A stretch of DNA of 64,000 nt from Lebetimonas natsushimae (lineage in GTDB: Bacteria > Campylobacterota > Campylobacteria > Campylobacterales > Nautiliaceae), in contig NZ_BDME01000001.1 of the NCBI RefSeq assembly GCF_002335445.1, positions 310,001-374,000 on the forward strand. The letters run 5' to 3'. Made by a program: the position numbers and the translations under genes. Below, piece after piece: positions 1 to 64,000 of the stretch (positions are counted from its first letter, which is position 1; each line of letters starts with the position of its first letter). Under the pieces are notes generated by a model. The model was not told the origin of the DNA. It did not search any database and worked only from the letters and a program-made list of their open reading frames with translations.

Positions 1-29
1 AATTAATCTAAAATTTTGTTATACTTTCA

Positions 30-45
30 TTAGTGACAGACACAA
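30..45 (-). repeat. 16-nt box, inverted partner of 6070-6085
   Basis: The 16 bases here, read on the minus strand, match the box at 6070-6085 at 15 of 16 positions (core GTGTCNGTCAC). The box lies immediately upstream of a TATAAT hexamer and the transposase gene. It could be an operator or a REP-like end recognised by the transposase; the role is inference. Confidence 0.45.
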
Positions 46-51
46 TATAAT
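46..51 (+). promoter_or_regulatory. -10 box (TATAAT) for the transposase gene
   Basis: Perfect TATAAT directly after the 16-nt box and about 80 nt upstream of the transposase ATG. No convincing -35 is visible, which is usual for epsilonproteobacterial promoters. A GACACA/TGTGTC arm pair surrounds it (39-44 and 58-63). Confidence 0.4.
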
Positions 52-131
52 TTAAAATGTGTCAGGAAAAATTGAAAATTAAAAAATATAAAATTAAAAA
101 TAAAATGAATAAAAAATAAGAAAGGATAAAA

Positions 132-890
132 ATGGCCAGAAAACCGAGAGTAAATGACCCCGGTTTTTATCATATAGTAAATAGAGGTGTAAACGGGGCT
201 GAAATTTTTATTGAAAAAGAAGATTATTATAAATTTTTATCATTGATGCTTAAAACCAAATATGATTACAATATTACTTTTCACGCATTTACAATTTTAC
301 CGAATCATTATCATCTGTTGATTCAAACTCATGAAGCCAATTTGAGTGAGGCTATGAGACTGTTAAACAGTGCATATGCGGCCTGGTATAACTATAAAAG
401 CGGAAGAATAGGGCATTTGTGGAAAGGCAGGTTTGACAGTTTTATGCTTTTTGATGAAGACCATTTCTGGAAGGTGGTTAAATATATAGAAAGAAACGCA
501 TTAGTTTTGGGACTAGTTGATGATATAACTCAGTGGCCTTATCAGTCGCTGTATTTAAGACTTCATAAAACAAAATTTAATGAAATAATAGAAGGCAGTA
601 AAATACTTTCAAAACCGGTTGACGAATATATCGAGTGGTTAAATAAACCACTTGAGAAATTTGAAATAGAAGAAATTTACAAAGAACCTAAAATTGTAAA
701 AATGGAAGACGGAAGTTTGAAAGTTGTAAGAAAAAAAATAGCAGATTTTTTTAATGAATTTCCTGATAATAAAGCAAAAGCTATTAAAGAAGCTAAAAAA
801 GCGGGATACAAATATACCGAAATTGCGAGATACCTTGGTGTCAGTAATTCTTATATACAAAAAATTTTAAAAACAAGTAAAGAGGATTAA
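132..890 (+). CDS. REP-associated-type tyrosine transposase (Y1/IS200-like)
   Basis: A 252-residue single-strand DNA transposase of the HUH/Y1 superfamily, the group that includes RAYT proteins. The opening GFYHIVNRGV-type strand, the HUH-like metal motif H59-Y60-H61 and a tyrosine at 118 in KYIERNA fit the Y1 fold. The last ~50 residues look like a helix-turn-helix (EIARYLGVSNSYIQKIL), as in long RAYT proteins. RBS AAGGA lies just before the ATG at 132. It stands alone, without an accessory TnpB and without clear IS200 ends, so it is more likely a domesticated RAYT than an active IS. Codon usage is AT-rich like its neighbours. Confidence 0.85.
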   Translation: MARKPRVNDPGFYHIVNRGVNGAEIFIEKEDYYKFLSLMLKTKYDYNITFHAFTILPNHYHLLIQTHEANLSEAMRLLNSAYAAWYNYKSGRIGHLWKGRFDSFMLFDEDHFWKVVKYIERNALVLGLVDDITQWPYQSLYLRLHKTKFNEIIEGSKILSKPVDEYIEWLNKPLEKFEIEEIYKEPKIVKMEDGSLKVVRKKIADFFNEFPDNKAKAIKEAKKAGYKYTEIARYLGVSNSYIQKILKTSKED

Positions 891-897
891 TCCTCTT
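880..897. terminator. Palindrome between convergent transposase and gap genes
   Basis: A perfect 18-bp dyad (AAGAGGATT/AATCCTCTT) that can form a 7-bp stem with a TTAA loop. It spans the transposase stop codon and the gap stop codon. No strong T-run follows on either strand, so it would be a weak bidirectional terminator at best. Confidence 0.4.
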
Positions 898-1909
898 AAA
901 GTTTCGAAGCGATTAATTGAGTTAATTCTAACACTCTTTTTGCATATCCGAATTCATTATCATACCAAGCCAAGATTTTAACTTTGTTTCCATCGGCCAC
1001 TGCGGTTGAAAGTCCGTCAATTATACTTGAGTGAGGATTATTAATCATATCAGTTGATACAACTTCATCATAAGTGATATCCAAAATTCCATTTAAATAA
1101 GTTTTTGCTGCTTCTTCAAAAGCTTTGTTTACTTCATCTGCCGTTACTTCTTTTTTAAGAGTTGCTGAAATGTCTGTTACAGCTACATCTGCCACCGGAA
1201 CCCTCAGAGCCATTGCATGCATTTTTCCTTTCAGTGACGGGATAACCTCGATTGTAGCTTTTGCGGCACCGGTAGTTGTAGGGATAATGTTAACTGCAGC
1301 GGCTCTTCCGCGTCTGTGTTTTCCAGGTTTTTTCTTATCAATTGTAACCTGGCTTGAAGTATATGCATGAACAGTTGTAACCAGTGCGCTTTCAACTCCG
1401 AATATGTCTTCAAGCACTTTCATTGCAGGGGCTAGTGAGTTTGTGGTACAGCTAGCATTGGATACAACGTGATGGTTTGCGGGGTCGTATTCATCATGAT
1501 TTACACCTAATACGAAAGTGTGGTCAACTTCTTTCCCCGGTGCTGTAATTACCACTTTTTTAGCTCCGGCTTTTAAATGTTTAGCAGCATCATCTCTTTT
1601 TGTAAATTTTCCTGTAGCTTCTATTACAATATCAATTCCCATTTCTGCCCAAGGTAGTTTTTCTGGGTCCCTTTCGCTTACTACTTTAATTTCTTTTCCA
1701 TCAATAATTAAAGAATTATCAGTATATTCAACATTTGCGGGAAATTTTCCGTGAACGGAGTCAAATTTCAGCATATATGCTAAATCTTCTGGAGTTCCAC
1801 TTCCTCCGTTTGCCACTACTATATCCACATTTTCAGGTTTGTTTTCAACATAATGCCAAAGAACCATTTTACCGATTCTTCCAAGACCGTTTATTGCTAC
1901 TTTTGCCAT
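896..1909 (-). CDS. gap: Glyceraldehyde-3-phosphate dehydrogenase, type I
   Basis: Converts glyceraldehyde-3-phosphate and 1,3-bisphosphoglycerate into each other; in an autotroph it would run mainly in the gluconeogenic direction. 337 residues, normal for the family. The Rossmann motif NGLGRIG is at 7-13 and the catalytic signature SNASCTTN at 150-157 has Cys154. The C-terminal WYDNEFGY motif is intact. After beta-2 the sequence reads VVANGGSGTPEDLAY instead of the usual N-D dipeptide that contacts the NAD ribose, so NADP use is possible (inference). The start is set by AAGGGTGACGAA before the ATG. It is transcribed alone from a -10 inside the 3' end of the Nudix gene. Confidence 0.97.
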   Translation of the reverse strand: MAKVAINGLGRIGKMVLWHYVENKPENVDIVVANGGSGTPEDLAYMLKFDSVHGKFPANVEYTDNSLIIDGKEIKVVSERDPEKLPWAEMGIDIVIEATGKFTKRDDAAKHLKAGAKKVVITAPGKEVDHTFVLGVNHDEYDPANHHVVSNASCTTNSLAPAMKVLEDIFGVESALVTTVHAYTSSQVTIDKKKPGKHRRGRAAAVNIIPTTTGAAKATIEVIPSLKGKMHAMALRVPVADVAVTDISATLKKEVTADEVNKAFEEAAKTYLNGILDITYDEVVSTDMINNPHSSIIDGLSTAVADGNKVKILAWYDNEFGYAKRVLELTQLIASKL

Positions 1910-1930
1910 TTCGTCACCCTTTTTTATAAA

Positions 1931-1936
1931 ATTATA
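1931..1936 (-). promoter_or_regulatory. -10 box for gap
   Basis: Minus-strand TATAAT about 22 nt upstream of the gap ATG. It overlaps the last codons and stop of the Nudix gene, implying a short leader and separate transcription of gap. Confidence 0.45.
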
Positions 1937-2402
1937 TCATACTTATAAAGTCTTTAAGTATTGTTGAGTGGTCAAAAACTAATTCTTTGAAAGGAATATC
2001 TTCAAGTTTAAAAACAAAAGTTTCTTTTGCATCGTCTCCGGCTTTTGGCAGAGCGTTTGCAGAACATACAAATACGGCACTTGCTGTGTGCATTCTCGGG
2101 TCTCTATTTGGATTGGAATAAACTCCTAGCAGTTTTTCTATTTTTACATCTAAATTTATCTCTTCTTTCATTTCCCTTTTTAGTGCATTTTCAACATTTT
2201 CTCCATAATCTACAAAACCGCCGGGCAAGGCAAATCCAAGAGGAGGATTTTTTCTTTTTATTAATACAATTCCCTTAAATTCAGGTGCAAAAATTTTAAC
2301 TATTCCGTCAACCGTTAAAAAAGGAGTCGGTTTTATCCAGTGGGGTATATTTAATTTTTCAAACTCCTCACAAATTCTTAATTTTCCATTTTCCATTTTC
2401 AA
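1932..2402 (-). CDS. Nudix hydrolase
   Basis: A 156-residue Nudix pyrophosphohydrolase. The box reads G-x5-E-x7-REMKEE, matching the Nudix consensus except that the late glycine is replaced (EEINL instead of EExGU). The preceding segment (KRKNPPLGFALPGGFVDYGE) resembles ADP-ribose or NTP-cleaning Nudix enzymes; the substrate cannot be fixed. The first codons (MKMENGKL) are encoded by a copy of the period-7 repeat at 2379-2415, so the true start is uncertain: the repeat supplies two in-frame ATGs. prfA follows 11 nt upstream on the same strand, so the two may be cotranscribed. Confidence 0.88.
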   Translation of the reverse strand: MKMENGKLRICEEFEKLNIPHWIKPTPFLTVDGIVKIFAPEFKGIVLIKRKNPPLGFALPGGFVDYGENVENALKREMKEEINLDVKIEKLLGVYSNPNRDPRMHTASAVFVCSANALPKAGDDAKETFVFKLEDIPFKELVFDHSTILKDFISMI

Positions 2403-2415
2403 TTATCCATTAATT
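2379..2415 (-). repeat. Period-7 repeat (AATGGAA type), minus orientation
   Basis: Read on the minus strand this is AATGGAT, AATTGAA, AATGGAA, AATGGAA, AATTAAG in exact 7-nt register. It lies in the prfA-Nudix gap and encodes the first residues of the Nudix protein. Confidence 0.7.
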
Positions 2416-3481
2416 AAAGTCCCGCTTCTTTTAGCGCCTCAGCCTGGTAATGGGCGATAAGAGGGTCTATTATTTCATCAAAAAGCCCCTCATTCATAAT
2501 TTGTTCAAGCCTGTAAAGCGTCAGTCCGATTCTGTGGTCTGTTATTCTGTTTTGAGGATAGTTGTATGTTCTGATTCTTTCGCTCCTGTCCCCGCTTCCA
2601 ACCTGACTTTTTCTGGTCTCTCCGATTTGGGCAAGTCTTTGCTGTTCATAATATTCAAAAAGTCTGGCTTTTAGTATCTGCATAGCTTTTTCTTTATTTC
2701 TCTGCTGAGACCTTTCATCCTGCATTGATACTGTAATTCCGGTTGGAGTATGTGTGATTCTTACTGCACTTTCAGTTTTATTTACGTGCTGGCCTCCGGC
2801 TCCTCCCGCTCTCATAACTTCAATTTTAAGGTCTTTTGGATCTATTTCAATATCCACGTCGTCAACTTCAGGCATAACAGCAACTGTTACTGCCGAGGTG
2901 TGGATTCTACCTTGTGATTCAGTTTCCGGAATTCTTTGTACCCTGTGGGTACCGCCTTCATATTTTAGCCTTGAATAAGCCCCTTCGCCTTTTATTAAAA
3001 CAATTACTTCTTTGTATCCCCCGATATCGTTTTTGCTCTCACTTACAATTTCCGCCTTCCAGCCCCTATTGTCGGCATATTTTAAATAAGCTTTTAATAA
3101 ATCTCCGACAAATAAGGCAGCTTCATCTCCTCCCGTTCCGGCTCTGATTTCTAAGAAAATATTTTTATCATCATTTGGATCTTTTGGAAGCAGAAGAATT
3201 TTTATCTCTTCTTCAAGTTTAGGGAGTTTGTTTTCGGCCTCTTTTAGTTCTTCTTTTGCAAGTTCTGCCATTTCAGGGTCGTCAAGCATTGATTTTGCTT
3301 CTTCAATTGTATTTAATGTATTTTCATATTCTTTTGCTTTGTTTACAATTTCTTCGAGATGTTTTGCTTCGCGGGATAGTTTTGTCATCTGTTTTATATC
3401 TTTTGTTATTTCGGGAGATGATAATTTTTGATTTATTTCATTATATTTTTCGATAAAGGGTTGTAGTTTTTCAAGTAGCAT
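2414..3481 (-). CDS. prfA: Peptide chain release factor 1
   Basis: A class I release factor that terminates translation at UAA/UAG. 355 residues. The GGQ peptidyl-hydrolase motif sits in [16 protein letters not shown], and the anticodon-like tripeptide is P-E-T in [14 protein letters not shown], the PxT form specific to RF1 (RF2 has SPF). The N-terminal ~90 residues are a coiled-coil-rich PCRF domain. It lies downstream of rpsT with a 110-nt gap holding a long hairpin. Confidence 0.97.
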
Positions 3482-3496
3482 ATTTGTCCTTTGGAA

Positions 3497-3536
3497 TTAA
3501 AAGTTAAAAATGCAAAATGAAAAATATAAAATTCAC
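3497..3536 (+). repeat. Degenerate period-7 repeat in the rpsT-prfA gap
   Basis: Units AATTAAA, AGTTAAA, AATGCAA, AATGAAA, AATATAA, AATTCAC keep a 7-nt register. The left part forms one arm of the hairpin at 3501-3552. Confidence 0.5.
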
Positions 3537-3552
3537 TTTACATTTTTAACTT
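3501..3552 (-). other. Long RNA hairpin between rpsT and prfA
   Basis: Arms 3501-3512 and 3541-3552 are perfect reverse complements (AAGTTAAAAATG/CATTTTTAACTT). The next ten positions (3513-3522 with 3531-3540) also pair, with two G-U wobbles, only if the minus strand is the RNA. That gives about 22 bp with a short AT loop. The strand preference fits the rpsT-prfA transcript. It could be an attenuator or processing site. Confidence 0.5.
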
Positions 3553-3591
3553 AGTTGTAAAAAAGTTTTAAAAGAAAGAAAAGGGGAAAAA

Positions 3592-3864
3592 TTAAGCGCT
3601 AGGTTCGATTGATTTTACTAAATGGTGAAGTCTAGAAATTTTTCTTCTTGCTGTATTTTTCTTTAAAATGCCTTTATTAATGTATCCTTGGAATTTTTTA
3701 TTAGCTACTTTCCATGCTTCCAAAGCCGCTTCATAATTTCCTTCAGCCACTGCATTTTCAACTTTTTTAGTGATTGTTTTGATTCTTGTTCTATAGTATC
3801 TGTTTCTTTCTGTTCTTTTTTTGGTTTGTCTTATTCTCTTAAGAGCTGATTTGTTATTTGCCAT
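3592..3864 (-). CDS. rpsT: 30S ribosomal protein S20
   Basis: Primary 16S rRNA-binding protein of the small subunit. 90 residues, rich in Lys/Arg, starting MANNKSALKRIRQTKKRTERN, the typical S20 N-terminus, with the conserved KGILKKNTARRKISRLHHLV segment near the end. The RBS AAAAGGATATAA precedes the ATG. prfA follows after the hairpin gap, an arrangement I recognise from other epsilonproteobacteria. Confidence 0.96.
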   Translation of the reverse strand: MANNKSALKRIRQTKKRTERNRYYRTRIKTITKKVENAVAEGNYEAALEAWKVANKKFQGYINKGILKKNTARRKISRLHHLVKSIEPSA

Positions 3865-3943
3865 TTATATCCTTTTTTGAAGCGTATTTTATAAAAATTT
3901 GGTAAAATTTGCAAATTAATATTTCACTAACAAAAGGAAAAGA

Positions 3944-5266
3944 ATGAATTTATTTGGAACCGATGGAGTCAGAGGCAAAGCAGGAGAGTTTATTACCCCG
4001 TTTTTGGCTACAAAAATTGCCATGGCGTTTGCTGAAACTATTGATAAGAAAACAGGAAAAATTTTGGTTGGAAAAGATACAAGAAGAAGCGGATACATGA
4101 TTGAAAATGCAATAGTTTCAGGGCTTACCGCTATAGGATATAATGTTATACAAATCGGCCCTATGCCCACACCTGCGGTTGCTTTTTTGACAGAAGATAT
4201 GAGATGTGACGGTGGGATAATGATAAGTGCCAGTCATAATCCATATTATGATAACGGGATTAAATTTTTTGACTCTACCGGTAATAAACTTGACAGCAAA
4301 ATTGAGGAAAAAATAGAAAAAAGATATTTTGAAAACAATTTTTCCTTAAAAACAGGAAAAGAAATAGGAAAAAGTAAAAGAATAGATGATGTTATAGGCA
4401 GATATATAGTTCATATTAAATCATCTTTTCCAAAACATCTCAATTTAAGCGGAGTCAGAATAGTGTTGGATACGGCAAACGGTGCAGCATATAAAGTTGC
4501 TCCAACAATTTTCGAAGAATTAGGTGCAGATGTGATTACAATTAACAATGAACCGAACGGATTTAATATAAACTCGAATGCAGGGGCTATGCATCCTGAA
4601 TTTTTAGCTGAAAAAGTAAAAGAATACAGGGCTGATATAGGGTTTGCTCTTGATGGTGATGCTGACAGGTTGGTGGTTGTTGATGAAAACGGGGAAGTTG
4701 TGGATGGAGATAAACTTTTAGGGGCACTGGCTTTTTATCTTTATAAAAATAAAAAACTCTCAACCAATAAAATTGTGGTAACCGTTATGAGTAATTCCGC
4801 TCTTGATAAATTTTTGAATCAATTTGGAATAGAGGTTCTAAGAAGCAATGTTGGTGATAAAAATGTATTGGAACTTATGAAAAAAGAGGGTGTTAATTTT
4901 GGAGGTGAGCAGTCCGGGCATATAATTTTCAGTGATTATGCAAAAACAGGTGACGGATTAGTAAGCGCTCTTCAGGTATGTGCATATCTGCTTGAATCTG
5001 GTAAAAGTGCAAGTGAAGCTTTTAATCTTTTTGAGCTGTATCCGCAAATTCAAGCAAATATTAATGTGATAGAAAAAATTCCTCTTGAAAAAATAGAAGG
5101 AGCAAAAGAAATTTTGAAAGAAGTGGAAAATAACGGATTTAGACATTTGGTAAGATATTCCGGTACTGAAAATAAATTAAGATTATTGATAGAAGGTGAG
5201 AATGAAAAAAAAGCAAAAGAACTTTTAAATAAACTCATTGAATTTTTTAAAAAGAAACTCTCTTAA
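3944..5266 (+). CDS. glmM: Phosphoglucosamine mutase
   Basis: Interconverts glucosamine-6-phosphate and glucosamine-1-phosphate on the way to UDP-GlcNAc for peptidoglycan and lipid A. 440 residues. The phosphoserine loop ISASHNP has the catalytic Ser at 97, the metal loop DGDADR is at 237-242, the sugar-binding GGEQSGH lies mid-protein, and the phosphate-binding [10 protein letters not shown] is near the C-terminus. Start ATG at 3944 follows AAAAGGAAAAGA. lspA follows within 15 nt, separated only by a period-7 repeat. Confidence 0.97.
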
Positions 5267-5300
5267 ATGGATAATGGATAATGCATAATGGAAAATTGAT
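5266..5300 (+). repeat. Period-7 repeat at the glmM-lspA junction
   Basis: Units ATGGATA, ATGGATA, ATGCATA, ATGGAAA, ATTGATA in perfect 7-nt register begin at the glmM stop codon and run into the first codons of lspA. They supply the candidate ATG at 5281 and a TTG further in. Confidence 0.75.
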
Positions 5301-5721
5301 AAAATTTTTATTAGTTTTTCTTTTTATTTTTGTCATTGACCAAATAATTAAACTTGCTTTTTTAAACGGATTTGAGTGGCAAAGTAAATGCATTTCTTTA
5401 ACTCTTGCAATAAACAAAGGTGTTGCTTTTTCAATGTTCAGTTTTCTGGGCAGTTATTTAAAATATATTCAGTCGGTTTTAATAATTTTTTTAGGTTTTT
5501 ATTTTATAAAGGAAAAAGTTATTTATAAACATCCGGTTATCAGTGGAATTTTATTTGGTGCTGCGTTATCCAATCTGTTTGATAGGTTTATAAGAGGAGG
5601 GGTGGTTGATTATGTATACTGGCACTGCGGATTTGATTTTGCAATTTTTAATTTTGCCGATACAATGATTGATTTGAGTATAATTCTCTTTGCATACTTG
5701 GCACTGACTAAATATAGATAA
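5281..5721 (+). CDS. lspA: Lipoprotein signal peptidase (signal peptidase II)
   Basis: Inner-membrane aspartyl protease that removes signal peptides from diacylglyceryl-modified prolipoproteins. 146 residues with four hydrophobic segments. The catalytic aspartates are D101 in SNLFDRFIRGGVVDY and D127 in FNFADTMID, with the conserved ALSN before the first. The first residues (MHNGKL) come from the period-7 repeat and lack a good RBS, so the biological start may be the TTG a few codons later. It is translationally close to glmM. Confidence 0.95.
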   Translation: MHNGKLIKFLLVFLFIFVIDQIIKLAFLNGFEWQSKCISLTLAINKGVAFSMFSFLGSYLKYIQSVLIIFLGFYFIKEKVIYKHPVISGILFGAALSNLFDRFIRGGVVDYVYWHCGFDFAIFNFADTMIDLSIILFAYLALTKYR

Positions 5722-5730
5722 AAAAACTAC

Positions 5731-5883
5731 AAAGATAAAAATATTCAGCTCAGTGCTTCATTTTGCTTTGCAACACTCAAATTTTACTAAAAATTGCAAA
5801 CGTAAGCGCCCTAAGGGTTGAGTGCAATTTTTTAAACGCAAAATTTTCGTTAAATTTCGCAACGCTGTAATATTTTTATCTTT
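5731..5883. other. Structured intergenic element with 19-nt terminal inverted repeats
   Basis: The 226-nt gap between lspA and tRNA-Val holds no credible ORF. Its ends, AAAGATAAAAATATTCAGC at 5731-5749 and a one-bulge reverse complement at 5864-5883, form a long stem. Inside, two mutually exclusive pairings are visible: AAAAATTGCA with TGCAATTTTT, and CACTCAA with TTGAGTG. The centre carries CCCTAAGGG. It could be a non-coding RNA, a MITE-like element or an lspA terminator. No target-site duplication is clear. Confidence 0.4.
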
Positions 5884-5914
5884 TAGTTATTTAGTTAGTA
5901 CCTGTATACTTTTA

Positions 5915-5920
5915 TTTTAT
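5915..5920 (+). promoter_or_regulatory. Possible -10 box (TATACT) for tRNA-Val
   Basis: TATACT lies 28 nt upstream of the mature tRNA 5' end. A second candidate, TAAAAT, is at 5933-5938. Confidence 0.3.
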
Positions 5921-5947
5921 AAAAAAAAATGATAAAATTTCAAACCA

Positions 5948-6023
5948 GGTCGCATAGCTCAGTTGGTAGAGCACTACCTTGACATGGTAGGGGTCACAGG
6001 TTCGAGTCCTGTTGCGACCACCA
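5948..6023 (+). tRNA. tRNA-Val (anticodon GAC)
   Basis: A 76-nt cloverleaf with encoded CCA. Acceptor GGTCGCA pairs with TGCGACC, the D arm is GCTC/GAGC, the anticodon arm CTACC-TTGACAT-GGTAG places GAC at positions 34-36, the variable loop is GGGTC, and the T arm is ACAGG-TTCGAGT-CCTGT. GAC reads GUC/GUU valine codons. It is a single tRNA, not part of a cluster. Confidence 0.96.
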
Positions 6024-6030
6024 GCTATTC

Positions 6031-6069
6031 AATATAAAATTGAAAATGTAAAATTTAAAATAAATTAAA
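6031..6069 (+). repeat. Degenerate period-7 repeat after tRNA-Val
   Basis: Units AATATAA, AATTGAA, AATGTAA, AATTTAA, AATAAAT in register, between the tRNA and the 16-nt box at 6070. Confidence 0.5.
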
Positions 6070-6085
6070 TTGTGTCAGTCACTAA
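6070..6085 (+). repeat. 16-nt box, inverted partner of 30-45
   Basis: TTGTGTCAGTCACTAA matches the reverse complement of 30-45 at 15/16 positions. It contains a GTG that is in frame with the next gene but is not its likely start. Confidence 0.45.
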
Positions 6086-6095
6086 AAGGTTAAAA

Positions 6096-6557
6096 ATGAA
6101 ACTTGAAATTCAAAATGTAGGGACCATAGAAATAAAAAACATAGTATTGGATTTTAACGGAACAATTGCAAAAGACGGAAGAGTTTATGAAGAAATTAAA
6201 GATAAAATTATAAAACTTGCTAAAAATTTTGACATATATGTTTTAACTTCAGACACACACGGAAATGCTAAAAAAGAATTATCTGAACTTCCTGTAAAAC
6301 TTCAAATTTTAAAAACTTCCAATCACACTGAAGAAAAAAAAGAATTTGTAGAAAATTTAAAAAACACGTTTGCCGTGGGGAATGGAAGTAATGATTCATT
6401 AATGTTAAAAGTGGCTGATATAGGAGTTTGTGTAATAAATGACGAAGGGGTAAGCTCTAAATCAATTATAAATTGTGATATTTTATGCAAATCTATAATT
6501 GATGCTTTAAATCTTTTAGAATATCCAAAAAGGATTGTCGCTACTTTAAGAGGATAA
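6096..6557 (+). CDS. HAD-superfamily hydrolase, soluble P-type-ATPase-like
   Basis: A 153-residue HAD-fold phosphohydrolase. Motif I is LDFNGTIA with nucleophile D19; the second position is Asn instead of Asp, as in small P-type-ATPase-like HAD proteins. Motif II is LTSDTHG, and motif IV GNGSNDSLML supplies the metal-binding Asp. There is no cap domain. I chose ATG 6096 because AAAAGG lies 7 nt before it; an in-frame GTG at 6072 is inside the 16-nt repeat box. The 3' end overlaps the convergent lipoprotein-like gene by 17 nt. The substrate is unknown. Confidence 0.82.
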   Translation: MKLEIQNVGTIEIKNIVLDFNGTIAKDGRVYEEIKDKIIKLAKNFDIYVLTSDTHGNAKKELSELPVKLQILKTSNHTEEKKEFVENLKNTFAVGNGSNDSLMLKVADIGVCVINDEGVSSKSIINCDILCKSIIDALNLLEYPKRIVATLRG

Positions 6558-7002
6558 GTTTTTTTATGATTTTTAAAGCTTCGTCTTTACTTAAATTATT
6601 AAAATTCATTACTAAAATTTCAGGATTTTCAGGATTGTTTTTTAATAAAACTGTTATATTCCCCCCTTCTTTATCATAACTGATAATAGCTTTATGTTTG
6701 TTTATTGAAGTGGTTTGTGTAACTTCCCCGTTTGTTTCTATTTTTAAATTTTGCATAAATACTGGAAAAATCTGCATGGCAAAAGTTCCTGTAACTATGC
6801 TGAGTGAAAAAGTTTTATTATTATATTGATAATCCCTTTCTGCCTGTGAACTTTGAATATCATTCATCTCTATATTCATACCGTTACATTTGTCAGTTGC
6901 TACATATACATCAATTTTATCAGGCAAATTTTTGCACAAATCTTTATAATCAGCTGCGAATAAAAGAATGAAAGAGAAAAGAAGAAAAATAAATTTTTTC
7001 AT
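6541..7002 (-). CDS. Hypothetical exported protein
   Basis: 153 residues beginning with a Sec signal peptide (MKKFIFLLFSFILLFAADYK, cleavage probably after Ala-16). The mature part has two cysteines (in DLCKNLP and DKCNGMN), likely a disulfide, followed by mixed beta structure. I do not recognise the family. It follows the CsgG-like gene by 9 nt on the same strand, so both are probably one unit that acts in the periplasm. Confidence 0.7.
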   Translation of the reverse strand: MKKFIFLLFSFILLFAADYKDLCKNLPDKIDVYVATDKCNGMNIEMNDIQSSQAERDYQYNNKTFSLSIVTGTFAMQIFPVFMQNLKIETNGEVTQTTSINKHKAIISYDKEGGNITVLLKNNPENPEILVMNFNNLSKDEALKIIKKLILLK

Positions 7003-7011
7003 AATAAGTCT

Positions 7012-8361
7012 TTATTTTAGAGTATAAATTTTAATATCATCTATTAATGCGTCGCCGCTTTGATAAAAACAGATATAACCTGCAGAATTTAACATTTTGT
7101 CATTATCGTTTATTTCAATAATAAGTGAATTGTCTTCATAAACTTTTATATTATTATCTTTTACGTAAATATCTACTTTATCCCACTTTCTTTTAGGAAT
7201 TTTTATACTATTGTCCGCAATTGTTGTTGTAGAATCGCTTGTTTTTTTCTTGATTACTGCATGACCTCTGGTGTTAAGCCATATTCTATATGCATAATAA
7301 GGATTTTCATGTTTTCTTATATCTAGGTTAACTTCACATTCATAAATTCTATCCCTTGTGTTTAGTATATAAAAACTTAAATGAAAATTTCTTAATTTAT
7401 ATTTTTTTAAACATATATGTGCATCAGAGTAGCCTCTAAACTTTAATACTTTACCAAGTTGACCATTTGGCTGTGTGGCAATTTTTATATTAGCTGTTTT
7501 TCCGCTCCAAGGTCCAAAAGGTGCAGTCTGTCCGATTCCGTATTTTTCAAAATCTTCTGAGAATATTAATTTTTCTTTTGGTTTAGGTTTTTCTTGATAA
7601 ACCCCTGTTGAGCCTGAATTATAACTTTGATTTTGACTTACAGGGTGTCCTGTAGCATCATATCTGTAATAATTATCTGGAACTAATTTGGAAATAGCTT
7701 TTACCGCATTATCAATCATAACCCTTATGGCTTTTTCCATTGGAGTATTTTTATAAACGCTAAGACCACCACCTAATATGGCACCTCTTGTATATGCTCC
7801 TCCTAATCCTCCTATATTCCATTTACTAGCCTGTCCTTCAACTCTTGTAGCATTTATAATTCTACCTGTTCTTGTATCTATAAGTCTTATGTCTGCTGCA
7901 ATGTAAGCTTCGTTTTTCCCAAATTTAATTCCACCAATAAAAGGCACTCCACTTGGAATCACAATACCTCCGGCCCCAATTCCGCCTGCTTTTGGTTCAA
8001 ATGCTGTAATAGCCCCTACTACTAAAATATCAGCACCTTCAAGATTTTTTGTAGGTCTGTTTCTTACAGTGCCCAAATTATATTCTTTTTCAATTGCCTC
8101 GAGCCCCTCTCCTCTTTCAAGAACAATAAATCTTCCTGAATTAAATAGCGCAGTTGTAAGCATATCTGCAATACCTGTACCGATTTCTCCGTTACATTTT
8201 GCAGCTTTACATTTAAATGAAGCCACTGCAATTCTTGCTTTTGGTCCATGATATTTTGCAATTTCATTTATATTTTGACCTGACGTTGAAACATTTGTGG
8301 TAATTTCACCGCATCCTAAAAAAAACAGAATCGGCAGAAATAATAAATACCATTTTTTCAT
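7012..8361 (-). CDS. CsgG/HfaB-like lipoprotein with a C-terminal lectin-like domain
   Basis: 449 residues. The signal peptide ends in the lipobox LFFLGCG (Cys17), so it is lipid-anchored. Residues ~40-230 look like the CsgG family: KARIAVASFKCKA, a GTGIADMLTTALFNSGRFIVLERG segment and ADILVVGAITAFEP. In curli systems this family forms an outer-membrane export pore. After a Ser/Gln/Pro-rich linker (~235-260) the last ~180 residues form a beta-sandwich of the LamG/3-keto-disaccharide-hydrolase type (IFSEDFEKYGIGQTAPFGPW start). There are no curlin genes nearby. The fusion of pore-like and sugar-binding-like parts is unusual. RBS AAGGAGAAAAG precedes the ATG. Confidence 0.8.
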   Translation of the reverse strand: MKKWYLLFLPILFFLGCGEITTNVSTSGQNINEIAKYHGPKARIAVASFKCKAAKCNGEIGTGIADMLTTALFNSGRFIVLERGEGLEAIEKEYNLGTVRNRPTKNLEGADILVVGAITAFEPKAGGIGAGGIVIPSGVPFIGGIKFGKNEAYIAADIRLIDTRTGRIINATRVEGQASKWNIGGLGGAYTRGAILGGGLSVYKNTPMEKAIRVMIDNAVKAISKLVPDNYYRYDATGHPVSQNQSYNSGSTGVYQEKPKPKEKLIFSEDFEKYGIGQTAPFGPWSGKTANIKIATQPNGQLGKVLKFRGYSDAHICLKKYKLRNFHLSFYILNTRDRIYECEVNLDIRKHENPYYAYRIWLNTRGHAVIKKKTSDSTTTIADNSIKIPKRKWDKVDIYVKDNNIKVYEDNSLIIEINDNDKMLNSAGYICFYQSGDALIDDIKIYTLK

Positions 8362-8395
8362 CTTTTCTCCTTTTTGATAGATACTAATATATTAA

Positions 8396-8401
8396 ATTAT
8401 A
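8396..8401 (-). promoter_or_regulatory. -10 box for the CsgG-like lipoprotein gene
   Basis: Minus-strand TATAAT 34 nt upstream of the start codon, in the short gap between this gene and tilS. Confidence 0.4.
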
Positions 8402-8421
8402 TAATAAAAGTAATATTAAAG

Positions 8422-9357
8422 TCAAATTAAATTTTTATAAAAGTATCCTCTTATTTTTGGAGGGATTTTTCCTTTTCTCATTTTTTCTTTAAATTTTTTT
8501 GGTATCGGAAGTTTAATGTAAGGGGAAATATAGATATGTTTTTCATTTGAGTCAATTGCAATTTTTCCCTGAATTACACAGCTGAAATTTGTTTTTTTAA
8601 TTTCCTCTCTTTGTTTTGAAGTTAACAAAACTCCTAATTTTTTTATAATTTTATCTGCGATTCTTATGTCGATTTGGGGATTTGATTTTTCAAAAAAATA
8701 CATTTTTTTTTGTCTGTTTATTCTTTTGTCAAACAGCAGTTTTTTATCTTTTTGCAGATATTCAAAACTCTTTTTGACGCCATTGGCAAACAATGAAATA
8801 AACTCGTTTGAAAACTTATGTCTTATTAAATTTCTTTTAAATTTGACATTACTATTACTTTCATCATAGAAATATTTAACACCTAATTCATTAAGATATG
8901 TTAATATTTCATCACGAGATATGTTATAAAACGGTCTATATATTTTATAAAAATCTCTCTCCTCCTTTTCGTCCATTGCTACTAATTCATTGAGCCCCGC
9001 CCCTTTGCTAAACTGCATTAAAAACCATTCAAATCTGTCGTTTAACTGATGCGCTAAAAACAGATTTTCATAACCGTGTTTTTTAATAATTTCCTCAAAA
9101 AATTTATATCTGCAATCCCTAGCCTCTTTTTCACTGAATTTTTCTAAAAAGCAGTCTTTTACATATATTTTTTTATTATATTTTTTTGCAAGTTCTTTGG
9201 CATAAGCCACTTCTTCATTACTTTGGACTCTTGTGTGATAATTGACAATGGCAATGTCAAAAGGGATGTTTCTTTCAAGCAGATAAAAAAACAAAGCCGT
9301 CGAATCAACTCCGGCAGAAAAGGCTAAAAGATTATTTTGATTTTGTAATTTTTCCAA
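8422..9357 (-). CDS. tilS: tRNA(Ile)-lysidine synthase
   Basis: Modifies C34 of the CAU-anticodon tRNA-Ile to lysidine so that it reads AUA. The ATP-pyrophosphatase P-loop is SAGVDS at 14-19 (usually SGGxDS). HQLNDRFEWFLMQFSKGAGL is the conserved core, and KFKRNLIRHKF the tRNA-contact segment. 311 residues: the N-terminal catalytic domain plus a short C-terminal region without the full TilS-C domain, as is common in epsilonproteobacteria. The start overlaps the end of rimO by 26 nt, implying coupling. Its product matters here because an AUA codon appears to start ribD. Confidence 0.93.
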   Translation of the reverse strand: MEKLQNQNNLLAFSAGVDSTALFFYLLERNIPFDIAIVNYHTRVQSNEEVAYAKELAKKYNKKIYVKDCFLEKFSEKEARDCRYKFFEEIIKKHGYENLFLAHQLNDRFEWFLMQFSKGAGLNELVAMDEKEERDFYKIYRPFYNISRDEILTYLNELGVKYFYDESNSNVKFKRNLIRHKFSNEFISLFANGVKKSFEYLQKDKKLLFDKRINRQKKMYFFEKSNPQIDIRIADKIIKKLGVLLTSKQREEIKKTNFSCVIQGKIAIDSNEKHIYISPYIKLPIPKKFKEKMRKGKIPPKIRGYFYKNLI

Positions 9358-10633
9358 TTAACTCTTCTCCTGCAAGTTCTTTAATTTCTACATTATATAA
9401 ATTTCCAACTTCAAGATTTTCAACTTCACTTTCGTTTATTAAAATATCCCCGTCAACCTCAGGTGCCCATAGTTTTGGTCTTACAGTATAAAAAAGTCCA
9501 TCTTCAGTTAGTCCGTCAAAATAGCATTTACAAATTTTACCTATATATTTTTTAAAAGAATTTATAGTTGTTTTTTTTACAATCTTTTCAATCTCTTTAA
9601 GTCTTTTTTCTATAATTTCAGGAGGTATTTTATCTTTTCTTTTGTAAGCTGCAGTATCTTCTTCGTCTGAATATGCAAAAACATTCACCCTGTCAAATTT
9701 ATACTCTTTTAGAAATTTTTTAAGCTCCTCAAAATCTTCCTCACTCTCACCCGGATGGCCCACAATTACAGAAGTTCTTACAAATGAAAATTCTTTTCTC
9801 ATTTCTTTAAGCAGGGATTTTAATTTATCAACACTTCCCGGTCTTTTCATAATTTTTAGCATTTTAGGGCTTATATGCTGAATCGGCAGGTCAAAATAAT
9901 TTTCCACTACAGGTGAGGCAAAAATTCTGTTTATCAGTTTTTTTGTTGTGGTTGCAGGGTAAAGATAAAGAATTCTAACAGTAATTCCCTCTATTTTATC
10001 AATTTCATCAATAAGTTTAATCAGTCCGTCTTTTATTCCAAAATCTTTTAAGTACGAGCTGCTGTCCTGACTTGCAAGTGAAAAATCCTTATAGCCTTTA
10101 TTTTTTAGTCTTTTTATTTCATCAATTATTTCTTCAACAGGTCGTGACTGAAGCCTACCTTTAAAATTTGGAATGGCACAGAATGCACATTTTTGATTGC
10201 AGCCTTCGCTTAGTTTGATATACGCATGATAACTGCTGCCTGTAATTATTCTCTCTTCATTATGGATTAAATATACATTAGGGCTGAACTTGGATTTTCT
10301 TTCTTTAACCAACTCGTCAATTCTATTAAAATCTCCGACACCGCTCCATATATCTACTTCAGGCATTTCTTTTGGCAAAATATCTTTATATCTTTCACTG
10401 AGGCAACCTGTAACCGCCAGAAGTGCATTTTCTTTTTTAAATTGTGCTAGGCTTAAAATTGTTTCAATGCTTTCTTCTTTTGCCGCTTCTATAAATCCAC
10501 AGGTATTTACTATTATTACGTCTGCTTCATTAGGATTATTGGTAAGTTCATAATCTTTAAGACGTCCTAACATTACTTCCGAATCTATTAAATTTTTAAC
10601 GCATCCAAGAGATGCCAAATAAAGTTTTTTCAA
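9332..10633 (-). CDS. rimO: Ribosomal protein S12 methylthiotransferase
   Basis: Radical-SAM enzyme that adds a methylthio group to the conserved Asp of S12. 433 residues. The N-terminal UPF0004 domain carries the auxiliary cluster cysteines C11, C45 and C77. The radical-SAM motif C145-x3-C149-x2-C152 is in EGCNQKCAFCAIPNFKGR. The C-terminal TRAM domain covers the last ~65 residues. ATG 10633 is preceded by AAAGGAAAAG on the minus strand. tilS follows with overlap. Confidence 0.96.
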   Translation of the reverse strand: MKKLYLASLGCVKNLIDSEVMLGRLKDYELTNNPNEADVIIVNTCGFIEAAKEESIETILSLAQFKKENALLAVTGCLSERYKDILPKEMPEVDIWSGVGDFNRIDELVKERKSKFSPNVYLIHNEERIITGSSYHAYIKLSEGCNQKCAFCAIPNFKGRLQSRPVEEIIDEIKRLKNKGYKDFSLASQDSSSYLKDFGIKDGLIKLIDEIDKIEGITVRILYLYPATTTKKLINRIFASPVVENYFDLPIQHISPKMLKIMKRPGSVDKLKSLLKEMRKEFSFVRTSVIVGHPGESEEDFEELKKFLKEYKFDRVNVFAYSDEEDTAAYKRKDKIPPEIIEKRLKEIEKIVKKTTINSFKKYIGKICKCYFDGLTEDGLFYTVRPKLWAPEVDGDILINESEVENLEVGNLYNVEIKELAGEELIGKITKSK

Positions 10634-10667
10634 TCTTTTCCTTTTTTGATTTATTTTATCAAAGTGA

Positions 10668-10673
10668 TATAAT
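10668..10673 (+). promoter_or_regulatory. -10 box for 10705 and the surface-protein gene
   Basis: TATAAT in the divergent gap between rimO and the small membrane protein, 32 nt before its GTG. Confidence 0.4.
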
Positions 10674-10704
10674 TAAATCAATAAAAATTTACAAAAGGCG
10701 CGAT

Positions 10705-10959
10705 GTGGATAAGGCAGGTTTGATAATAGGTTTGATTTTAGCAGTTGCAGGACTTTATTATATTGATGAAAACATTTTACTTTCATTTGAATTAAATCAA
10801 AGCAAATGGTTTGGCAGATATGTTTTTTTTGCGACGTTTAATGTTTTGATTTTATGGGTTTTATGGGTGTTTTATAAAAAATTTGGAGGATTGCTTAAAA
10901 TTACGATGCCTGTTCTTTTTGGAATTATAGTTTTATTTATAGGTATAAAACTTGCGTAA
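10705..10959 (+). CDS. Small membrane protein, three predicted helices
   Basis: 84 residues with hydrophobic stretches at ~4-20, ~36-58 and ~65-82. I do not recognise the family. GTG 10705 is preferred over upstream starts because AAAAGG lies just before it, the -10 is at 10668, and a longer frame would overlap the rimO start. It overlaps the TTG start of the large surface-protein gene, so it may belong to the pilus locus. Confidence 0.65.
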   Translation: MDKAGLIIGLILAVAGLYYIDENILLSFELNQSKWFGRYVFFATFNVLILWVLWVFYKKFGGLLKITMPVLFGIIVLFIGIKLA

Positions 10960-13900
10960 AATTGTTTTTCTTATATTCATTTTAAATATTCTTTTTGCAG
11001 ATACTTTAGTAGTGGATAAAGATACCAATAATCCTTGTGTCAGTGGGGATAATTATTATTCAAGCATACAAGATGCTATGAATCACGCCTCAAATGGAGA
11101 TATAATAAAAATATGTCCCGGGGAATATGATGAAAGTATAGAATGGAAACATCAAAATATTACACTTGAGGGTGCAAGTGGGAATAGAGATGATGTAAAA
11201 GTGGTTGCAAATTCTGGAAAAAATGCAATATATTCTAATATCAATCCTGCAAATGTTACAATAAAATATATTACTTTTAAATCAGACAATAAAAAAGGTA
11301 TTTATTTCGATAAAAAAGTAAATGGTAAATTAATTATTTCAGATATTAATATTACTTCAAAAGAAGAGGCACTTTTGGTTGATTTAGATATTGATGATAA
11401 TGTTAATATTAGTAATTCTGTTTTCAATTCAAAAGAAGAGTCAGGAATTCATTTTAAAGGAAATTTAAAAGGAAATTTATTAATATCTGATATAAATATC
11501 ACATCTGAAAAAGAATCGTTTTTGGTTGATAATGAAGTTGGTAAAGACGTAGAAATAAAAGATTCTTTTTTTCATTCTAATAATGAAATAGGTATTTATT
11601 TTGATGAGAATATAAAAGGAAATTTAAAAGTTTTTGATGTTAATATTACTTCTGAAAAAGAAGGTTTTAGAGTTGATAATAAAATTGATGGAAATGTTAA
11701 TATAAATAATACAGATTTTAAATCAAATAAAGAAACAAGTCTTCTTTTTAAAGGACGCGTTGGGGGAGATGTAAATTTAAGTAATTCAATTTTTAAATCA
11801 AATGAAAAAAAAGGTATTTATTTTGATTTAGATATTAAGGGAAGTTTAACAATTTATGATGTTAATGTTTCTTCAAAAGAAGAAGGTTTTTTGATCGATA
11901 ACGGTGTAAATGATGTAAAAATTAAATTTAGTGAATTTAATTCAACTGAGAAAGATGGTGCAAAATTAAAACTTGATGATGATACGTCAGTTGAAATTAA
12001 AAACAATCATTTCAAAACAGATGATGATGGTTCATATGGTCTAACGATTGATATGAGAAATTCAGACGATGTACATATAAATAATAACTGTTTTTATGGT
12101 AAAGATGTAAATCATTTAGCATGTACAAATGGAAAAAATTATGATTGGAACAATAATTATTGGGATGGTTTTAGTGGCGATACTTACAAAAATGATGATT
12201 GTAATATAGAAGATGATAATCCACTTTTAAGCTGTCAAAATTTAGAATGTAAAATATCTTCAGATATAACTATTACTCCATTAGAATTTGAAGGAGGAAC
12301 TTTAATTATTGAAAATACTTATGAAACTCCTCAATGGACACATGTGGATTTTAATAAGTCTTTTAGTGAACCACCTGTTGTTTTTGTAATCGCTGATGTA
12401 AACGGTTCTCAGCCAGCTGCACCTAGAATTCGAAATATTACTTCTACAGGTTTCGACGTGATTATGGCGGAACCTCAAGGAGAAGACGGACCGCATTATA
12501 CTCAATCTGTAAGTTATCTTGCAGTAAATAAAGGTATACATAAAATAGGAAATACATATATTCAAGTAGGAACTTTAAATACTAAAAAATATCAGCAACA
12601 TTCAACTGGTAAAAAAACTTTAGATGTAGATGAATGGGAAAAAATAGATACAATTTTTTCAGAATGTAAACCTGTAGTGGTGGCAGGTATTCAAACATTA
12701 AATAATGAAGTAGGATTAGATAGGCATGAAGATGGAAAAATCATACGCTCAATTCCGTTTTTGACAACAGCAATTGATGTTAATGACAGTGGAGTTTATT
12801 TGTCACTTGAGAGGAGTGAAACGCATGAGAGTACTTTTAAGCATGATGGTGTTATCAATAATAAAGAAACAATTGGTTATATGATTGCTCCTGCTAATAT
12901 TCAAGATAGTGTAGTAGATGATTATGGACATAAAATATTATTTGAAACAATCAGAAAAGAAAATTATTTTGTAGGTTGGGATAATGAGTGTAAATCAGTT
13001 AATTTTAGAAATAAATATAATTCTGTTCCGTTAATTGCTGCAAATAAAAATTCTAAAAATGGGATAGATGGCGGATGGTTTAGAAGATGTGTGTTAGATA
13101 AAACAAAAGTCGGATTTAAAATTGATGAAGATGGATCTAGTAGTTCAAAAGAAGAATATGATTATAATTCAAGTTATCAGGACAAAGAAAGAAAACATAT
13201 TGAAGAGACAGGAGGAATATTTGTTTTTTCAGGTAATATTGTGATAAGAGAAACACCATCAAAAACATATAAATTTGATGCTTGGGATATAAATAGAAAT
13301 ATAAATGATAGAAATATTTCTACAAAAATTGTAAATAAAGAATTTGATGTGACTATCGCTTCTTTGAATGAAAATGGGGATGCTTTACAGGAATTCAATG
13401 GGACAGTGTGCAGTAAAATTACAAGTGATAATTATAATAGTAATTGGAATAAAGCATTATGGAATAATGAAAAAGAAAAAAATATAAGTTTTAAAATTCC
13501 AAATGCAATAAAAAAAGCTAAAGTTACTATTCAATGGAAAGAGCATGCAGATGTAAATTGTCCAGTAAATGATGGAAATGAGTCTAACTCAAGTGATGAT
13601 TTTGCCGTGCGTCCAAATAAATTTGTTATTACTAATATTCCTTCAAAAATTATTGCAGGAAAAGAATTTAATATTACATTAAAAGCTCTTGATTATGAAA
13701 ATATTCCCGCAAAAGATTATAATGAAACCGTTAATATTAATGGGAACAGTCCCGATTTGGAATATAATATTTCAAAAATCAATTGTGATAACGGTGATTT
13801 GGAAATCGTAAACGGGGGTGATTTTAAAAACGGAGAAGCAAATATTACTTTAAAATACAGTGAAGTTGGAAATGTTGATTTAACTCTTAAAGAAGTCAAC

Positions 13901-14995
13901 GGTAGTGAATTTGCAAAAGTTGATAGTGATGATACATCTTTAAATAACAGATTGATTTTAGCTTATAAGACAAAAATTTCTGTAAATCCTGATCATTTTA
14001 AAATAAGTGCGAATCTTAGTAACTATGATGATAATTTTACATATTTAGATAATGGTTTGAATCTATATTCAATTTTAGACATTAATATAACAGCTGAAAA
14101 TAAAGATAATGAAATTACAAAAAATTATAATAAAGACTGCTATGCAAAAGATATAGATATAAATATTTCAAAAATATTTACACCTGAGCCTAATTTGAAT
14201 AATTTAATTTATTATTATAAAGATGCTGGAAATAACACTTCTGAGAAAAGTGTTCAGGATATCAATAAAACTATCCAAATACATTATAAAGATACCAATT
14301 TTACTACAGAGGACAACGGTTCAACCAGAATAACCCTGTTTATTAATTTTGACAGAAACAGCTCAAAAACTGTGAATCCTTTTGATATGAATATTAGTGA
14401 AATAAACGTAAGTGACGGCAGTACAAATGGAAAAATGCAAAAAATAGGAAAGGCGCTTTATTATTATGGAAATTTAGTGCTTTTTGATGAAATTGCAAAT
14501 AGGGATGAATTTGATACAAGGGATGATTATTTTATAGTTTATGACAATAACGGAAGTGATGATAAACTGCCGTCAAATAATGCGGTACTTCCTGAATGGT
14601 ATTTAAACGGTTTTCATAAAAGCAAAGACGGAAATATAAGCGGTATGGTTGTTTCAAGTGATTATAATGCGTCTAATCAGATAAATGGAGTTGAAGTTAG
14701 TGTAAATTCAATAAACAATGGTAAAGTAACTTTTCATATCAAACGAACTGATACTTCAATAAATTTTGCGGTAATTCATTTATTGGAACCTAGTTTAAAA
14801 TGGCTGTGGTATTCAAAATACGGGGATGAATATAATATTTCAAATGATTCTTCATGTGTCAATCATTTTTGTTTTACAATAACCTGGGAAAACAGTAATG
14901 AAAACGGAATTATAAAAAGTGGAGTTATAACTGGCACTGAATCAAATACGACTGAAAACAATGTGACAAAAAGAGGAGTTAAGATTTTTAGATAA
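10952..14995 (+). CDS. Giant MshQ-like pilus-associated surface protein
   Basis: 1347 residues with a Sec signal peptide (basic RK, hydrophobic run, cleavage near FADT). Residues ~20-115 read as right-handed beta-helix ([32 protein letters not shown]). Residues 116-335 are tandem 49-residue repeats (147 nt each). Residues ~440-650 resemble an H-type lectin-like sandwich ([20 protein letters not shown]). From ~880 on, [10 protein letters not shown] and following match the DUF6701 domain of MshQ, the tip-associated protein of MSHA pili. The start is TTG 10952, overlapping the upstream stop. It is very Asn/Asp-rich. It likely sits at the cell surface on the pilus; the binding target is unknown. 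The 3' end overlaps convergent panC by 8 nt. Confidence 0.82.
11297..11956 (+). repeat. 147-nt tandem repeats inside the surface-protein gene
   Basis: Units start at 11297, 11444, 11591, a half unit at 11738 (75 nt), and a last unit at 11813. Each encodes about 49 residues of pattern GIYF-D-x3-KGNL-x-ISDxNITSE-x-EGF-xVDN then NV-x-I-NS-x-F-x-S. The half unit is consistent with a deletion by unequal recombination. Confidence 0.85.
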
Positions 14996-15806
14996 AAATA
15001 TTATCAATTAGTCTTGTTTCTCCTACTTTTGCTGCAATTAAAATAATAGTATTTCCCGGAATTATTTCTTTTATATAATTAAAATCCCTGTCAACAAAGG
15101 CTATATACTGCATTTCATCAACATCTAAAATTTTTAGCATTTCTTCTTTTATTTTTTCCGTGTCTTTAATTGATGCTGAGAGTTTTGCAGCTCTTTTTAG
15201 TGCTTTTGAAATACTCAGAGCCCTATTTCTTTCAATTTCGCTTAAATATATGTTTCTGCTTGAGAGAGCCAGTCCGTCTTTTTCCCTTACTGTGTCACAT
15301 TCTATTATTTCAATGTCAAAAAAGAAGTTTTTTACCATCTGTTTAATTAAATATAGCTGCTGTGCATCTTTTTTCCCAAAATATGCCCTTGTTGGGCGGA
15401 TAATATTAAAAAGTTTATTTACAACCTGCAAAACACCGTCAAAATGTCCCGGTCTGAAAAAACCTTCAAGAATATAGCCTTTTACTTTCGGGGCTTTTAT
15501 TAAAATTTCATCTTCACTGTACATATTCTCGGGTGTCGGAGTAAAAACGGCATCTACCCCCGCACGTTTACATATTTCAAAGTCCGCTTCAAGCCTTCTT
15601 GGGTATTTGTTAAAATCCTCCCCGGGTAAAAACTGGGTAGGGTTTACAAATATTGAAACTATTACAAAATCATTTTCGCTTTTAGCTTTTTTGATTAAAC
15701 TCAAATGCCCTTCGTGTAATGCGCCCATTGTAGGTACAAATCCGACAGAACCTTTTAGAGATTTTCTGTATTCTGAGGCTTTGGCAGGTGAATTCAAAAT
15801 TTTCAT
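14988..15806 (-). CDS. panC: Pantothenate synthetase
   Basis: Joins D-pantoate and beta-alanine with ATP to make pantothenate, the coenzyme A precursor. 272 residues. The nucleotide motif [10 protein letters not shown] has the HxxH histidines at 31 and 34. [16 protein letters not shown] and [14 protein letters not shown] are the conserved pantoate and ATP sites, and [15 protein letters not shown] is the KMSKS-like loop. It lies alone on the minus strand, splitting the pilus locus; no panB or panD is nearby. Confidence 0.97.
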
Positions 15807-15826
15807 AGCAGGCCTTTTTTGGTAGA

Positions 15827-15832
15827 ATTATA
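15827..15832 (-). promoter_or_regulatory. -10 box for panC
   Basis: Minus-strand TATAAT 21 nt before the panC ATG in the divergent panC/prfB gap. The overlapping TATAAA on the plus strand could serve prfB. Confidence 0.35.
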
Positions 15833-15852
15833 TAAAAAAAACAAGGAATGTG

Positions 15853-16953
15853 ATGGACGCATTTGAATATTCAGAACTTATTAAAGAACTTGAAAATAAA
15901 TTAAACAATATAAAGGCTATTTTAAAACCTGAGATAATAAAAAAAAGACTCTCTGAAATAGAGAAAATGGAAAATGATCCTGAATTTTGGAATGATCCTA
16001 AAAAAAGTGCAAAAATCCAAAAAGAAAAAAATATTTTAACTAAAAAATTAAATCAGTTTCTTGAAGTTGAAAAAGAACTTATGGACAATAAGGATATGTA
16101 TGAATTAGCCAGCATGGAAGAAGATGAAGATACTTTAAATGAAGTTTTTGAAGAAGCCGAGAAGCTTAAAAATAAAATTAGAGAACTTGAAATCGAAGTA
16201 ATGCTAAGTGATGAAAACGATGCTAAAAATGCGATTATCACCATTCACCCGGGTGCCGGCGGGACAGAAAGCCACGACTGGGCCAGCATGCTTTACAGGA
16301 TGTATTTAAGGTTTGCTGAGAGAAAAGGCTGGAAGGTAAAAGTGCTTGATTATCAGGCTGGTGATGAAGCCGGAATAAAAGATGCCACTATTTTGGTAGA
16401 GGGCGATAATGCATATGGTTATTTAAAGGCGGAAAACGGAATTCACAGGCTTGTGAGGGTTTCACCGTTTGACAGCGGTGGAAGGCGTCACACATCATTC
16501 GCTTCAGTTCAGGTTTCCCCTGAAATTGATGATGATATAGAAATCGAAATAGACCCAAAAGATATAAGACTCGATGTGTTCAGGGCGAGCGGGGCCGGAG
16601 GTCAGCACGTAAACAAAACTGAAAGTGCTGTAAGGATTACCCATATTCCAACGGGAATAGTGGTTTCCTGTCAGCAGGACAGAAGTCAGCATAAAAATAA
16701 AGAGATGGCATTTAAAATGTTAAAGTCAAAACTTTATGAACTGGAACTTGAAAAAAGAAAAGCTGAGGAAGACGGAAAACCCAAAGATGAAATGGGTTGG
16801 GGGCATCAGATTAGAAGTTATGTACTTTTCCCTTATCAGCAAATAAAAGATAATAGAAGTAACAAGGCATATTCAAAAGTCGACGATATATTAGACGGAG
16901 ACTTGCAGGAAGTTATAGAAGATGTGCTAATTTCTCAGAAGGAGAAAAGCTGA
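15853..16953 (+). CDS. prfB: Peptide chain release factor 2
   Basis: Terminates translation at UGA/UAA. 366 residues. GGQ lies in [15 protein letters not shown], and the RF2-specific SPF tripeptide is in [15 protein letters not shown]. The gene is a single open frame: there is no CTTTGA +1 frameshift site near codon 25, so the classical autoregulation is absent. ATG 15853 is chosen over GTG 15850 because AAGGA is 5 nt upstream. Its TGA stop overlaps the CTG start of the next gene (CTGA), tying it to the pilus operon. Confidence 0.96.
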
Positions 16954-17564
16954 AAAAAGCATTAACTTTAATAGAACTTATTTTTACCATGGTTATAATA
17001 GCCTTTACTTTTAGTGTAATTCCAAAGATTATAGAAGTTTCAAATAAATCTTTGGAATTTTCTAAAAAAGAAGATGCGATTTTTAATATGATGAGTAAGG
17101 CAATGGATATTTCTTTAAAAGAATATGATGAAGAAAATACAAAATATGATGATATCCTGCTTACGGGAAACAGTAATGTTTTAGAATGCAATATTTCAAC
17201 TAACTATAGAACAGGTGGGTTTAAAGGGGGGAGAAACTGTATAAATCATATAATGGAGAGTGATATAGGCTCCGATTCAAACGAGCCGCCTTTTGATGAT
17301 GTGGATGACTATAATGGTTACAATGAAAAGGTAAAAAACGGACATACAACTTATGATATACATGTAACGGCAGGTTATACTGATGAATGGAATAGCTATA
17401 ATAATGATAATTTAAATTTTATTTTTACAAACAGAAGTAATAATACCAAAACGAATATAAAAAGAATTGAAATAAAAGTTTCCCAAAAAAATCATATAAT
17501 TTCTTCTGTAAAATATTATTCTGCAAATATAGGTCACATTAAAATCGGAAGTGTCTTATGGTAA
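16950..17564 (+). CDS. Type IV prepilin-like protein with a CTG start codon
   Basis: 204 residues. The N-terminus reads [18 protein letters not shown], a textbook prepilin leader, cleavage site, Glu+5 and hydrophobic helix. No ATG, GTG or TTG exists in frame before this motif; the first is the internal ATG at 16989, which would remove the leader. CTG 16950 is the codon preceding KKA, AAGGAG lies 5 nt upstream, and it overlaps the prfB stop as CTGA. It is probably a minor (pseudo)pilin of the MSHA-type pilus. The stop codon TAA is supplied by the period-7 repeat. Confidence 0.82.
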
Positions 17565-17598
17565 TGGAAAATTGAAAATGGATAATGGAAAATTTAAA
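17557..17598 (+). repeat. Period-7 repeat at a pilin gene junction
   Basis: Units TAATGGA, AAATTGA, AAATGGA, TAATGGA, AAATTTA in exact register. It provides the stop of the upstream prepilin gene and the start and leader codons of the next one. Confidence 0.75.
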
Positions 17599-18537
17599 AA
17601 AAGTTTTACTTTAATTGAAATGATTTTTGTTATTGTTATTTTGACTTTCATTGCTATTGGAAGTTTTAATCTGATTTCAAAATTATATAAAAGAAATTAT
17701 ATAGCAAAAACTACATCAGATTTTGAATATTTTTCCCAGCAGTTGACTGATCAGCTCTCAATTTTGCTTTATAACAGAATTCCTTTAAGCGTAATAGGAT
17801 ATGACGGTCATAATTTTAAATATATTGGTAATATAGATGAAAAAGACAATTTTCCAATAATTGAATGGATTGGAGAATTGGATGAAGCAAAAACAGGACT
17901 TAATTTAAGCGGATTTGCAGATTTATATGCAAGTAATAAACCGAAACTTAAAGCACTTGATTTTAATTCAGTTTTTATTAATGATATTTTGCATAACAAA
18001 TATAATACAGCAGACAATTTGGATAAATTAACGGCAATTATTTTTGCAGGTAGTTTTGATAAAGGGGAGGAAGAAGCGGAAAGTGATGAACAAAATGCAT
18101 TTGGATGGCATGGAAATGAACATAAATATGTTTTTACTATTTCGAATTATTCGCAGAATGGAAGTAACTGCGATTTGAGTTTGGATAATACAGATAACAA
18201 AAGAATCTATGAAAAATTTTATTTAGCTGATTCCGCTTATACTTTAGCCCTTGGAAAAGATATTGATATAAATACTAAATGTATTCAAAATTTGCATTTA
18301 AAAAAGAGTAATATAAATAATACACTCTTTTTATTTTATAATTTTAGACCGTGGAGAGGTGAAACGTTTTGTGCGGATAATAACGGAAATCCCGAAGGCA
18401 ATGTTACAGTTATGGCTCAAAATGTAAAAGGGTTTAAATTTAAAAAAGTAAATTCTCATCTTGAAATGTTTTTTACATTTTTCAAAAACAGGGGTGACAT
18501 AAATATAAGTGTATCTAAACAAAAGGTAGTGTTTTGA
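17578..18537 (+). CDS. Type IV prepilin-like protein (minor pilin)
   Basis: 319 residues from ATG 17578; an in-frame GTG at 17551 would add nine residues. The class III signal KKS|FTLIEMIFVIVILTFIAIG has Ser at -1 where Gly is usual. The leader MDNGKF is encoded by the period-7 repeat. The rest is a long globular domain with four cysteines, the size of large minor pilins such as MshO/MshD-type proteins. Its stop overlaps the TTG of the next gene (TTGA). Confidence 0.8.
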   Translation: MDNGKFKKSFTLIEMIFVIVILTFIAIGSFNLISKLYKRNYIAKTTSDFEYFSQQLTDQLSILLYNRIPLSVIGYDGHNFKYIGNIDEKDNFPIIEWIGELDEAKTGLNLSGFADLYASNKPKLKALDFNSVFINDILHNKYNTADNLDKLTAIIFAGSFDKGEEEAESDEQNAFGWHGNEHKYVFTISNYSQNGSNCDLSLDNTDNKRIYEKFYLADSAYTLALGKDIDINTKCIQNLHLKKSNINNTLFLFYNFRPWRGETFCADNNGNPEGNVTVMAQNVKGFKFKKVNSHLEMFFTFFKNRGDINISVSKQKVVF

Positions 18538-18971
18538 GAAAAGGTATAGGGCTCGTCTGGGCGATTATAATTTTGCTTTTAATAGCTTCATTAATGGCTG
18601 CGGTTACAAAAATAGCTTTTTTCAGTGTAAAACATACAAGTGACAGTTATATGATACAAAGGGCTCAGCTTTTTATGCATAGTGCCATAGAAAATGCCAT
18701 TTTAGCAATAGAAGGGTATGACAGAAGCAGCGGAAAATGTCTTAAAAAAATACATTTTACAGATGAAGATAAAAGATTTGAAGCCAATATTACCATACTC
18801 AGATATTATATTTATAAAAAATGTCCTGCAAATTGTGATGTTTGCATTCCTGTAAAAACCGATTTTTCAAACGGGTATGTTTTAATGGATGTAAAAGTGG
18901 CTAGTTTAAATAATGCAAAAAATGACAAGAAAAAAATTTTACTTGAAAAAGTAACCCTCCAAAGGCCTTAA
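18534..18971 (+). CDS. Pilus-associated membrane protein (PilX/MshP-like)
   Basis: 145 residues with TTG start in a TTGA overlap. The N-terminus RKGIGLVWAIIILLLIASLMAAVTKIAFFS is a membrane helix followed by a soluble domain with a cysteine cluster (KKCPANCDVCIPV). It resembles the small PilX/MshP proteins that lack the classical FTLIE motif. Assignment rests mainly on position among the pilin genes. Confidence 0.65.
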   Translation: MRKGIGLVWAIIILLLIASLMAAVTKIAFFSVKHTSDSYMIQRAQLFMHSAIENAILAIEGYDRSSGKCLKKIHFTDEDKRFEANITILRYYIYKKCPANCDVCIPVKTDFSNGYVLMDVKVASLNNAKNDKKKILLEKVTLQRP

Positions 18972-19412
18972 ATGAGAGCTTTTAGTTTAATAGAACTTAT
19001 ATTTGTATTGGTAATTATGGGAATACTTGCATTTGTGGGGATGCAGTTTATTCCAAACGAAACTCCATTAAGTGATGCAGAAATTCTAAAAAAACTTATT
19101 TTAAATAAAAAGACAAATGCTTTGGGTTATAAAATTTATGGTGAAAACAACGATACATGTATAAGACTCAGTAAAGGAGATATCAATAATGAAGAAAAAC
19201 TCTCAAGAGTAAAGTATAAATTCAAATCAAGTATAAAAATTAATGGTTTAAGCAGTGATTTGTTGTGTTTTGATTATAAAGGCAGACCTTATGACGGAGA
19301 AGTTGATGAGAAAATGAAGAATCTGCTTAGAAATTTTGTTACAATAACATTAAATTATAAAAATAAAGAAAAAAATTTAACAATTTATCCAATGAGCGGA
19401 GATATAAGGTAA
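18972..19412 (+). CDS. Type IV prepilin (short leader)
   Basis: 146 residues. The leader is only MRA, followed by FSLIELIFVLVIMGILAFVG: Ala at -1, Phe at +1, Glu at +5. It has a small C-terminal domain with two cysteines. The start directly follows the previous stop codon. Probably a minor pilin of the MSHA-type set. Confidence 0.85.
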   Translation: MRAFSLIELIFVLVIMGILAFVGMQFIPNETPLSDAEILKKLILNKKTNALGYKIYGENNDTCIRLSKGDINNEEKLSRVKYKFKSSIKINGLSSDLLCFDYKGRPYDGEVDEKMKNLLRNFVTITLNYKNKEKNLTIYPMSGDIR

Positions 19413-19415
19413 TAA

Positions 19416-20852
19416 ATGCAAAATATTTATTTTTTAACAAAAGAGTATATGTATGAATATGTAGACGGAAGAATTGTTAAAAAAGATTTAAAAAAAGAAA
19501 AAGGTATTTATACTTCAATTATATATTTTAAGGATATTTTTAACCATACTTTTAAACTACCCGCTGATTTGGACGAAGAAGAATTAATAATTAAAGCCGA
19601 AGAGACAGTGTTTAACGAAGCAACTCTTGATTTGACTAAAGAATATAAAATCAATTACAAATTTCAAAAATATGATGACTATTATTTAGTTGATGCTTTT
19701 ATTGTTGAAGTTGATAAATTAAAAAATGAATTTTCTGAAATTTTAAAAACATTCAAATATATTGATTTTATAAGTGCTGCTCCTTTTGTTTTTGAAGAAT
19801 ATTATAATATAACAAATTTACCTCCTAAAAATGATGTTTTTGTCTATTTTACACCTAAAGATGCTTTTATAGTAGGATTTAAAAATAAAGAATTTGTATT
19901 TGTCAAAAGTCTTGATAAATTTTCTCTTCTTTCTATCCAAACTCAGTTGTCTGAAAAAGAGTTAATAAAAATTTTAGAAGAAAAAGGGTTAAATAAATCT
20001 CTTTATGAGAATGAAGAATTATATAATCAGATAAATAACTTTTTTTCACAATTTTTTATGAAGGTAAATAATTTATTAAATTATTCAAAAAATTTTTATC
20101 ATTTTGATGAAATTAATCGAATATTTTTTTATTCAGATATAAATATTAATAATTTAACAGAGACTTATGAAAATTTTTGGAAATTAAGCGGAATTGAATT
20201 TAAAAAATTCGAAATTGACAGTGAATATGACCCGTTTGAGTATTGTGCAACTGTTTATAATGCCAAAAATTATTTAAACGATGAAGTGAATTTTAGTGTC
20301 TTTTTAAGACCTCCTAAATTTTATAAGACTGAGAGTGGAAAATTTATAATTTTTTCTGTTTTTATTTTGTTTTTAATTTTAGGTGATGCGGTGTATAAAT
20401 ATTATATAATTAATAATCAAGATGAAAAAATTTCTAAACTTCAATATTTTTATAATAAGAAAATAAAAGAAATTAAACTTACTAAACTCTATATCAAAAA
20501 ATATGCGTCAAAAATAAAAAATGAAAAAGAAACGGTTTTAAATATTGAAAAGCAGATTGACGATATAGCCGACAAAATCAATTATTTATATTATATAAAA
20601 ACAAAAGAACCTGTTTATAACAGATTTGCAGATATAATTAATTTTATAAATAAACGAAGGCTAAAAATTATAAAATTTGAAAAAGATGAAAATAGTTATA
20701 ATATTCTTTTGAAGAGTTATAATGACAATTCACAATTAATTGCCGAGTTTATGAAATATTTAATAACTCTTGGTTATAAAGATGTTTCTTCAAAAAAAAT
20801 AATTAATAATAATAATAATTATATAACTCAAATAAGGTTTTATAGTGAATAG
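19416..20852 (+). CDS. mshI: MshI-like pilus assembly protein (PilM-PilN-like fusion)
   Basis: 478 residues. Residues ~1-300 look like a divergent actin-like PilM/GspL cytoplasmic domain. A single membrane helix lies at ~310-328 (KFIIFSVFILFLILGDAV), then a coiled coil (~335-400) and a PilN-like periplasmic domain. This is the MshI layout, linking the cytoplasmic motor to the periplasmic alignment complex. It overlaps the next gene by 8 nt, and the downstream order (J, K, L, M, N) supports the call. Confidence 0.7.
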   Translation: MQNIYFLTKEYMYEYVDGRIVKKDLKKEKGIYTSIIYFKDIFNHTFKLPADLDEEELIIKAEETVFNEATLDLTKEYKINYKFQKYDDYYLVDAFIVEVDKLKNEFSEILKTFKYIDFISAAPFVFEEYYNITNLPPKNDVFVYFTPKDAFIVGFKNKEFVFVKSLDKFSLLSIQTQLSEKELIKILEEKGLNKSLYENEELYNQINNFFSQFFMKVNNLLNYSKNFYHFDEINRIFFYSDININNLTETYENFWKLSGIEFKKFEIDSEYDPFEYCATVYNAKNYLNDEVNFSVFLRPPKFYKTESGKFIIFSVFILFLILGDAVYKYYIINNQDEKISKLQYFYNKKIKEIKLTKLYIKKYASKIKNEKETVLNIEKQIDDIADKINYLYYIKTKEPVYNRFADIINFINKRRLKIIKFEKDENSYNILLKSYNDNSQLIAEFMKYLITLGYKDVSSKKIINNNNNYITQIRFYSE

Positions 20853-21429
20853 ATTAGAAGAATTTTTGCAAGATTTAGATAATAAAAATAAAATAATGCT
20901 TTATTTGTCTGTTGTTATAATTGGAATTATTATTTATTATAATTTTAATTACTCTTTTTTAAGTTCAAAAATAGATTCAAATCAGGAAAAAATTAAAAAA
21001 TTGGAAAAAAGTTTAAATTTTTCAATTAAAAATTACAATATTAAATTAGCAAAATTAAAAAAAGAATATAAAAATTTATTAACAATAGAAAATGAAAAAC
21101 TTCAGGATTTAGAATATTTAAATAAAAGAATTAATTTAAGTACTTTAAATGTAAATGATAAGAGTTTTTATTCTTTATTGGAAAAAATATTATCTAAAAG
21201 CTATGATGAGGGACTTACCCCTGATTTTTATATTCATAAAAATATTGATAGATTTAAAAAATATACTATTGATATTAATGGTTCAGTAGAGGTTTGTGAT
21301 GAAAAGAATTTATTAAATTTTATAAAATATTTAGAATCAAGAAAATATATTAATAATCTTAGTAAATTTAAATTAGATATTAATAGTACCAATTATTTTA
21401 TTAAATATAATATCTGGGGCTTGAAATGA
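20845..21429 (+). CDS. mshJ: MshJ/PilO-like alignment protein
   Basis: 194 residues starting with GTG. One membrane helix at ~20-37 (IMLYLSVVIIGIIIYYNF), a coiled coil at ~42-95, then a small ferredoxin-like domain: the PilO/MshJ topology. It would pair with the MshI-like protein in the inner-membrane alignment complex. The sequence itself is too divergent for a motif-based call, so position matters. Confidence 0.62.
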   Translation: MNRLEEFLQDLDNKNKIMLYLSVVIIGIIIYYNFNYSFLSSKIDSNQEKIKKLEKSLNFSIKNYNIKLAKLKKEYKNLLTIENEKLQDLEYLNKRINLSTLNVNDKSFYSLLEKILSKSYDEGLTPDFYIHKNIDRFKKYTIDINGSVEVCDEKNLLNFIKYLESRKYINNLSKFKLDINSTNYFIKYNIWGLK

Positions 21430-21779
21430 GATATATTTTTTTATTCTTGGGTGTTGTTTTGTTTGCTGATATTTCAAATGTTTTACTTAAATTGGATAAA
21501 ATAGAGAATTATAAGCCAGTGTTTAAAAAGATTTATTTTATAAAATGCAATAAAATAAAAAATGTATCTGAAAAATCAATTGTAAATAAACAATCCGAAT
21601 TGAAATTAAAAGCAATTTTTAACAATAAAGCGCTAATTAATAATATGTGGGTAAAAAAGGGCGATTTAATAAACGGATTTAGGGTGATAAAAATTTATTC
21701 AAAAGAAGTTGTTTTAAAAAAAGAAAATAAAATTATTATATTAACGTTTAATAATAATTTATTAAAGGTAGAAAAATGA
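21426..21779 (+). CDS. MshK/PilP-like periplasmic protein
   Basis: 117 residues with an N-terminal hydrophobic signal (MRYIFLFLGVVLFA). The C-terminal half, LKAIFNNKALINNMWVKKGDL then a VVLKKENKIIILTF strand, matches the homology-region pattern of GspC/PilP/MshK proteins that dock onto the secretin. Overlaps both neighbours by 4 nt. Confidence 0.62.
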   Translation: MRYIFLFLGVVLFADISNVLLKLDKIENYKPVFKKIYFIKCNKIKNVSEKSIVNKQSELKLKAIFNNKALINNMWVKKGDLINGFRVIKIYSKEVVLKKENKIIILTFNNNLLKVEK

Positions 21780-23131
21780 AAAAAATAATATTAATAATTT
21801 TAATATTTGCCTCTGTTTTTGCAAATAGCTGCAATAGAAAACTTTTTACAATTCATATAAAAAATCCTGTAAAATTCAGTGACGTTTTATCTGATGTTTC
21901 AAATGAATGTAATTTAAATATTATTATAAAAGATAATAAGGCATTAAATATTTTAAATTCTGATATTAATTTTGTAAATGTTGAAAATGTTACATTAAAA
22001 GATTTATTAGATACTTTATTTGATGTAAAAAATTTATTTTATAAAATAGACGGCAATAAATTATATATTTCTTATTATAAAACTAAAACATTCAAACTTG
22101 ATTTTGTACCAAATTCCATAACAGGTGTGTCTAATGTAGATACTACAGATAATTCTGTAAAAACGGATTATAACTTTAATTTTTGGCAAAATTTACAAAA
22201 TAATCTTGTAAATATTTTATCAAATATCGATAAAGATTATAAAAAGCCTGTAATTGATAAAAATGCCGGTCTTATTACTATAACTGCAAACAAAATTCAA
22301 ATGGATAAAATAAAAAAATATCTAAATAAATTAAGTAATAGACTGCATAAAGAAGTTTTAATAGATGTAAAAATTTACAGTGTCGAGCTTTCTAAATCTC
22401 ATCAGACTGGAATAGACTGGTCAAAATTAAATATTTCATTAACTGATTCTTCAGTCCCTATGAATCATTTTGCAAAAGAAACATTCGGTAAAGAATCTAT
22501 TTTTAATACTGCTACATTTAATTTATCAGGGTTTTTAAATTTTTTGGCGCAAAATGGAAATGTTAATTCTATTTCAAATCCTAAAATTGTAACACTGAAT
22601 AATCAAAAAGCTTTAATTAGAATAGGAGATACAATTTATTATAAATATGCTGATGAAATTACCACCGATTCTAATGGAAATCCTACTGCTTCGTATGAAA
22701 TAAATTCTACTTTTGTAGGAGTTGTATTGGATATTACCCCGCAAATCAGTGATGATGAAGTTATTATACTCAGTATAAGTCCTAGAATCAGTTCTTTTAA
22801 AGATCCGAACCAATTAACAGATTCTAAAAGAGATATGCCTCCGGATACAAAAGATAATTCTTTAATTAGTGTTGTAAGAATGAAAGATAATCAGACATTA
22901 GTTCTTGGAGGGCTTATTACTGATGATTCAAATATTAAAGTAAACGGAGTGCCTGTTTTAAAAGAAATTCCGTTAATTAAATATCTTTTTTCTTCAAAAG
23001 AAGAAATAAGTTCAAAAAAAGAACTTGTTTTTGTAATTACACCTCATATAATAGATTTAAATACTGAAAAAACTTTAAAAGATTATGGATATAAAAAATT
23101 ACCTACATTAGAGGATTTAAATGTTAAATGA
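21776..23131 (+). CDS. mshL: Secretin, MshL/PilQ type
   Basis: Outer-membrane multimeric channel through which the pilus exits. 451 residues. A signal peptide ends near FANSC. An STN/N-domain covers ~30-90, and a second N-domain with TITANKIQMDKIKKYLNKL lies at ~150-190. The secretin core from ~190 includes VSISNPKIVTLNNQKA-like sequence, VGVVLDITPQISDDEVIILSISPRIS and DNQTLVLGGLI. It is shorter than PilQ and lacks AMIN domains, as MshL does. Confidence 0.9.
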   Translation: MKKIILIILIFASVFANSCNRKLFTIHIKNPVKFSDVLSDVSNECNLNIIIKDNKALNILNSDINFVNVENVTLKDLLDTLFDVKNLFYKIDGNKLYISYYKTKTFKLDFVPNSITGVSNVDTTDNSVKTDYNFNFWQNLQNNLVNILSNIDKDYKKPVIDKNAGLITITANKIQMDKIKKYLNKLSNRLHKEVLIDVKIYSVELSKSHQTGIDWSKLNISLTDSSVPMNHFAKETFGKESIFNTATFNLSGFLNFLAQNGNVNSISNPKIVTLNNQKALIRIGDTIYYKYADEITTDSNGNPTASYEINSTFVGVVLDITPQISDDEVIILSISPRISSFKDPNQLTDSKRDMPPDTKDNSLISVVRMKDNQTLVLGGLITDDSNIKVNGVPVLKEIPLIKYLFSSKEEISSKKELVFVITPHIIDLNTEKTLKDYGYKKLPTLEDLNVK

Positions 23132-23798
23132 TTTAATACATGAATTTAGCGACAAAATAGATTTAAATGACTATTTCAGTTATGTTAGCTTTGAAATTAT
23201 TAAAGAATCCATTATTTCTTCTAAATCAAACATAATATTTTTATTAGGTATACCCGGAAGTGGAAAAAGTTTTTTGTTAAATTATTTATATAACAATTTT
23301 AAGAATTATATTTTAATTGATGAAACATTCGAAAGTAAAGAAGAGTTTTTTAAAATTACCGGAGATATAGACAATAAAAAAATATTGATAGATGAAGCCC
23401 AGTTGCTTGATATCAAAATGTTGGAATTTTTAAGGACTCTCAGTGACAGAGGAAATCAGATCGTTTTTGCCATGCATAGGAATGAGGGGGAGAAAATAGC
23501 TTCTTTGCCTCAGTTTTTTTCAAGATATAATGAAAAAATATATTTAAAACCTTTAACATATGAAGAATTTGAGAAATATGTAAAATCAAAATTTATAAAA
23601 CATAATCAGATTAACTTGATTGATAATAGAAAACTTAAAAAAATATATAAATTGTGCAAAGGTAATTTTAGATTATGTAAAAAAATAGTTTTTACAGCTT
23701 TGGATTTACTTAATTTTTCTTTGAAAAATTCACTTAAATATAATAAAATCGATAATTGTATTTTAGATATGAGCAGTATTAAATTGGGACTTAAATGA
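23121..23798 (+). CDS. mshM: MshM/ExeA-like AAA ATPase
   Basis: 225 residues. Walker A is GIPGSGKS (~44-51) and Walker B KILIDEAQLL (~86-95), with a sensor-1-like VFAMH. ExeA-family ATPases help secretin assembly through peptidoglycan; here the peptidoglycan-binding part is missing, as in MshM. It starts inside the last codons of the secretin gene. Confidence 0.75.
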   Translation: MLNDLIHEFSDKIDLNDYFSYVSFEIIKESIISSKSNIIFLLGIPGSGKSFLLNYLYNNFKNYILIDETFESKEEFFKITGDIDNKKILIDEAQLLDIKMLEFLRTLSDRGNQIVFAMHRNEGEKIASLPQFFSRYNEKIYLKPLTYEEFEKYVKSKFIKHNQINLIDNRKLKKIYKLCKGNFRLCKKIVFTALDLLNFSLKNSLKYNKIDNCILDMSSIKLGLK

Positions 23799-24445
23799 CG
23801 TTTTTTGAATTAGAAAGAGAGTGTAAGAAAAGAAAAAGAAAAAAAATTTTTTTGTTAATTTTTTTAATAATAATTTTATTAATTAGTGCAGTAATATTTA
23901 ATAAATATAAAATAATCGATAAAATTAAAGTTGTAACAAATAATAAAAAGGAAAATAATCTAACAGTTGTAAATAAAAAAGAAAAAGATAAAAATGAAAC
24001 TAAAATTAAAAAAAATATATCTAAAATATATAAAATTATAAAAACAGATGTTATTAAGCCAATAATATATTTGAATATGAAAGATATTAATGTTAGTAAA
24101 ATTGAAAAAAAACATCACAAAAATAAGTTAAATAAAAAAAATGATTTTAATAAAACACATAAATTTTTATTAAATACTTCCACTTTACCTTCTTTTGAAA
24201 CATGTATTATGTTGGCTGAAAAATATTATAAAAACAGAGATTATGAAAATGCGTTAAAATGGGCAAAAAACGCGAATATTCAAAATAAAGAAGATCCTAA
24301 AAGCTGGGTAATAGTTGCAAAAAGTTTATATAAATTAAATAAAAAAGATAAAGCTGTTGAGATTTTGCAGCTTTATTACAAATATACAAAAAACAAAGAT
24401 ATATTAAATCTAATAGAAAGGATGAAAAATGGGGAAAATTTTTAG
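23795..24445 (+). CDS. MshN-like TPR protein
   Basis: 216 residues. A very basic N-terminus (KRKRKK) is followed by a membrane helix at ~18-35, a Lys/Asn-rich linker, and C-terminal TPR-like helices (YYKNRDYENALKWAKNANIQ, then SWVIVAKSLYKLNKKDKAVE). This is the MshN arrangement. Overlaps both neighbours (4 and 17 nt). Confidence 0.62.
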   Translation: MTFFELERECKKRKRKKIFLLIFLIIILLISAVIFNKYKIIDKIKVVTNNKKENNLTVVNKKEKDKNETKIKKNISKIYKIIKTDVIKPIIYLNMKDINVSKIEKKHHKNKLNKKNDFNKTHKFLLNTSTLPSFETCIMLAEKYYKNRDYENALKWAKNANIQNKEDPKSWVIVAKSLYKLNKKDKAVEILQLYYKYTKNKDILNLIERMKNGENF

Positions 24446-24935
24446 TGTTTTTATTGTTTTGATAATTTTTTTAAATGCTACTATAATTGATGAATATAAA
24501 AATAAAAATTATGAAAAAATTTGCAATTATCAAAATATAATAAAATATAAAAAAGATGAAAATATTCTTTCAATAATCGGTGATTCCTGTATAAAAATAA
24601 ATAGTTTATATTTACTGCCTTATATTATCAATTATTTAAAACATACGACAATTGGTAGAAAAAATGCTATTTATTTTCTGGTGATTTATAACGAAAAAAA
24701 ACTTTTATATTCTTTTCTATTTGATAATTTTGATATCGGAAGCTTTGATTTTCCAAGAACAAAGCACATTTTATCAACAGTGTTTGATGCTGTTAAAAAT
24801 AAAAAATATAAAAAAATAGGTCAAATTTATTTAATTAAAGAAAATAATTGTACTGTTAAGATGTATAAAGAAAATGATAAAATGATAATAGAGAAATTTG
24901 ATGGAATAAAAACTAAAAGGTATTGGTTTAGATGA
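24429..24935 (+). CDS. Unknown exported protein between mshN-like and mshE genes
   Basis: 168 residues with a signal peptide (MGKIFSVFIVLIIFLNATII). The remainder is helical, perhaps a degenerate helical-repeat fold, ending in a basic beta stretch. I do not recognise it, and it has no counterpart in the Vibrio msh order. It overlaps its neighbours by 17 and 4 nt, so it is an integral part of the operon. Confidence 0.6.
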   Translation: MGKIFSVFIVLIIFLNATIIDEYKNKNYEKICNYQNIIKYKKDENILSIIGDSCIKINSLYLLPYIINYLKHTTIGRKNAIYFLVIYNEKKLLYSFLFDNFDIGSFDFPRTKHILSTVFDAVKNKKYKKIGQIYLIKENNCTVKMYKENDKMIIEKFDGIKTKRYWFR

Positions 24936-26605
24936 TCAGACAAAATATAAGACTCGGGGATTTATTAATTGAAAAAGGGATTATAAGTGAAGAAGAGTTA
25001 AATAAGGCCCTTGAGAAACAAAAAGAATTAAGAGAAAGAGACGAATATAAGAAACTCGGTGAAATATTAATTGAACTTGGTTTTGCAACTGAAAAAGAGA
25101 TACTTGAGGCTCTTTCAAGGCAGCTGGGGTATCCGTTTGTAGATCTGTACGGAGAAAAAATAGATTATGATTTAATGAGCTCATTTCCTTTAAATCTGCT
25201 TGAAAAACATAAAATTTTGCCATATAAAAAAGATAATGAATATATTTATGTTGCAACAGCCGATCCGCTTGATTATGAAGCAATTGAAACAATAGAAAAA
25301 TTTTCACCAAAACCATTAAAAATTTACATAGCATTAAGTAAGGATATTAATACAATAATCGAGAGATTAAAAATAACGCTTTCCACTAATGAGCTGATTC
25401 AAAAAGTTAAAAATGAAATAAGCCAGGGTGGTGGTGAAAATATAGCTGCAATTGATGAACTTTTGGATATTATTATAAAAAATGCAATAAAAGAACGTTC
25501 TACAGATATACATATAGAACCCGGCAGGTATAATTTTTCTGTAAGGGGGAGGATTGACGGAGTATTGAGGGAAATTTTTTCATTTGATAAAGATATTTAT
25601 TTCCCTCTCGTATCTAAAATAAAACTTCTTTCCAATATGGATATCAGTGAAAAAAGAAGACCTCAAGACGGCAGATTTACAAAGAATTATGATGGCCATA
25701 TTTATGATTTCAGGGTTTCCACAACTCCTACACTTCACGGGGAAAGTGTGGTTTTAAGAGTGCTTGACCAGCAAAAAATTTTGCTTAGACTAACAGAACT
25801 TGGAATGAGTGAATATAATTTGAAAAGATTTGAAAAGCTTATTCATACCCCTTATGGTATTGTATTTGTAACAGGTCCTACAGGAAGCGGTAAAACAACA
25901 ACTTTATATGCTGCTTTAAATGAATTAAAAGGGGTTGATAAAAAAATCATTACTGTGGAAGATCCTGTGGAATATGAAATACCTTTGATTCAGCAGATTC
26001 CTGTAAACTATAAGATAGGTGTAACTTTTGCAGTGGCTCTTAGAAGCATTTTAAGACAGGACCCGGATATCATTATGATTGGTGAAGTAAGAGATACGGA
26101 TACACTTACAGCTTCTATTCAGGCTGCGCTTACAGGACATTTGGTTTTGGCAACTTTACATACAAACGATGCTCCTAGTGCTATTACAAGGATGGTGCAA
26201 ATGGGTGCCGAGCCTTATTTGGTGGCAGATGCCCTAATAGGAGTAGTTGCCCAAAGGCTTGTAAGGAAAATATGTCCGTATTGTAAAGACGTATATTACC
26301 CGAGTAAACAGGAACTTGAACTAATTAAACCTTATTTAAAAGAGAACATCACATTTTATAAAGGTAAAGGATGTAAAGAATGTGAATTTACAGGATATCT
26401 AGGTCGTGAGATGATTAGTGAGGTATTGGTTATAAATGATAAGCTTGCACATTTGATTGCAAATAATAAAGATAAAGTGGAAATATTAGAAGTTGCAAAA
26501 GAACTTGGATTTGTAAGTATGATAGAAGATGGTATTCATAAAATCAAAGCAGGTATAACTACCATTGAAGAAATCTTAAGGGTTGTAAAAGTAGATGTGG
26601 TTTAA
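24932..26605 (+). CDS. mshE: Pilus extension ATPase, MshE/PilB type
   Basis: 557 residues. The N-terminal MshEN domain (RLGDLLIEKGIISEEELNKAL, then LGYPFVDLY) is the form that binds cyclic di-GMP in MshE. The core has Walker A GPTGSGKTTTLYAAL, the Asp box (TVEDPVE), Walker B (IIMIGEVRD) and the His box (ATLHTND). Four zinc-ligand cysteines are in CPYC and GCKEC. It powers pilus polymerisation. No PilT retraction ATPase is in the window. Confidence 0.93.
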   Translation: MIRQNIRLGDLLIEKGIISEEELNKALEKQKELRERDEYKKLGEILIELGFATEKEILEALSRQLGYPFVDLYGEKIDYDLMSSFPLNLLEKHKILPYKKDNEYIYVATADPLDYEAIETIEKFSPKPLKIYIALSKDINTIIERLKITLSTNELIQKVKNEISQGGGENIAAIDELLDIIIKNAIKERSTDIHIEPGRYNFSVRGRIDGVLREIFSFDKDIYFPLVSKIKLLSNMDISEKRRPQDGRFTKNYDGHIYDFRVSTTPTLHGESVVLRVLDQQKILLRLTELGMSEYNLKRFEKLIHTPYGIVFVTGPTGSGKTTTLYAALNELKGVDKKIITVEDPVEYEIPLIQQIPVNYKIGVTFAVALRSILRQDPDIIMIGEVRDTDTLTASIQAALTGHLVLATLHTNDAPSAITRMVQMGAEPYLVADALIGVVAQRLVRKICPYCKDVYYPSKQELELIKPYLKENITFYKGKGCKECEFTGYLGREMISEVLVINDKLAHLIANNKDKVEILEVAKELGFVSMIEDGIHKIKAGITTIEEILRVVKVDVV

Positions 26606-27815
26606 AATTACTTATTTATCAAGAGGAAAATTAAATAGCAAGATTATTAAGGCAAAAAGTCCTAATGAAGCAGTTTTACTGTTAAAAAAAAGAGATCGAA
26701 GAGCGATTGTCAGAAAAATTGAAGAAATAAAAAAAGAATCTGTAATTGATAATTTGTTAACAAAACTTGATTTAGCAAAGATTGATTTGGAAGAATATAT
26801 CAGTGTAATAGACCAAATGTATGTAATGCTAGATGCGGGGCTAGGTATAGATACTGTTTTAGACAGTATAAAGGAAAATATAAAAAACAAAAAATTAAAA
26901 AAAATTTTTTACGCTATTGCCAATGATATAAGGGCAGGACTGTCTCTTAGCGATAGTGTTAAAAAATTTGAAAAAGACATTGGTACGTTGAGTGTAGCCA
27001 TGATACAACTCGGAGAAGAAACCGGTGATATTGCAAGGGCTATGCAAGATCTTTCTCAAATATTAACGGAAATTTTGGAAAACAGAAAAAGATTAAAAAA
27101 GGCAACACGCTATCCTGTTTTTATTATTTTTGCAATGATGATAGCTTTTGTAGTTGTTATACTGTTTGTAATTCCTCCTTTTAAATCACTGTTTACTCAA
27201 TTGAATACTGAACTTCCTTTACCGACAAGATTTTTATTGTGGATCGAATATGCTTTTGAAAATTATGGGCTTTTTGTATTAATCGGGGCTTTAATAATTT
27301 TTGGAGTTTTGACATATCTTTATAATAGCAGTGAGAATGCAAGACTTAAAATGGATAAATTGATGTTAAAGATTTATATTGTCGGACCTGTAATAAAACT
27401 TGCAATGATCGGCAGATTTATTTTTGTTATGCAGAGACTTATTGAAGCCGGAATCCCAATTATAAATGCTGTAGATATTGCATTAAATATTGTGGATAAC
27501 AGGTTTATTTATAAAAAACTTTTGCTTATAAAGAATTCCATTCAAATGGGAGGAACTATAAAACAGGGGTTTAAAGAGAGCGGACTGTTTGAAAATATGA
27601 TAGTGCAAATGATAGCAGCCGGAGAAGAATCCGGAGCCCTTGTTCTTATGCTGCAAAAAGCCAGTAATTATTATCTTGGTAAATATAGATACATTGTGGA
27701 CAATATTGCGGCATTGATTGAACCAATTTTAATAGCTGCAATAGCAGGATTTGTGTTTACATTAGCGCTTGGTATATTTTTACCGATGTGGAATCTTACT
27801 GAAGCAGTGCAATAG
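26595..27815 (+). CDS. mshG: Pilus inner-membrane platform protein, MshG/PilC type
   Basis: 406 residues with two T2SSF domains, each an MLDAGLGIDTVLDSI- or LIEAGIPIINAVDIA-type helical bundle followed by membrane helices (~170-192, ~215-240, ~375-398). MIAAGEESGALVLML is the family signature near the C-terminus. It overlaps mshE by 11 nt. It anchors the motor in the inner membrane. Confidence 0.92.
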   Translation: MWFKITYLSRGKLNSKIIKAKSPNEAVLLLKKRDRRAIVRKIEEIKKESVIDNLLTKLDLAKIDLEEYISVIDQMYVMLDAGLGIDTVLDSIKENIKNKKLKKIFYAIANDIRAGLSLSDSVKKFEKDIGTLSVAMIQLGEETGDIARAMQDLSQILTEILENRKRLKKATRYPVFIIFAMMIAFVVVILFVIPPFKSLFTQLNTELPLPTRFLLWIEYAFENYGLFVLIGALIIFGVLTYLYNSSENARLKMDKLMLKIYIVGPVIKLAMIGRFIFVMQRLIEAGIPIINAVDIALNIVDNRFIYKKLLLIKNSIQMGGTIKQGFKESGLFENMIVQMIAAGEESGALVLMLQKASNYYLGKYRYIVDNIAALIEPILIAAIAGFVFTLALGIFLPMWNLTEAVQ

Positions 27816-27823
27816 GAGAAATT

Positions 27824-27919
27824 ATGGGAATTGAGACGGGGAGTATAATAACGGCAGTTATAAGTACAATTATTTTGGCTTTTGCTTTATGGATTATATA
27901 TAAAGTTTCCAATATTTAA
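27824..27919 (+). CDS. Single-helix membrane micropeptide (31 aa)
   Basis: ATG 27824 has a strong RBS (AGGAGA) 4 nt upstream and sits 8 nt after the mshG stop. The product is MGIETGSI followed by a ~20-residue hydrophobic helix and YKVSNI. In Vibrio the corresponding place is held by the small gene mshF, but I see no real sequence link. The RBS and position make it credible; function is unknown. Confidence 0.5.
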   Translation: MGIETGSIITAVISTIILAFALWIIYKVSNI

Positions 27920-27959
27920 ATTTTTATAAAATTTTACAAATTTTTAATAAATATTATTG

Positions 27960-27965
27960 TATAAT
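27960..27965 (+). promoter_or_regulatory. -10 box for the pilin pair
   Basis: TATAAT 24 nt upstream of the pilin ATG, suggesting the major pilin is transcribed separately from the assembly genes. Confidence 0.45.
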
Positions 27966-27988
27966 TAAATCAAAAAAAAGGATTTGCT

Positions 27989-28480
27989 ATGAGAAGAGGT
28001 TTTACATTAATTGAATTGATTTTTGTAATTGTGATTATCGGACTTCTTGCTGCAGTTGCAGTACCTAAATTTGTAAATTTAAAACAAAATGCTGAAGCTG
28101 CGCCTTTTTATGCGGCTATAGCCGATTTAAATGGAAGTGGTGGAGCTAGTGCTTATTTGAATGCAACAGAATTGAACGGTTTGGCTGATAATGAAATAAA
28201 TATTACCAATTTATACAAATTTCAGGGTTCAAGTTGGGCATTAAGCAATAATCATAAAGTTGCATATTATAGGTATAAATATAATGATAATAATTCCCTA
28301 GTTGCTGATCCTAATTTTAGAGGATATTTATATTATCTAAGTAACGGGACAGTAAGAGCATATATTTATTGTAATCCTAATACAAATGAGGGTAAAGCTG
28401 TTGAAAATTATTTTAAAAAACACGGTTTGGAATGTGCCGGTGGGAAAACTTATATTATTGATTTAGCAACACAAAAATAA
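27989..28480 (+). CDS. Type IV prepilin, candidate major pilin
   Basis: 163 residues. Leader MRRG|FTLIELIFVIVIIGLLAAVAVPKF with Gly at -1, Phe +1 and Glu +5, the strictest prepilin site in the window. The globular domain ends with a C-terminal cysteine pair (YIYCNP and LECAG), as in MSHA-type pilins. RBS AAAAGG and its own -10 suggest high expression. The call as major pilin is inference. Confidence 0.88.
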   Translation: MRRGFTLIELIFVIVIIGLLAAVAVPKFVNLKQNAEAAPFYAAIADLNGSGGASAYLNATELNGLADNEINITNLYKFQGSSWALSNNHKVAYYRYKYNDNNSLVADPNFRGYLYYLSNGTVRAYIYCNPNTNEGKAVENYFKKHGLECAGGKTYIIDLATQK

Positions 28481-28482
28481 TA

Positions 28483-28980
28483 ATGAAAAAAGCTTTTACA
28501 TTAATTGAACTTATTTTTGTAATAGTTATAATAGGTCTTCTGGCCTCTGTGGCCGTGCCTAAATTTACACATCTTACTACAAATGCAAAAAGTTCCTCTA
28601 TAAAATCTATAATTACATCAGTTCAGTCTGCAATTGACAATATCCACTCACAGTGGATTGTAAACGATGACTTTAAATGGATTGGTGCTGACGGAATTGA
28701 TCATTCAAGCGACTTTGATGATAATACAGGATATCCCAAAAAACTGGATGATGGAAAAGGTACGGATAAACTTTTTGCTTATGTATTGAAAGTTCCGGTT
28801 TTATCTTGCGGTAATAAATCAAAAGGATGTTTTGAAGAATATGATAATAATAAATATCAATATAAATACAATTCTTCAAAAATTTTGAAATTTGAATATA
28901 ATTCTTCAAATGGGCTTATAGTTTGTGATGAGGGAAACGGTGTAAGTAAAGAGGAATGTGAAAATCTACTTTTTAAATAG
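28483..28980 (+). CDS. Type IV prepilin
   Basis: 165 residues. Leader MKKA|FTLIELIFVIVIIGLLASVAVPKFTHL has nearly the same helix as the previous pilin, implying duplication, but the head domain is different, with cysteines in VLSCGNKSKGCFEEY and near the end. It starts two bases after the previous stop. It overlaps convergent flgS by 8 nt. Confidence 0.88.
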   Translation: MKKAFTLIELIFVIVIIGLLASVAVPKFTHLTTNAKSSSIKSIITSVQSAIDNIHSQWIVNDDFKWIGADGIDHSSDFDDNTGYPKKLDDGKGTDKLFAYVLKVPVLSCGNKSKGCFEEYDNNKYQYKYNSSKILKFEYNSSNGLIVCDEGNGVSKEECENLLFK

Positions 28981-29920
28981 GTAAATATATCCTGAATCCT
29001 TTTTTTTCTTTTGAGAGTTCTATTTTACCATTATGAGCTTCTATAATTTCTTTGCTAAGGGCCAAACCTAATCCATTGCCTTTTGTTTTTGTGGATTTAA
29101 AAGGTGTGAATAGTATATTTTTATCTTCTATTTCTTTACCTGAATCATAAATATTAATGATATGGTAATTTTTATTTTTGTCATATAAAATTTCAACAAT
29201 TCCTTCTTCCTTTTCATCTTCTTCAATGGCATCAATTGCATTTATTACCATATTTTGTAAAACAAGTAAAATTAAATCATAATCGGCTGTTATTTCAATA
29301 TCAGGCAAAAAGAAAATAAATTCGATTTCTTTAGAAAATGAATAATATTTTATAATTTCATCCAAATCTTTTTTAAGTTCGCTTAAATAAAAATTCTTTT
29401 TATTAAGTTTTAAACCTTTTGAAAAAAGAAGAGTGGATTTAATAATTCTCTCGATCCTAAATATTGCACTTTTGGCTTCTTCAATTAATTCATTGTTTGG
29501 GCATTCTTTTTTAAGCAAAGAGAGTAAGATGGAAATAGAAGCTGCCGGATTTCTTATTTCATGTGCCAGATGCGCTGCCATTTGTCCCATTGAAATTAAT
29601 CTTTCATTTCTTTTTTGTTCAGTTATGTCAGTGGCACTTATAATTTTTTTATTTTCAATTTTTGAAGTTCTGATTAGGTAGACTTTGTCATTTATTTCAA
29701 TTTCACCTTCGTTTGGGATAAAATCAAATTCTTTTGTTTTTGAATTTGAAGCTACTATTTCACCATTTTCATCTATTACCCAAAGAGCGTGGGGAAGGAA
29801 TTCTATAACACCGTTTAAAATATTTTTGAGTTCGATAAACTCTTTTTCTACTTCGTATGTTCTCTCAATTAACGTTTCAAGATTTTTTAAAAGTTCTTCA
29901 TTTTCTTTTGAGAGATTCAT
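28973..29920 (-). CDS. flgS: FlgS-like sensor histidine kinase
   Basis: 315 residues, no membrane segments. An N-terminal coiled coil and PAS-like region (~45-125) precedes the H-box MAAHLAHEIRNPAAS, an N-box (NMVINAIDAIEED) and G-boxes (TKGNGLGLALSKEII). Overall layout and segments such as TDITEQKRNERLISMGQMAAHLAHEIRNP closely resemble FlgS, the cytoplasmic kinase that activates FlgR and the sigma-54 flagellar genes in epsilonproteobacteria. No flgR is nearby. The start overlaps the upstream acyl-CoA synthetase (ATGA). Confidence 0.78.
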   Translation of the reverse strand: MNLSKENEELLKNLETLIERTYEVEKEFIELKNILNGVIEFLPHALWVIDENGEIVASNSKTKEFDFIPNEGEIEINDKVYLIRTSKIENKKIISATDITEQKRNERLISMGQMAAHLAHEIRNPAASISILLSLLKKECPNNELIEEAKSAIFRIERIIKSTLLFSKGLKLNKKNFYLSELKKDLDEIIKYYSFSKEIEFIFFLPDIEITADYDLILLVLQNMVINAIDAIEEDEKEEGIVEILYDKNKNYHIINIYDSGKEIEDKNILFTPFKSTKTKGNGLGLALSKEIIEAHNGKIELSKEKKGFRIYLPI

Positions 29921-31464
29921 TTAATATAATCCTCTAAATTTTCTCTGAGTTTCCTTTTTAAGACTTTTCCAGTCGCATTTTTAGGTAATTCATTTACTAC
30001 ATAAATACTTTTTGGTATTTTATAATTTGCCAGGTGTTGTTTTAAAAATTTTTTAAGTTCAAGTTCATTTATTTTTATATTTTCTTCCGGTTCTATAAAT
30101 GCCACCGGTATTTCATCTCCGTTTTCTTTTTTACCTACTACCGCACATTCTTTCACTCCTGGATATTTTAAACAAACTTCTTCAATTTCCCTTGGATAAA
30201 TATTTACACCTTTACTGATGATTAAATCTTTTTTTCTATCCAGGATATAAATATATCCGTCTTCATCCATTTTTCCAATATCACCGGTTAACAGCCAGCC
30301 GTTTATTATTGTTTCATCTGTGGCTTCTTCTCTTTTATAATATCCTTTCATAACATTATCGCCTTTAACTATTATTTCACCTGGTTTTCCCAAAGGCACT
30401 TCAACTAATTCATCATTTACTATTTTTACCTCTACTCCAGGTATTGCGGGACCGACTGAGAGGGGTTTTTGTAGTTCAGGTCTGTTAACCGCCACAACAG
30501 GGGAACATTCACTAAGCCCGTATCCTTCAAGAAGTTTGGCTTTTTTGAATTTCTTGGAAAATCTATCAAGTACTTCCGCTGGAAGCGGGGCGGCGCCTGA
30601 AATGAAAAATCTTACTTTATTAAACCAGTGAAAATAAAAAGGAAGTTTTGCTCTGGATAAAGCAGAATAAACATCAGGTACTCCTGTAAAAATAGTAACT
30701 CTTTTTAAAAGAGTTTGTTTAATAATATTGCTAAACGGCATAATAGAGCGTATTATTACAACAGGTGAGCCATAAAACATGGGAAGCAGTATATTTACAG
30801 TAAGTGTGAAAGAGTGAAACATAGGAAGGTATGCAATAAATCTGTCTTTATTGGTCAGTTTGATAAGTTCATTTACACCGTAAATATTTGCAAAAAAGTT
30901 CTTGTATGTAAGCATTGCGCCTTTTGGTTTTCCGGTCGTTCCGGAGGTGTAAATAATAACTGCTAAATCGTCTATTTTTGGAAGTTCTTTTACTTCATGA
31001 GATTCAAAATTTGAGAGTATTTCAGAAAAAGAAATATTATTTTCATCTATATTATCGGTTTCACCTTCCCAGATTATTTTTTTAACTTTAGTGTTTTTTC
31101 TTATATTTTTCAGATTATTTTTGAATTTGCTTGAAGCTATTAAAATTTCAGCCTCTGTATCGTTTAAAATAAAAGTGATTTCTTCTTCTTTTAAAAAAGT
31201 ATTAATAGGAACTGCCACAGCTCCTAATTTTTGAATACCTAAAAGCGCAACGATATATTCAATGGAATTAGCAACTAATATAGGAACTAAATCAGTTTTT
31301 TTAACTCCTATTAATTCTAAAGCTCTGGCAAAAGTATCGACTTTCTTTTTGAGTCTGTCCCATGTAATTTTTCTATTATCTATAAAATAGGCAGGTTTGT
31401 TTTTTAATCTTTTTGCATTTTTTTCAAGGATTTCATAGAAGTTGTTATATTGATATTTCATCAA
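29917..31464 (-). CDS. AMP-forming acyl-CoA synthetase
   Basis: 515 residues of the ANL superfamily. The P-loop-like YTSGTTGKPKGAM, the A5 motif EGYGLSECSPV, the A7 motif GWLLTGDIGKMDEDGYIYI, and the catalytic Lys region (PKNATGKVLKRKLRE) are all present. It activates a fatty or aromatic acid to the CoA thioester; the length and motifs fit long-chain FadD-type enzymes, but the substrate is not certain. No beta-oxidation genes are nearby, so it may serve membrane lipid salvage. Confidence 0.88.
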   Translation of the reverse strand: MMKYQYNNFYEILEKNAKRLKNKPAYFIDNRKITWDRLKKKVDTFARALELIGVKKTDLVPILVANSIEYIVALLGIQKLGAVAVPINTFLKEEEITFILNDTEAEILIASSKFKNNLKNIRKNTKVKKIIWEGETDNIDENNISFSEILSNFESHEVKELPKIDDLAVIIYTSGTTGKPKGAMLTYKNFFANIYGVNELIKLTNKDRFIAYLPMFHSFTLTVNILLPMFYGSPVVIIRSIMPFSNIIKQTLLKRVTIFTGVPDVYSALSRAKLPFYFHWFNKVRFFISGAAPLPAEVLDRFSKKFKKAKLLEGYGLSECSPVVAVNRPELQKPLSVGPAIPGVEVKIVNDELVEVPLGKPGEIIVKGDNVMKGYYKREEATDETIINGWLLTGDIGKMDEDGYIYILDRKKDLIISKGVNIYPREIEEVCLKYPGVKECAVVGKKENGDEIPVAFIEPEENIKINELELKKFLKQHLANYKIPKSIYVVNELPKNATGKVLKRKLRENLEDYIK

Positions 31465-31600
31465 ATACCTTTTTGTGAAAATTATATCAAAATAATAAAA
31501 AATGATAATATAAGGTATTGGCTAAATAAAGTAAAAAATTTACTCTTTTGTTATGTATGTTTAATCAGTGCAGGACAATTGAATATCAATATTTACATTA
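31465..31600. other. Intergenic gap with no recognised gene
   Basis: An AT-rich stretch between rsmI and the acyl-CoA synthetase gene. I see no ORF with an RBS and no strong hairpin. ATTGAATATCAAT around 31578-31590 is a short dyad of unknown meaning. Confidence 0.5.
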
Positions 31601-31636
31601 ATTTTACATTTTAATTTTCAATTATCCATTATTCAA
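31601..31636 (-). repeat. Period-7 repeat at the rsmI 3' end
   Basis: On the minus strand: AATGGAT, AATTGAA, AATTAAA in register. It encodes the last residues (NNG) and the TAA stop of RsmI. Confidence 0.65.
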
Positions 31637-32413
31637 AAGTGAATTATATATCTCTTTTTGAGATTTGTCGGAAATTTTTGCAAGAAGTTTTGATTTTTCT
31701 TTTAGTGGTAAATTGAGTTTTATTATTTCATCATAAGTTAAATTCAAAGTTTTTGTTTTATCTGTTTTATCTATTATTACTACCCATTCACCTTTGGTAT
31801 TGTCTAATTTAATATCTTTTGCTTTTGCTTTTATATATGTTTCATGTATTTTGGAAATTTCTTTTGCTAAAAATATTTCTCTTTCACTATCTATATCTTG
31901 TATTTCTTTAATCAGTTTTGCAATTCTGTGAGGAGATTCATAAAGCACGGCAATTTTACCTGACTTCATAATTTCTTTTAATTTATCAGTTCTTTCTTTT
32001 CCTTTGTGCGGTAAAAACATATAAAAACAAAATTCTCCCTCAAATCCGCTTGCTACATATGCCGTTACAAAAGCACTTGGTCCCGGCAGTACAGTGTAAG
32101 GGATTTCATTTTCCTGGCAAAACTGTATCAGTTTGCTTCCAGGGTCGCTGATTCCGGGCATTCCGGCGTCTGAAACATAAGCGCATTCTTTTGTTTTAAG
32201 CATATTAATATCTAAGTTTGAAAGGATTTTTAATTCGTTGTGAGAATGCATTGAAATAAAATGTTTATTTAAGGGAATATTTAATAAATTTAAAAGTTTT
32301 TTGGTGACTCTTGTGTCTTCACAGAAAATAATTTCAACATTTTCAAGGGCTAAAAAAGCCCTTTTTGTAATGTCATCTAAATTTCCAATTGGAGTTGGAA
32401 TAAAGTAGACCAA
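31622..32413 (-). CDS. rsmI: 16S rRNA 2'-O-ribose C1402 methyltransferase
   Basis: SAM-dependent enzyme of the tetrapyrrole-methylase fold that methylates C1402 in the decoding centre. 263 residues. FIPTPIGNLDDIT at the N-terminus, FCEDTRVTKKLL, VSDAGMPGISDPGSKLI and LPGPSAFVTAYVASG are the family signatures. The extreme C-terminus is formed by the period-7 repeat. It directly follows rpmE. Confidence 0.95.
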   Translation of the reverse strand: MVYFIPTPIGNLDDITKRAFLALENVEIIFCEDTRVTKKLLNLLNIPLNKHFISMHSHNELKILSNLDINMLKTKECAYVSDAGMPGISDPGSKLIQFCQENEIPYTVLPGPSAFVTAYVASGFEGEFCFYMFLPHKGKERTDKLKEIMKSGKIAVLYESPHRIAKLIKEIQDIDSEREIFLAKEISKIHETYIKAKAKDIKLDNTKGEWVVIIDKTDKTKTLNLTYDEIIKLNLPLKEKSKLLAKISDKSQKEIYNSLLNNG

Positions 32414-32614
32414 TTATTTTAAACCGTATTTTTTCTTAAATTTATCTACTTTACCGCCTGTATCTAAGTTTCTTTCCTGACCAGTATAGAATGGATGGCA
32501 TTTATCGCATACTTCGATTCTTAAAGTAGGTTTGTTTGAAAGAATTTCAAATGTATGTCCGCATGTGCATGTAACCGTACAAGTCATATATTCTGGATGG
32601 ATACCTTTTTTCAT
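32414..32614 (-). CDS. rpmE: 50S ribosomal protein L31
   Basis: 66 residues, starting KKGIHPEY. Cysteines in TCTCGH and [12 protein letters not shown] form the CxxC zinc-binding type of L31 (C+ form). Abuts rsmI and lies 10 nt downstream of rplT. Confidence 0.96.
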
Positions 32615-32624
32615 TTAATTCTCC

Positions 32625-32975
32625 TTATAGTGCTTCTTTAGCTTTTTGAACGATTGCGGCGAATGCTTCTGGTTCGTTCATAGCTAAATCGGCAAGTATT
32701 TTTCTGTCAAGTTCTATGCCAGCTTTTTTAAGTCCGTTTATGAATCTTGAATAACTTATATCATTTAATCTACATGCGGCATTGATTCTTACAATCCATA
32801 ATTTTCTAAAATCTCTTTTTTTCTGTTTTCTGTCTCCAAAAGCATATACTAAACTTCTCTCAACCTGTTCTTTTGCTTTTCTGAAATGTTTTCTTCTACC
32901 TGAGTAGAAGCCTTTTGCCATTTTTAATATTTTTTTATGTCTTTTTCTTCTGACAGTTCCTGTTTTTACTCTCAT
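32625..32975 (-). CDS. rplT: 50S ribosomal protein L20
   Basis: 116 residues beginning [20 protein letters not shown], with the conserved [18 protein letters not shown] and RINAACR segments. L20 is an early assembly protein and in many bacteria represses its own operon by binding mRNA. Separated from rpmI by an 80-nt GC-rich spacer. Confidence 0.97.
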
Positions 32976-32989
32976 TATCTCTCCTTATT

Positions 32990-33050
32990 TTTTGGCGTGC
33001 AACATATGCAACTTAGCACTTTGGCGGGGTCTTCGCCCACTTGGCCACTT
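32990..33050 (-). other. GC-rich structured spacer between rpmI and rplT
   Basis: About 55% G+C in a genome near 30%, between two genes of one operon. It contains a GGCG/CGCC hairpin (33023-33037) and near-repeats of CACTTTGGCG/CACTTGGCC. No ORF. It could be a site where L20 binds its own mRNA; the position inside the operon instead of upstream is unusual. Confidence 0.4.
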
Positions 33051-33055
33051 CTACA

Positions 33056-33250
33056 CTAGATTCCTAGAAGTTCTCTAACTTCCTTGATATTTGCTTTTGC
33101 TACATATTTTGGGGCTCTAAGATTTCTTTTTCTTTTTTTTGATTTTTTAGTTAAAATGTGGCTTCTAAAAGCACTTCCTCTTTTAATTTTTCCACTTTTT
33201 TTAACTTTAAATCTTTTAGCCGCCCCTCTGTTGGTTTTCATTTTAGGCAT
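33056..33250 (-). CDS. rpmI: 50S ribosomal protein L35
   Basis: 64 residues, [25 protein letters not shown], the standard L35 start. First gene of the rpmI-rplT-rpmE-rsmI unit. The infC and thrS genes that usually precede it are not here. Confidence 0.97.
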
Positions 33251-33278
33251 AGCTTCTCCTTTTTGGAATTGAAATGAA

Positions 33279-33284
33279 ATTATA
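33279..33284 (-). promoter_or_regulatory. -10 box for the rpmI operon
   Basis: Minus-strand TATAAT 29 nt before the rpmI ATG, in the divergent gap with the GGDEF-like gene. Confidence 0.45.
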
Positions 33285-33305
33285 CCATAAAGTAAAATTT
33301 TATGC

Positions 33306-33311
33306 TACAAT
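33306..33311 (+). promoter_or_regulatory. -10 box for the GGDEF-like gene
   Basis: TACAAT 30 nt before the ATG at 33341, facing away from the rpmI promoter. Confidence 0.35.
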
Positions 33312-33340
33312 AATGCATATTAAATTCTTCAAGGAATAAA

Positions 33341-34144
33341 ATGATTATTGAAAAGTATATCGAACCTGTCTTGTTTAAAGAATATGATTTCCTTACAACA
33401 GTTTCGATAAAAGAGCTTATAAGTTATCTTCTAAAATATAAAAGTGATTCATTATATATTACAAAAAACAAATATCCTGTGTATTTTTTTGACAGTATAG
33501 ATTTATTAGATATTTTTTTAACTGATGAATTAAACATTAAAGTAATAGATTATATAAAAAATAATCCGAAAAAAATATATGTTCTTGAATTTAATACCAA
33601 TGTTATTGATGCCTATTATTATATGCGTTCAAATAATGTAAAAAAAGCAGCTGTAATAAAAAACAACCAATTAATAGGTGAAATTTCTTTTAAAACAATC
33701 AGTTCCAAAATTGCCGATATTATTATTAAAGATTCTTTAACAGGGGTTTATAATGAAAAATATTTTCAGGTATTAATAGAAGAATATAAAGATTTTGACA
33801 AACCTTTGGGAATAATTTTTATTGATATTAAAAATATTGGAATTATAGAAGGTTTATATGGTGAAGAAAAAGTAAAATATATATTGAAAGCAATGGCAAC
33901 AAAACTAATGAATTTAGTTAGGGATATAGATTTTGTGTTTAGGAATGATTACAGATTTAAAATTATAACATTTACTGAATTGGAAATTACAAAAAAAATT
34001 GTTGAAAGAATTAAAAAAGCATTGGATGAATTTGAAGTGGACGGTATAAAAATAGGATATTCCTTAGCTTATTCACATGTGCCTGAAGTTCAAGAAAATA
34101 TATTATTGGCTTTGGATGAAATTGAAAGTAAACTTATAGATTAA
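33341..34144 (+). CDS. CBS-pair protein with degenerate GGDEF domain
   Basis: 267 residues. The first ~125 look like two CBS modules (SLYITKNKYPVYFFDSIDLLDIF; NNVKKAAVIKNNQLIGEIS). From ~133, IKDSLTGVYNEKYFQVLIEEY is a GGDEF-domain start, but the catalytic motif reads RNDYRF where R-Y-GGDEF is expected, so diguanylate cyclase activity is unlikely. It may bind nucleotides (CBS) and signal by interaction. An MshE-type c-di-GMP-binding motor is in the same window. It overlaps convergent fabH by 11 nt. Confidence 0.75.
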   Translation: MIIEKYIEPVLFKEYDFLTTVSIKELISYLLKYKSDSLYITKNKYPVYFFDSIDLLDIFLTDELNIKVIDYIKNNPKKIYVLEFNTNVIDAYYYMRSNNVKKAAVIKNNQLIGEISFKTISSKIADIIIKDSLTGVYNEKYFQVLIEEYKDFDKPLGIIFIDIKNIGIIEGLYGEEKVKYILKAMATKLMNLVRDIDFVFRNDYRFKIITFTELEITKKIVERIKKALDEFEVDGIKIGYSLAYSHVPEVQENILLALDEIESKLID

Positions 34145-35102
34145 AAGGGACTATTGCACTTCCCCATGTAAAGCCGCCTCCAAATGCATCTAAAAGCATT
34201 ATGTCGCCTTTTTTGATTCTACCTTCCTGATATAAGTCGTTTATAGCCATAGGAATGGATGCGCTTGATGTGTTTCCGTATTTATGAACCGTTAAAACTG
34301 ATTTTTCGCTTGGCATTTTAATAGCCCTTGCTACAGCATCTATTATTCTATAATTTGCCTGATGTGGGATAAACCAGTCTAAATCATCACTTGTCATATT
34401 GTTTCTTTTTAAAATGTCCGTTACAGATTGAGAAAGTGTTTTTACTGCAACTTTAAAAGTTTCATTTCCTTTCATTTCCAACCAGATTCGCTCAGTTTCA
34501 CATCCGTATTTTACACCTCGGCCCGGTGTAATCAAATAATCTTGATATTTTCCGTCGGCATTTATATCAATATCCATAATTGCCTCTTCTTTGTTTTCAG
34601 TAGCACTGATTATTGCAGCACCGGCTCCGTCTCCGAATAAAACACAGGTGGTTCTGTCTTTCCAGTTAACTATTTTGCTTAGTGTCTCAGCTCCAATAAT
34701 TAAAATATTTTTGTACATTCCGCTTTCTATAAAAGCTTTTGCATGAGCCATAGCATAAATAAAACCTGTACATGCTGCACTTATATCGACAGCAGCGGCT
34801 GTAATACCCAATTTTTCAGCTACAACACATGCAGTTGATGGCATTGTAAAATAATCCGGTGTAATTGTAGCTACAATAATCATATCAATTTCATCTGCAT
34901 TCATGTTAACTTTTTTTAATGCGTTAACAGCAGCTTTGTAAGCCAAATCGCTGGTTACTTCGTTTTGGGCAATATGACGGGTTTTTATACCTGTTCTTTT
35001 TGTTATCCATTCATCTGTCGTGTCTACTATTTTTTCTAAATCTTTATTTGTTAAAATTTTTGGAGGCACATATGCACCAACACTTTTAAAACTTGCATAC
35101 AT
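34134..35102 (-). CDS. fabH: 3-oxoacyl-ACP synthase III
   Basis: Condenses acetyl-CoA with malonyl-ACP to start fatty-acid synthesis. 322 residues. The active-site Cys111 is in DISAACTGF, the His in WFIPHQANYRI and the Asn in HKYGNTSSASIP, giving the Cys-His-Asn triad. Overlaps plsX as TAATG. The rpmF-plsX-fabH order is conserved widely. Confidence 0.97.
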   Translation of the reverse strand: MYASFKSVGAYVPPKILTNKDLEKIVDTTDEWITKRTGIKTRHIAQNEVTSDLAYKAAVNALKKVNMNADEIDMIIVATITPDYFTMPSTACVVAEKLGITAAAVDISAACTGFIYAMAHAKAFIESGMYKNILIIGAETLSKIVNWKDRTTCVLFGDGAGAAIISATENKEEAIMDIDINADGKYQDYLITPGRGVKYGCETERIWLEMKGNETFKVAVKTLSQSVTDILKRNNMTSDDLDWFIPHQANYRIIDAVARAIKMPSEKSVLTVHKYGNTSSASIPMAINDLYQEGRIKKGDIMLLDAFGGGFTWGSAIVPFNL

Positions 35103-36088
35103 TAATGAACCTTTAAAGAATTTTCAATTTTTTTTGTCACATCGTTTTCTACATATTTTATTGCCTGGAATATTGCGTTTTTAATGGCTTTACTATTGCT
35201 TTTTCCATGACTTATTATAACACATCCGTTTACACCAAGAAGAGGTGCACCTCCGTATTCGGCATAGTCGGTGGCTTTTTTTAAGCCTTTAAACACCGGT
35301 TTTAACAACAATGCTCCGATTTTTTGAAAAATTCCTGAAGAATAAATTTCCTGTTTTATAAGAGTAGATATTGTCTCAGCCACACCTTCGCTTGTTTTTA
35401 AAACAATATTTCCTACAAATCCGTCGCAAACAACAACATCCACTTCACCTTTGAAAATATCTCCGCCTTCGACGTTTCCAATAAATGAATCACAGTGAGC
35501 TTTGCATAATTTAAATGTTTCTTTTGTTACAGAATTCCCTTTAGAGTCTTCTTCTCCATTGCTTAAAAGTCCAATTTTAGGAGCTTCTTTATTGAGTACT
35601 ACTTTTGCGTATACTTCTCCCATCAAAGCAAATTGATAAAGGTTATTTGCATCGCAGTCTACATTGGCACCTACGTCTAAAACAAGTGTATATGATCTTT
35701 TTATATTAGGCATAAATGTAACAATAGCAGGTCTTTTAATACCTTTGATTCTTCCAAGTCTAAGAGTGGCAAGGCTCATTGTAGCACCGCTGTGCCCGGC
35801 GGAGACAACCGCGTCTACTTGCTTTTCTTTAAGAAGTTCAATAGATTTATAAATAGTGGATTCTTTTCTCTTTACCGCATCAGTGGCATTTTCATGCATT
35901 CCAATAACATCTTCACTATTTATAAATCTAACTTTTTTAAGTAAATTTTGAGGCACTAAAGGTTTTATTTTGTTTTCATCGCCTACAAGATATGCAATAA
36001 AATCTTTTTGTTTTAGAGCTTCAACAACACCTTCTATTATAGGCTGGGGACCGAAATCCCCTCCCATTGCGTCAATAGCTATTCTCAT
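35102..36088 (-). CDS. plsX: Phosphate acyltransferase PlsX
   Basis: Makes acyl-phosphate from acyl-ACP for phospholipid synthesis. 328 residues starting [15 protein letters not shown], with [19 protein letters not shown] and the late [12 protein letters not shown] motif. Couples by TAATG overlaps to both rpmF and fabH. Confidence 0.97.
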
Positions 36089-36237
36089 TAATACTCACCA
36101 CAGCTAGGGCATGCTCTGTGAGGTCTTTTATATGCCCCACAATGTTTGCATTTAACTACACTTGATAATCTGATTTTATAATGCGTTCTTCTTTTTGCCG
36201 CTCTTGTTTTAGAGTTTCTTCTCTTTGGAACTGCCAT
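36088..36237 (-). CDS. rpmF: 50S ribosomal protein L32
   Basis: 49 residues, [20 protein letters not shown] start and the zinc-type motif [27 protein letters not shown] before ATG 36237. The stop overlaps the plsX ATG (TAATG). Confidence 0.95.
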
Positions 36238-36246
36238 TTTTTCTCC

Positions 36247-36573
36247 TTAAAATTCTTTGTTAAATTCTTCTTTTTGACATTTTTCACAAATGTTATAATC
36301 AAGTTTTAGGCTTTCTATTTCACTTTTTATTATTTCATCTAAATCAAATTTTTCCTGTTCGATAATGTCATAATCTTCATCAAAACCGCTGTAAGGCGGT
36401 TTTACAACCTTGAATTTTACATCTTCATTTATCTCTTTTTTAAATGTATTTAAACATTTAATACACTCAACTTCAACAAAGCCGGTTATTTTACCTTCCA
36501 CTAAATAAATATCACCTTCTTTTTTGCTCTCGCCTGTAAACTGAATATTGTCAATTTTTTTTTGAATATTCAA
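36247..36573 (-). CDS. YceD/DUF177 family protein
   Basis: 108 residues. An internal CIKCLNTF and a C-terminal CEKCQKEEF, with the acidic FDLDEIIKSEIESLKLDYNICEKC region, match the YceD (DUF177) family involved in 23S rRNA accumulation. The gene next to rpmF is the classical location. It starts right after the ndk stop. Confidence 0.85.
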   Translation of the reverse strand: MNIQKKIDNIQFTGESKKEGDIYLVEGKITGFVEVECIKCLNTFKKEINEDVKFKVVKPPYSGFDEDYDIIEQEKFDLDEIIKSEIESLKLDYNICEKCQKEEFNKEF

Positions 36574-36987
36574 TTATAAAATCTCCCTGCCAGCAAAGAA
36601 AAATGTAATTTCTTTTTTAGCGTTTTCAAGTGAATCACTACCGTGAACGGCGTTGGCTTCAATACTTTCAGCAAAGTCTGCCCTGATTGTACCTGGTGCT
36701 GCCTCTTTAGGGTTGGTCGCACCCATAAGCTCTCTGTTTTTCTTAACAGCGTTTTCACCTTCAAGCACCATAACCACTACCGGTCCGCTGCTCATATATT
36801 CGCATAAATCGTTAAAAAACGGTCTTTCTTTATGCACTTCATAAAATTTAGCAGCATCTTCTTTGGTTAATTTTATTTTTTTCATAGCTGCAATTCTAAG
36901 ACCGTTACTTTCAAATCTGTCAATAATTTTTCCAATAACATTTTTAGCCACAGCATCAGGTTTAATGATTGAAAGTGTTTGTTCCAT
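36574..36987 (-). CDS. ndk: Nucleoside diphosphate kinase
   Basis: Transfers the gamma-phosphate of ATP to NDPs via a phosphohistidine. 137 residues, starting [13 protein letters not shown]; the active-site His is in [30 protein letters not shown]. Confidence 0.97.
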
Positions 36988-37053
36988 AATTTCTCCTTAG
37001 CTTTTTAGAGAGGAATTATACAAAAAAATGAAGAAAAAAAGAAGAGGTATAAA

Positions 37054-37326
37054 TTATTCGATTACAGGAGTTCCTGGTTCTCCTCTGTCTTCTCTGCAAG
37101 TTTGTCCTGGTTTGCATTCATCCCAAACGATACATCCCTCAGTTGGACATGCTTCAGCACATGCCGGAGTATCATAATATCCAACGCATTCTACGCATTT
37201 ATCAGGATATACATAATAAATTTCTTCTCCTGTTGGGTTTTCGCTATCATCTACGATTGCTTCTACAGGACATTCATCGATACATGCCCCACAGTTAATA
37301 CAGATATCAGTAATTTTTACTGCCAT
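37054..37326 (-). CDS. fdxA: 2[4Fe-4S] ferredoxin
   Basis: 90 residues from ATG 37326, chosen for its RBS GGAGTTAAA. Cluster I is CINCGACIDECP. Cluster II is CVECVGYYDTPACAEACP, with the long spacing of Allochromatium-type ferredoxins, followed by a Cys-containing C-terminal extension. It is a low-potential electron carrier. A perfect FNR-type dyad lies ~67 nt upstream. Confidence 0.93.
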   Translation of the reverse strand: MAVKITDICINCGACIDECPVEAIVDDSENPTGEEIYYVYPDKCVECVGYYDTPACAEACPTEGCIVWDECKPGQTCREDRGEPGTPVIE

Positions 37327-37392
37327 TTTAACTCCTTTGTTGTTTTTGTAATAGAAATATAACACACAAAGCTTAAGTTTTGCTTAAAGAAA

Positions 37393-37406
37393 TTGATATA
37401 AATCAA
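37393..37406. promoter_or_regulatory. FNR/CRP-type operator (TTGATATAAATCAA)
   Basis: A perfect 14-bp dyad matching the FNR consensus TTGAT-N4-ATCAA. It lies in the divergent gap of fdxA and the DHH phosphoesterase gene. It is centred about 45 nt upstream of the inferred plus-strand start site and about 50 nt upstream of the minus-strand one. It suggests redox- or anaerobiosis-linked control. Confidence 0.55.
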
Positions 37407-37432
37407 TTTTGTTACTTTTTGTAATAAATTGT

Positions 37433-37438
37433 TATAAT
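37433..37438 (+). promoter_or_regulatory. -10 box for the DHH phosphoesterase operon
   Basis: TATAAT 20 nt before the ATG at 37459. An opposing minus-strand TATATT for fdxA is at 37356-37361. Confidence 0.4.
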
Positions 37439-37458
37439 TCCATCAAAAAGGCTAATAT

Positions 37459-38403
37459 ATGGATTTATACAAAGAAATTTGGGAAAAAATAGTAAATTCA
37501 GATAATATTTTATTAATAGCCCATGTTAATCCTGACGGTGATGCGTTGGGAAGTTCTCTCAGTTTATATCCGGTTCTAAAAAAAATGAATAAAAAAGTAA
37601 CAGTTTTTAATGCTTCAAAACCTCTGCCCCAGTATTTGGATTTTTTACCTAATTTTAACAAAATAACCGACAGGCTGCCTAAAAAAATAGATCTGACAGT
37701 ATCATTTGACTGCGGAAGTTTTGACAGATTGGGACTTCCTGAAAAACCCTCTTTTCTTATAAATATAGACCATCATATTTCAAATACAAATTACGGAGAT
37801 TTAAATTTAATAGAACCAAATGCCGCATCAACTTCTCAGGTTATATATAATATGTTAAAAGCCAATAATATAGAAATTAATAAAAACAGCGCTGTTTGTA
37901 TGTATACAGCATTGGTTACAGATACAGGAAGTTTTCAGTATGAAAGTGTAAATGAGAAGGTTTTTGAAATGGCTGCTGAGCTTGTAAAATGCGGAGTCAG
38001 TCCCGATTATGTTGCCAAAATGCTTTTTCAAAGAGACAGACTCTCAAGACTCAGACTTCTTGCTAAAGCGTATGATACTATTGAGCTTTGTTGTGATGGT
38101 AAAGCCGCATTTGTTGAAGTTACAAAAGAGATGATGGAAATAACAGGTGCTATTAAAGAGGATACAGATACAATAGTAAACAGTGTTAGGGCAATAGCTA
38201 CAGTGGAAGTTGCGTGTCTGCTCAGAGAAGAAGACGAAGGGATTAAAATATCTCTTAGAAGTAAAAATTATGCGGATGTAAGCAAAATTGCCGTAAAATA
38301 CGGAGGGGGCGGTCATATTAGGGCTGCCGGGGCCACCGTTAGGGAATTTGATTTTCAAAAAGTTAAAGAAATTCTTAAAAATGACATAAAGGAAATTTTA
38401 TGA
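37459..38403 (+). CDS. nrnA: DHH-family phosphoesterase (NrnA-like)
   Basis: 314 residues. The DHH domain has HVNPDGDALGSS, SFDCGS and NIDHHISNTNYG. The DHHA1 domain ends in GGGGHIRAAGATV. The family degrades nano-RNA, cyclic dinucleotide products (pGpG, pApA) or pAp. First gene of a run through lpxC; overlaps the next gene by 4 nt. Confidence 0.9.
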   Translation: MDLYKEIWEKIVNSDNILLIAHVNPDGDALGSSLSLYPVLKKMNKKVTVFNASKPLPQYLDFLPNFNKITDRLPKKIDLTVSFDCGSFDRLGLPEKPSFLINIDHHISNTNYGDLNLIEPNAASTSQVIYNMLKANNIEINKNSAVCMYTALVTDTGSFQYESVNEKVFEMAAELVKCGVSPDYVAKMLFQRDRLSRLRLLAKAYDTIELCCDGKAAFVEVTKEMMEITGAIKEDTDTIVNSVRAIATVEVACLLREEDEGIKISLRSKNYADVSKIAVKYGGGGHIRAAGATVREFDFQKVKEILKNDIKEIL

Positions 38404-39725
38404 AAAAATTGTGGGTTTTAATTTTAATAATTATTGCAACAGCAGTAGGATTTGTTTATTTTTCTCCGATGTTTGAAAAAGAACCTCCAAAAATTGAAAT
38501 TGATTCAAACGGATTTACCAATTTAAAATTCCCTCTCAAACTTAATATAAGTGATAACAGCGGAATTAAGGATTACACTGTAACGTTAGTGGCTGATGGA
38601 AATGCCAGAGTTTTAATTAAAAACAGCGGTGATTTAGGTAAAAATATAAGTATAGATATTAAACTGCCTAAAGTTGCGGCTAAAGAAGTTAAATTAATTG
38701 TTGATGCCGTGGATACTTCAAAATGGCATTTTTTTGCCGGAAATGAAGCTAAAAAAGAAGTTGTTTTAAAAGTAGATACCACTGCCCCTGATGCCCAGAT
38801 TGTGAATAATTCTTATGCAATAGGCAACGGCGGAAGTGCAGCAGTAGTGGTAAAAGTAGCAGACGATAATTTGAAAGATGCTTATATTTTAGTAAATAAT
38901 AAATACAGATTTAAATTAACTCCATTTTATAAAAAAAATTATTATGCTGCACTTATTGCATGGCCGGTTGAGGAAAAAACATTTGATGCCAATTTGGTTG
39001 CAGTTGATTTTGCCGGAAATAAGTCTATAGCCCATATTCCACTTTATTGGAAAAAATACCGTTATCCTACTAAGAAAATTTATATAACAGACAATTACAT
39101 AAAAAATAAGGCGATGACTGTTTTAAAAAGAATGAATATAGATGTTCCAAATGATCCTGTGGAAATTTTTAAAAAAGAAAATGAATATGTAAGAAAATTA
39201 AATGAAGAGGAAATTTTTAATCTTACACATAAAGTATATGAAGATAAAATAAATTCTTTTTCGATTGCAAGATTCAACCCGCTTCCAGGAAGTGCTAAAG
39301 AAGCAGGATTTGGGGAAAAAAGACATTATATATATAAAGGAAAAGATATTTCTTTTGCAATTCACAAAGGAATAGATCTTGCTAAAATAAAAAGGGCTAA
39401 AATTTATTCGAGTAATTTTGGAAAAGTCGTGGCAGCCAAATGGATAGGTATTTACGGTAATACGTTAATTGTCTATCATAAACTCGGACTTTATTCATTA
39501 TATGCCCATACTTCGGAATTTAAAGTAAAAGTGGGGGATAATGTAAGAAGAGGTCAGGTAATAGCCAGAACAGGTGCTACCGGAGGAGTTTTGGGGGACC
39601 ATTTACATTTTGGAATTTATATTCAGGGAATTGCAGTAAATCCGCTTGAGTGGTTGGACAGAAACTGGATAAGAACCAATATTATTAATGTAATCAATTC
39701 ATCAAAAAGGCTTATTGGTAAATGA
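38400..39725 (+). CDS. M23 family peptidoglycan endopeptidase
   Basis: 441 residues with an N-terminal membrane anchor (~4-22), a beta-rich middle domain (~30-220), and a C-terminal LytM/M23 domain. Zinc ligands are visible in FAIHKGIDLAK and GDHLHFGIY (HxH). GATGGVLGDHLHFG is typical. Cleaves peptide cross-links; in related bacteria a protein in this locus helps set cell shape. Overlaps minC. Confidence 0.92.
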   Translation: MKKLWVLILIIIATAVGFVYFSPMFEKEPPKIEIDSNGFTNLKFPLKLNISDNSGIKDYTVTLVADGNARVLIKNSGDLGKNISIDIKLPKVAAKEVKLIVDAVDTSKWHFFAGNEAKKEVVLKVDTTAPDAQIVNNSYAIGNGGSAAVVVKVADDNLKDAYILVNNKYRFKLTPFYKKNYYAALIAWPVEEKTFDANLVAVDFAGNKSIAHIPLYWKKYRYPTKKIYITDNYIKNKAMTVLKRMNIDVPNDPVEIFKKENEYVRKLNEEEIFNLTHKVYEDKINSFSIARFNPLPGSAKEAGFGEKRHYIYKGKDISFAIHKGIDLAKIKRAKIYSSNFGKVVAAKWIGIYGNTLIVYHKLGLYSLYAHTSEFKVKVGDNVRRGQVIARTGATGGVLGDHLHFGIYIQGIAVNPLEWLDRNWIRTNIINVINSSKRLIGK

Positions 39726-40243
39726 AGCAAAAAACAATTAGGGCGTTTATAGTTGAGGATTTTAATAATCTAAAAAATGTTGTTAATTCAAAATATGAAC
39801 TGGTTAAAAACTATTATTTTTTATTAAAAGAAAAAAATGAAGAAATTGAAAAGTTTTTGAAAGAAAAAAATTTAAATTATTTTATTGAAAATAATATGTT
39901 TACTTTCAGTAAGGAAAAAACAAAAGAAATAAAAATAATTGAAAAAGAAAAACTGATAGAAAAAAGAGTTAATACAAAAATTTATGATAAAATTATAAGA
40001 GCCGGTGTTGAGATAGAAACTGATGAAAATCTTATTTTTTTAAACAGAATAAATGCCGGGGCTAAAATCAAAAGTTCCGGAAATGTCGAAATTTTTGGTG
40101 AATGTGAAGGCAGTGTGATTTGTGAAGGGGATTATTTGATAGTCAAAAAAAACAGAGGAAATATAATTTTTAGAGGTGAAAATATTGGAAAAATTGATAA
40201 GTTGACGATTTTTACTAAAAGTGGCAAAAAGGAATTAGAGTGA
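39722..40243 (+). CDS. minC: Septum-site determining protein MinC
   Basis: 173 residues. The C-terminal beta-helix domain is clear (GAKIKSSGNVEIFGECEGSVICEGDY). The N-terminal half is divergent and charged. MinC blocks FtsZ assembly away from mid-cell with MinD; minD is not in the window. Overlaps both neighbours by 4 nt. Confidence 0.78.
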   Translation: MKQKTIRAFIVEDFNNLKNVVNSKYELVKNYYFLLKEKNEEIEKFLKEKNLNYFIENNMFTFSKEKTKEIKIIEKEKLIEKRVNTKIYDKIIRAGVEIETDENLIFLNRINAGAKIKSSGNVEIFGECEGSVICEGDYLIVKKNRGNIIFRGENIGKIDKLTIFTKSGKKELE

Positions 40244-41115
40244 AACAAAGAACAATAAAAAAACCGGTTGAAGCTGTAGGAATCGGACTTCATAAAGGGG
40301 TCCCTGTAAAATTGAGACTGGAACCATTAGCAGAAAACAGCGGGATAGTTTTTTACAGAAGTGATAAAGGTATTACAATTCCTTTGAAACCTGAAAGTGT
40401 TGTGGATACAAAAATGGCTACTGTAATAGGAAATGATGGAGTTGTTGTATCCACAATAGAGCATTTAATGAGTGCCGTTTATTCTTTTGGAATAGATAAT
40501 TTAAGAATAATTGTTGATAATGATGAAGTGCCTATTATGGATGGGAGTGCAATAAGTTTTGTCATGATGTTGCAAGAAGCAGGTATTGAAGAATTAAATA
40601 CACCTAAAAAATTTATGAGAATTACAAAAGAAGTGGAAATAACAGATGGGGAAAAATTTGCCAGACTTAAACCCAGTGAAAAAATAATTTTTGATTTTGA
40701 AATAAATTTTGACCATCCGGTAATTGGAAGGGAAAAAAGAGAATTTGTTTTTTCCACAAAAAATTATATAGAAGAAATTGCAAGGGCCAGGACATTTGGG
40801 TTTTTAAGGGAAGTTCAGTATTTAAGAAGTATCGGATTGGCGCTTGGGGGGAGTTTGGACAATGCGATTGTTTTGGATGATAAAGGTATATTAAACGACA
40901 ATTTAAGATTTGATGATGAATTTGTAAGACATAAAATTTTAGATGCAATCGGAGATATGAGTCTGCTTGGAGCTAATTTTATCGGTAAATACGAAGCGTT
41001 TGCAAGCGGTCATCATCTAAATCATTTATTAACATTAAAACTTTTCAAAGAGCATGCTTATGAAATAGTTGAATTTTCCAAAGAGGAGATGGTTTTTGCA
41101 AAAGCCTTTAGTTGA
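40240..41115 (+). CDS. lpxC: UDP-3-O-acyl-GlcNAc deacetylase
   Basis: Zinc enzyme for the committed step of lipid A synthesis. 291 residues. Zinc ligands: His in STIEHLMSA, and the HKILDAIGD motif with its His and Asp. The catalytic His is in SGHHLNHLL. GIGLHKG at the N-terminus is diagnostic. Confidence 0.96.
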   Translation: MKQRTIKKPVEAVGIGLHKGVPVKLRLEPLAENSGIVFYRSDKGITIPLKPESVVDTKMATVIGNDGVVVSTIEHLMSAVYSFGIDNLRIIVDNDEVPIMDGSAISFVMMLQEAGIEELNTPKKFMRITKEVEITDGEKFARLKPSEKIIFDFEINFDHPVIGREKREFVFSTKNYIEEIARARTFGFLREVQYLRSIGLALGGSLDNAIVLDDKGILNDNLRFDDEFVRHKILDAIGDMSLLGANFIGKYEAFASGHHLNHLLTLKLFKEHAYEIVEFSKEEMVFAKAFS

Positions 41116-41551
41116 TGTTGTTGCAATAGTTGTTTCAAAACCTCTTAAAATTGGTATTTATAAAAATAATAAATTGATTGAAAGTATTGAAGAAGAGGGG
41201 TTAACGAGTGACATTCTGCCAGTAATTTTTGATAAAATTTTAAAAAAATATGAAATAAATTCTATTATTTATTCAAAAGGTCCCGGCAGTTTTATGTCTA
41301 TAAAACTTTCTTTCGTTTTTTTTAAAACACTCCAGATTGCAAAAGGTATAAAATTTTTAGCGGCAGACGGGTTTTATTTTAATAAAAATCAGCCAATAAA
41401 AGCTGTCGGAAAAAGTTATTTTATAAAAAAAGAAGGTATAATAACGCTTAAAAAAAATTTAAAAGAAGGGGAGTTTTTTTTGCCTGAAATCTTAAATAAA
41501 ACTGATTTTTCAGAAGATGTAACCCCTCTTTATGTATTAAATGCGGTATGA
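41096..41551 (+). CDS. TsaB-like protein, short form
   Basis: 151 residues from a TTG at 41096 with AGAGGAG upstream; the start lies inside the lpxC 3' end. IYSKGPGSFMSIKLSFVFFKTLQ corresponds to the G-PGSFTGLR-x-G motif of TsaB, the partner of TsaD in t6A tRNA modification, but the usual LRIG is changed and the protein is much shorter than the ~230 residues of E. coli TsaB. Probably a reduced scaffold. The same gene position is seen in Campylobacter. Confidence 0.72.
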   Translation: MQKPLVDVVAIVVSKPLKIGIYKNNKLIESIEEEGLTSDILPVIFDKILKKYEINSIIYSKGPGSFMSIKLSFVFFKTLQIAKGIKFLAADGFYFNKNQPIKAVGKSYFIKKEGIITLKKNLKEGEFFLPEILNKTDFSEDVTPLYVLNAV

Positions 41552-41560
41552 AAGGTTTAA

Positions 41561-42442
41561 ATGGTTATAACAGTTCCTGCTACAAGTGCAAATTTGGGTC
41601 CTGGTTTTGATACATTAGGACTTGCATTAAATTTAAGAAATGAAATAGAAATAATCCCTAGTGAAAAACAAGAAATAGAAATTTACGGTGAAAATGCAGA
41701 TTTTTTAAAAAAACTTCCAAGAAATTATTTTGTTGAAATATTTACCGAGCATTATAAATATTTAACAGACAAGGAACCGAAATTTAAATTTAAATTTAAT
41801 AATAAAATCCCTCTTTCACGTGGGCTTGGAAGCAGTTCAGCCGTAATAATCGCTGCAATTACGGCCGCTTATGAGGCTGCTCAGGTTCCGTATAAAAAAG
41901 ATAAAATTATAAATTTGGCTTTAAATTACGAACCGCATCCTGATAATATAACCCCGGCAACGCTTGGCGGTTTTTGTGTTGCAAAACTCAGAAAAAACAG
42001 GGTTTATTTTTTAAAGAAATTTATTCCGACTTATCTCAGGGCTGTAATTGTTATACCTAACAGGCCAATTTCAACCCAAAGAAGCAGGGAAGCATTAAAA
42101 AAAACATATCCCTTAAAAGATGTAGTTGCCAATATTTCGTCTTCATCTATGATTACAGCAGCGTTTTTTTCCGAAAAATTTGATATTTTAAAATATATAG
42201 TTGAAGATAAAATCCATCAGGAAAACAGAATGAAACTGGTACCGGATCTTTTCAAGGTAAGGGAAATTGCCTTAAGAGAAGGTGCTTTAATGTCCACTTT
42301 AAGCGGCAGTGGTTCCACATTTTTTAATCTGGCTTATAAAGACGATGCATACAGCATTTATGCAGCGCTTAAAGATAATTTTAAAGATTTTAATGTTAAA
42401 ATCCTGAATTTTGACAATTTGGGAGTTAAAGTATATAATTAA
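41561..42442 (+). CDS. thrB: Homoserine kinase
   Basis: Phosphorylates homoserine in threonine synthesis. 293 residues of the GHMP fold: N-terminal VPATSANLGPGFDTLGLAL, the ATP loop PLSRGLGSSSAVI, and the C-terminal STLSGSGSTFF. The start is set by AAAGGTTTAA. Confidence 0.95.
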   Translation: MVITVPATSANLGPGFDTLGLALNLRNEIEIIPSEKQEIEIYGENADFLKKLPRNYFVEIFTEHYKYLTDKEPKFKFKFNNKIPLSRGLGSSSAVIIAAITAAYEAAQVPYKKDKIINLALNYEPHPDNITPATLGGFCVAKLRKNRVYFLKKFIPTYLRAVIVIPNRPISTQRSREALKKTYPLKDVVANISSSSMITAAFFSEKFDILKYIVEDKIHQENRMKLVPDLFKVREIALREGALMSTLSGSGSTFFNLAYKDDAYSIYAALKDNFKDFNVKILNFDNLGVKVYN

Positions 42443-42453
42443 ATAAATAAAAG

Positions 42454-42474
42454 TATAAAATGGAAAATGGAAAA
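42454..42474 (+). repeat. Period-7 repeat, left arm of the ylxR-flanking inverted pair
   Basis: A 21-nt sequence (TATAAAATGGAAAATGG plus AAAA) that is a perfect reverse complement of 42683-42703. It contains the ylxR ATG at 42460. Confidence 0.75.
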
Positions 42475-42726
42475 CATATAAAAATACGTATGTGTGTTGC
42501 CTGCAGAAAAAGAGACAGGCAGGATAATTTATACAGATTGCAGTGTAAAAACGGCGAGTTAGTCAGTTTTTCAGGCAGAGGAAGAAGTTTTTATGTATGC
42601 AGAGAATGTATAAATTCAAAAAAATTTATTAATTACATTTCTAAATTATGTAATTTAACCAAAAATGAAGCAAAAGAAAAACTTTTCCATTTTCCATTTT
42701 ATATTAAAGAAAAGGAGTTTATTTGA
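42460..42726 (+). CDS. ylxR: YlxR/DUF448 RNA-binding protein
   Basis: 88 residues. RMCVACRKRD near the N-terminus and GRGRSFYVC are YlxR hallmarks. The family sits next to infB and has been linked to nucleoid or RNase P-related functions. The first five residues (MENGK) and the last ~15 (KLFHFPFYIKEKEFI) are encoded by opposite copies of the period-7 repeat. No clear RBS lies before the ATG. The stop overlaps the infB TTG start. Confidence 0.88.
   Translation: MENGKHIKIRMCVACRKRDRQDNLYRLQCKNGELVSFSGRGRSFYVCRECINSKKFINYISKLCNLTKNEAKEKLFHFPFYIKEKEFI
42683..42703 (-). repeat. Period-7 repeat, right arm of the ylxR-flanking inverted pair
   Basis: Perfect 21-nt reverse complement of 42454-42474, inside the last codons of ylxR (encoding FHFPFY). 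Confidence 0.75.
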
Positions 42727-45215
42727 AAATTAAAGTATCAATGGTTGCTAGAGAAATGGGACTTAAAGCAAAAGAAGTGGTTGAACTTGCAAAAGAATTG
42801 GGAATCGAAGCAAAAGTAAGAGGAGAGATAACTCCGCTTGAAGCAGCTAAAATTCAGGAATATTTTTTAAATAAAGATAAAAAGAGTGAAACAAAAGAAG
42901 AAAAAACAGAAATTAAAAAAGAAAAAATTGAAACTAAAGAAATAAAAGAATCAAAAGAAGAAAAACCAAGACGCAGAAGAAAAACATTTAATGATTTGGT
43001 TAAAAAAACAAAACAGGGTATTACGCTTGTAAAAAGAAAAGAGGAAAAACCTGAAGTAAAAGAAAAACCTGAAATTCAGGAAGTAAAAGAAGAAAAAGCG
43101 CCACAACCAACAGGAGCAAAAGAAACTAAAAAGAAAAAAGAAGCCAAAAAAGTAACAAAACCTAAAAAAGAGGAAAAAGAATTAACCATTAATGTTGATT
43201 TGGCTGATATGGATGTTATTGAAGAAAATCAGGTTGAACTCTTGGATTTATATTTTAATGACATTTCAATGAAAGACGATGAAATTCAAGATAAAGTTAA
43301 AACCAAAAAAACAATTACTGAAAATAAAAAAGAAGAGAAAAAAGCCGTTAAATCTGTTATCAATAGAAGAAAAAAAGCAAGTGAAGGCGGCTTGACAAAA
43401 GAAGGTATCAAGAAAAAGAAAAAGAAGAAAAAAGAAGTGAAACAAGAAATTATTAAAGTGCCTAAAGAAGTCAGGGTGCATGAATTTGCGGATTTGATTA
43501 AGAAATCCCTTGAAGAGGTAATTACAGCGTTAAGGGAACTTGGAGAAGAAAGAGACAAAAATGATTTCCTAGGTGAAGAATATATTGAAACTTTAGCGGA
43601 AGAATTTGGAGTACCAGTTGAGGTATACGATCCTCTTGCCGAATTTGATTATGTTAAAAAATATGATGAAAAATGTGCTAATTCAGAGAATCTTAAAGAA
43701 AGACCGCCGATTGTTACAATTATGGGGCATGTCGATCATGGTAAAACAAGTCTGCTTGATAAAATAAGAAATTCAAGAATAACAGCGAAAGAAGCGGGAG
43801 GTATTACTCAGCATATTGGTGCATATATGGTAGAAAAAGATGGTAAAAAAATTACATTTATTGATACACCAGGACACGAAGCATTTACAGAAATGAGAGC
43901 AAGAGGTGCTCAGGTTACCGATATTGCAATTATCGTAGTAGCTGCTGATGATGGTGTTATGCCGCAAACCAGAGAGGCTATTGCACACGCTCAGGCTGCA
44001 GAAGTGCCGTTTATTATTGCTGTAAATAAAATTGATAAACCAGATGCAAATCCAGATTTAGTTAAATCTCAATTAGCTGAGATGGGAATTACTCCAGTTG
44101 AGTGGGGTGGTGAGTATGAATTTGTTCATGTATCTGCAAAAACAGGTGAGGGAATTGATGATTTGCTTGAGACTATTTTGATGCAGGCTGAAATTATGGA
44201 ACTAAAAGCCGACCCGACATGTCCTGCGAAAGCAGTAGTGATTGAGAGCAGAATTGAAAAAGGAAAAGGTCCGGTTGGAACTGTAATTGTTAAAAACGGA
44301 ACACTTAAAAAACAGGACAGTTTTGTATGTGGAATTACATACGGTAGGGTTAGACTTATAATTGACGACCTTGGAAAACAGAAAAAAGAGGTAAAACCAG
44401 GAGAACCTGCAGAAATTACAGGATTTGACGAAGCACCTATTGCAGGGGATACGCTTGTAGTGGTTGAAAGTGATAAACTAGCAAAAGAGACAGCGGATAA
44501 ATGGAAAACATTCCTTGAAGAGAGAGAAAAATCTAAATCAACCAAAGCTACTTTGGAAGACTTGCAAAAAATGATACTTGAAGGTGAACTTAAAAAACTG
44601 CCTGTAATAGTAAAAGCTGATACCCAGGGAAGTGTTGAAGCTATTAAAGGAAGTCTCTCTAAACTTAAAAATGAAGAAGTTAAAGTTGATGTAATTCACA
44701 GTGATGTCGGGGCTATTACTGAAAATGACGTAATTTTGGCAAAAGCGAGTGAACCTAAAGCCATTATTTTAGGATTTAACGTAAGACCTACAAGCGGAGC
44801 TAAAACTAAAGCAAAACAAGAGGGAATTGAAATTAGAACTTATTCAATTATTTATGATTTGCTTGATGATGTGAAAGAACTCTTAAGCGGTCTTATGACT
44901 CCTAAAGTAAAAGAAGAAGTTACAGCAACTGTGGAAGTTAGAGAAACATTTAACGTACCAAAAGTAGGAACAGTTGCAGGATGTTATGTACAAGACGGTG
45001 TTGTTCACAGGGGAGATTTTGTAAGGGTTATCAGAGACGGTGTTGTAATTTATGATTCAAAACTGGCCTCTCTTAAAAGATTTAAAGATGACGTTAAAGA
45101 AGTCGGTAAAGGTTTTGAGTGCGGTATTATGATTGAAGGTTTTAATGATATTAAAGTTGGTGATATACTTGAGACTTATCAAAAAATTGAAGAGAAAGCC
45201 TCTTTTGAAGGATAA
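42723..45215 (+). CDS. infB: Translation initiation factor IF-2
   Basis: GTPase that brings fMet-tRNA to the 30S subunit. 830 residues. A short IF2-N motif, a long Lys/Glu-rich linker (~55-245), then the G domain with GHVDHGKTS (G1), DTPGHEAF (G3) and NKIDKP (G4), followed by domains II-IV. The TTG start at 42723 overlaps the ylxR stop and has AAAGGAG upstream. Relevant to the unusual start codons in this window, since start selection involves IF2 and IF3. Confidence 0.97.
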   Translation: MKIKVSMVAREMGLKAKEVVELAKELGIEAKVRGEITPLEAAKIQEYFLNKDKKSETKEEKTEIKKEKIETKEIKESKEEKPRRRRKTFNDLVKKTKQGITLVKRKEEKPEVKEKPEIQEVKEEKAPQPTGAKETKKKKEAKKVTKPKKEEKELTINVDLADMDVIEENQVELLDLYFNDISMKDDEIQDKVKTKKTITENKKEEKKAVKSVINRRKKASEGGLTKEGIKKKKKKKKEVKQEIIKVPKEVRVHEFADLIKKSLEEVITALRELGEERDKNDFLGEEYIETLAEEFGVPVEVYDPLAEFDYVKKYDEKCANSENLKERPPIVTIMGHVDHGKTSLLDKIRNSRITAKEAGGITQHIGAYMVEKDGKKITFIDTPGHEAFTEMRARGAQVTDIAIIVVAADDGVMPQTREAIAHAQAAEVPFIIAVNKIDKPDANPDLVKSQLAEMGITPVEWGGEYEFVHVSAKTGEGIDDLLETILMQAEIMELKADPTCPAKAVVIESRIEKGKGPVGTVIVKNGTLKKQDSFVCGITYGRVRLIIDDLGKQKKEVKPGEPAEITGFDEAPIAGDTLVVVESDKLAKETADKWKTFLEEREKSKSTKATLEDLQKMILEGELKKLPVIVKADTQGSVEAIKGSLSKLKNEEVKVDVIHSDVGAITENDVILAKASEPKAIILGFNVRPTSGAKTKAKQEGIEIRTYSIIYDLLDDVKELLSGLMTPKVKEEVTATVEVRETFNVPKVGTVAGCYVQDGVVHRGDFVRVIRDGVVIYDSKLASLKRFKDDVKEVGKGFECGIMIEGFNDIKVGDILETYQKIEEKASFEG

Positions 45216-45217
45216 AA

Positions 45218-45574
45218 ATGGGTAAAAGTATTAAAGTCCAAAGAAAAGAATCTTTACTTAAAGAGGTAATTCCGGAGGCTCTTTCCCAAATGAATGATGG
45301 AAGAATCAGAGGCTTAAGCGTTGTGGATGTTGTATGCAGTAGGGACGGAAGCGACGCAAAAGTTTATCTTGAAAAAAGTTATCTAAATGAAAACGAACAG
45401 CGCCAAGCCCTTAAACAGCTAAAACAGGCAAGGGGTTATATTCAAAATTACTGCTTAAAATCGACAGGGTGGTTTAAAGTGCCAAATCTCTCTTTTACTT
45501 TTGATGATTTATTAGAACAGGAAAACAAAATGGAAGAATTGTTTGAAAAAATAAAAAAGGAAAAAGGTGAGTAA
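45218..45574 (+). CDS. rbfA: Ribosome-binding factor A
   Basis: 118-residue 30S maturation factor. RKESLLKEVIPEAL, a VVDVVCSRDGSDAKVYLE strand and the late VPNLSFTFDD fit RbfA. Two nt after infB; overlaps rimP by 8 nt. Confidence 0.93.
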   Translation: MGKSIKVQRKESLLKEVIPEALSQMNDGRIRGLSVVDVVCSRDGSDAKVYLEKSYLNENEQRQALKQLKQARGYIQNYCLKSTGWFKVPNLSFTFDDLLEQENKMEELFEKIKKEKGE

Positions 45575-46007
45575 TTTAAAAGATATTATTGAAAAAACTG
45601 TTAAAAATTACGGATGTGAGCTTTATGATATTGATATAACAGAAGAGGGCGGACATAAATATTTTAGAATTTATATTACAAAACCGGGTGGTGTTAATTT
45701 AAATGACTGTGAAGCTATAAACAATATGCTCTCACCTATTTTTGACGTGGAAGAGCCAATTCATGACAGATATTTTCTTGAAGTAAGCTCGCCTGGACTT
45801 GAGAGAAAACTTACCAAAAAAGAGCATTTCTCAAAAAGCATAGGTGAGAGGGTTAAAGTTACCACCAATGAGGGTGAAAAAATAAAAGGTGTTTTAAAAA
45901 GTTTTAATGACGATATAGCAGAAATAGGAAATAAAAAAGTTCATTTTAACGATATTAAAAAGGCAAAAACATATATTGATTGGAATAATTACAAAGGCCT
46001 AAAATAA
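45567..46007 (+). CDS. rimP: Ribosome maturation factor RimP
   Basis: 146 residues. DCEAINNMLSPIFD and the VSSPGLERKL motif are diagnostic. GTG start at 45567 with AAAAGG upstream. The TAA stop overlaps the ATA that appears to start ribD (ATAA). Confidence 0.94.
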   Translation: MSNLKDIIEKTVKNYGCELYDIDITEEGGHKYFRIYITKPGGVNLNDCEAINNMLSPIFDVEEPIHDRYFLEVSSPGLERKLTKKEHFSKSIGERVKVTTNEGEKIKGVLKSFNDDIAEIGNKKVHFNDIKKAKTYIDWNNYKGLK

Positions 46008-46966
46008 AAGCCTTAAGCCTTGCAATTGATGAAGCCTGGAAATACCAGCTTTTAACCTATCCAAACCCTGCTGTCGGATGCAGTGTAATAGTTAACAATA
46101 AAATTTTTGTAGATGCTCATAAAAAAGCAGGTGAGCCTCACGCTGAGGTAAATGCCCTTTTTAAAGCCTTTTCTTTTTTTCATAAGACCCCGGAACTGAA
46201 AACTGCAAAAGAAATTCACGAATTTTTAATTAAAAATCATAATAATTTTTTTAAAGATGCTGAAATTTATGTAACTCTTGAGCCCTGCTCTCATATTGGA
46301 AAAACCCCATCATGTGCGAATTTACTCTCTATTTTAAAACTAAAAAAAATAACTATTGGATGGCTTGACCCTATTAAGGAGCATAGTGGCGGAGTAGAGA
46401 TACTTAAAAATGCAGGAATTGAAGTAGATGTTGTAAATGACAAGAGGTGCTATGATTTGATTGAGCCTTTTATCAAATGGAGTAAAGATAAATTTATATT
46501 TTTTAAACTGGCTCAAAGTCTAAACGGAGTAATTATCGGGGGATATATAAGCTCTGAATCTTCACTAAACTGGGTGCATCAGATAAGGGATAAAATTGAT
46601 TTATTAGTAATTGGCGGAAATACCGTAAGGATTGATAGACCCACACTTGATAGCAGACGGATAAATGGAAAAGCCCCGGATGTTTTGATTTATTCAAAAA
46701 ATAAAAATTTTGATAAAAGTATTCCTCTTTTTAATGTAAATGGAAGAAACATTTTTATTGAGGATAATTTAGATAGACTTAATGATTACAATTTTATAAT
46801 GGTAGAGGGCGGTGAAAATCTTTATAATGAACTTAAAAATTTAGTGGATTGGAAAGTTTTTGTAATTTCTCCTAAGATGTTTATGCGAAATAACTTTAAA
46901 AGTGATGATGAAATTGAAATAATGCATATAGAAAAAAGAGATGATTTTATTGTGTGGAGTAAATGA
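46004..46966 (+). CDS. ribD: RibD riboflavin deaminase/reductase with an ATA start codon
   Basis: Bifunctional enzyme of riboflavin synthesis, 320 residues. Deaminase domain: PNPAVGC, zinc motif HAEVNAL and PCSHIGKTPSC. Reductase domain from ~150: LAQSLNGVI, then the NADPH site LLVIGGNTVRIDRPTLDSR. The frame is open from a stop at 45986, and the first ATG/GTG/TTG is the TTG at 46457, which would delete the whole deaminase. The N-terminus expected from homologs begins at ATA 46004; AAAGG lies 6 nt upstream and ATA overlaps the rimP stop (ATAA). A -1 frameshift from rimP is an alternative. The next gene overlaps (ATGA). Confidence 0.88.
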   Translation: MKALSLAIDEAWKYQLLTYPNPAVGCSVIVNNKIFVDAHKKAGEPHAEVNALFKAFSFFHKTPELKTAKEIHEFLIKNHNNFFKDAEIYVTLEPCSHIGKTPSCANLLSILKLKKITIGWLDPIKEHSGGVEILKNAGIEVDVVNDKRCYDLIEPFIKWSKDKFIFFKLAQSLNGVIIGGYISSESSLNWVHQIRDKIDLLVIGGNTVRIDRPTLDSRRINGKAPDVLIYSKNKNFDKSIPLFNVNGRNIFIEDNLDRLNDYNFIMVEGGENLYNELKNLVDWKVFVISPKMFMRNNFKSDDEIEIMHIEKRDDFIVWSK

Positions 46967-47685
46967 TGGATGTAAAAATATACGATAAACTTGCCCGCCG
47001 TTATGATTTGGCTACAAAAATAGTCAGTTTTGGGATAGAAGAGCTTTGGAGATGGATGTTTATAAGAAAAATAAAAAAGTTTATAAAAAACGGTGTTATG
47101 ATAGATGTGGCAAGTGCTACAGGTGAGATGTCAAAAACGGGATTTAACAAAATTTACTTTATTGAACCAAGCTCTGAAATGGTAAAAATAATGGTTGAGA
47201 AATTTAAAAAAGATGGATTTATTGAAGAAAAATTTGAAGTTCAGTTTCAGGAAAGACCATATATAAAACTAAAAAAAGGTAAAAAAGAATATATAATTAT
47301 TCAGAATACGGCTGAGAATTTTAGCATTGATGAAAAAGCGGATTTAATTACTTCCTTTATGGGACTTAGAAATTTTGATAATCTGCAAAAAGGAATGGAA
47401 AATTTAACCAGGCATTTAAAAGAAGGTGGGTATTTTGCCATTGTTGAAATGGTAAAAAATGATTCGCTAATAGCAAAATTGATTATGTGGTATATGAATA
47501 AAATAGTGCCTTTAATTGCGGGAATAATGCTTGGAATGAAAGAGGAATATAAGTTGCTTGGGAAAAGTATAGTTTCACTTAATGAAGAGAATATTTTAAA
47601 AAATTTAAAAGGTTATAAAATTTTGGAAAAACAAAAACTTATTTTTCCTGTCGCAACTTTAATAATAGCAAGAAAAAATGGATGA
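46963..47685 (+). CDS. UbiE/MenG-like class I methyltransferase
   Basis: 240 residues. A SAM motif I in MIDVASATGEMSK, a motif II-like MGLRNFDNLQKGMENLTRHLKEGGYF and the N-terminal YDKLARRYDLATKIVSFGIEELWR resemble UbiE/COQ5 methyltransferases. The likely substrate is demethylmenaquinone; that is inference. Motif I lacks the usual G-x-G spacing. Confidence 0.75.
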   Translation: MMDVKIYDKLARRYDLATKIVSFGIEELWRWMFIRKIKKFIKNGVMIDVASATGEMSKTGFNKIYFIEPSSEMVKIMVEKFKKDGFIEEKFEVQFQERPYIKLKKGKKEYIIIQNTAENFSIDEKADLITSFMGLRNFDNLQKGMENLTRHLKEGGYFAIVEMVKNDSLIAKLIMWYMNKIVPLIAGIMLGMKEEYKLLGKSIVSLNEENILKNLKGYKILEKQKLIFPVATLIIARKNG

Positions 47686-48496
47686 CAGAGTATTTGAAAT
47701 AAAGATAGGGGAAAATATTGAAGTTGTTATAGACTCAAGATTTAAAATAAAAGGTTTTATAGAATTTATAAGACTTTCGTTTAATAAACTTGAAATAAAC
47801 GATAACGAGTATAAAATATATTATGACAGGGAAAATGTAGAAAAACATAAAATACTCGTTAATGCAATTGCCAATATGTATAAAAAAAGAAGAAATTTTG
47901 ATGAAGCTACTTATAAAAAACTTATATTAAATTTTAAAAAAAACTGTATTGTAAAAATAAAAAAATATCAGCTTACTTTTGATGAAAACGCTATTTATAT
48001 AACAATTAGAAAAATTTCTTCAAAAGAGTTTGAAATTCTTTTTGCAAATCCCAATAAAAAGGTTTTTGATTATATAAAAGGGATTTTTTTATTTGATATT
48101 TTAGATATTTTTGAAGATAAAATAATAATTTCCCTTAATGAAGAGAGTAAAAGATTGGTATCAGCTCTTATTTCTAAACGCTCTGTTATGGGATACAAAG
48201 TTGTATTTAGGGTAAATAAGGAAGAATTTGAAAGTATTAAAGGTTTTAGTATTGAAGGTTCTGTAAAAGATTATTTGACAAAAATTAAAAATGCACTTGA
48301 GCTTTTTGGAGTAAGTAATATATATGAATGGGATAAAATAAAAAAAGAATACAGGCGTCTTGCAAAAAAATATCATCCGGATTTGCACAGAACAAAACCT
48401 GAGCTTATCAGGAAAATATATGATAAGAAATTTAGAAGGGTAAAAGAGAGTTATGAACTTTTGGAGGAATATTATAATAATAAAGCAAGAGGTTGA
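47678..48496 (+). CDS. J-domain protein with a unique N-terminal region
   Basis: 272 residues. A J domain lies at the C-terminus (~205-268): IYEWDKIKKEYRRLAKKYHPDLHRTKPE with the HPD triad. Residues 1-200 are unrecognised mixed alpha/beta. J domains recruit DnaK; a C-terminal position resembles DjlA/DnaJ-like membrane or accessory cochaperones, but no membrane helix is seen. Confidence 0.82.
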   Translation: MDDRVFEIKIGENIEVVIDSRFKIKGFIEFIRLSFNKLEINDNEYKIYYDRENVEKHKILVNAIANMYKKRRNFDEATYKKLILNFKKNCIVKIKKYQLTFDENAIYITIRKISSKEFEILFANPNKKVFDYIKGIFLFDILDIFEDKIIISLNEESKRLVSALISKRSVMGYKVVFRVNKEEFESIKGFSIEGSVKDYLTKIKNALELFGVSNIYEWDKIKKEYRRLAKKYHPDLHRTKPELIRKIYDKKFRRVKESYELLEEYYNNKARG

Positions 48497-48504
48497 ATTT
48501 TAGA

Positions 48505-48510
48505 TATAAT
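48505..48510 (+). promoter_or_regulatory. -10 box for the V-ATPase operon
   Basis: TATAAT in the only gap before the ATPase genes, 26 nt upstream of the first ATG; AAGAAGG is the RBS region. Confidence 0.45.
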
Positions 48511-48535
48511 TAAGGATAATAAAGAAGGTATTTTT

Positions 48536-48841
48536 ATGAATATTGAAAATATTTTAAAATTAGACCAAAAAGCTTTGAAAATAATTGCCGATGCAAACAA
48601 TGAGATTTCTGTTATGTATGAACAATGGGAAAAAGAAAAAAAGGAAATTTTTAGATCTTTTCAGGAAAATATTAAGAGATATGAAAAATTTTTACAAAAA
48701 CAAATGAAAAAAGAAATAGAAAATTATAAAAACAAAATAAGTAAAAAGTATGAAAAAAAATTAAATTTTTTGAATTTTGATGAAAAGAAACAGAGTAATA
48801 AAATTTTTGAAAATATAAAAGAAGAATTATGTCTGCATTAA
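48536..48841 (+). CDS. V/A-ATPase peripheral stalk subunit G/H
   Basis: 101 residues, nearly all coiled coil and highly charged (EQWEKEKKEIFRSFQENIKRYEKF). First gene of the operon, in the place of AtpG/AhaH, which pairs with subunit E in the peripheral stalk. Sequence is too simple for a motif; the call rests on structure and position. Overlaps the next gene by 13 nt. Confidence 0.7.
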   Translation: MNIENILKLDQKALKIIADANNEISVMYEQWEKEKKEIFRSFQENIKRYEKFLQKQMKKEIENYKNKISKKYEKKLNFLNFDEKKQSNKIFENIKEELCLH

Positions 48842-49563
48842 AATATGCATATGTGAATGCTTTAGTAAGGAGTCTTAAAACAAAAGAAATTTCAAAAGAA
48901 AAACTTTTTGAGTGTAATAATCTCTCTGATTTGTATTCATTGCTTCAAACAACTGTTTATAAAAATTTTTTAATTTCTCCAAAAAGCGATGATTTATTGA
49001 GCTCATTAGAAAAATATTATCTAAATTTATTTTTTAAAATAACAAAAAATCTAAATAAAAATGAAAAACATTTATTTACCCTCTTTTTTTTTGAAAAAAA
49101 TCCGAATATTGATGATCTAAAAAAAGCCATTTTAAAAATTTCAAAAAATGACAAAAGAGATATAGAAAAAATAATAAAAAATTATATTGATGTTCTTAAT
49201 TTAATCACTATTCTGAAATATAAAATAATTTATTCTCTTAAAATAGAAAAATTTTTCGCATATCTTATTCCATACGGAAACAAATCATTACAAGAACTTC
49301 AAGAAATAGCATCATCAGAAAATTTATACGATTTTTCAAGTAAGCTGGGATTGAATGTTAATGATTATTCTCTGGTTAAAAAAGCGATTTTTAATAATTA
49401 TTATGATTCTTTAAAACAAGTGTGGTATGGATATCCTTTTAAGCTTTCAGTGCCTTTTGTGTTTTTGCAGATTAAACAAAAAGAGATTAAAAACATTTCT
49501 TCGTTTATCATAGGATTAAAATATTCCTTAGATAAACAAGAAATTGAAAAAATGGTTGTGTAA
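48829..49563 (+). CDS. V/A-ATPase subunit C (AC39-like), short
   Basis: 244 residues, helical. ALKYAYVNALVRSLKTKEI at the start matches the Y-x-N-A-R-R-A-x-K pattern of C subunits, and YGNKSLQELQEIASS is a typical middle segment. Normal length is ~320-350, so one helical lobe is reduced. It links the rotor to the c-ring. Confidence 0.78.
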   Translation: MSALKYAYVNALVRSLKTKEISKEKLFECNNLSDLYSLLQTTVYKNFLISPKSDDLLSSLEKYYLNLFFKITKNLNKNEKHLFTLFFFEKNPNIDDLKKAILKISKNDKRDIEKIIKNYIDVLNLITILKYKIIYSLKIEKFFAYLIPYGNKSLQELQEIASSENLYDFSSKLGLNVNDYSLVKKAIFNNYYDSLKQVWYGYPFKLSVPFVFLQIKQKEIKNISSFIIGLKYSLDKQEIEKMVV

Positions 49564-51278
49564 TGCTTTTCCCTGAAACAATGTATAAAGTAACCTTTAA
49601 AATTCCCGAAGATAAGATAGATGAATTTTTGGATTTTTTAATTAAAAAAAAGATTTTACATATAAAAAAAGAAGAAAACAGACTTTTCAAAGAAGAATTT
49701 TATAAAATAAAAAATTTACTTATGATTGCAAAAAAATATATTTCAATTTCCCAGGCTCCTCCTGTTAATGCAAAAAAAGAAAATTTTACGATTGATGAAA
49801 TTGAAAAATATTTAATGGGTGTTTCTGAAAAATTTGAAAAATATATAAATTTAAAAAAAGAAATTTTAAGAAAAGAGGAAAACTTAGACAAATTAAACAC
49901 TTTTTTAGATATTGTAAAAGTAGATAAAGAATTTTTGAATTCTTTGAAATTTTTAACTTTTGAATGTGCAAACCTACCTGTTGAACATTTTGAAAAAATA
50001 AAATTTTTAATGTTGAATTACAATATTCTTTCTGTTTATGAAATAAAAAACAACAATGTTTACACTGTATTTATTTCACCGCCTAAAAAACATGATAAAA
50101 TTTTTGAAGTTTTAAAAGAATTTTCAATTCTTACAATAAATAAAGATTTGTTTTTATTAAAAAAAGAAGACATCGAAAAAGAAAAAAACATATTAACAGT
50201 CCTTGAAGAAGATATCAAAAAAGAGAAAGAAAAACTAATAAAAGTTTATTCCCATTTAAAATATTTATATCAGATTTATGATGTAAAAAGTTTTTTACAG
50301 CAAAAGGACGGATTTTATATTTTAGAAGGATGGATTCCAAAAAGCAAATTTGAAAAACTTCCTTTTTTAATTTCAAAAAAAGTAGATTATACTGATGCGC
50401 CCATTCTTTTAAATACTCCTAAAATTTTTAAACCGTTTGAACTTTTAGTAAAGAATTATTCACTTCCAAAACCTTATGAAATAAATCCGACAGTTGCATT
50501 TGCCATTGTTTTTTTGTTTTTGTTCGGTTTAATGTTTGGGGATATAGGGCAGGGGTTTGTTTTGGCAGTTTTGGGTTATTTTTTGTCTAAAAAATCATTA
50601 TTTGGCAATATTCTTTTTTTAAGCGGAATTTCATCAATGATTTTCGGTGTTATATATGGCCATTGTTTCGGATTTGAAATTTTTCATACATTTTCCCCGT
50701 TGGAAAATATAAATTCTCTTATTGTTATCAGTATCGCAGCCGGTGTTTTTATTATTAGTTTGGGTTTTTTTATTTTTATGTTTACCAATTATAAAAAGAA
50801 TAATTTAAAGAAATTAATTTGGGGTGAAAATGGAATTGTGAGTTTTATAATTTATATGTTGTTAATCTGGATTGCTATAAAAATGTTTGTTTTTAATGTT
50901 TCCATAAAAATAGATTTGGCTATACTTTTTGTTTTGGCAGCTGTGTTTTTGGGGCATTTGATTTATGAGAGTAAAAAAACCTCTGAATCATTTTTTGAAG
51001 TATTGATTGCTTTTTTGGAAAATATTACAAATACTATTTCTTTTGTAAGGGCCGGTGCTTTTGCCCTTGCTCACGCTGCTTTATTTATGGCTATTTTCAG
51101 TATTGCCAGAATGTTAAATGAGAGCGGATATTGGATTGTTATTGTTTTGGGTAATATTTTTATTATAATATTGGAAGGGGTTGTTGTTTTTATTCAAACA
51201 TTAAGACTTGAGTATTATGAGTTTTTTAAAAGATTTTATGAAGGAGGAGGATATGAATACAAACCGTTTGGGAGTTAA
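49563..51278 (+). CDS. V/A-ATPase membrane subunit I (a-type)
   Basis: 571 residues. The cytoplasmic N-terminal half has coiled coils (~75-115 and ~205-245). The membrane half begins with FLFLFGLMFGDIGQGFVLAVLGY and includes SFVRAGAFALAHAALFMAIF, which carries the essential Arg of the proton half-channel. VVFIQTLRLEYYEFFKRFYEGGG is the C-terminal signature. Shorter than typical (~650). Confidence 0.92.
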   Translation: MLFPETMYKVTFKIPEDKIDEFLDFLIKKKILHIKKEENRLFKEEFYKIKNLLMIAKKYISISQAPPVNAKKENFTIDEIEKYLMGVSEKFEKYINLKKEILRKEENLDKLNTFLDIVKVDKEFLNSLKFLTFECANLPVEHFEKIKFLMLNYNILSVYEIKNNNVYTVFISPPKKHDKIFEVLKEFSILTINKDLFLLKKEDIEKEKNILTVLEEDIKKEKEKLIKVYSHLKYLYQIYDVKSFLQQKDGFYILEGWIPKSKFEKLPFLISKKVDYTDAPILLNTPKIFKPFELLVKNYSLPKPYEINPTVAFAIVFLFLFGLMFGDIGQGFVLAVLGYFLSKKSLFGNILFLSGISSMIFGVIYGHCFGFEIFHTFSPLENINSLIVISIAAGVFIISLGFFIFMFTNYKKNNLKKLIWGENGIVSFIIYMLLIWIAIKMFVFNVSIKIDLAILFVLAAVFLGHLIYESKKTSESFFEVLIAFLENITNTISFVRAGAFALAHAALFMAIFSIARMLNESGYWIVIVLGNIFIIILEGVVVFIQTLRLEYYEFFKRFYEGGGYEYKPFGS

Positions 51279-51531
51279 AATTATTTTGTTTTTGTTGCCT
51301 GTTTTAATGTTCGCAGATGATAATGCATATGCATATATCGCCGCTGCACTTTCAGTTGGACTTTCAAGTATTGCCGCAGGTATTGCGGTAGGGCTTGTAG
51401 GTGCGGCCGCTATGGGAACAATAGGTGAAAAACCTGAAATTTCAACTAAAGCTTTGATATTTTTAGGTTTGGCTGAAGGTATAGCAATATACGGTCTTAT
51501 TGTTTCAATTATGATTTTAGGGAAAATATGA
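51253..51531 (+). CDS. V/A-ATPase rotor subunit K (c-type) with signal-like N-terminus
   Basis: 92 residues from ATG 51253, chosen for the GGAGGAGG sequence just upstream; it overlaps subunit I by 26 nt. A hydrophobic signal-like segment (IILFLLPVLMFADD) is followed by one helical hairpin, AAALSVGLSSIAAGIAVGLVG and LIFLGLAEGIAIYGLIVSIMI. The ion-binding Glu is in LAEGIA. The residue after Glu is Gly, not Ser/Thr, which fits H+ more than Na+ coupling (inference). Confidence 0.9.
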   Translation: MNTNRLGVKIILFLLPVLMFADDNAYAYIAAALSVGLSSIAAGIAVGLVGAAAMGTIGEKPEISTKALIFLGLAEGIAIYGLIVSIMILGKI

Positions 51532-51821
51532 AAATAATTTTTTTAGGAATAAAAGAAGAGTGTATCGGTTTTTCTCTTTGCGGAATAGACACACTGGAAG
51601 TTAGCGATTTTAAAAAAGATTTCAAAGAAATAATTAAAGATAAAGATGTCGGTTTAATTATTATTGCAGACAGGTATTATGAAATTTTTAAAGAAAATTT
51701 TTCCCACTTTAGCAAGAAAAAAGCCGTGCCCTCTATTGTGTTTGTCCCTTCTTTTGAAAAAACATATTTAAATGAAAATATAAAAAGGTATCTTTCAAAT
51801 GTTCTTGGAATCAGACTTTAA
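51528..51821 (+). CDS. V/A-ATPase subunit F
   Basis: 97 residues. A Rossmann-like fold with KDKDVGLIIIADRYYEIF in the middle (family pattern GLIxI-x-E/D) and a C-terminal VPSFE helix. Central-stalk subunit. Overlaps the next gene by 23 nt. Confidence 0.82.
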   Translation: MKIIFLGIKEECIGFSLCGIDTLEVSDFKKDFKEIIKDKDVGLIIIADRYYEIFKENFSHFSKKKAVPSIVFVPSFEKTYLNENIKRYLSNVLGIRL

Positions 51822-52302
51822 GTTTTTAGAAGAAGAAACTCTAAAAGAAGCTGTGGAAGAGAGAGACAAAAAGATAAATGAGGCTAAAATAAAAATCAAA
51901 AAAGAAAAAGAAGAATTTTTAAAGCAGCTTGATATTGCTACAGAAAAAAAACTGTTAAAAGAAAAATATGAAAAACTGATAAAAACAGAAAAACTTCAAA
52001 TTACTAAACATTATATTGATTTGTATAATAGTTATTTTAAGAAAAAATATGATGTTATGAAAAATTTGATTATGGAAAAAATTGAAAAAGAAAAGAATTA
52101 TTTAATAAACTGTTTTGTTAAAAAACTTGAAAAAGAATATTCAGAGGGTGAACTGTTTATTCCTGAGGATTTAAATATTACTTCAAAGTTTGTAATTAAA
52201 AAGCATAAATTAGAAACGGTTATTTTTAAATATAAAAGAAAAAACATTGTTTTGGATTTTAATGAAATTATAGAAAATAAATTAAAGAGTTTAAAATGGT
52301 AG
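51799..52302 (+). CDS. V/A-ATPase peripheral stalk subunit E
   Basis: 167 residues: a long N-terminal coiled coil (~10-110) rich in Lys/Glu, then a small C-terminal domain. Typical E-subunit shape, though shorter than ~190-200. Position between F and A supports the call. Confidence 0.75.
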   Translation: MFLESDFKFLEEETLKEAVEERDKKINEAKIKIKKEKEEFLKQLDIATEKKLLKEKYEKLIKTEKLQITKHYIDLYNSYFKKKYDVMKNLIMEKIEKEKNYLINCFVKKLEKEYSEGELFIPEDLNITSKFVIKKHKLETVIFKYKRKNIVLDFNEIIENKLKSLKW

Positions 52303-54011
52303 AAATTACTTCAATAAACGGACCTATTGTAAATGCAAGGTATGAAAATGAATATCCTTTAATGAATGAATATGTTTATGTAGGAAAAAAGGAATTAATT
52401 GGTGAAATTATAAGGGTTACAAAAGATGAAATTACAATCCAGGTATATGAAGACACCACATCTCTTAAACTTAAAGAAAATGTAAAATTGACTTCTTCCC
52501 TTTTAAGTGCGTATTTAGCCCCAGGAATATTGGGAAGTGTTTATGACGGAATTCAAAGGAACTTGTTTAATTTAGAAGAAAGAGTTGTAAGAGGAGCAAA
52601 ATCTTTTCCTTTAAATATGGAAAAAAAATATTATTTCAAACCTTCTGTAAAAAACGGTGAATATATAAAAAGAGGGCAGATTATAGGGTTGGTGGAGGAT
52701 AATAATTTTATATATAAAATTTTAAGTGAATTTGAAGGTAAAATAGAGGATTTAAAAGAAGGGGATTTTAATATAAAAGAAATTATTGCGAGAGTTGGAG
52801 AAAACAGTGTTCGAATGCTTACAAAAAGACCTTTAAGAATTACAAATAAAATAAAAAGGATACCTTTAGACGAGCCATTAATTACAGGGCAGAGAATTAT
52901 AGATTTTATGTTTCCTATAAGTAAAGGCGGAAGTGCTTCAATTCCCGGGGGGTTTGGAACAGGAAAAACCGTTTTGCAGCAAACACTGGCAAAATATTGT
53001 AATGCGGATGTTATAATTTATATAGGATGCGGGGAGAGAGGGAATGAAATGACTGAAATTTTGGAAGAATTTCCGAAATTAGTTGATCCTAGAAATAAAC
53101 AGCCTTTAATGAACAGAACTGTTTTAATAGCTAATACTTCAGATATGCCCGTTTCCGCCAGAGAATCATCAATTTATCTTGGCATTACCATAGGTGAATA
53201 TTTTAGGGATATGGGATATAGTGTGGCTTTAATGGCGGATTCCACCTCAAGATGGGCGGAAGCTATGAGAGAACTTTCCAGCAGAATGGGTGAACTTCCT
53301 ATGGAAGAAGGTTATCCAGCTGATGTTTCGTCAAAAATCGCTTCTATTTATGAAAGGGCAGGAAAAATTGAAACAGTAAATAAGGAGATTGGTTCTTTAA
53401 GTATAATAGGTGCAGTTTCCCCCGCGGGAGGTGATTTTTCAGAACCGATTACAATGCATACCAAAAGATTTACAAGCGTTTTCTGGGCTCTTGATAAGAC
53501 ACTTGCAAATGCAAGATTTTATCCTGCAATCAATTACTTGAACAGTTATTCCAATTATATTGAAAATTTAAAACAGTGGTGGGAAAAAATAGGAAATTGG
53601 AGTGAAATCAGACAGGAGTTTAACAACATTCTTTCAAAAGACGAGCAGCTTCAAAAAATTGTTAAACTTTTAGGAATTCAATCTTTGCCCGAAGAAGAAA
53701 AGTTAACCGTTTATATTGCAGAAATTATAAAAGAGGCTTTTTTACAGCAAAATGCCTTTGATGAGGTGGATGCATTCTGTTCGACTGAAAAACAGATGGA
53801 AATTGCAAAAACCATTTTGTTAATTTTTAATATCTTCAAACAGGGAATGCTTCAGAAAATTCCTGTAGAAACTTTAAAAAATCAAAAAATAATAAACGAA
53901 TTTATACAGAGTAAATATTTCATAAAAAATGATGAATATGAAAAGTATGAGGATTTAAGAGAAAAAATAAAGCAATATTATGAAAATTTTATAAAAAATT
54001 ACGGAGAATAA
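52296..54011 (+). CDS. V/A-ATPase catalytic subunit A
   Basis: 571 residues. Starts [15 protein letters not shown]; the P-loop is [33 protein letters not shown] carries the catalytic Glu, [15 protein letters not shown] and [16 protein letters not shown] are diagnostic. The bulge (non-homologous) region at ~100-180 is present, separating it from F-type beta. Confidence 0.97.
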
Positions 54012-54012
54012 T

Positions 54013-55338
54013 ATGAGAATTGAATATGAGGGTGCGCTTGAAATAAAAGGAAATTTACTTTTCTTTGAAACAATAGAAAATGTCGGCTTAAACGAAGAGG
54101 TTACCATCCGTTCAAATGAAAAGACTTTAAAAGGAATAGTCTCTTCTATAAATGAAAAAATTACCGTTATAGAAATATTGGGAGAGGTTTATGAACTTGA
54201 TTTACAAAATATAAAAGTTGAATTTAAATATAAACCTGTTCAAATACCTCTTAGTGAAGAAATGAGTGGAAAAGTGTTAAATTCTTTTGGAGAAAGTTTA
54301 GATAACAGTATAATAAACATAGAAAAATACCAAAATATTAATGTAGGTGCATATAATCCTACAAGAAGACTTTATCCTAAGGATATTGTAAAAACAGGAT
54401 TTAGCTCAATTGATGCATTAAATACATTGATAAAAGGACAAAAGCTTCCCATTTTTGCATTAAGCGGTCTTCCCAATGATGAATTTGTTTCTAAACTAGC
54501 CACTCAGATAGAAATTGAAGATTCTGTTGTAATCCTTGGGGCTATTGGACTTAGGCATGAAAGAGCTGAATTTTTGATTAATAATATTGTAAAAAATAAT
54601 CAAAATGTAACAGTGTTTTTAAATCTTGCTAATGAACCTGCCGTAAATTCCATTGTTTTGCCAAGAAGTGCTTTGACATTTGCAGAATATATGGCTTTTG
54701 AAAAAGGTAAAAATGTAATAGTGATTCTTTATGATATGACTAATTATGCAAATGCTTTAAGGGAAATTTCCGCTAAAAAAGAAGAAATACCGGGTAAAAA
54801 AGGATATCCTGGTTATATGTATAGCGATTTGGCAAGTATTTATGAAAGAGCAGGTATTCTTAAAGGAAAAAATGGTTCTATTACTCAAATCCCGATACTG
54901 ACACTGCCCGATGATGATATTACTCATCCAATCCCTGATTTGACAGGTTATATTACGGAAGGTCAGATAACAATGGATAGAAATTTATACAAAAAAGGTA
55001 TCTTTCCGCCTGTAAATGTATTAACCTCTCTTTCAAGACTTATGAATTCAGCAATAGATAAAACACATAAACGATTTGCTTCACAGCTATATTCTTCATA
55101 TGCAAAAGCCAAAAAAATAGAAATGTTTGCCTCAATCATAGGAGAAGAGGAATTGAGTGAAACGGAAAAAAAATATCTTCTTTTTTCAAAAAAATTTGAA
55201 AAAGAATTTGTAAATCAGGATATTGGCAGAACTTTTGAAGAAACATTTGACAAAGGCTGGGAATTGTTAAAATTACTTCCTGAGAGTGAACTTATACGTC
55301 TTACTGACGAAGAAATAAAAAAGTATATAAATGGTTAG
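54013..55338 (+). CDS. V/A-ATPase non-catalytic subunit B
   Basis: 441 residues. Starts with the [17 protein letters not shown] barrel. No Walker A lysine is present (LSGLPNDEF replaces the P-loop), as expected for [39 protein letters not shown] and [12 protein letters not shown] are typical. Confidence 0.97.
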
Positions 55339-55909
55339 GAACAAAACCACATTATTGGAATTAAAAACAGAACTTGAAATAATAAAAGAAGGAGAAAATG
55401 TCCTTGAACAAAAAAGGGACGCACTTATTAAAGAAATAATGAAAATGGTTGATATTGTTGATACAAGAAGAAAAAAACTTAATGAACATATGAGGAGCTG
55501 TTATAATGTTTTAATAAAAGCTTTTATGGAAAATGGTGGAAAAATTGAAAAAGAAGATTTTGTTAAAACTGAATTAAAAGTGGTTGAAAAAACATTTTTA
55601 GGTCTTGTTGTACCGAAAATTGATTTTAAAATATCATCAAAGCCGAATATAAAAATAGATTCAAACATTTTTACAGATTTAGCAAGGGAAAGTTTCTTTG
55701 AAGCTTTAAAAATGATTTTGGAACTAAGTGAAATAGAGATTAAAATATGGAAACTCTCAGAAGAGCTTAAAAAAACGATGATTAGAGTAAATGCCCTTAA
55801 ATTTTATTATACACCTAAATATGAAAAAGAAATAAAAGAAATTAAAAATCATTTAGAAGAAAATGAAAGAGAGTTTATTAGTATTATCAAAAAATTAAAA
55901 AAATATTAA
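55331..55909 (+). CDS. V/A-ATPase central shaft subunit D
   Basis: 192 residues, two long coiled-coil helices. The N-terminal [34 protein letters not shown] matches subunit D, and the C-terminal helix [11 protein letters not shown][13 protein letters not shown] is the family signature (VNALE-x-x-P-x). Last gene of the operon. Confidence 0.9.
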
Positions 55910-55966
55910 ATATGTAATAATTTATATTTGTTAAAATTTTGAGCTTGTAAAAAATTTGTTTATAAA

Positions 55967-57007
55967 GTGAGTTGGATGGAAAAAATAGAAAAATTTGAAA
56001 TATATCAACGACGGTTTTTGGGAAATAAATTAAAAGTTATGCCTTTAATTGAAAAGATTATTGAAAGTGAAATTAAAAATTTTAATAGTTTTTGTGATAT
56101 TTTTGCCGGTACCGGAACAGTGGGTTGGTATTTCAATAAAGAAAATTTGCAAATTATTACAAATGATTTGCTTTACAGTAACTATATACCTCTAAGGGCT
56201 TTTTTATCAGACGAGGAGTTTGATGAAAAAAAAATTGAAGAATTATTAAAAGAATTTAATTCAATAAAAGATTGTGAGGATAATTATGTATCAATTAATT
56301 TTGGAAATAAATATTTTTGTAATAATAACGCCCGAATTATAGGGGAAGTTAGAGAAAGAATTCATAAATATTTTTTAAATGATATTATTAATCCGAAAGA
56401 AAAGGCGATACTTCTCACATCTTTACTTTATGCAATGGATAAGATTGCGAATACCGTTGGACATTATGATGCCTATAGGAACATTAAGGATATTCCCTAT
56501 AAACCGCTGAAATTTTTAATGCCTGATATTGATAAAAGAAAAAATCAAAATAATTTAATATTTAATATGGATGCAAATATTTTAATAAGAGAAATAGAAT
56601 GCGATGTTTTATATATAGACCCTCCTTATAATTCAAGACAGTATTCAGATACTTATCATCTGCCTGAGAACATTATAAGATGGGAAAAACCAGAGTTACA
56701 CGGAAAAGCGATGAAATTTGACAGAAGCACATTAAAAAGTAAATATTCTTCAAAAGAAGCTGCTAAAGCATTTGCAGATTTAATAGAAAATGCAAAATGT
56801 AAATATATACTTTTTTCATATAATAATATGGCTAATAAAGGGCATTCCCGCAGTAATGCAAGGATTTCAGATGAAGAAATTATGGAAATTTTAAGTAAAA
56901 AGGGCAGAGTTAAAATTTATGAGAAAGAACATAAGGAGTTTACAACAGGTAAAAGTAAAAGAGGGGACAATAAAGAGAGGATATTTTTTGTAAAGGTAAA
57001 AAAATAA
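55967..57007 (+). CDS. D12-class adenine DNA methyltransferase
   Basis: 346 residues. FCDIFAGTGTVGWYF is the SAM motif (FxGxG) and DVLYIDPPYNSRQYSDTYHLPENI the catalytic DPPY. SAM motif before DPPY is the alpha (Dam-like, D12) order. Start is GTG 55967 or ATG 55976. The restriction gene follows immediately. Probably protects one strand of the recognition site. Confidence 0.9.
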   Translation: MSWMEKIEKFEIYQRRFLGNKLKVMPLIEKIIESEIKNFNSFCDIFAGTGTVGWYFNKENLQIITNDLLYSNYIPLRAFLSDEEFDEKKIEELLKEFNSIKDCEDNYVSINFGNKYFCNNNARIIGEVRERIHKYFLNDIINPKEKAILLTSLLYAMDKIANTVGHYDAYRNIKDIPYKPLKFLMPDIDKRKNQNNLIFNMDANILIREIECDVLYIDPPYNSRQYSDTYHLPENIIRWEKPELHGKAMKFDRSTLKSKYSSKEAAKAFADLIENAKCKYILFSYNNMANKGHSRSNARISDEEIMEILSKKGRVKIYEKEHKEFTTGKSKRGDNKERIFFVKVKK

Positions 57008-59029
57008 ATGTATTGTGAAAAGGCTAAATTTCAAAGTTATTCTTGGACATATGGGACGACCAGTTTTCGTGTTTCGGAATTAAAATATCTAATTGAAAGA
57101 CAATTAATAAGATTAAAAGAATTGTGGAGTGAATATCCAAATGCCTCTTGGCAAGAGATTCAAAATATATATTTTGATAAATTAGTAGAAGAGGGATTAG
57201 CACAACCAACGGCAAAAAGAAAAGACAAGGATGCTAGACAAAAAACTTCATCTTTAAAAGATTTAGGATTAATTACTGAAGATAGAAAATTAACAGAAGT
57301 TGGAGAAAAAATTTATCAAATAACAAAAAATAATAATTTTAATTTTGATAATATTTTTCAAATCAGAAATGACAGTTTTATCTATTTTAAACAATTTTTA
57401 AAAATAGAGTTTTCAAAAACTTCAAATTCAAAAAATTATTATGATTTTAGAATGAATCCTTTTTTGGCAATAATTTATTCAATTTTGAAACTTGGATATT
57501 TAACAAGAGAAGAATTTACATATTTAATTCCTACTTGTAAAAATTTTGATGAAATTAAAAAGTTATTGGAAAGAATTAAAAAATTACAAAATAGAAAAGA
57601 TGAAAAAAGATTTATAAATAAATATATTTTAAATAAGATTAAAAATTCTCCTAATTATAAATCTGCTTTAAAATGTTTGTTAGAAAATCCGTTAAATGAA
57701 GAAAATTTTGAAATTGCTTATTTAGATAGAAAAAGTAAAAAAAATGCCAAGTTTCATTTTAAGCTATATAAAAAAATTATTGAATATTATAAAAATAAGT
57801 ATTATTGGAATGAAAAGAAAAAATTAGAAAAATTAAAAAATATTTTAATTGCATTAAATTCAATTAAACATAAATCTAAAATCTATTTAAAACTATATTT
57901 TTTTGAAAATAAAAATTTTAAAAAAATTAAAAAAGAGCATATAGAAATTTTTGAAAGAAAAATTTCATTAAAAAATGAAATTAATTTATATAAATTTCTT
58001 TTTTATCTTTTTCACTTTTATAAATGGATTGTGAATTTAGAAGAATATTATGATTTAAACAGGAGATTTTTGAATTTAACCGATGCTTTAATTTTTGAAG
58101 ATAATAAAATTTATTTAGATGAAATGGTATATACTTATTTTGAGGGTATAAATGATGATTTACTTTCTGAATCTTTACTTTCATCATCAAAAAATGACTA
58201 TACTTTAAAATTACAAAAAAATTTGTCTATAAAGGAAATTTCAGAACAATTATATATTTCGGATGAAGAATATTTTAATAATTTAAAAAAGAAATATCCG
58301 CAAATAGAAAAAGTTCACGATATAAAAAAAGCAATTTTTGATATTAAAAAAGAAAAGAAAAAAGAAAAATTTATACATTTAATTAAAAATTATTTTGACA
58401 ATAAAACATTAAAAAATCTTTTAGAAAAAATTAAAGGAAGAAAAGATAAAGAGGTTAAAAATTATATGGATTGGGAAGCGGATATCCCTACTATTTTTGA
58501 ATATTTAATAGGTATAGTATGGTATAAATTAAATGATTACGAAGGTGATTTAAGTGAATTTTTTAATCTTTACTTAGATGCAAATTTATTGCCAAGAAGG
58601 TTTGCAAGTGGAAACAAATCTGATATTGTTTTTAAATTATCGGATGAAGATGTTTTGTTAGAAGTTACTTTAGCTTCAAAAGATAATCAAAGAAGAATGG
58701 AATTAGAGCCAGTTAGTCGTCATTTAGGTAAATATATTTTAAAAAATAATAAAAAAGCTTATGCAGTTTTTATTGCCCCTTATTTAGACCCAAATGTGTT
58801 AGTTGTGTTTAGGGCTTATAAAAATTTAAATTATTATGATTCAAATAATCCTGATAGATATATAAAGGGTTTAAAAGTTATCCCATTCTCAATAGATGAT
58901 TTATTGATTATTTTAAATAAAAAAATTGATTATAAAACACTTAAAAATAAAATTGATATCGCATTTAATAATGAAGAAAAAGACGGGTATATATGGTATA
59001 AAAAAATTTTAAAGGAAAATTTAAAATGA
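57008..59029 (+). CDS. AlwI-family type II restriction endonuclease
   Basis: 673 residues. The N-terminus (SWTYGTTSFRVSELKYLIERQL) and the C-terminal core (PRRFASGNKSDIVF-x-LSDEDVLLEVTLA, then RRMELEPVSRHL) match the AlwI nuclease family; D-(x)n-EVT would be the metal site. AlwI itself cuts near GGATC. The middle ~400 residues are very Lys/Asn/Ile-rich and lower in GC than the neighbours. Flanked by two adenine methyltransferases with ATG-adjacent or overlapping junctions. The exact site is inference. Confidence 0.8.
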   Translation: MYCEKAKFQSYSWTYGTTSFRVSELKYLIERQLIRLKELWSEYPNASWQEIQNIYFDKLVEEGLAQPTAKRKDKDARQKTSSLKDLGLITEDRKLTEVGEKIYQITKNNNFNFDNIFQIRNDSFIYFKQFLKIEFSKTSNSKNYYDFRMNPFLAIIYSILKLGYLTREEFTYLIPTCKNFDEIKKLLERIKKLQNRKDEKRFINKYILNKIKNSPNYKSALKCLLENPLNEENFEIAYLDRKSKKNAKFHFKLYKKIIEYYKNKYYWNEKKKLEKLKNILIALNSIKHKSKIYLKLYFFENKNFKKIKKEHIEIFERKISLKNEINLYKFLFYLFHFYKWIVNLEEYYDLNRRFLNLTDALIFEDNKIYLDEMVYTYFEGINDDLLSESLLSSSKNDYTLKLQKNLSIKEISEQLYISDEEYFNNLKKKYPQIEKVHDIKKAIFDIKKEKKKEKFIHLIKNYFDNKTLKNLLEKIKGRKDKEVKNYMDWEADIPTIFEYLIGIVWYKLNDYEGDLSEFFNLYLDANLLPRRFASGNKSDIVFKLSDEDVLLEVTLASKDNQRRMELEPVSRHLGKYILKNNKKAYAVFIAPYLDPNVLVVFRAYKNLNYYDSNNPDRYIKGLKVIPFSIDDLLIILNKKIDYKTLKNKIDIAFNNEEKDGYIWYKKILKENLK

Positions 59030-59829
59030 ATTTGAATTTAATATATCAGGGAGACTGTTTAGAAATATTAAAAGATAAAAATAAAATAGAAAATGAAAGT
59101 ATTAATTTAATTTATGCTGACCCTCCTTATAATCTTTCTGGAAATGCTCTTAAATGGGAAGGTAATAAAACAGGTGGTAACTGGTATATGATAAATGAAG
59201 AGTGGGATAAAATGGAAGAGAGTGAATATGAAAAATTTACTTTTGATTGGATAAAAGAATGTAAAAGGGTTTTAAAACCGAACGGTTCTATTTATATTTC
59301 ATGCAGTTACCACAATATAGGTGAATGTGTGATGGGACTTAAAAAAAACGGTTTTAAAATAAACAATATTATAACCTGGTATAAAACAAATGCAATGCCA
59401 AATATGACTAAAAGGGTATTTACACATTCTACTGAGTTTATAATCTGGGCGGTAAAAGGAAAAAAGTGGATATTTAATTATGAAATTTTAAAAGGGATAA
59501 ATCCCGAAAAAACAAAAGACGGCAAACCAAAACAGATGAGGGATATGTGGAAAATGCCTTTAGTACAGGGAAAAGAAAGAATTAAAGGAGAAGACGGGAG
59601 GGCGGCTCATCCTACCCAAAAACCAAAAGAGATGTTAAAAAGAATAATTTTAGCTTCCTCTAACGAAGGAGACACAGTCTTGGATCCTTTTGCGGGAAGC
59701 GGGACTACTTTGGTGGTTGCAGATGAATTAAACAGAAACTGGATAGGAATAGAAAAAAATGAAAAATATATTGAATTAATAAAAAAAAGGTTTGAAAAAG
59801 AAAGAAAAAAAGAGATAAAAATCAAATAA
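59026..59829 (+). CDS. DNA adenine methyltransferase, beta class (N6_N4_Mtase)
   Basis: 267 residues. NLIYADPPYNLSG is near the N-terminus and VLDPFAGSGTTLVVA near the C-terminus: DPPY before FxGxG is the beta order, opposite to the first methyltransferase. AAHPTQKPKEMLKRII links the two. It overlaps the nuclease stop (ATGA). Likely modifies the other strand of an asymmetric site. Confidence 0.92.
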   Translation: MNLNLIYQGDCLEILKDKNKIENESINLIYADPPYNLSGNALKWEGNKTGGNWYMINEEWDKMEESEYEKFTFDWIKECKRVLKPNGSIYISCSYHNIGECVMGLKKNGFKINNIITWYKTNAMPNMTKRVFTHSTEFIIWAVKGKKWIFNYEILKGINPEKTKDGKPKQMRDMWKMPLVQGKERIKGEDGRAAHPTQKPKEMLKRIILASSNEGDTVLDPFAGSGTTLVVADELNRNWIGIEKNEKYIELIKKRFEKERKKEIKIK

Positions 59830-61131
59830 TCACATCCACTCAATCAATTTTTCAACTTCTTTAACTTCGTAGCATTTTAGAGGTTGTTCAATCGGAAGAG
59901 AAGGGATGATTGCTTTTTTAAAGCCCAGATTTGCCGCTTCTTTAACTCTTACATCAAGTCCAGGAACTTCCCTTATATCTCCAACCAGACTGACTTCACC
60001 GATAAATACGCTCTCTTTGCTTATAGGTCTGTTTCTGAATGAACTTACAATTGCTGCAATAATGGCGAGATCTGCTGCAGTTTCATTTATTTTAATTCCA
60101 CCCGTAACATTTACAAAAACATCATATTGGTTAAATGGAAGATTCAGTTTTTTTTCAAGCAGGGCTAAAATCATATTAAGTCTAGCTAAATCAAATCCGG
60201 TTGCACTTCTTTTGGGTATCCCGTAACTTTCACTAACTAACGCCTGAACTTCAAGAACAATTGGACGTGTTCCCTCAAGTATTACGGTAATGGCACTTCC
60301 AGGCAGGGCTTTTTTAGAAAAAAAACTTCTGTTTTTTGCACTGACCAACCCCTGCTTGGTCATTTCAAAAATACCAATTTCACTGGTTGAGCCGAATCTG
60401 TTTTTAAAGGCCCTAAGGATTCTAAGTTCCCGGCTGGCATCCCCTTCAAAATATAAGACTGTATCCACCATATGCTCAAGTACCCTAGGTCCTGCAATTG
60501 AGCCTTCTTTTGTGATATGACCTATTATAAAAATCGGGATTTTACTCTCTTTTGCTACTCTCATCAGCTCAAACGTGGCCTCCCTGACCTGTGAAACGCT
60601 TCCAGGAGCTGAGGTTAAATTTTCAGAATATATTGTCTGAATTGAATCTATGATTACTAAATCATACCCTTTTTTAATTTCTTCTATAATGTTTTCTACA
60701 ATAATCTCAGGCATTAAAAAAAGATTTTTATTTTTTATTCCAAGTCTCTCAGCCCTTAGTTTAATCTGTCCCGGACTCTCTTCTCCGGCTACATATAATA
60801 CTTTTTTATCCAAATTTCCTGCAAGCTTTAGCATAAGAGTTGATTTTCCAACCCCCGGGCTTCCGCCTATTAACACAAGGCTTCCCGGGACTATTCCGCC
60901 GCCTAAAACCAAATCGAGTTCAGAATCTTTGGAAGAGAATCTGTAAATTTCCTCTTTTTCTATTTCATTAAATTTAATTATTTTTGATGGTTTTGAAGTT
61001 GATTTTTTTTCTTTTTTTTCACTAACTTCCACAAAAGTGTCCCAACTTCCGCATGCCGGACATTTACCCATCCATTTTGCACTTTTATATCCGCATTCCG
61101 TGCATTCATAAACTGTTTTATTTTTTGCCAT
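59830..61131 (-). CDS. radA: DNA repair protein RadA
   Basis: 433 residues. Zinc finger CTECGYKSAKWMGKCPACG, Walker A GGSPGVGKSTLM, the RadA signature KNRFGSTSE and a C-terminal Lon-protease-like domain (VTGGIKINETAADLAI). Helps branch migration in recombination. Its start overlaps the 61118 gene by 14 nt. Confidence 0.97.
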   Translation of the reverse strand: MAKNKTVYECTECGYKSAKWMGKCPACGSWDTFVEVSEKKEKKSTSKPSKIIKFNEIEKEEIYRFSSKDSELDLVLGGGIVPGSLVLIGGSPGVGKSTLMLKLAGNLDKKVLYVAGEESPGQIKLRAERLGIKNKNLFLMPEIIVENIIEEIKKGYDLVIIDSIQTIYSENLTSAPGSVSQVREATFELMRVAKESKIPIFIIGHITKEGSIAGPRVLEHMVDTVLYFEGDASRELRILRAFKNRFGSTSEIGIFEMTKQGLVSAKNRSFFSKKALPGSAITVILEGTRPIVLEVQALVSESYGIPKRSATGFDLARLNMILALLEKKLNLPFNQYDVFVNVTGGIKINETAADLAIIAAIVSSFRNRPISKESVFIGEVSLVGDIREVPGLDVRVKEAANLGFKKAIIPSLPIEQPLKCYEVKEVEKLIEWM

Positions 61132-61369
61132 TGCTGAATTCTTCTATTGTTTTATTGTAATTTGTAATCTGTGTAATTTTTAATTCAACCATTAAATCCA
61201 AAACCCTCCATGCAATTATCGCCATTATTAATAAAATTATATAAATAATTATAATCCATTTATGCTTTTTTAAATCTATTTCATCATCTTCTTTAAATCT
61301 TTTAACCGCAAGTCCTATAAAAAAAACAATTATAATAACCGCACCAAAATAAAATATTACATTATTCAC
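61118..61369 (-). CDS. Small two-helix membrane protein
   Basis: 83 residues with hydrophobic stretches at ~4-21 and ~37-60 separated by a charged loop (KRFKEDDEIDLKKHK). Unrecognised. Overlaps both ftsY (8 nt) and radA (14 nt), so it belongs to that operon. Confidence 0.75.
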   Translation of the reverse strand: MNNVIFYFGAVIIIVFFIGLAVKRFKEDDEIDLKKHKWIIIIYIILLIMAIIAWRVLDLMVELKITQITNYNKTIEEFSNGKK

Positions 61370-62234
61370 TGTATAGGCCCTCTAAAATCCCTTCAATAAA
61401 TTCATTTTTATCAAATTCAACCAAATCTTCTTTTTTTTCACCCACCCCCACATAATAAATCGGAATTTTAAGTTCATTTACTATGCTAAAGAGACTTCCT
61501 CCTTTTGCAGTTCCGTCAAGCTTTGTTACAATTATCCCGTCAATCCCCACAACTTCGTTAAAAACCTTTGCCTGATTTATAGCACTGCTTCCCTGGGTAC
61601 CGTCAATTACAAGCAAAATTTTATGAGGCGCATTAACGTAAGCTTTTTTAGCGACATTCACTATTTTTTTAAGCTCGTTTTGTAAATTGACTTTATTATG
61701 TAATCTTCCTGCCGTATCAATCAACGCTACATCAATTCCCTTAGCTTTTGCTGAAGCGATTGTATCATAAGTTACGGCTGCCGGGTCATGGCCCTGGCGT
61801 GTTTTGATAATAGGGACATCAAGTATTTCCGCCCATTTTGAGAGCTGTTCAATTGCAGCGGCCCTGAATGTATCAGCAGCTCCTAAGATTACACTTTTGC
61901 CTTCTTGTTGAAATTTATATGCAAGTTTTGCTATTGTAGTTGTTTTTCCGGCTCCGTTTACTCCTATAATTAAAATTACATAAGGCTTGTCGTTTATTTC
62001 GAATTTATTCTCCGGTACATCAAAAATTTTTTCAAGCTCTTTTTTAAGTCTGTCTTTGCTTACTTCATTTGGTAATTTGTCTATTATTTTTTCTACCAGG
62101 TCATAATCAATATCCGCTTCAATTAAAGCTTCTTCTAGCAAATCTCTTGGCAACTTTTCTTTTTTTTCAATTCCTACTACCTCTTTAATTGCATCTTTTG
62201 TTTTTTGCAGACTTTTTTTAATAAATCCAAACAT
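61362..62234 (-). CDS. ftsY: Signal recognition particle receptor FtsY
   Basis: 290 residues, NG domain only, without the long acidic A domain. G1 is GVNGAGKTTTIAKLA, G3 DTAGRL, G4 TKLDGTAKGG. GTPase that receives SRP-ribosome complexes at the membrane. Confidence 0.97.
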   Translation of the reverse strand: MFGFIKKSLQKTKDAIKEVVGIEKKEKLPRDLLEEALIEADIDYDLVEKIIDKLPNEVSKDRLKKELEKIFDVPENKFEINDKPYVILIIGVNGAGKTTTIAKLAYKFQQEGKSVILGAADTFRAAAIEQLSKWAEILDVPIIKTRQGHDPAAVTYDTIASAKAKGIDVALIDTAGRLHNKVNLQNELKKIVNVAKKAYVNAPHKILLVIDGTQGSSAINQAKVFNEVVGIDGIIVTKLDGTAKGGSLFSIVNELKIPIYYVGVGEKKEDLVEFDKNEFIEGILEGLYSE

Positions 62235-62654
62235 TTAAAATCCTTTTAATATTTCTATCGGGGTAAAATTTTCAAATTTAATAGTTTTGTTTTTATCTAA
62301 AATCACGGTTGTCGGGTATATAGTGATTTTAAAATATTTTTTTAAAAATTCACTGTCTGTTTTGTAATATTTAATTTTGAGATACTTCAATGCATCTTCT
62401 TGCATCTTTGAATATCTGGACTCATCATAAAAGAGGATATAAATTTTATTTTTTGGATAAATCAGTTGATTATTTTTGAATGTTAGATTATAATCATTTA
62501 ATGTAATAATAGTTGTATTAGTATCAATTGTTTTTTTGTTTATTTTATTTTTGGCTTGTATAAGTTTTTTATTTATTTGGTTATTTACTTCTTTTTTAGT
62601 ATTATTATTACACCCTATGAAAAAAATCAATATTATAAAGAAAATATATCTCAA
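62235..62654 (-). CDS. Lipoprotein with thioredoxin-like fold
   Basis: 139 residues. Lipobox FFIGC (Cys15), an Asn/Lys-rich linker, then IYILFYDESRYSKMQEDALKYL and ITIYPTTVILDKN, which has the cis-Pro (YPTT) of thioredoxin folds. The CxxC is replaced, so it is not a redox-active thioredoxin. Directly precedes ftsY on the same strand. Confidence 0.72.
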   Translation of the reverse strand: MRYIFFIILIFFIGCNNNTKKEVNNQINKKLIQAKNKINKKTIDTNTTIITLNDYNLTFKNNQLIYPKNKIYILFYDESRYSKMQEDALKYLKIKYYKTDSEFLKKYFKITIYPTTVILDKNKTIKFENFTPIEILKGF

Positions 62655-62695
62655 TTTAGTCCTTTTTATGCAATTTTATCAAAAAGGCTTACAAA

Positions 62696-63295
62696 ATGGA
62701 AAAAAGTGAATTTAGGAAAATATGTCTTGGTAGAAAAGTTTATAACAGATATTTGCTTTCAAAAAAAATTTCAAATGAAATTTACAATCTTGCAAAAAAT
62801 TATAAAAATATACTTTTATTTATCCCTTTAAAGAACGAAACGGATATAAGGGGGGTTATAAATAGACTCAGGAGAGAAAAAAAGAATATTTTTGTCCCGT
62901 TTATGCAAGATTTAAGCTTTAAAATGGTAAAATATCAATTGCCTTTAAAGAAAAAAAAATTCTCAATTTTCGAACCTGTAAATAAACAGCAGACTTTACA
63001 AAAAATTGACTTAGCAATTGTTCCGATTGTCGGAATTACCCTGGATTTTAGAAGAATAGGTTTTGGCAAAGGAATGTATGACAGGTTTTTTGCCAAATTA
63101 AAATATAAACCTAAAGTTATCTTTTTGCAGCTCAGTCCTTGCATAAGCAAGGAAAATGTTGCAGATAAGTTTGATATAAAAGCAGATGAATATATAAGTT
63201 TTAATATAAGGAGAAAAAATGAACGTTTTAATAATTTTAGCCGTTTCGATATTATCCGCTCTCGCGGGTTACTTTATAGCGAAAAAAATGGATGA
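62696..63295 (+). CDS. 5-formyltetrahydrofolate cyclo-ligase
   Basis: 199 residues. RKICLGRKVYNRYLLSKKI, a basic LRREKKNIFVPFM and the active-site GFGKGMYDRFF match the family that recycles 5-formyl-THF to methenyl-THF. The last ~25 residues lie in the overlap with rny and have no family-like sequence; homologs end near the start of rny. Confidence 0.88.
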   Translation: MEKSEFRKICLGRKVYNRYLLSKKISNEIYNLAKNYKNILLFIPLKNETDIRGVINRLRREKKNIFVPFMQDLSFKMVKYQLPLKKKKFSIFEPVNKQQTLQKIDLAIVPIVGITLDFRRIGFGKGMYDRFFAKLKYKPKVIFLQLSPCISKENVADKFDIKADEYISFNIRRKNERFNNFSRFDIIRSRGLLYSEKNG

Positions 63296-64000
63296 GGCTA
63301 AGTATGAAATTTTTGTAGAACAGGCTAAAGCAAAAGCAAAAGCTATTGAGCACGAAGCTGAAATATTACTTGAAAATACTAAAACAAAAGTAAAAGAGAT
63401 GGAGCTTCAGGCTCAAAATGAATTTGAAAAACAAAAATTAGACCTTGAAAAAGAATATGAAAACAAGTTAAATGAAATTTTGAAAAAAGAGGAAGAAATT
63501 GAAAAATTGGTAGAAAAACAGCTTGAAGAATCTCAAAAATTGGAAAATGAAAGAAAAGATTTTGAAAAAGAAAAAACTGTTATTCAAAAACTAAAAGATA
63601 CTTATAATCAAAAAATAAAAATTCTTCAGGAAAAACTTGAAAATGTTGCGGGCCTTACAAAAAATGAAGCAAAAGAGATACTTTTAAACAGTGTAAAAGA
63701 GGATTTGAAAGAAGATGTAGCACATCTTACAAGGAAAATAATAAAAGAAGCTGAAAATGATGCCAAGAAAAAAGCCAATTTTATTATAGCTCAGGCTACT
63801 ACAAGATATGCCGGTGATTTTGCAGGTGAAAGACTTATAAATGTTGTGGCTATCGGAGATGATGAAATGAAAGGCAGAATTATTGGAAAAGAGGGTAAAA
63901 ATATTAAAACCCTTGAAATGGTTACAGGCTGTGATATTATAATTGACGATACACCTGGGGCTATAACAGTGAGCAGTTTTAATATTTACAGACGCCAGAT
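63219..64000 (+). CDS. rny: Ribonuclease Y (partial, cut by the window end)
   Basis: The first 260 codons are visible. N-terminal membrane anchor (NVLIILAVSILSALAGYFIA), a long coiled coil (~28-150), and the KH domain start (GRIIGKEGKNIKTLEMVTGCDIIIDDTP). The HD nuclease domain lies beyond 64000. ATG 63219 has AAGGAG 5 nt upstream; it overlaps the preceding gene by 77 nt. Confidence 0.95.
   Translation, partial: MNVLIILAVSILSALAGYFIAKKMDEAKYEIFVEQAKAKAKAIEHEAEILLENTKTKVKEMELQAQNEFEKQKLDLEKEYENKLNEILKKEEEIEKLVEKQLEESQKLENERKDFEKEKTVIQKLKDTYNQKIKILQEKLENVAGLTKNEAKEILLNSVKEDLKEDVAHLTRKIIKEAENDAKKKANFIIAQATTRYAGDFAGERLINVVAIGDDEMKGRIIGKEGKNIKTLEMVTGCDIIIDDTPGAITVSSFNIYRRQ

Follow-up and report, generated by a model that had tools for sequence, protein, structure and literature searches.

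The window, a 64,000-nt stretch of the Lebetimonas natsushimae genome, carries on its forward strand rimP followed by ribD, with ribD in the −1 register relative to rimP. rimP (45567–46007) starts at a GTG within a GTGA overlap with rbfA and ends at TAA 46005–46007. The ribD frame is closed on its 5′ side by an in-frame TAA at 45986–45988, is open from 45989 to 46963 and stops at 46964–46966. Downstream of the closing TAA it reads TTA CAA AGG CCT AAA ATA AAA GCC, and its first ATG, GTG or TTG is the TTG at 46457. An ATA codon (46004–46006) lies within the tetranucleotide ATAA (46004–46007) that overlaps the rimP stop, 6 nt downstream of a Shine-Dalgarno-like AAAGG (45993–45997); we infer the pairing of the latter, because a pattern search of this genome for the 16S 3′ end gave no match. 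Read from this ATA, ribD comprises 320 codons (46004–46966, + strand), and its stop overlaps in an ATGA with the next gene (46963–47685, + strand), which is putatively methyltransferase-like as judged by eye. Further upstream in the window, infB apparently has a TTG start that overlaps the preceding gene as TTGA (42723–42726).

The ribD frame encodes a bifunctional deaminase/reductase. The deaminase motifs PNPAVGC, HAEVNAL, and PCSHIGKTPSC are all intact, the PF00383 deaminase match begins at residue 7 of the stop-to-stop frame, directly after the ATA codon, and the PF01872 reductase domain is matched as well. RibD scores 214 bits against TIGR00326 (curated cut-off 156), placing it within this family, and matches solved RibD structures. 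Reading frame and domain matches thus confirm the initial annotation, which had described an intact deaminase domain in a frame devoid of ATG, GTG, or TTG until 46457; ribD has a conserved N-terminus and no usable in-frame AUG, GUG, or UUG to start it. As likewise foreseen, standard gene callers would shorten the gene, since a mechanical ORF listing yields for ribD only the TTG-started reductase half (46457–46966, + strand, 169 aa). Such a listing would agree with production of the reductase half alone from TTG 46457, the deaminase half remaining untranslated, a reading that we regard as highly improbable in view of the low dN/dS (~0.08) upstream of this TTG and of a genome that lacks a second ribD. 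The locus is the sole ribD of the genome, and a second copy was considered and discarded.

Selection on the deaminase half was assessed within the genus by comparing two genomes, L. natsushimae and its sister species G001. RibD is 86% identical between them, with synonymous sites near saturation. Over the 151 codons preceding TTG 46457, pS is 0.58 and pN 0.08 (dS 1.11, dN 0.089; dN/dS ~0.08), values that rimP and the reductase half roughly share. As this purifying selection acts upstream of the first standard start, the substitution pattern indicates that the deaminase half is almost certainly translated in both species. The chance of 151 start-free codons is ~0.3% at local codon usage, and a start-free run of this length is found somewhere in 11 of 356 genes, so that the absence of internal standard starts in ribD may be accidental. 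That a second species conserves the N-terminus, likewise without a standard start, is not accidental.

The junction itself reads AATTATAAAGGCTTAAAATAAAAGCCTTA in G001 versus AATTACAAAGGCCTAAAATAAAAGCCTTA in this genome, two differences that are both synonymous in rimP. ATA, ATAA, and AAAGG are all shared, the near-cognate codon thus being conserved in two of two genomes of the genus, and the TAA closing the ribD frame is present in G001 too, together with a second in-frame TAA two codons later. In the stop-to-stop frame of G001 the first standard start comes no earlier than codon 31, which is inside the deaminase domain. A sequence or assembly error at 46004–46006, with a true ATG read as ATA, had been named as a possible refutation; the G001 assembly is indeed indel-prone (29 of 307 genes split), but its errors are indels and not substitutions, and since two species, assembled separately, both show this ATA, such an error is scarcely credible. 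Near codon 258, G001 ribD also seems to shift frame within a run of seven A (L004, about 2290); this is probably an assembly error, because 29 of 307 G001 genes are split likewise. Inspection of the locus in related genomes, which the initial annotation had proposed, revealed a nearby ATG in each of the 16 other Nautiliaceae whose ribD junction could be read. This ATG is located 8–16 codons before a conserved AW in 15 of the 16 and 21 codons before it in the remaining one; the ATA, at codon −10, falls within the range of the relatives. A ribD match is absent from the relative G014 (97% complete genome), reflecting either a missing contig or a real loss.

On these comparisons, ATA 46004–46006 is most likely the only plausible ribD start, and the proposed arrangement, with AAAGG 6 nt upstream and a 4-nt overlap with rimP, stands as the best one. 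The ATAA overlap brings stop and start into the proximity expected of a termination–reinitiation gene pair. A different non-standard start in the ribD frame, for example ATT 46025, which occupies the same place in G001, appears decidedly unlikely: no Shine-Dalgarno-like site precedes this codon, and beginning there would trim the conserved first helix (LAIDEAW). A possible small hairpin, AAGGC…GCCUU (45993–46014, + strand), would place the AUA in its loop. It is weak, with z-scores of −2.6 in G001 and −0.9 in this genome and no covariation, and a functional hairpin at the ribD start was dismissed as significant in one genome only.

The register of the two genes is also compatible with a RimP-RibD fusion produced by −1 frameshifting at CTA AAA TAA, as the initial annotation had considered. 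A Lys tRNA would slip from AAA 46002–46004 to AAA 46001–46003 and skip the stop, ATA then being read as Ile. The A_AAA tetramer followed by a stop is conserved in both L. natsushimae and G001, and programmed −1 frameshifting at A_AAA is known (PMC4066793). Unlike the latter, the ribD junction offers neither a slippery heptamer nor an efficient tetramer, A_AAA standing alone after a codon that would re-pair poorly (CTA in this genome, TTA in G001), and it has no clear stimulator. The short hairpin spans the slip site instead of lying 3′ of it, and AAAGG lies 5′. Among the tetramers active in E. coli, A_AAA ranks lowest even when a pseudoknot assists it, and activity without a pseudoknot or stimulator is almost at background (PMC4066793). 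Moreover, relatives in which a separate, ATG-started ribD adjoins rimP keep the rimP stop at a comparable position, and a fused RimP-RibD was seen in no relative. We consider frameshifting unlikely, and favor AUA initiation over both frameshifting and a different start, because the former has only an A_AAA tetramer and the latter lacks a Shine-Dalgarno site.

We therefore hold it to be probable that translation of ribD in this genus begins at the near-cognate AUA (46004) and is coupled to termination of rimP. Ribosomes ending rimP at UAA 46005–46007 would already be positioned on the ribD start site, where the AAAGG just 5′ may retain them, either whole or as small subunits, after termination. 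AUA would be decoded by the normal initiator tRNA (CAU anticodon) despite a mismatch at the third base, and the product, Met-Lys-Ala-Leu-Ser…, would arise at low efficiency; low output would be tolerable for an enzyme of a vitamin pathway. Coupling is likely; AUA initiation and its efficiency, like the coupling, we infer. AAAGG is a short Shine-Dalgarno match, which counts against AUA initiation, as do intact IF3 and RRF, factors that act against such starts.

Near-cognate starts, AUA included, are already known in bacteria, though rare. AUA starts are documented for S. aureus infC, ccpN, and citZ, and AUA reporters of ccpN and citZ reach ~10–30% of AUG in this organism (PMC13009471). The AUA/AUU starts of S. 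aureus infC, ccpN, citZ, and cvfC1 resemble that of ribD in the third-base mismatch, the upstream Shine-Dalgarno site, the conservation of some of them between species, and their low output, which for ribD is presumed; infC, ccpN, and cvfC1 carry extended Shine-Dalgarno sites, whereas ribD has the short AAAGG and a 4-nt stop–start overlap (PMC13009471). Such an overlap is shared with termination–reinitiation at ATGA/TGATG in bacteria and archaea, the ribD overlap being AUAA instead of the AUGA of these known pairs (PMC6728339, PMC10666635). The same junction letters have been assayed in an E. coli coupled reporter, and the outcome speaks against the coupled AUA start: where RRF was active and a Shine-Dalgarno site was lacking, replacing AUGA by AUAA left no coupled expression (PMC9955659, Fig. 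2e). ribD, in contrast, is under selection and has a Shine-Dalgarno-like site. Without RRF, ribosomes restart in all frames, and a Shine-Dalgarno sequence on the side where the ribD AAAGG sits favors a start placed before the stop (PMC9955659).

Near-cognate starts were further surveyed in 384 kb of this genome against the matching 390 kb of G001. Three genes without a better explanation were found whose N-terminus is conserved ahead of any standard start: ribD (ATA in ATAA), a prepilin-like gene (CTG in CTGA), and truA (ATT in ATTTTAG, a 7-nt overlap). selD-like and fdhA-like genes were set aside as start-less cases, as their in-frame TGA fits selenocysteine; they are located outside the window, at G000:C1 ~417673–418659 (−) for the selD-like and 433981–436254 (+) for the formate-dehydrogenase-like gene. 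This corresponds to 3 near-cognate starts in 411 genes of the genus (356 of at least 100 codons), compared with 1 in 327 genes in the pair of genus g4 (truA, AUU) and none in 182 genes in a more diverged Campylobacterota pair from outside the family; these differences are small and the numbers too few for a rate. Across the 384 kb, ATAA is present in the ribD register at 24 of 119 same-strand junctions, and all but ribD have a standard start only a few codons away. Starts in the four-nt-overlap register comprise 60 ATG, 7 TTG, 1 GTG, one real CTG, and one real ATA, so that the search for further near-cognate overlaps, which the initial annotation had suggested, yielded the prepilin-like gene besides ribD.

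The prepilin-like gene lies in the window (16950–17564, + strand), and its CTG start within CTGA 16950–16953, pointed out earlier, proved to be conserved in the sister species. At this one conserved position the start is CTG in this genus, ATA in G009, ATT in G015, GTG in G007, ATG in G010, and TTG in genus g4 (loci L140–L148). Two of these cases exclude frameshifting, G009 (AUA) and G015 (AUU), because there the preceding gene shares the frame and its stop lies two codons ahead of the start; only initiation or stop readthrough would explain the arrangement. truA apparently starts with ATT in a 7-nt overlap with its upstream gene (G000:C1:593902–594624, −, outside the window), and an AUU start is found for this gene in four species of two genera (L123, L124, L126, L127). 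The gene before truA in this genus ends AAA AAA TTT TAG, at which frameshifting could possibly produce TruA, while truA of genus g4 has the same ATT and no slippery sequence. Taken together, the genomes point to near-cognate starts being really used in this lineage. The broader proposal that reinitiation relaxes start choice found support in that two of the three near-cognate cases lie in 4-nt overlaps and truA in a 7-nt one, but it is not established as a general rule: near-cognate codons occupy 2 of ~70 four-nt overlaps in the 384 kb, too few to conclude, the prepilin AUA and AUU of two relatives sit just after an in-frame stop without overlap, and E. coli AUAA is inactive for coupling when a Shine-Dalgarno site is lacking (PMC9955659).

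Translation factors offer no gross defect as a cause. infC, whose state had been raised by the initial annotation, is intact, and its ATG start, part of an ATGA overlap, rules out AUA/AUU autoregulation of IF3. frr is likewise intact, and loss of infC or RRF was rejected as an explanation, as was an initiator tRNA with an altered anticodon, the one found by pattern having CAU and the usual GGG/CCC anticodon stem. At one IF3 position, which we take to be Arg168 in E. coli, all 19 Nautiliaceae read carry Asn (EGNYIN; infC loci L072–L090) and all 19 readable other Campylobacterota carry Arg (loci L166–L195). Arg168 of IF3 matters for 30S binding. The association of Asn at this position with near-cognate starts in Nautiliaceae is a correlation only. 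With considerable reservation, we suggest that Nautiliaceae might select starts less strictly, perhaps via IF3, with AUA, AUU, and CUG starts recurrently evolving and AUAA serving as a natural reinitiation junction despite its failure in E. coli.

For the annotation of these genomes, callers restricted to ATG, GTG, and TTG halve RibD, and riboflavin synthesis would seem to lack its deaminase step. Across one family the prepilin gene has six different start codons, which makes it a ready-made evolutionary series. If AUA works in a stop–start overlap here but not in E. coli, Nautiliaceae would constitute a natural comparison for start fidelity, addressing the contributions of IF3, RRF, and Shine-Dalgarno strength to start-codon fidelity during reinitiation.
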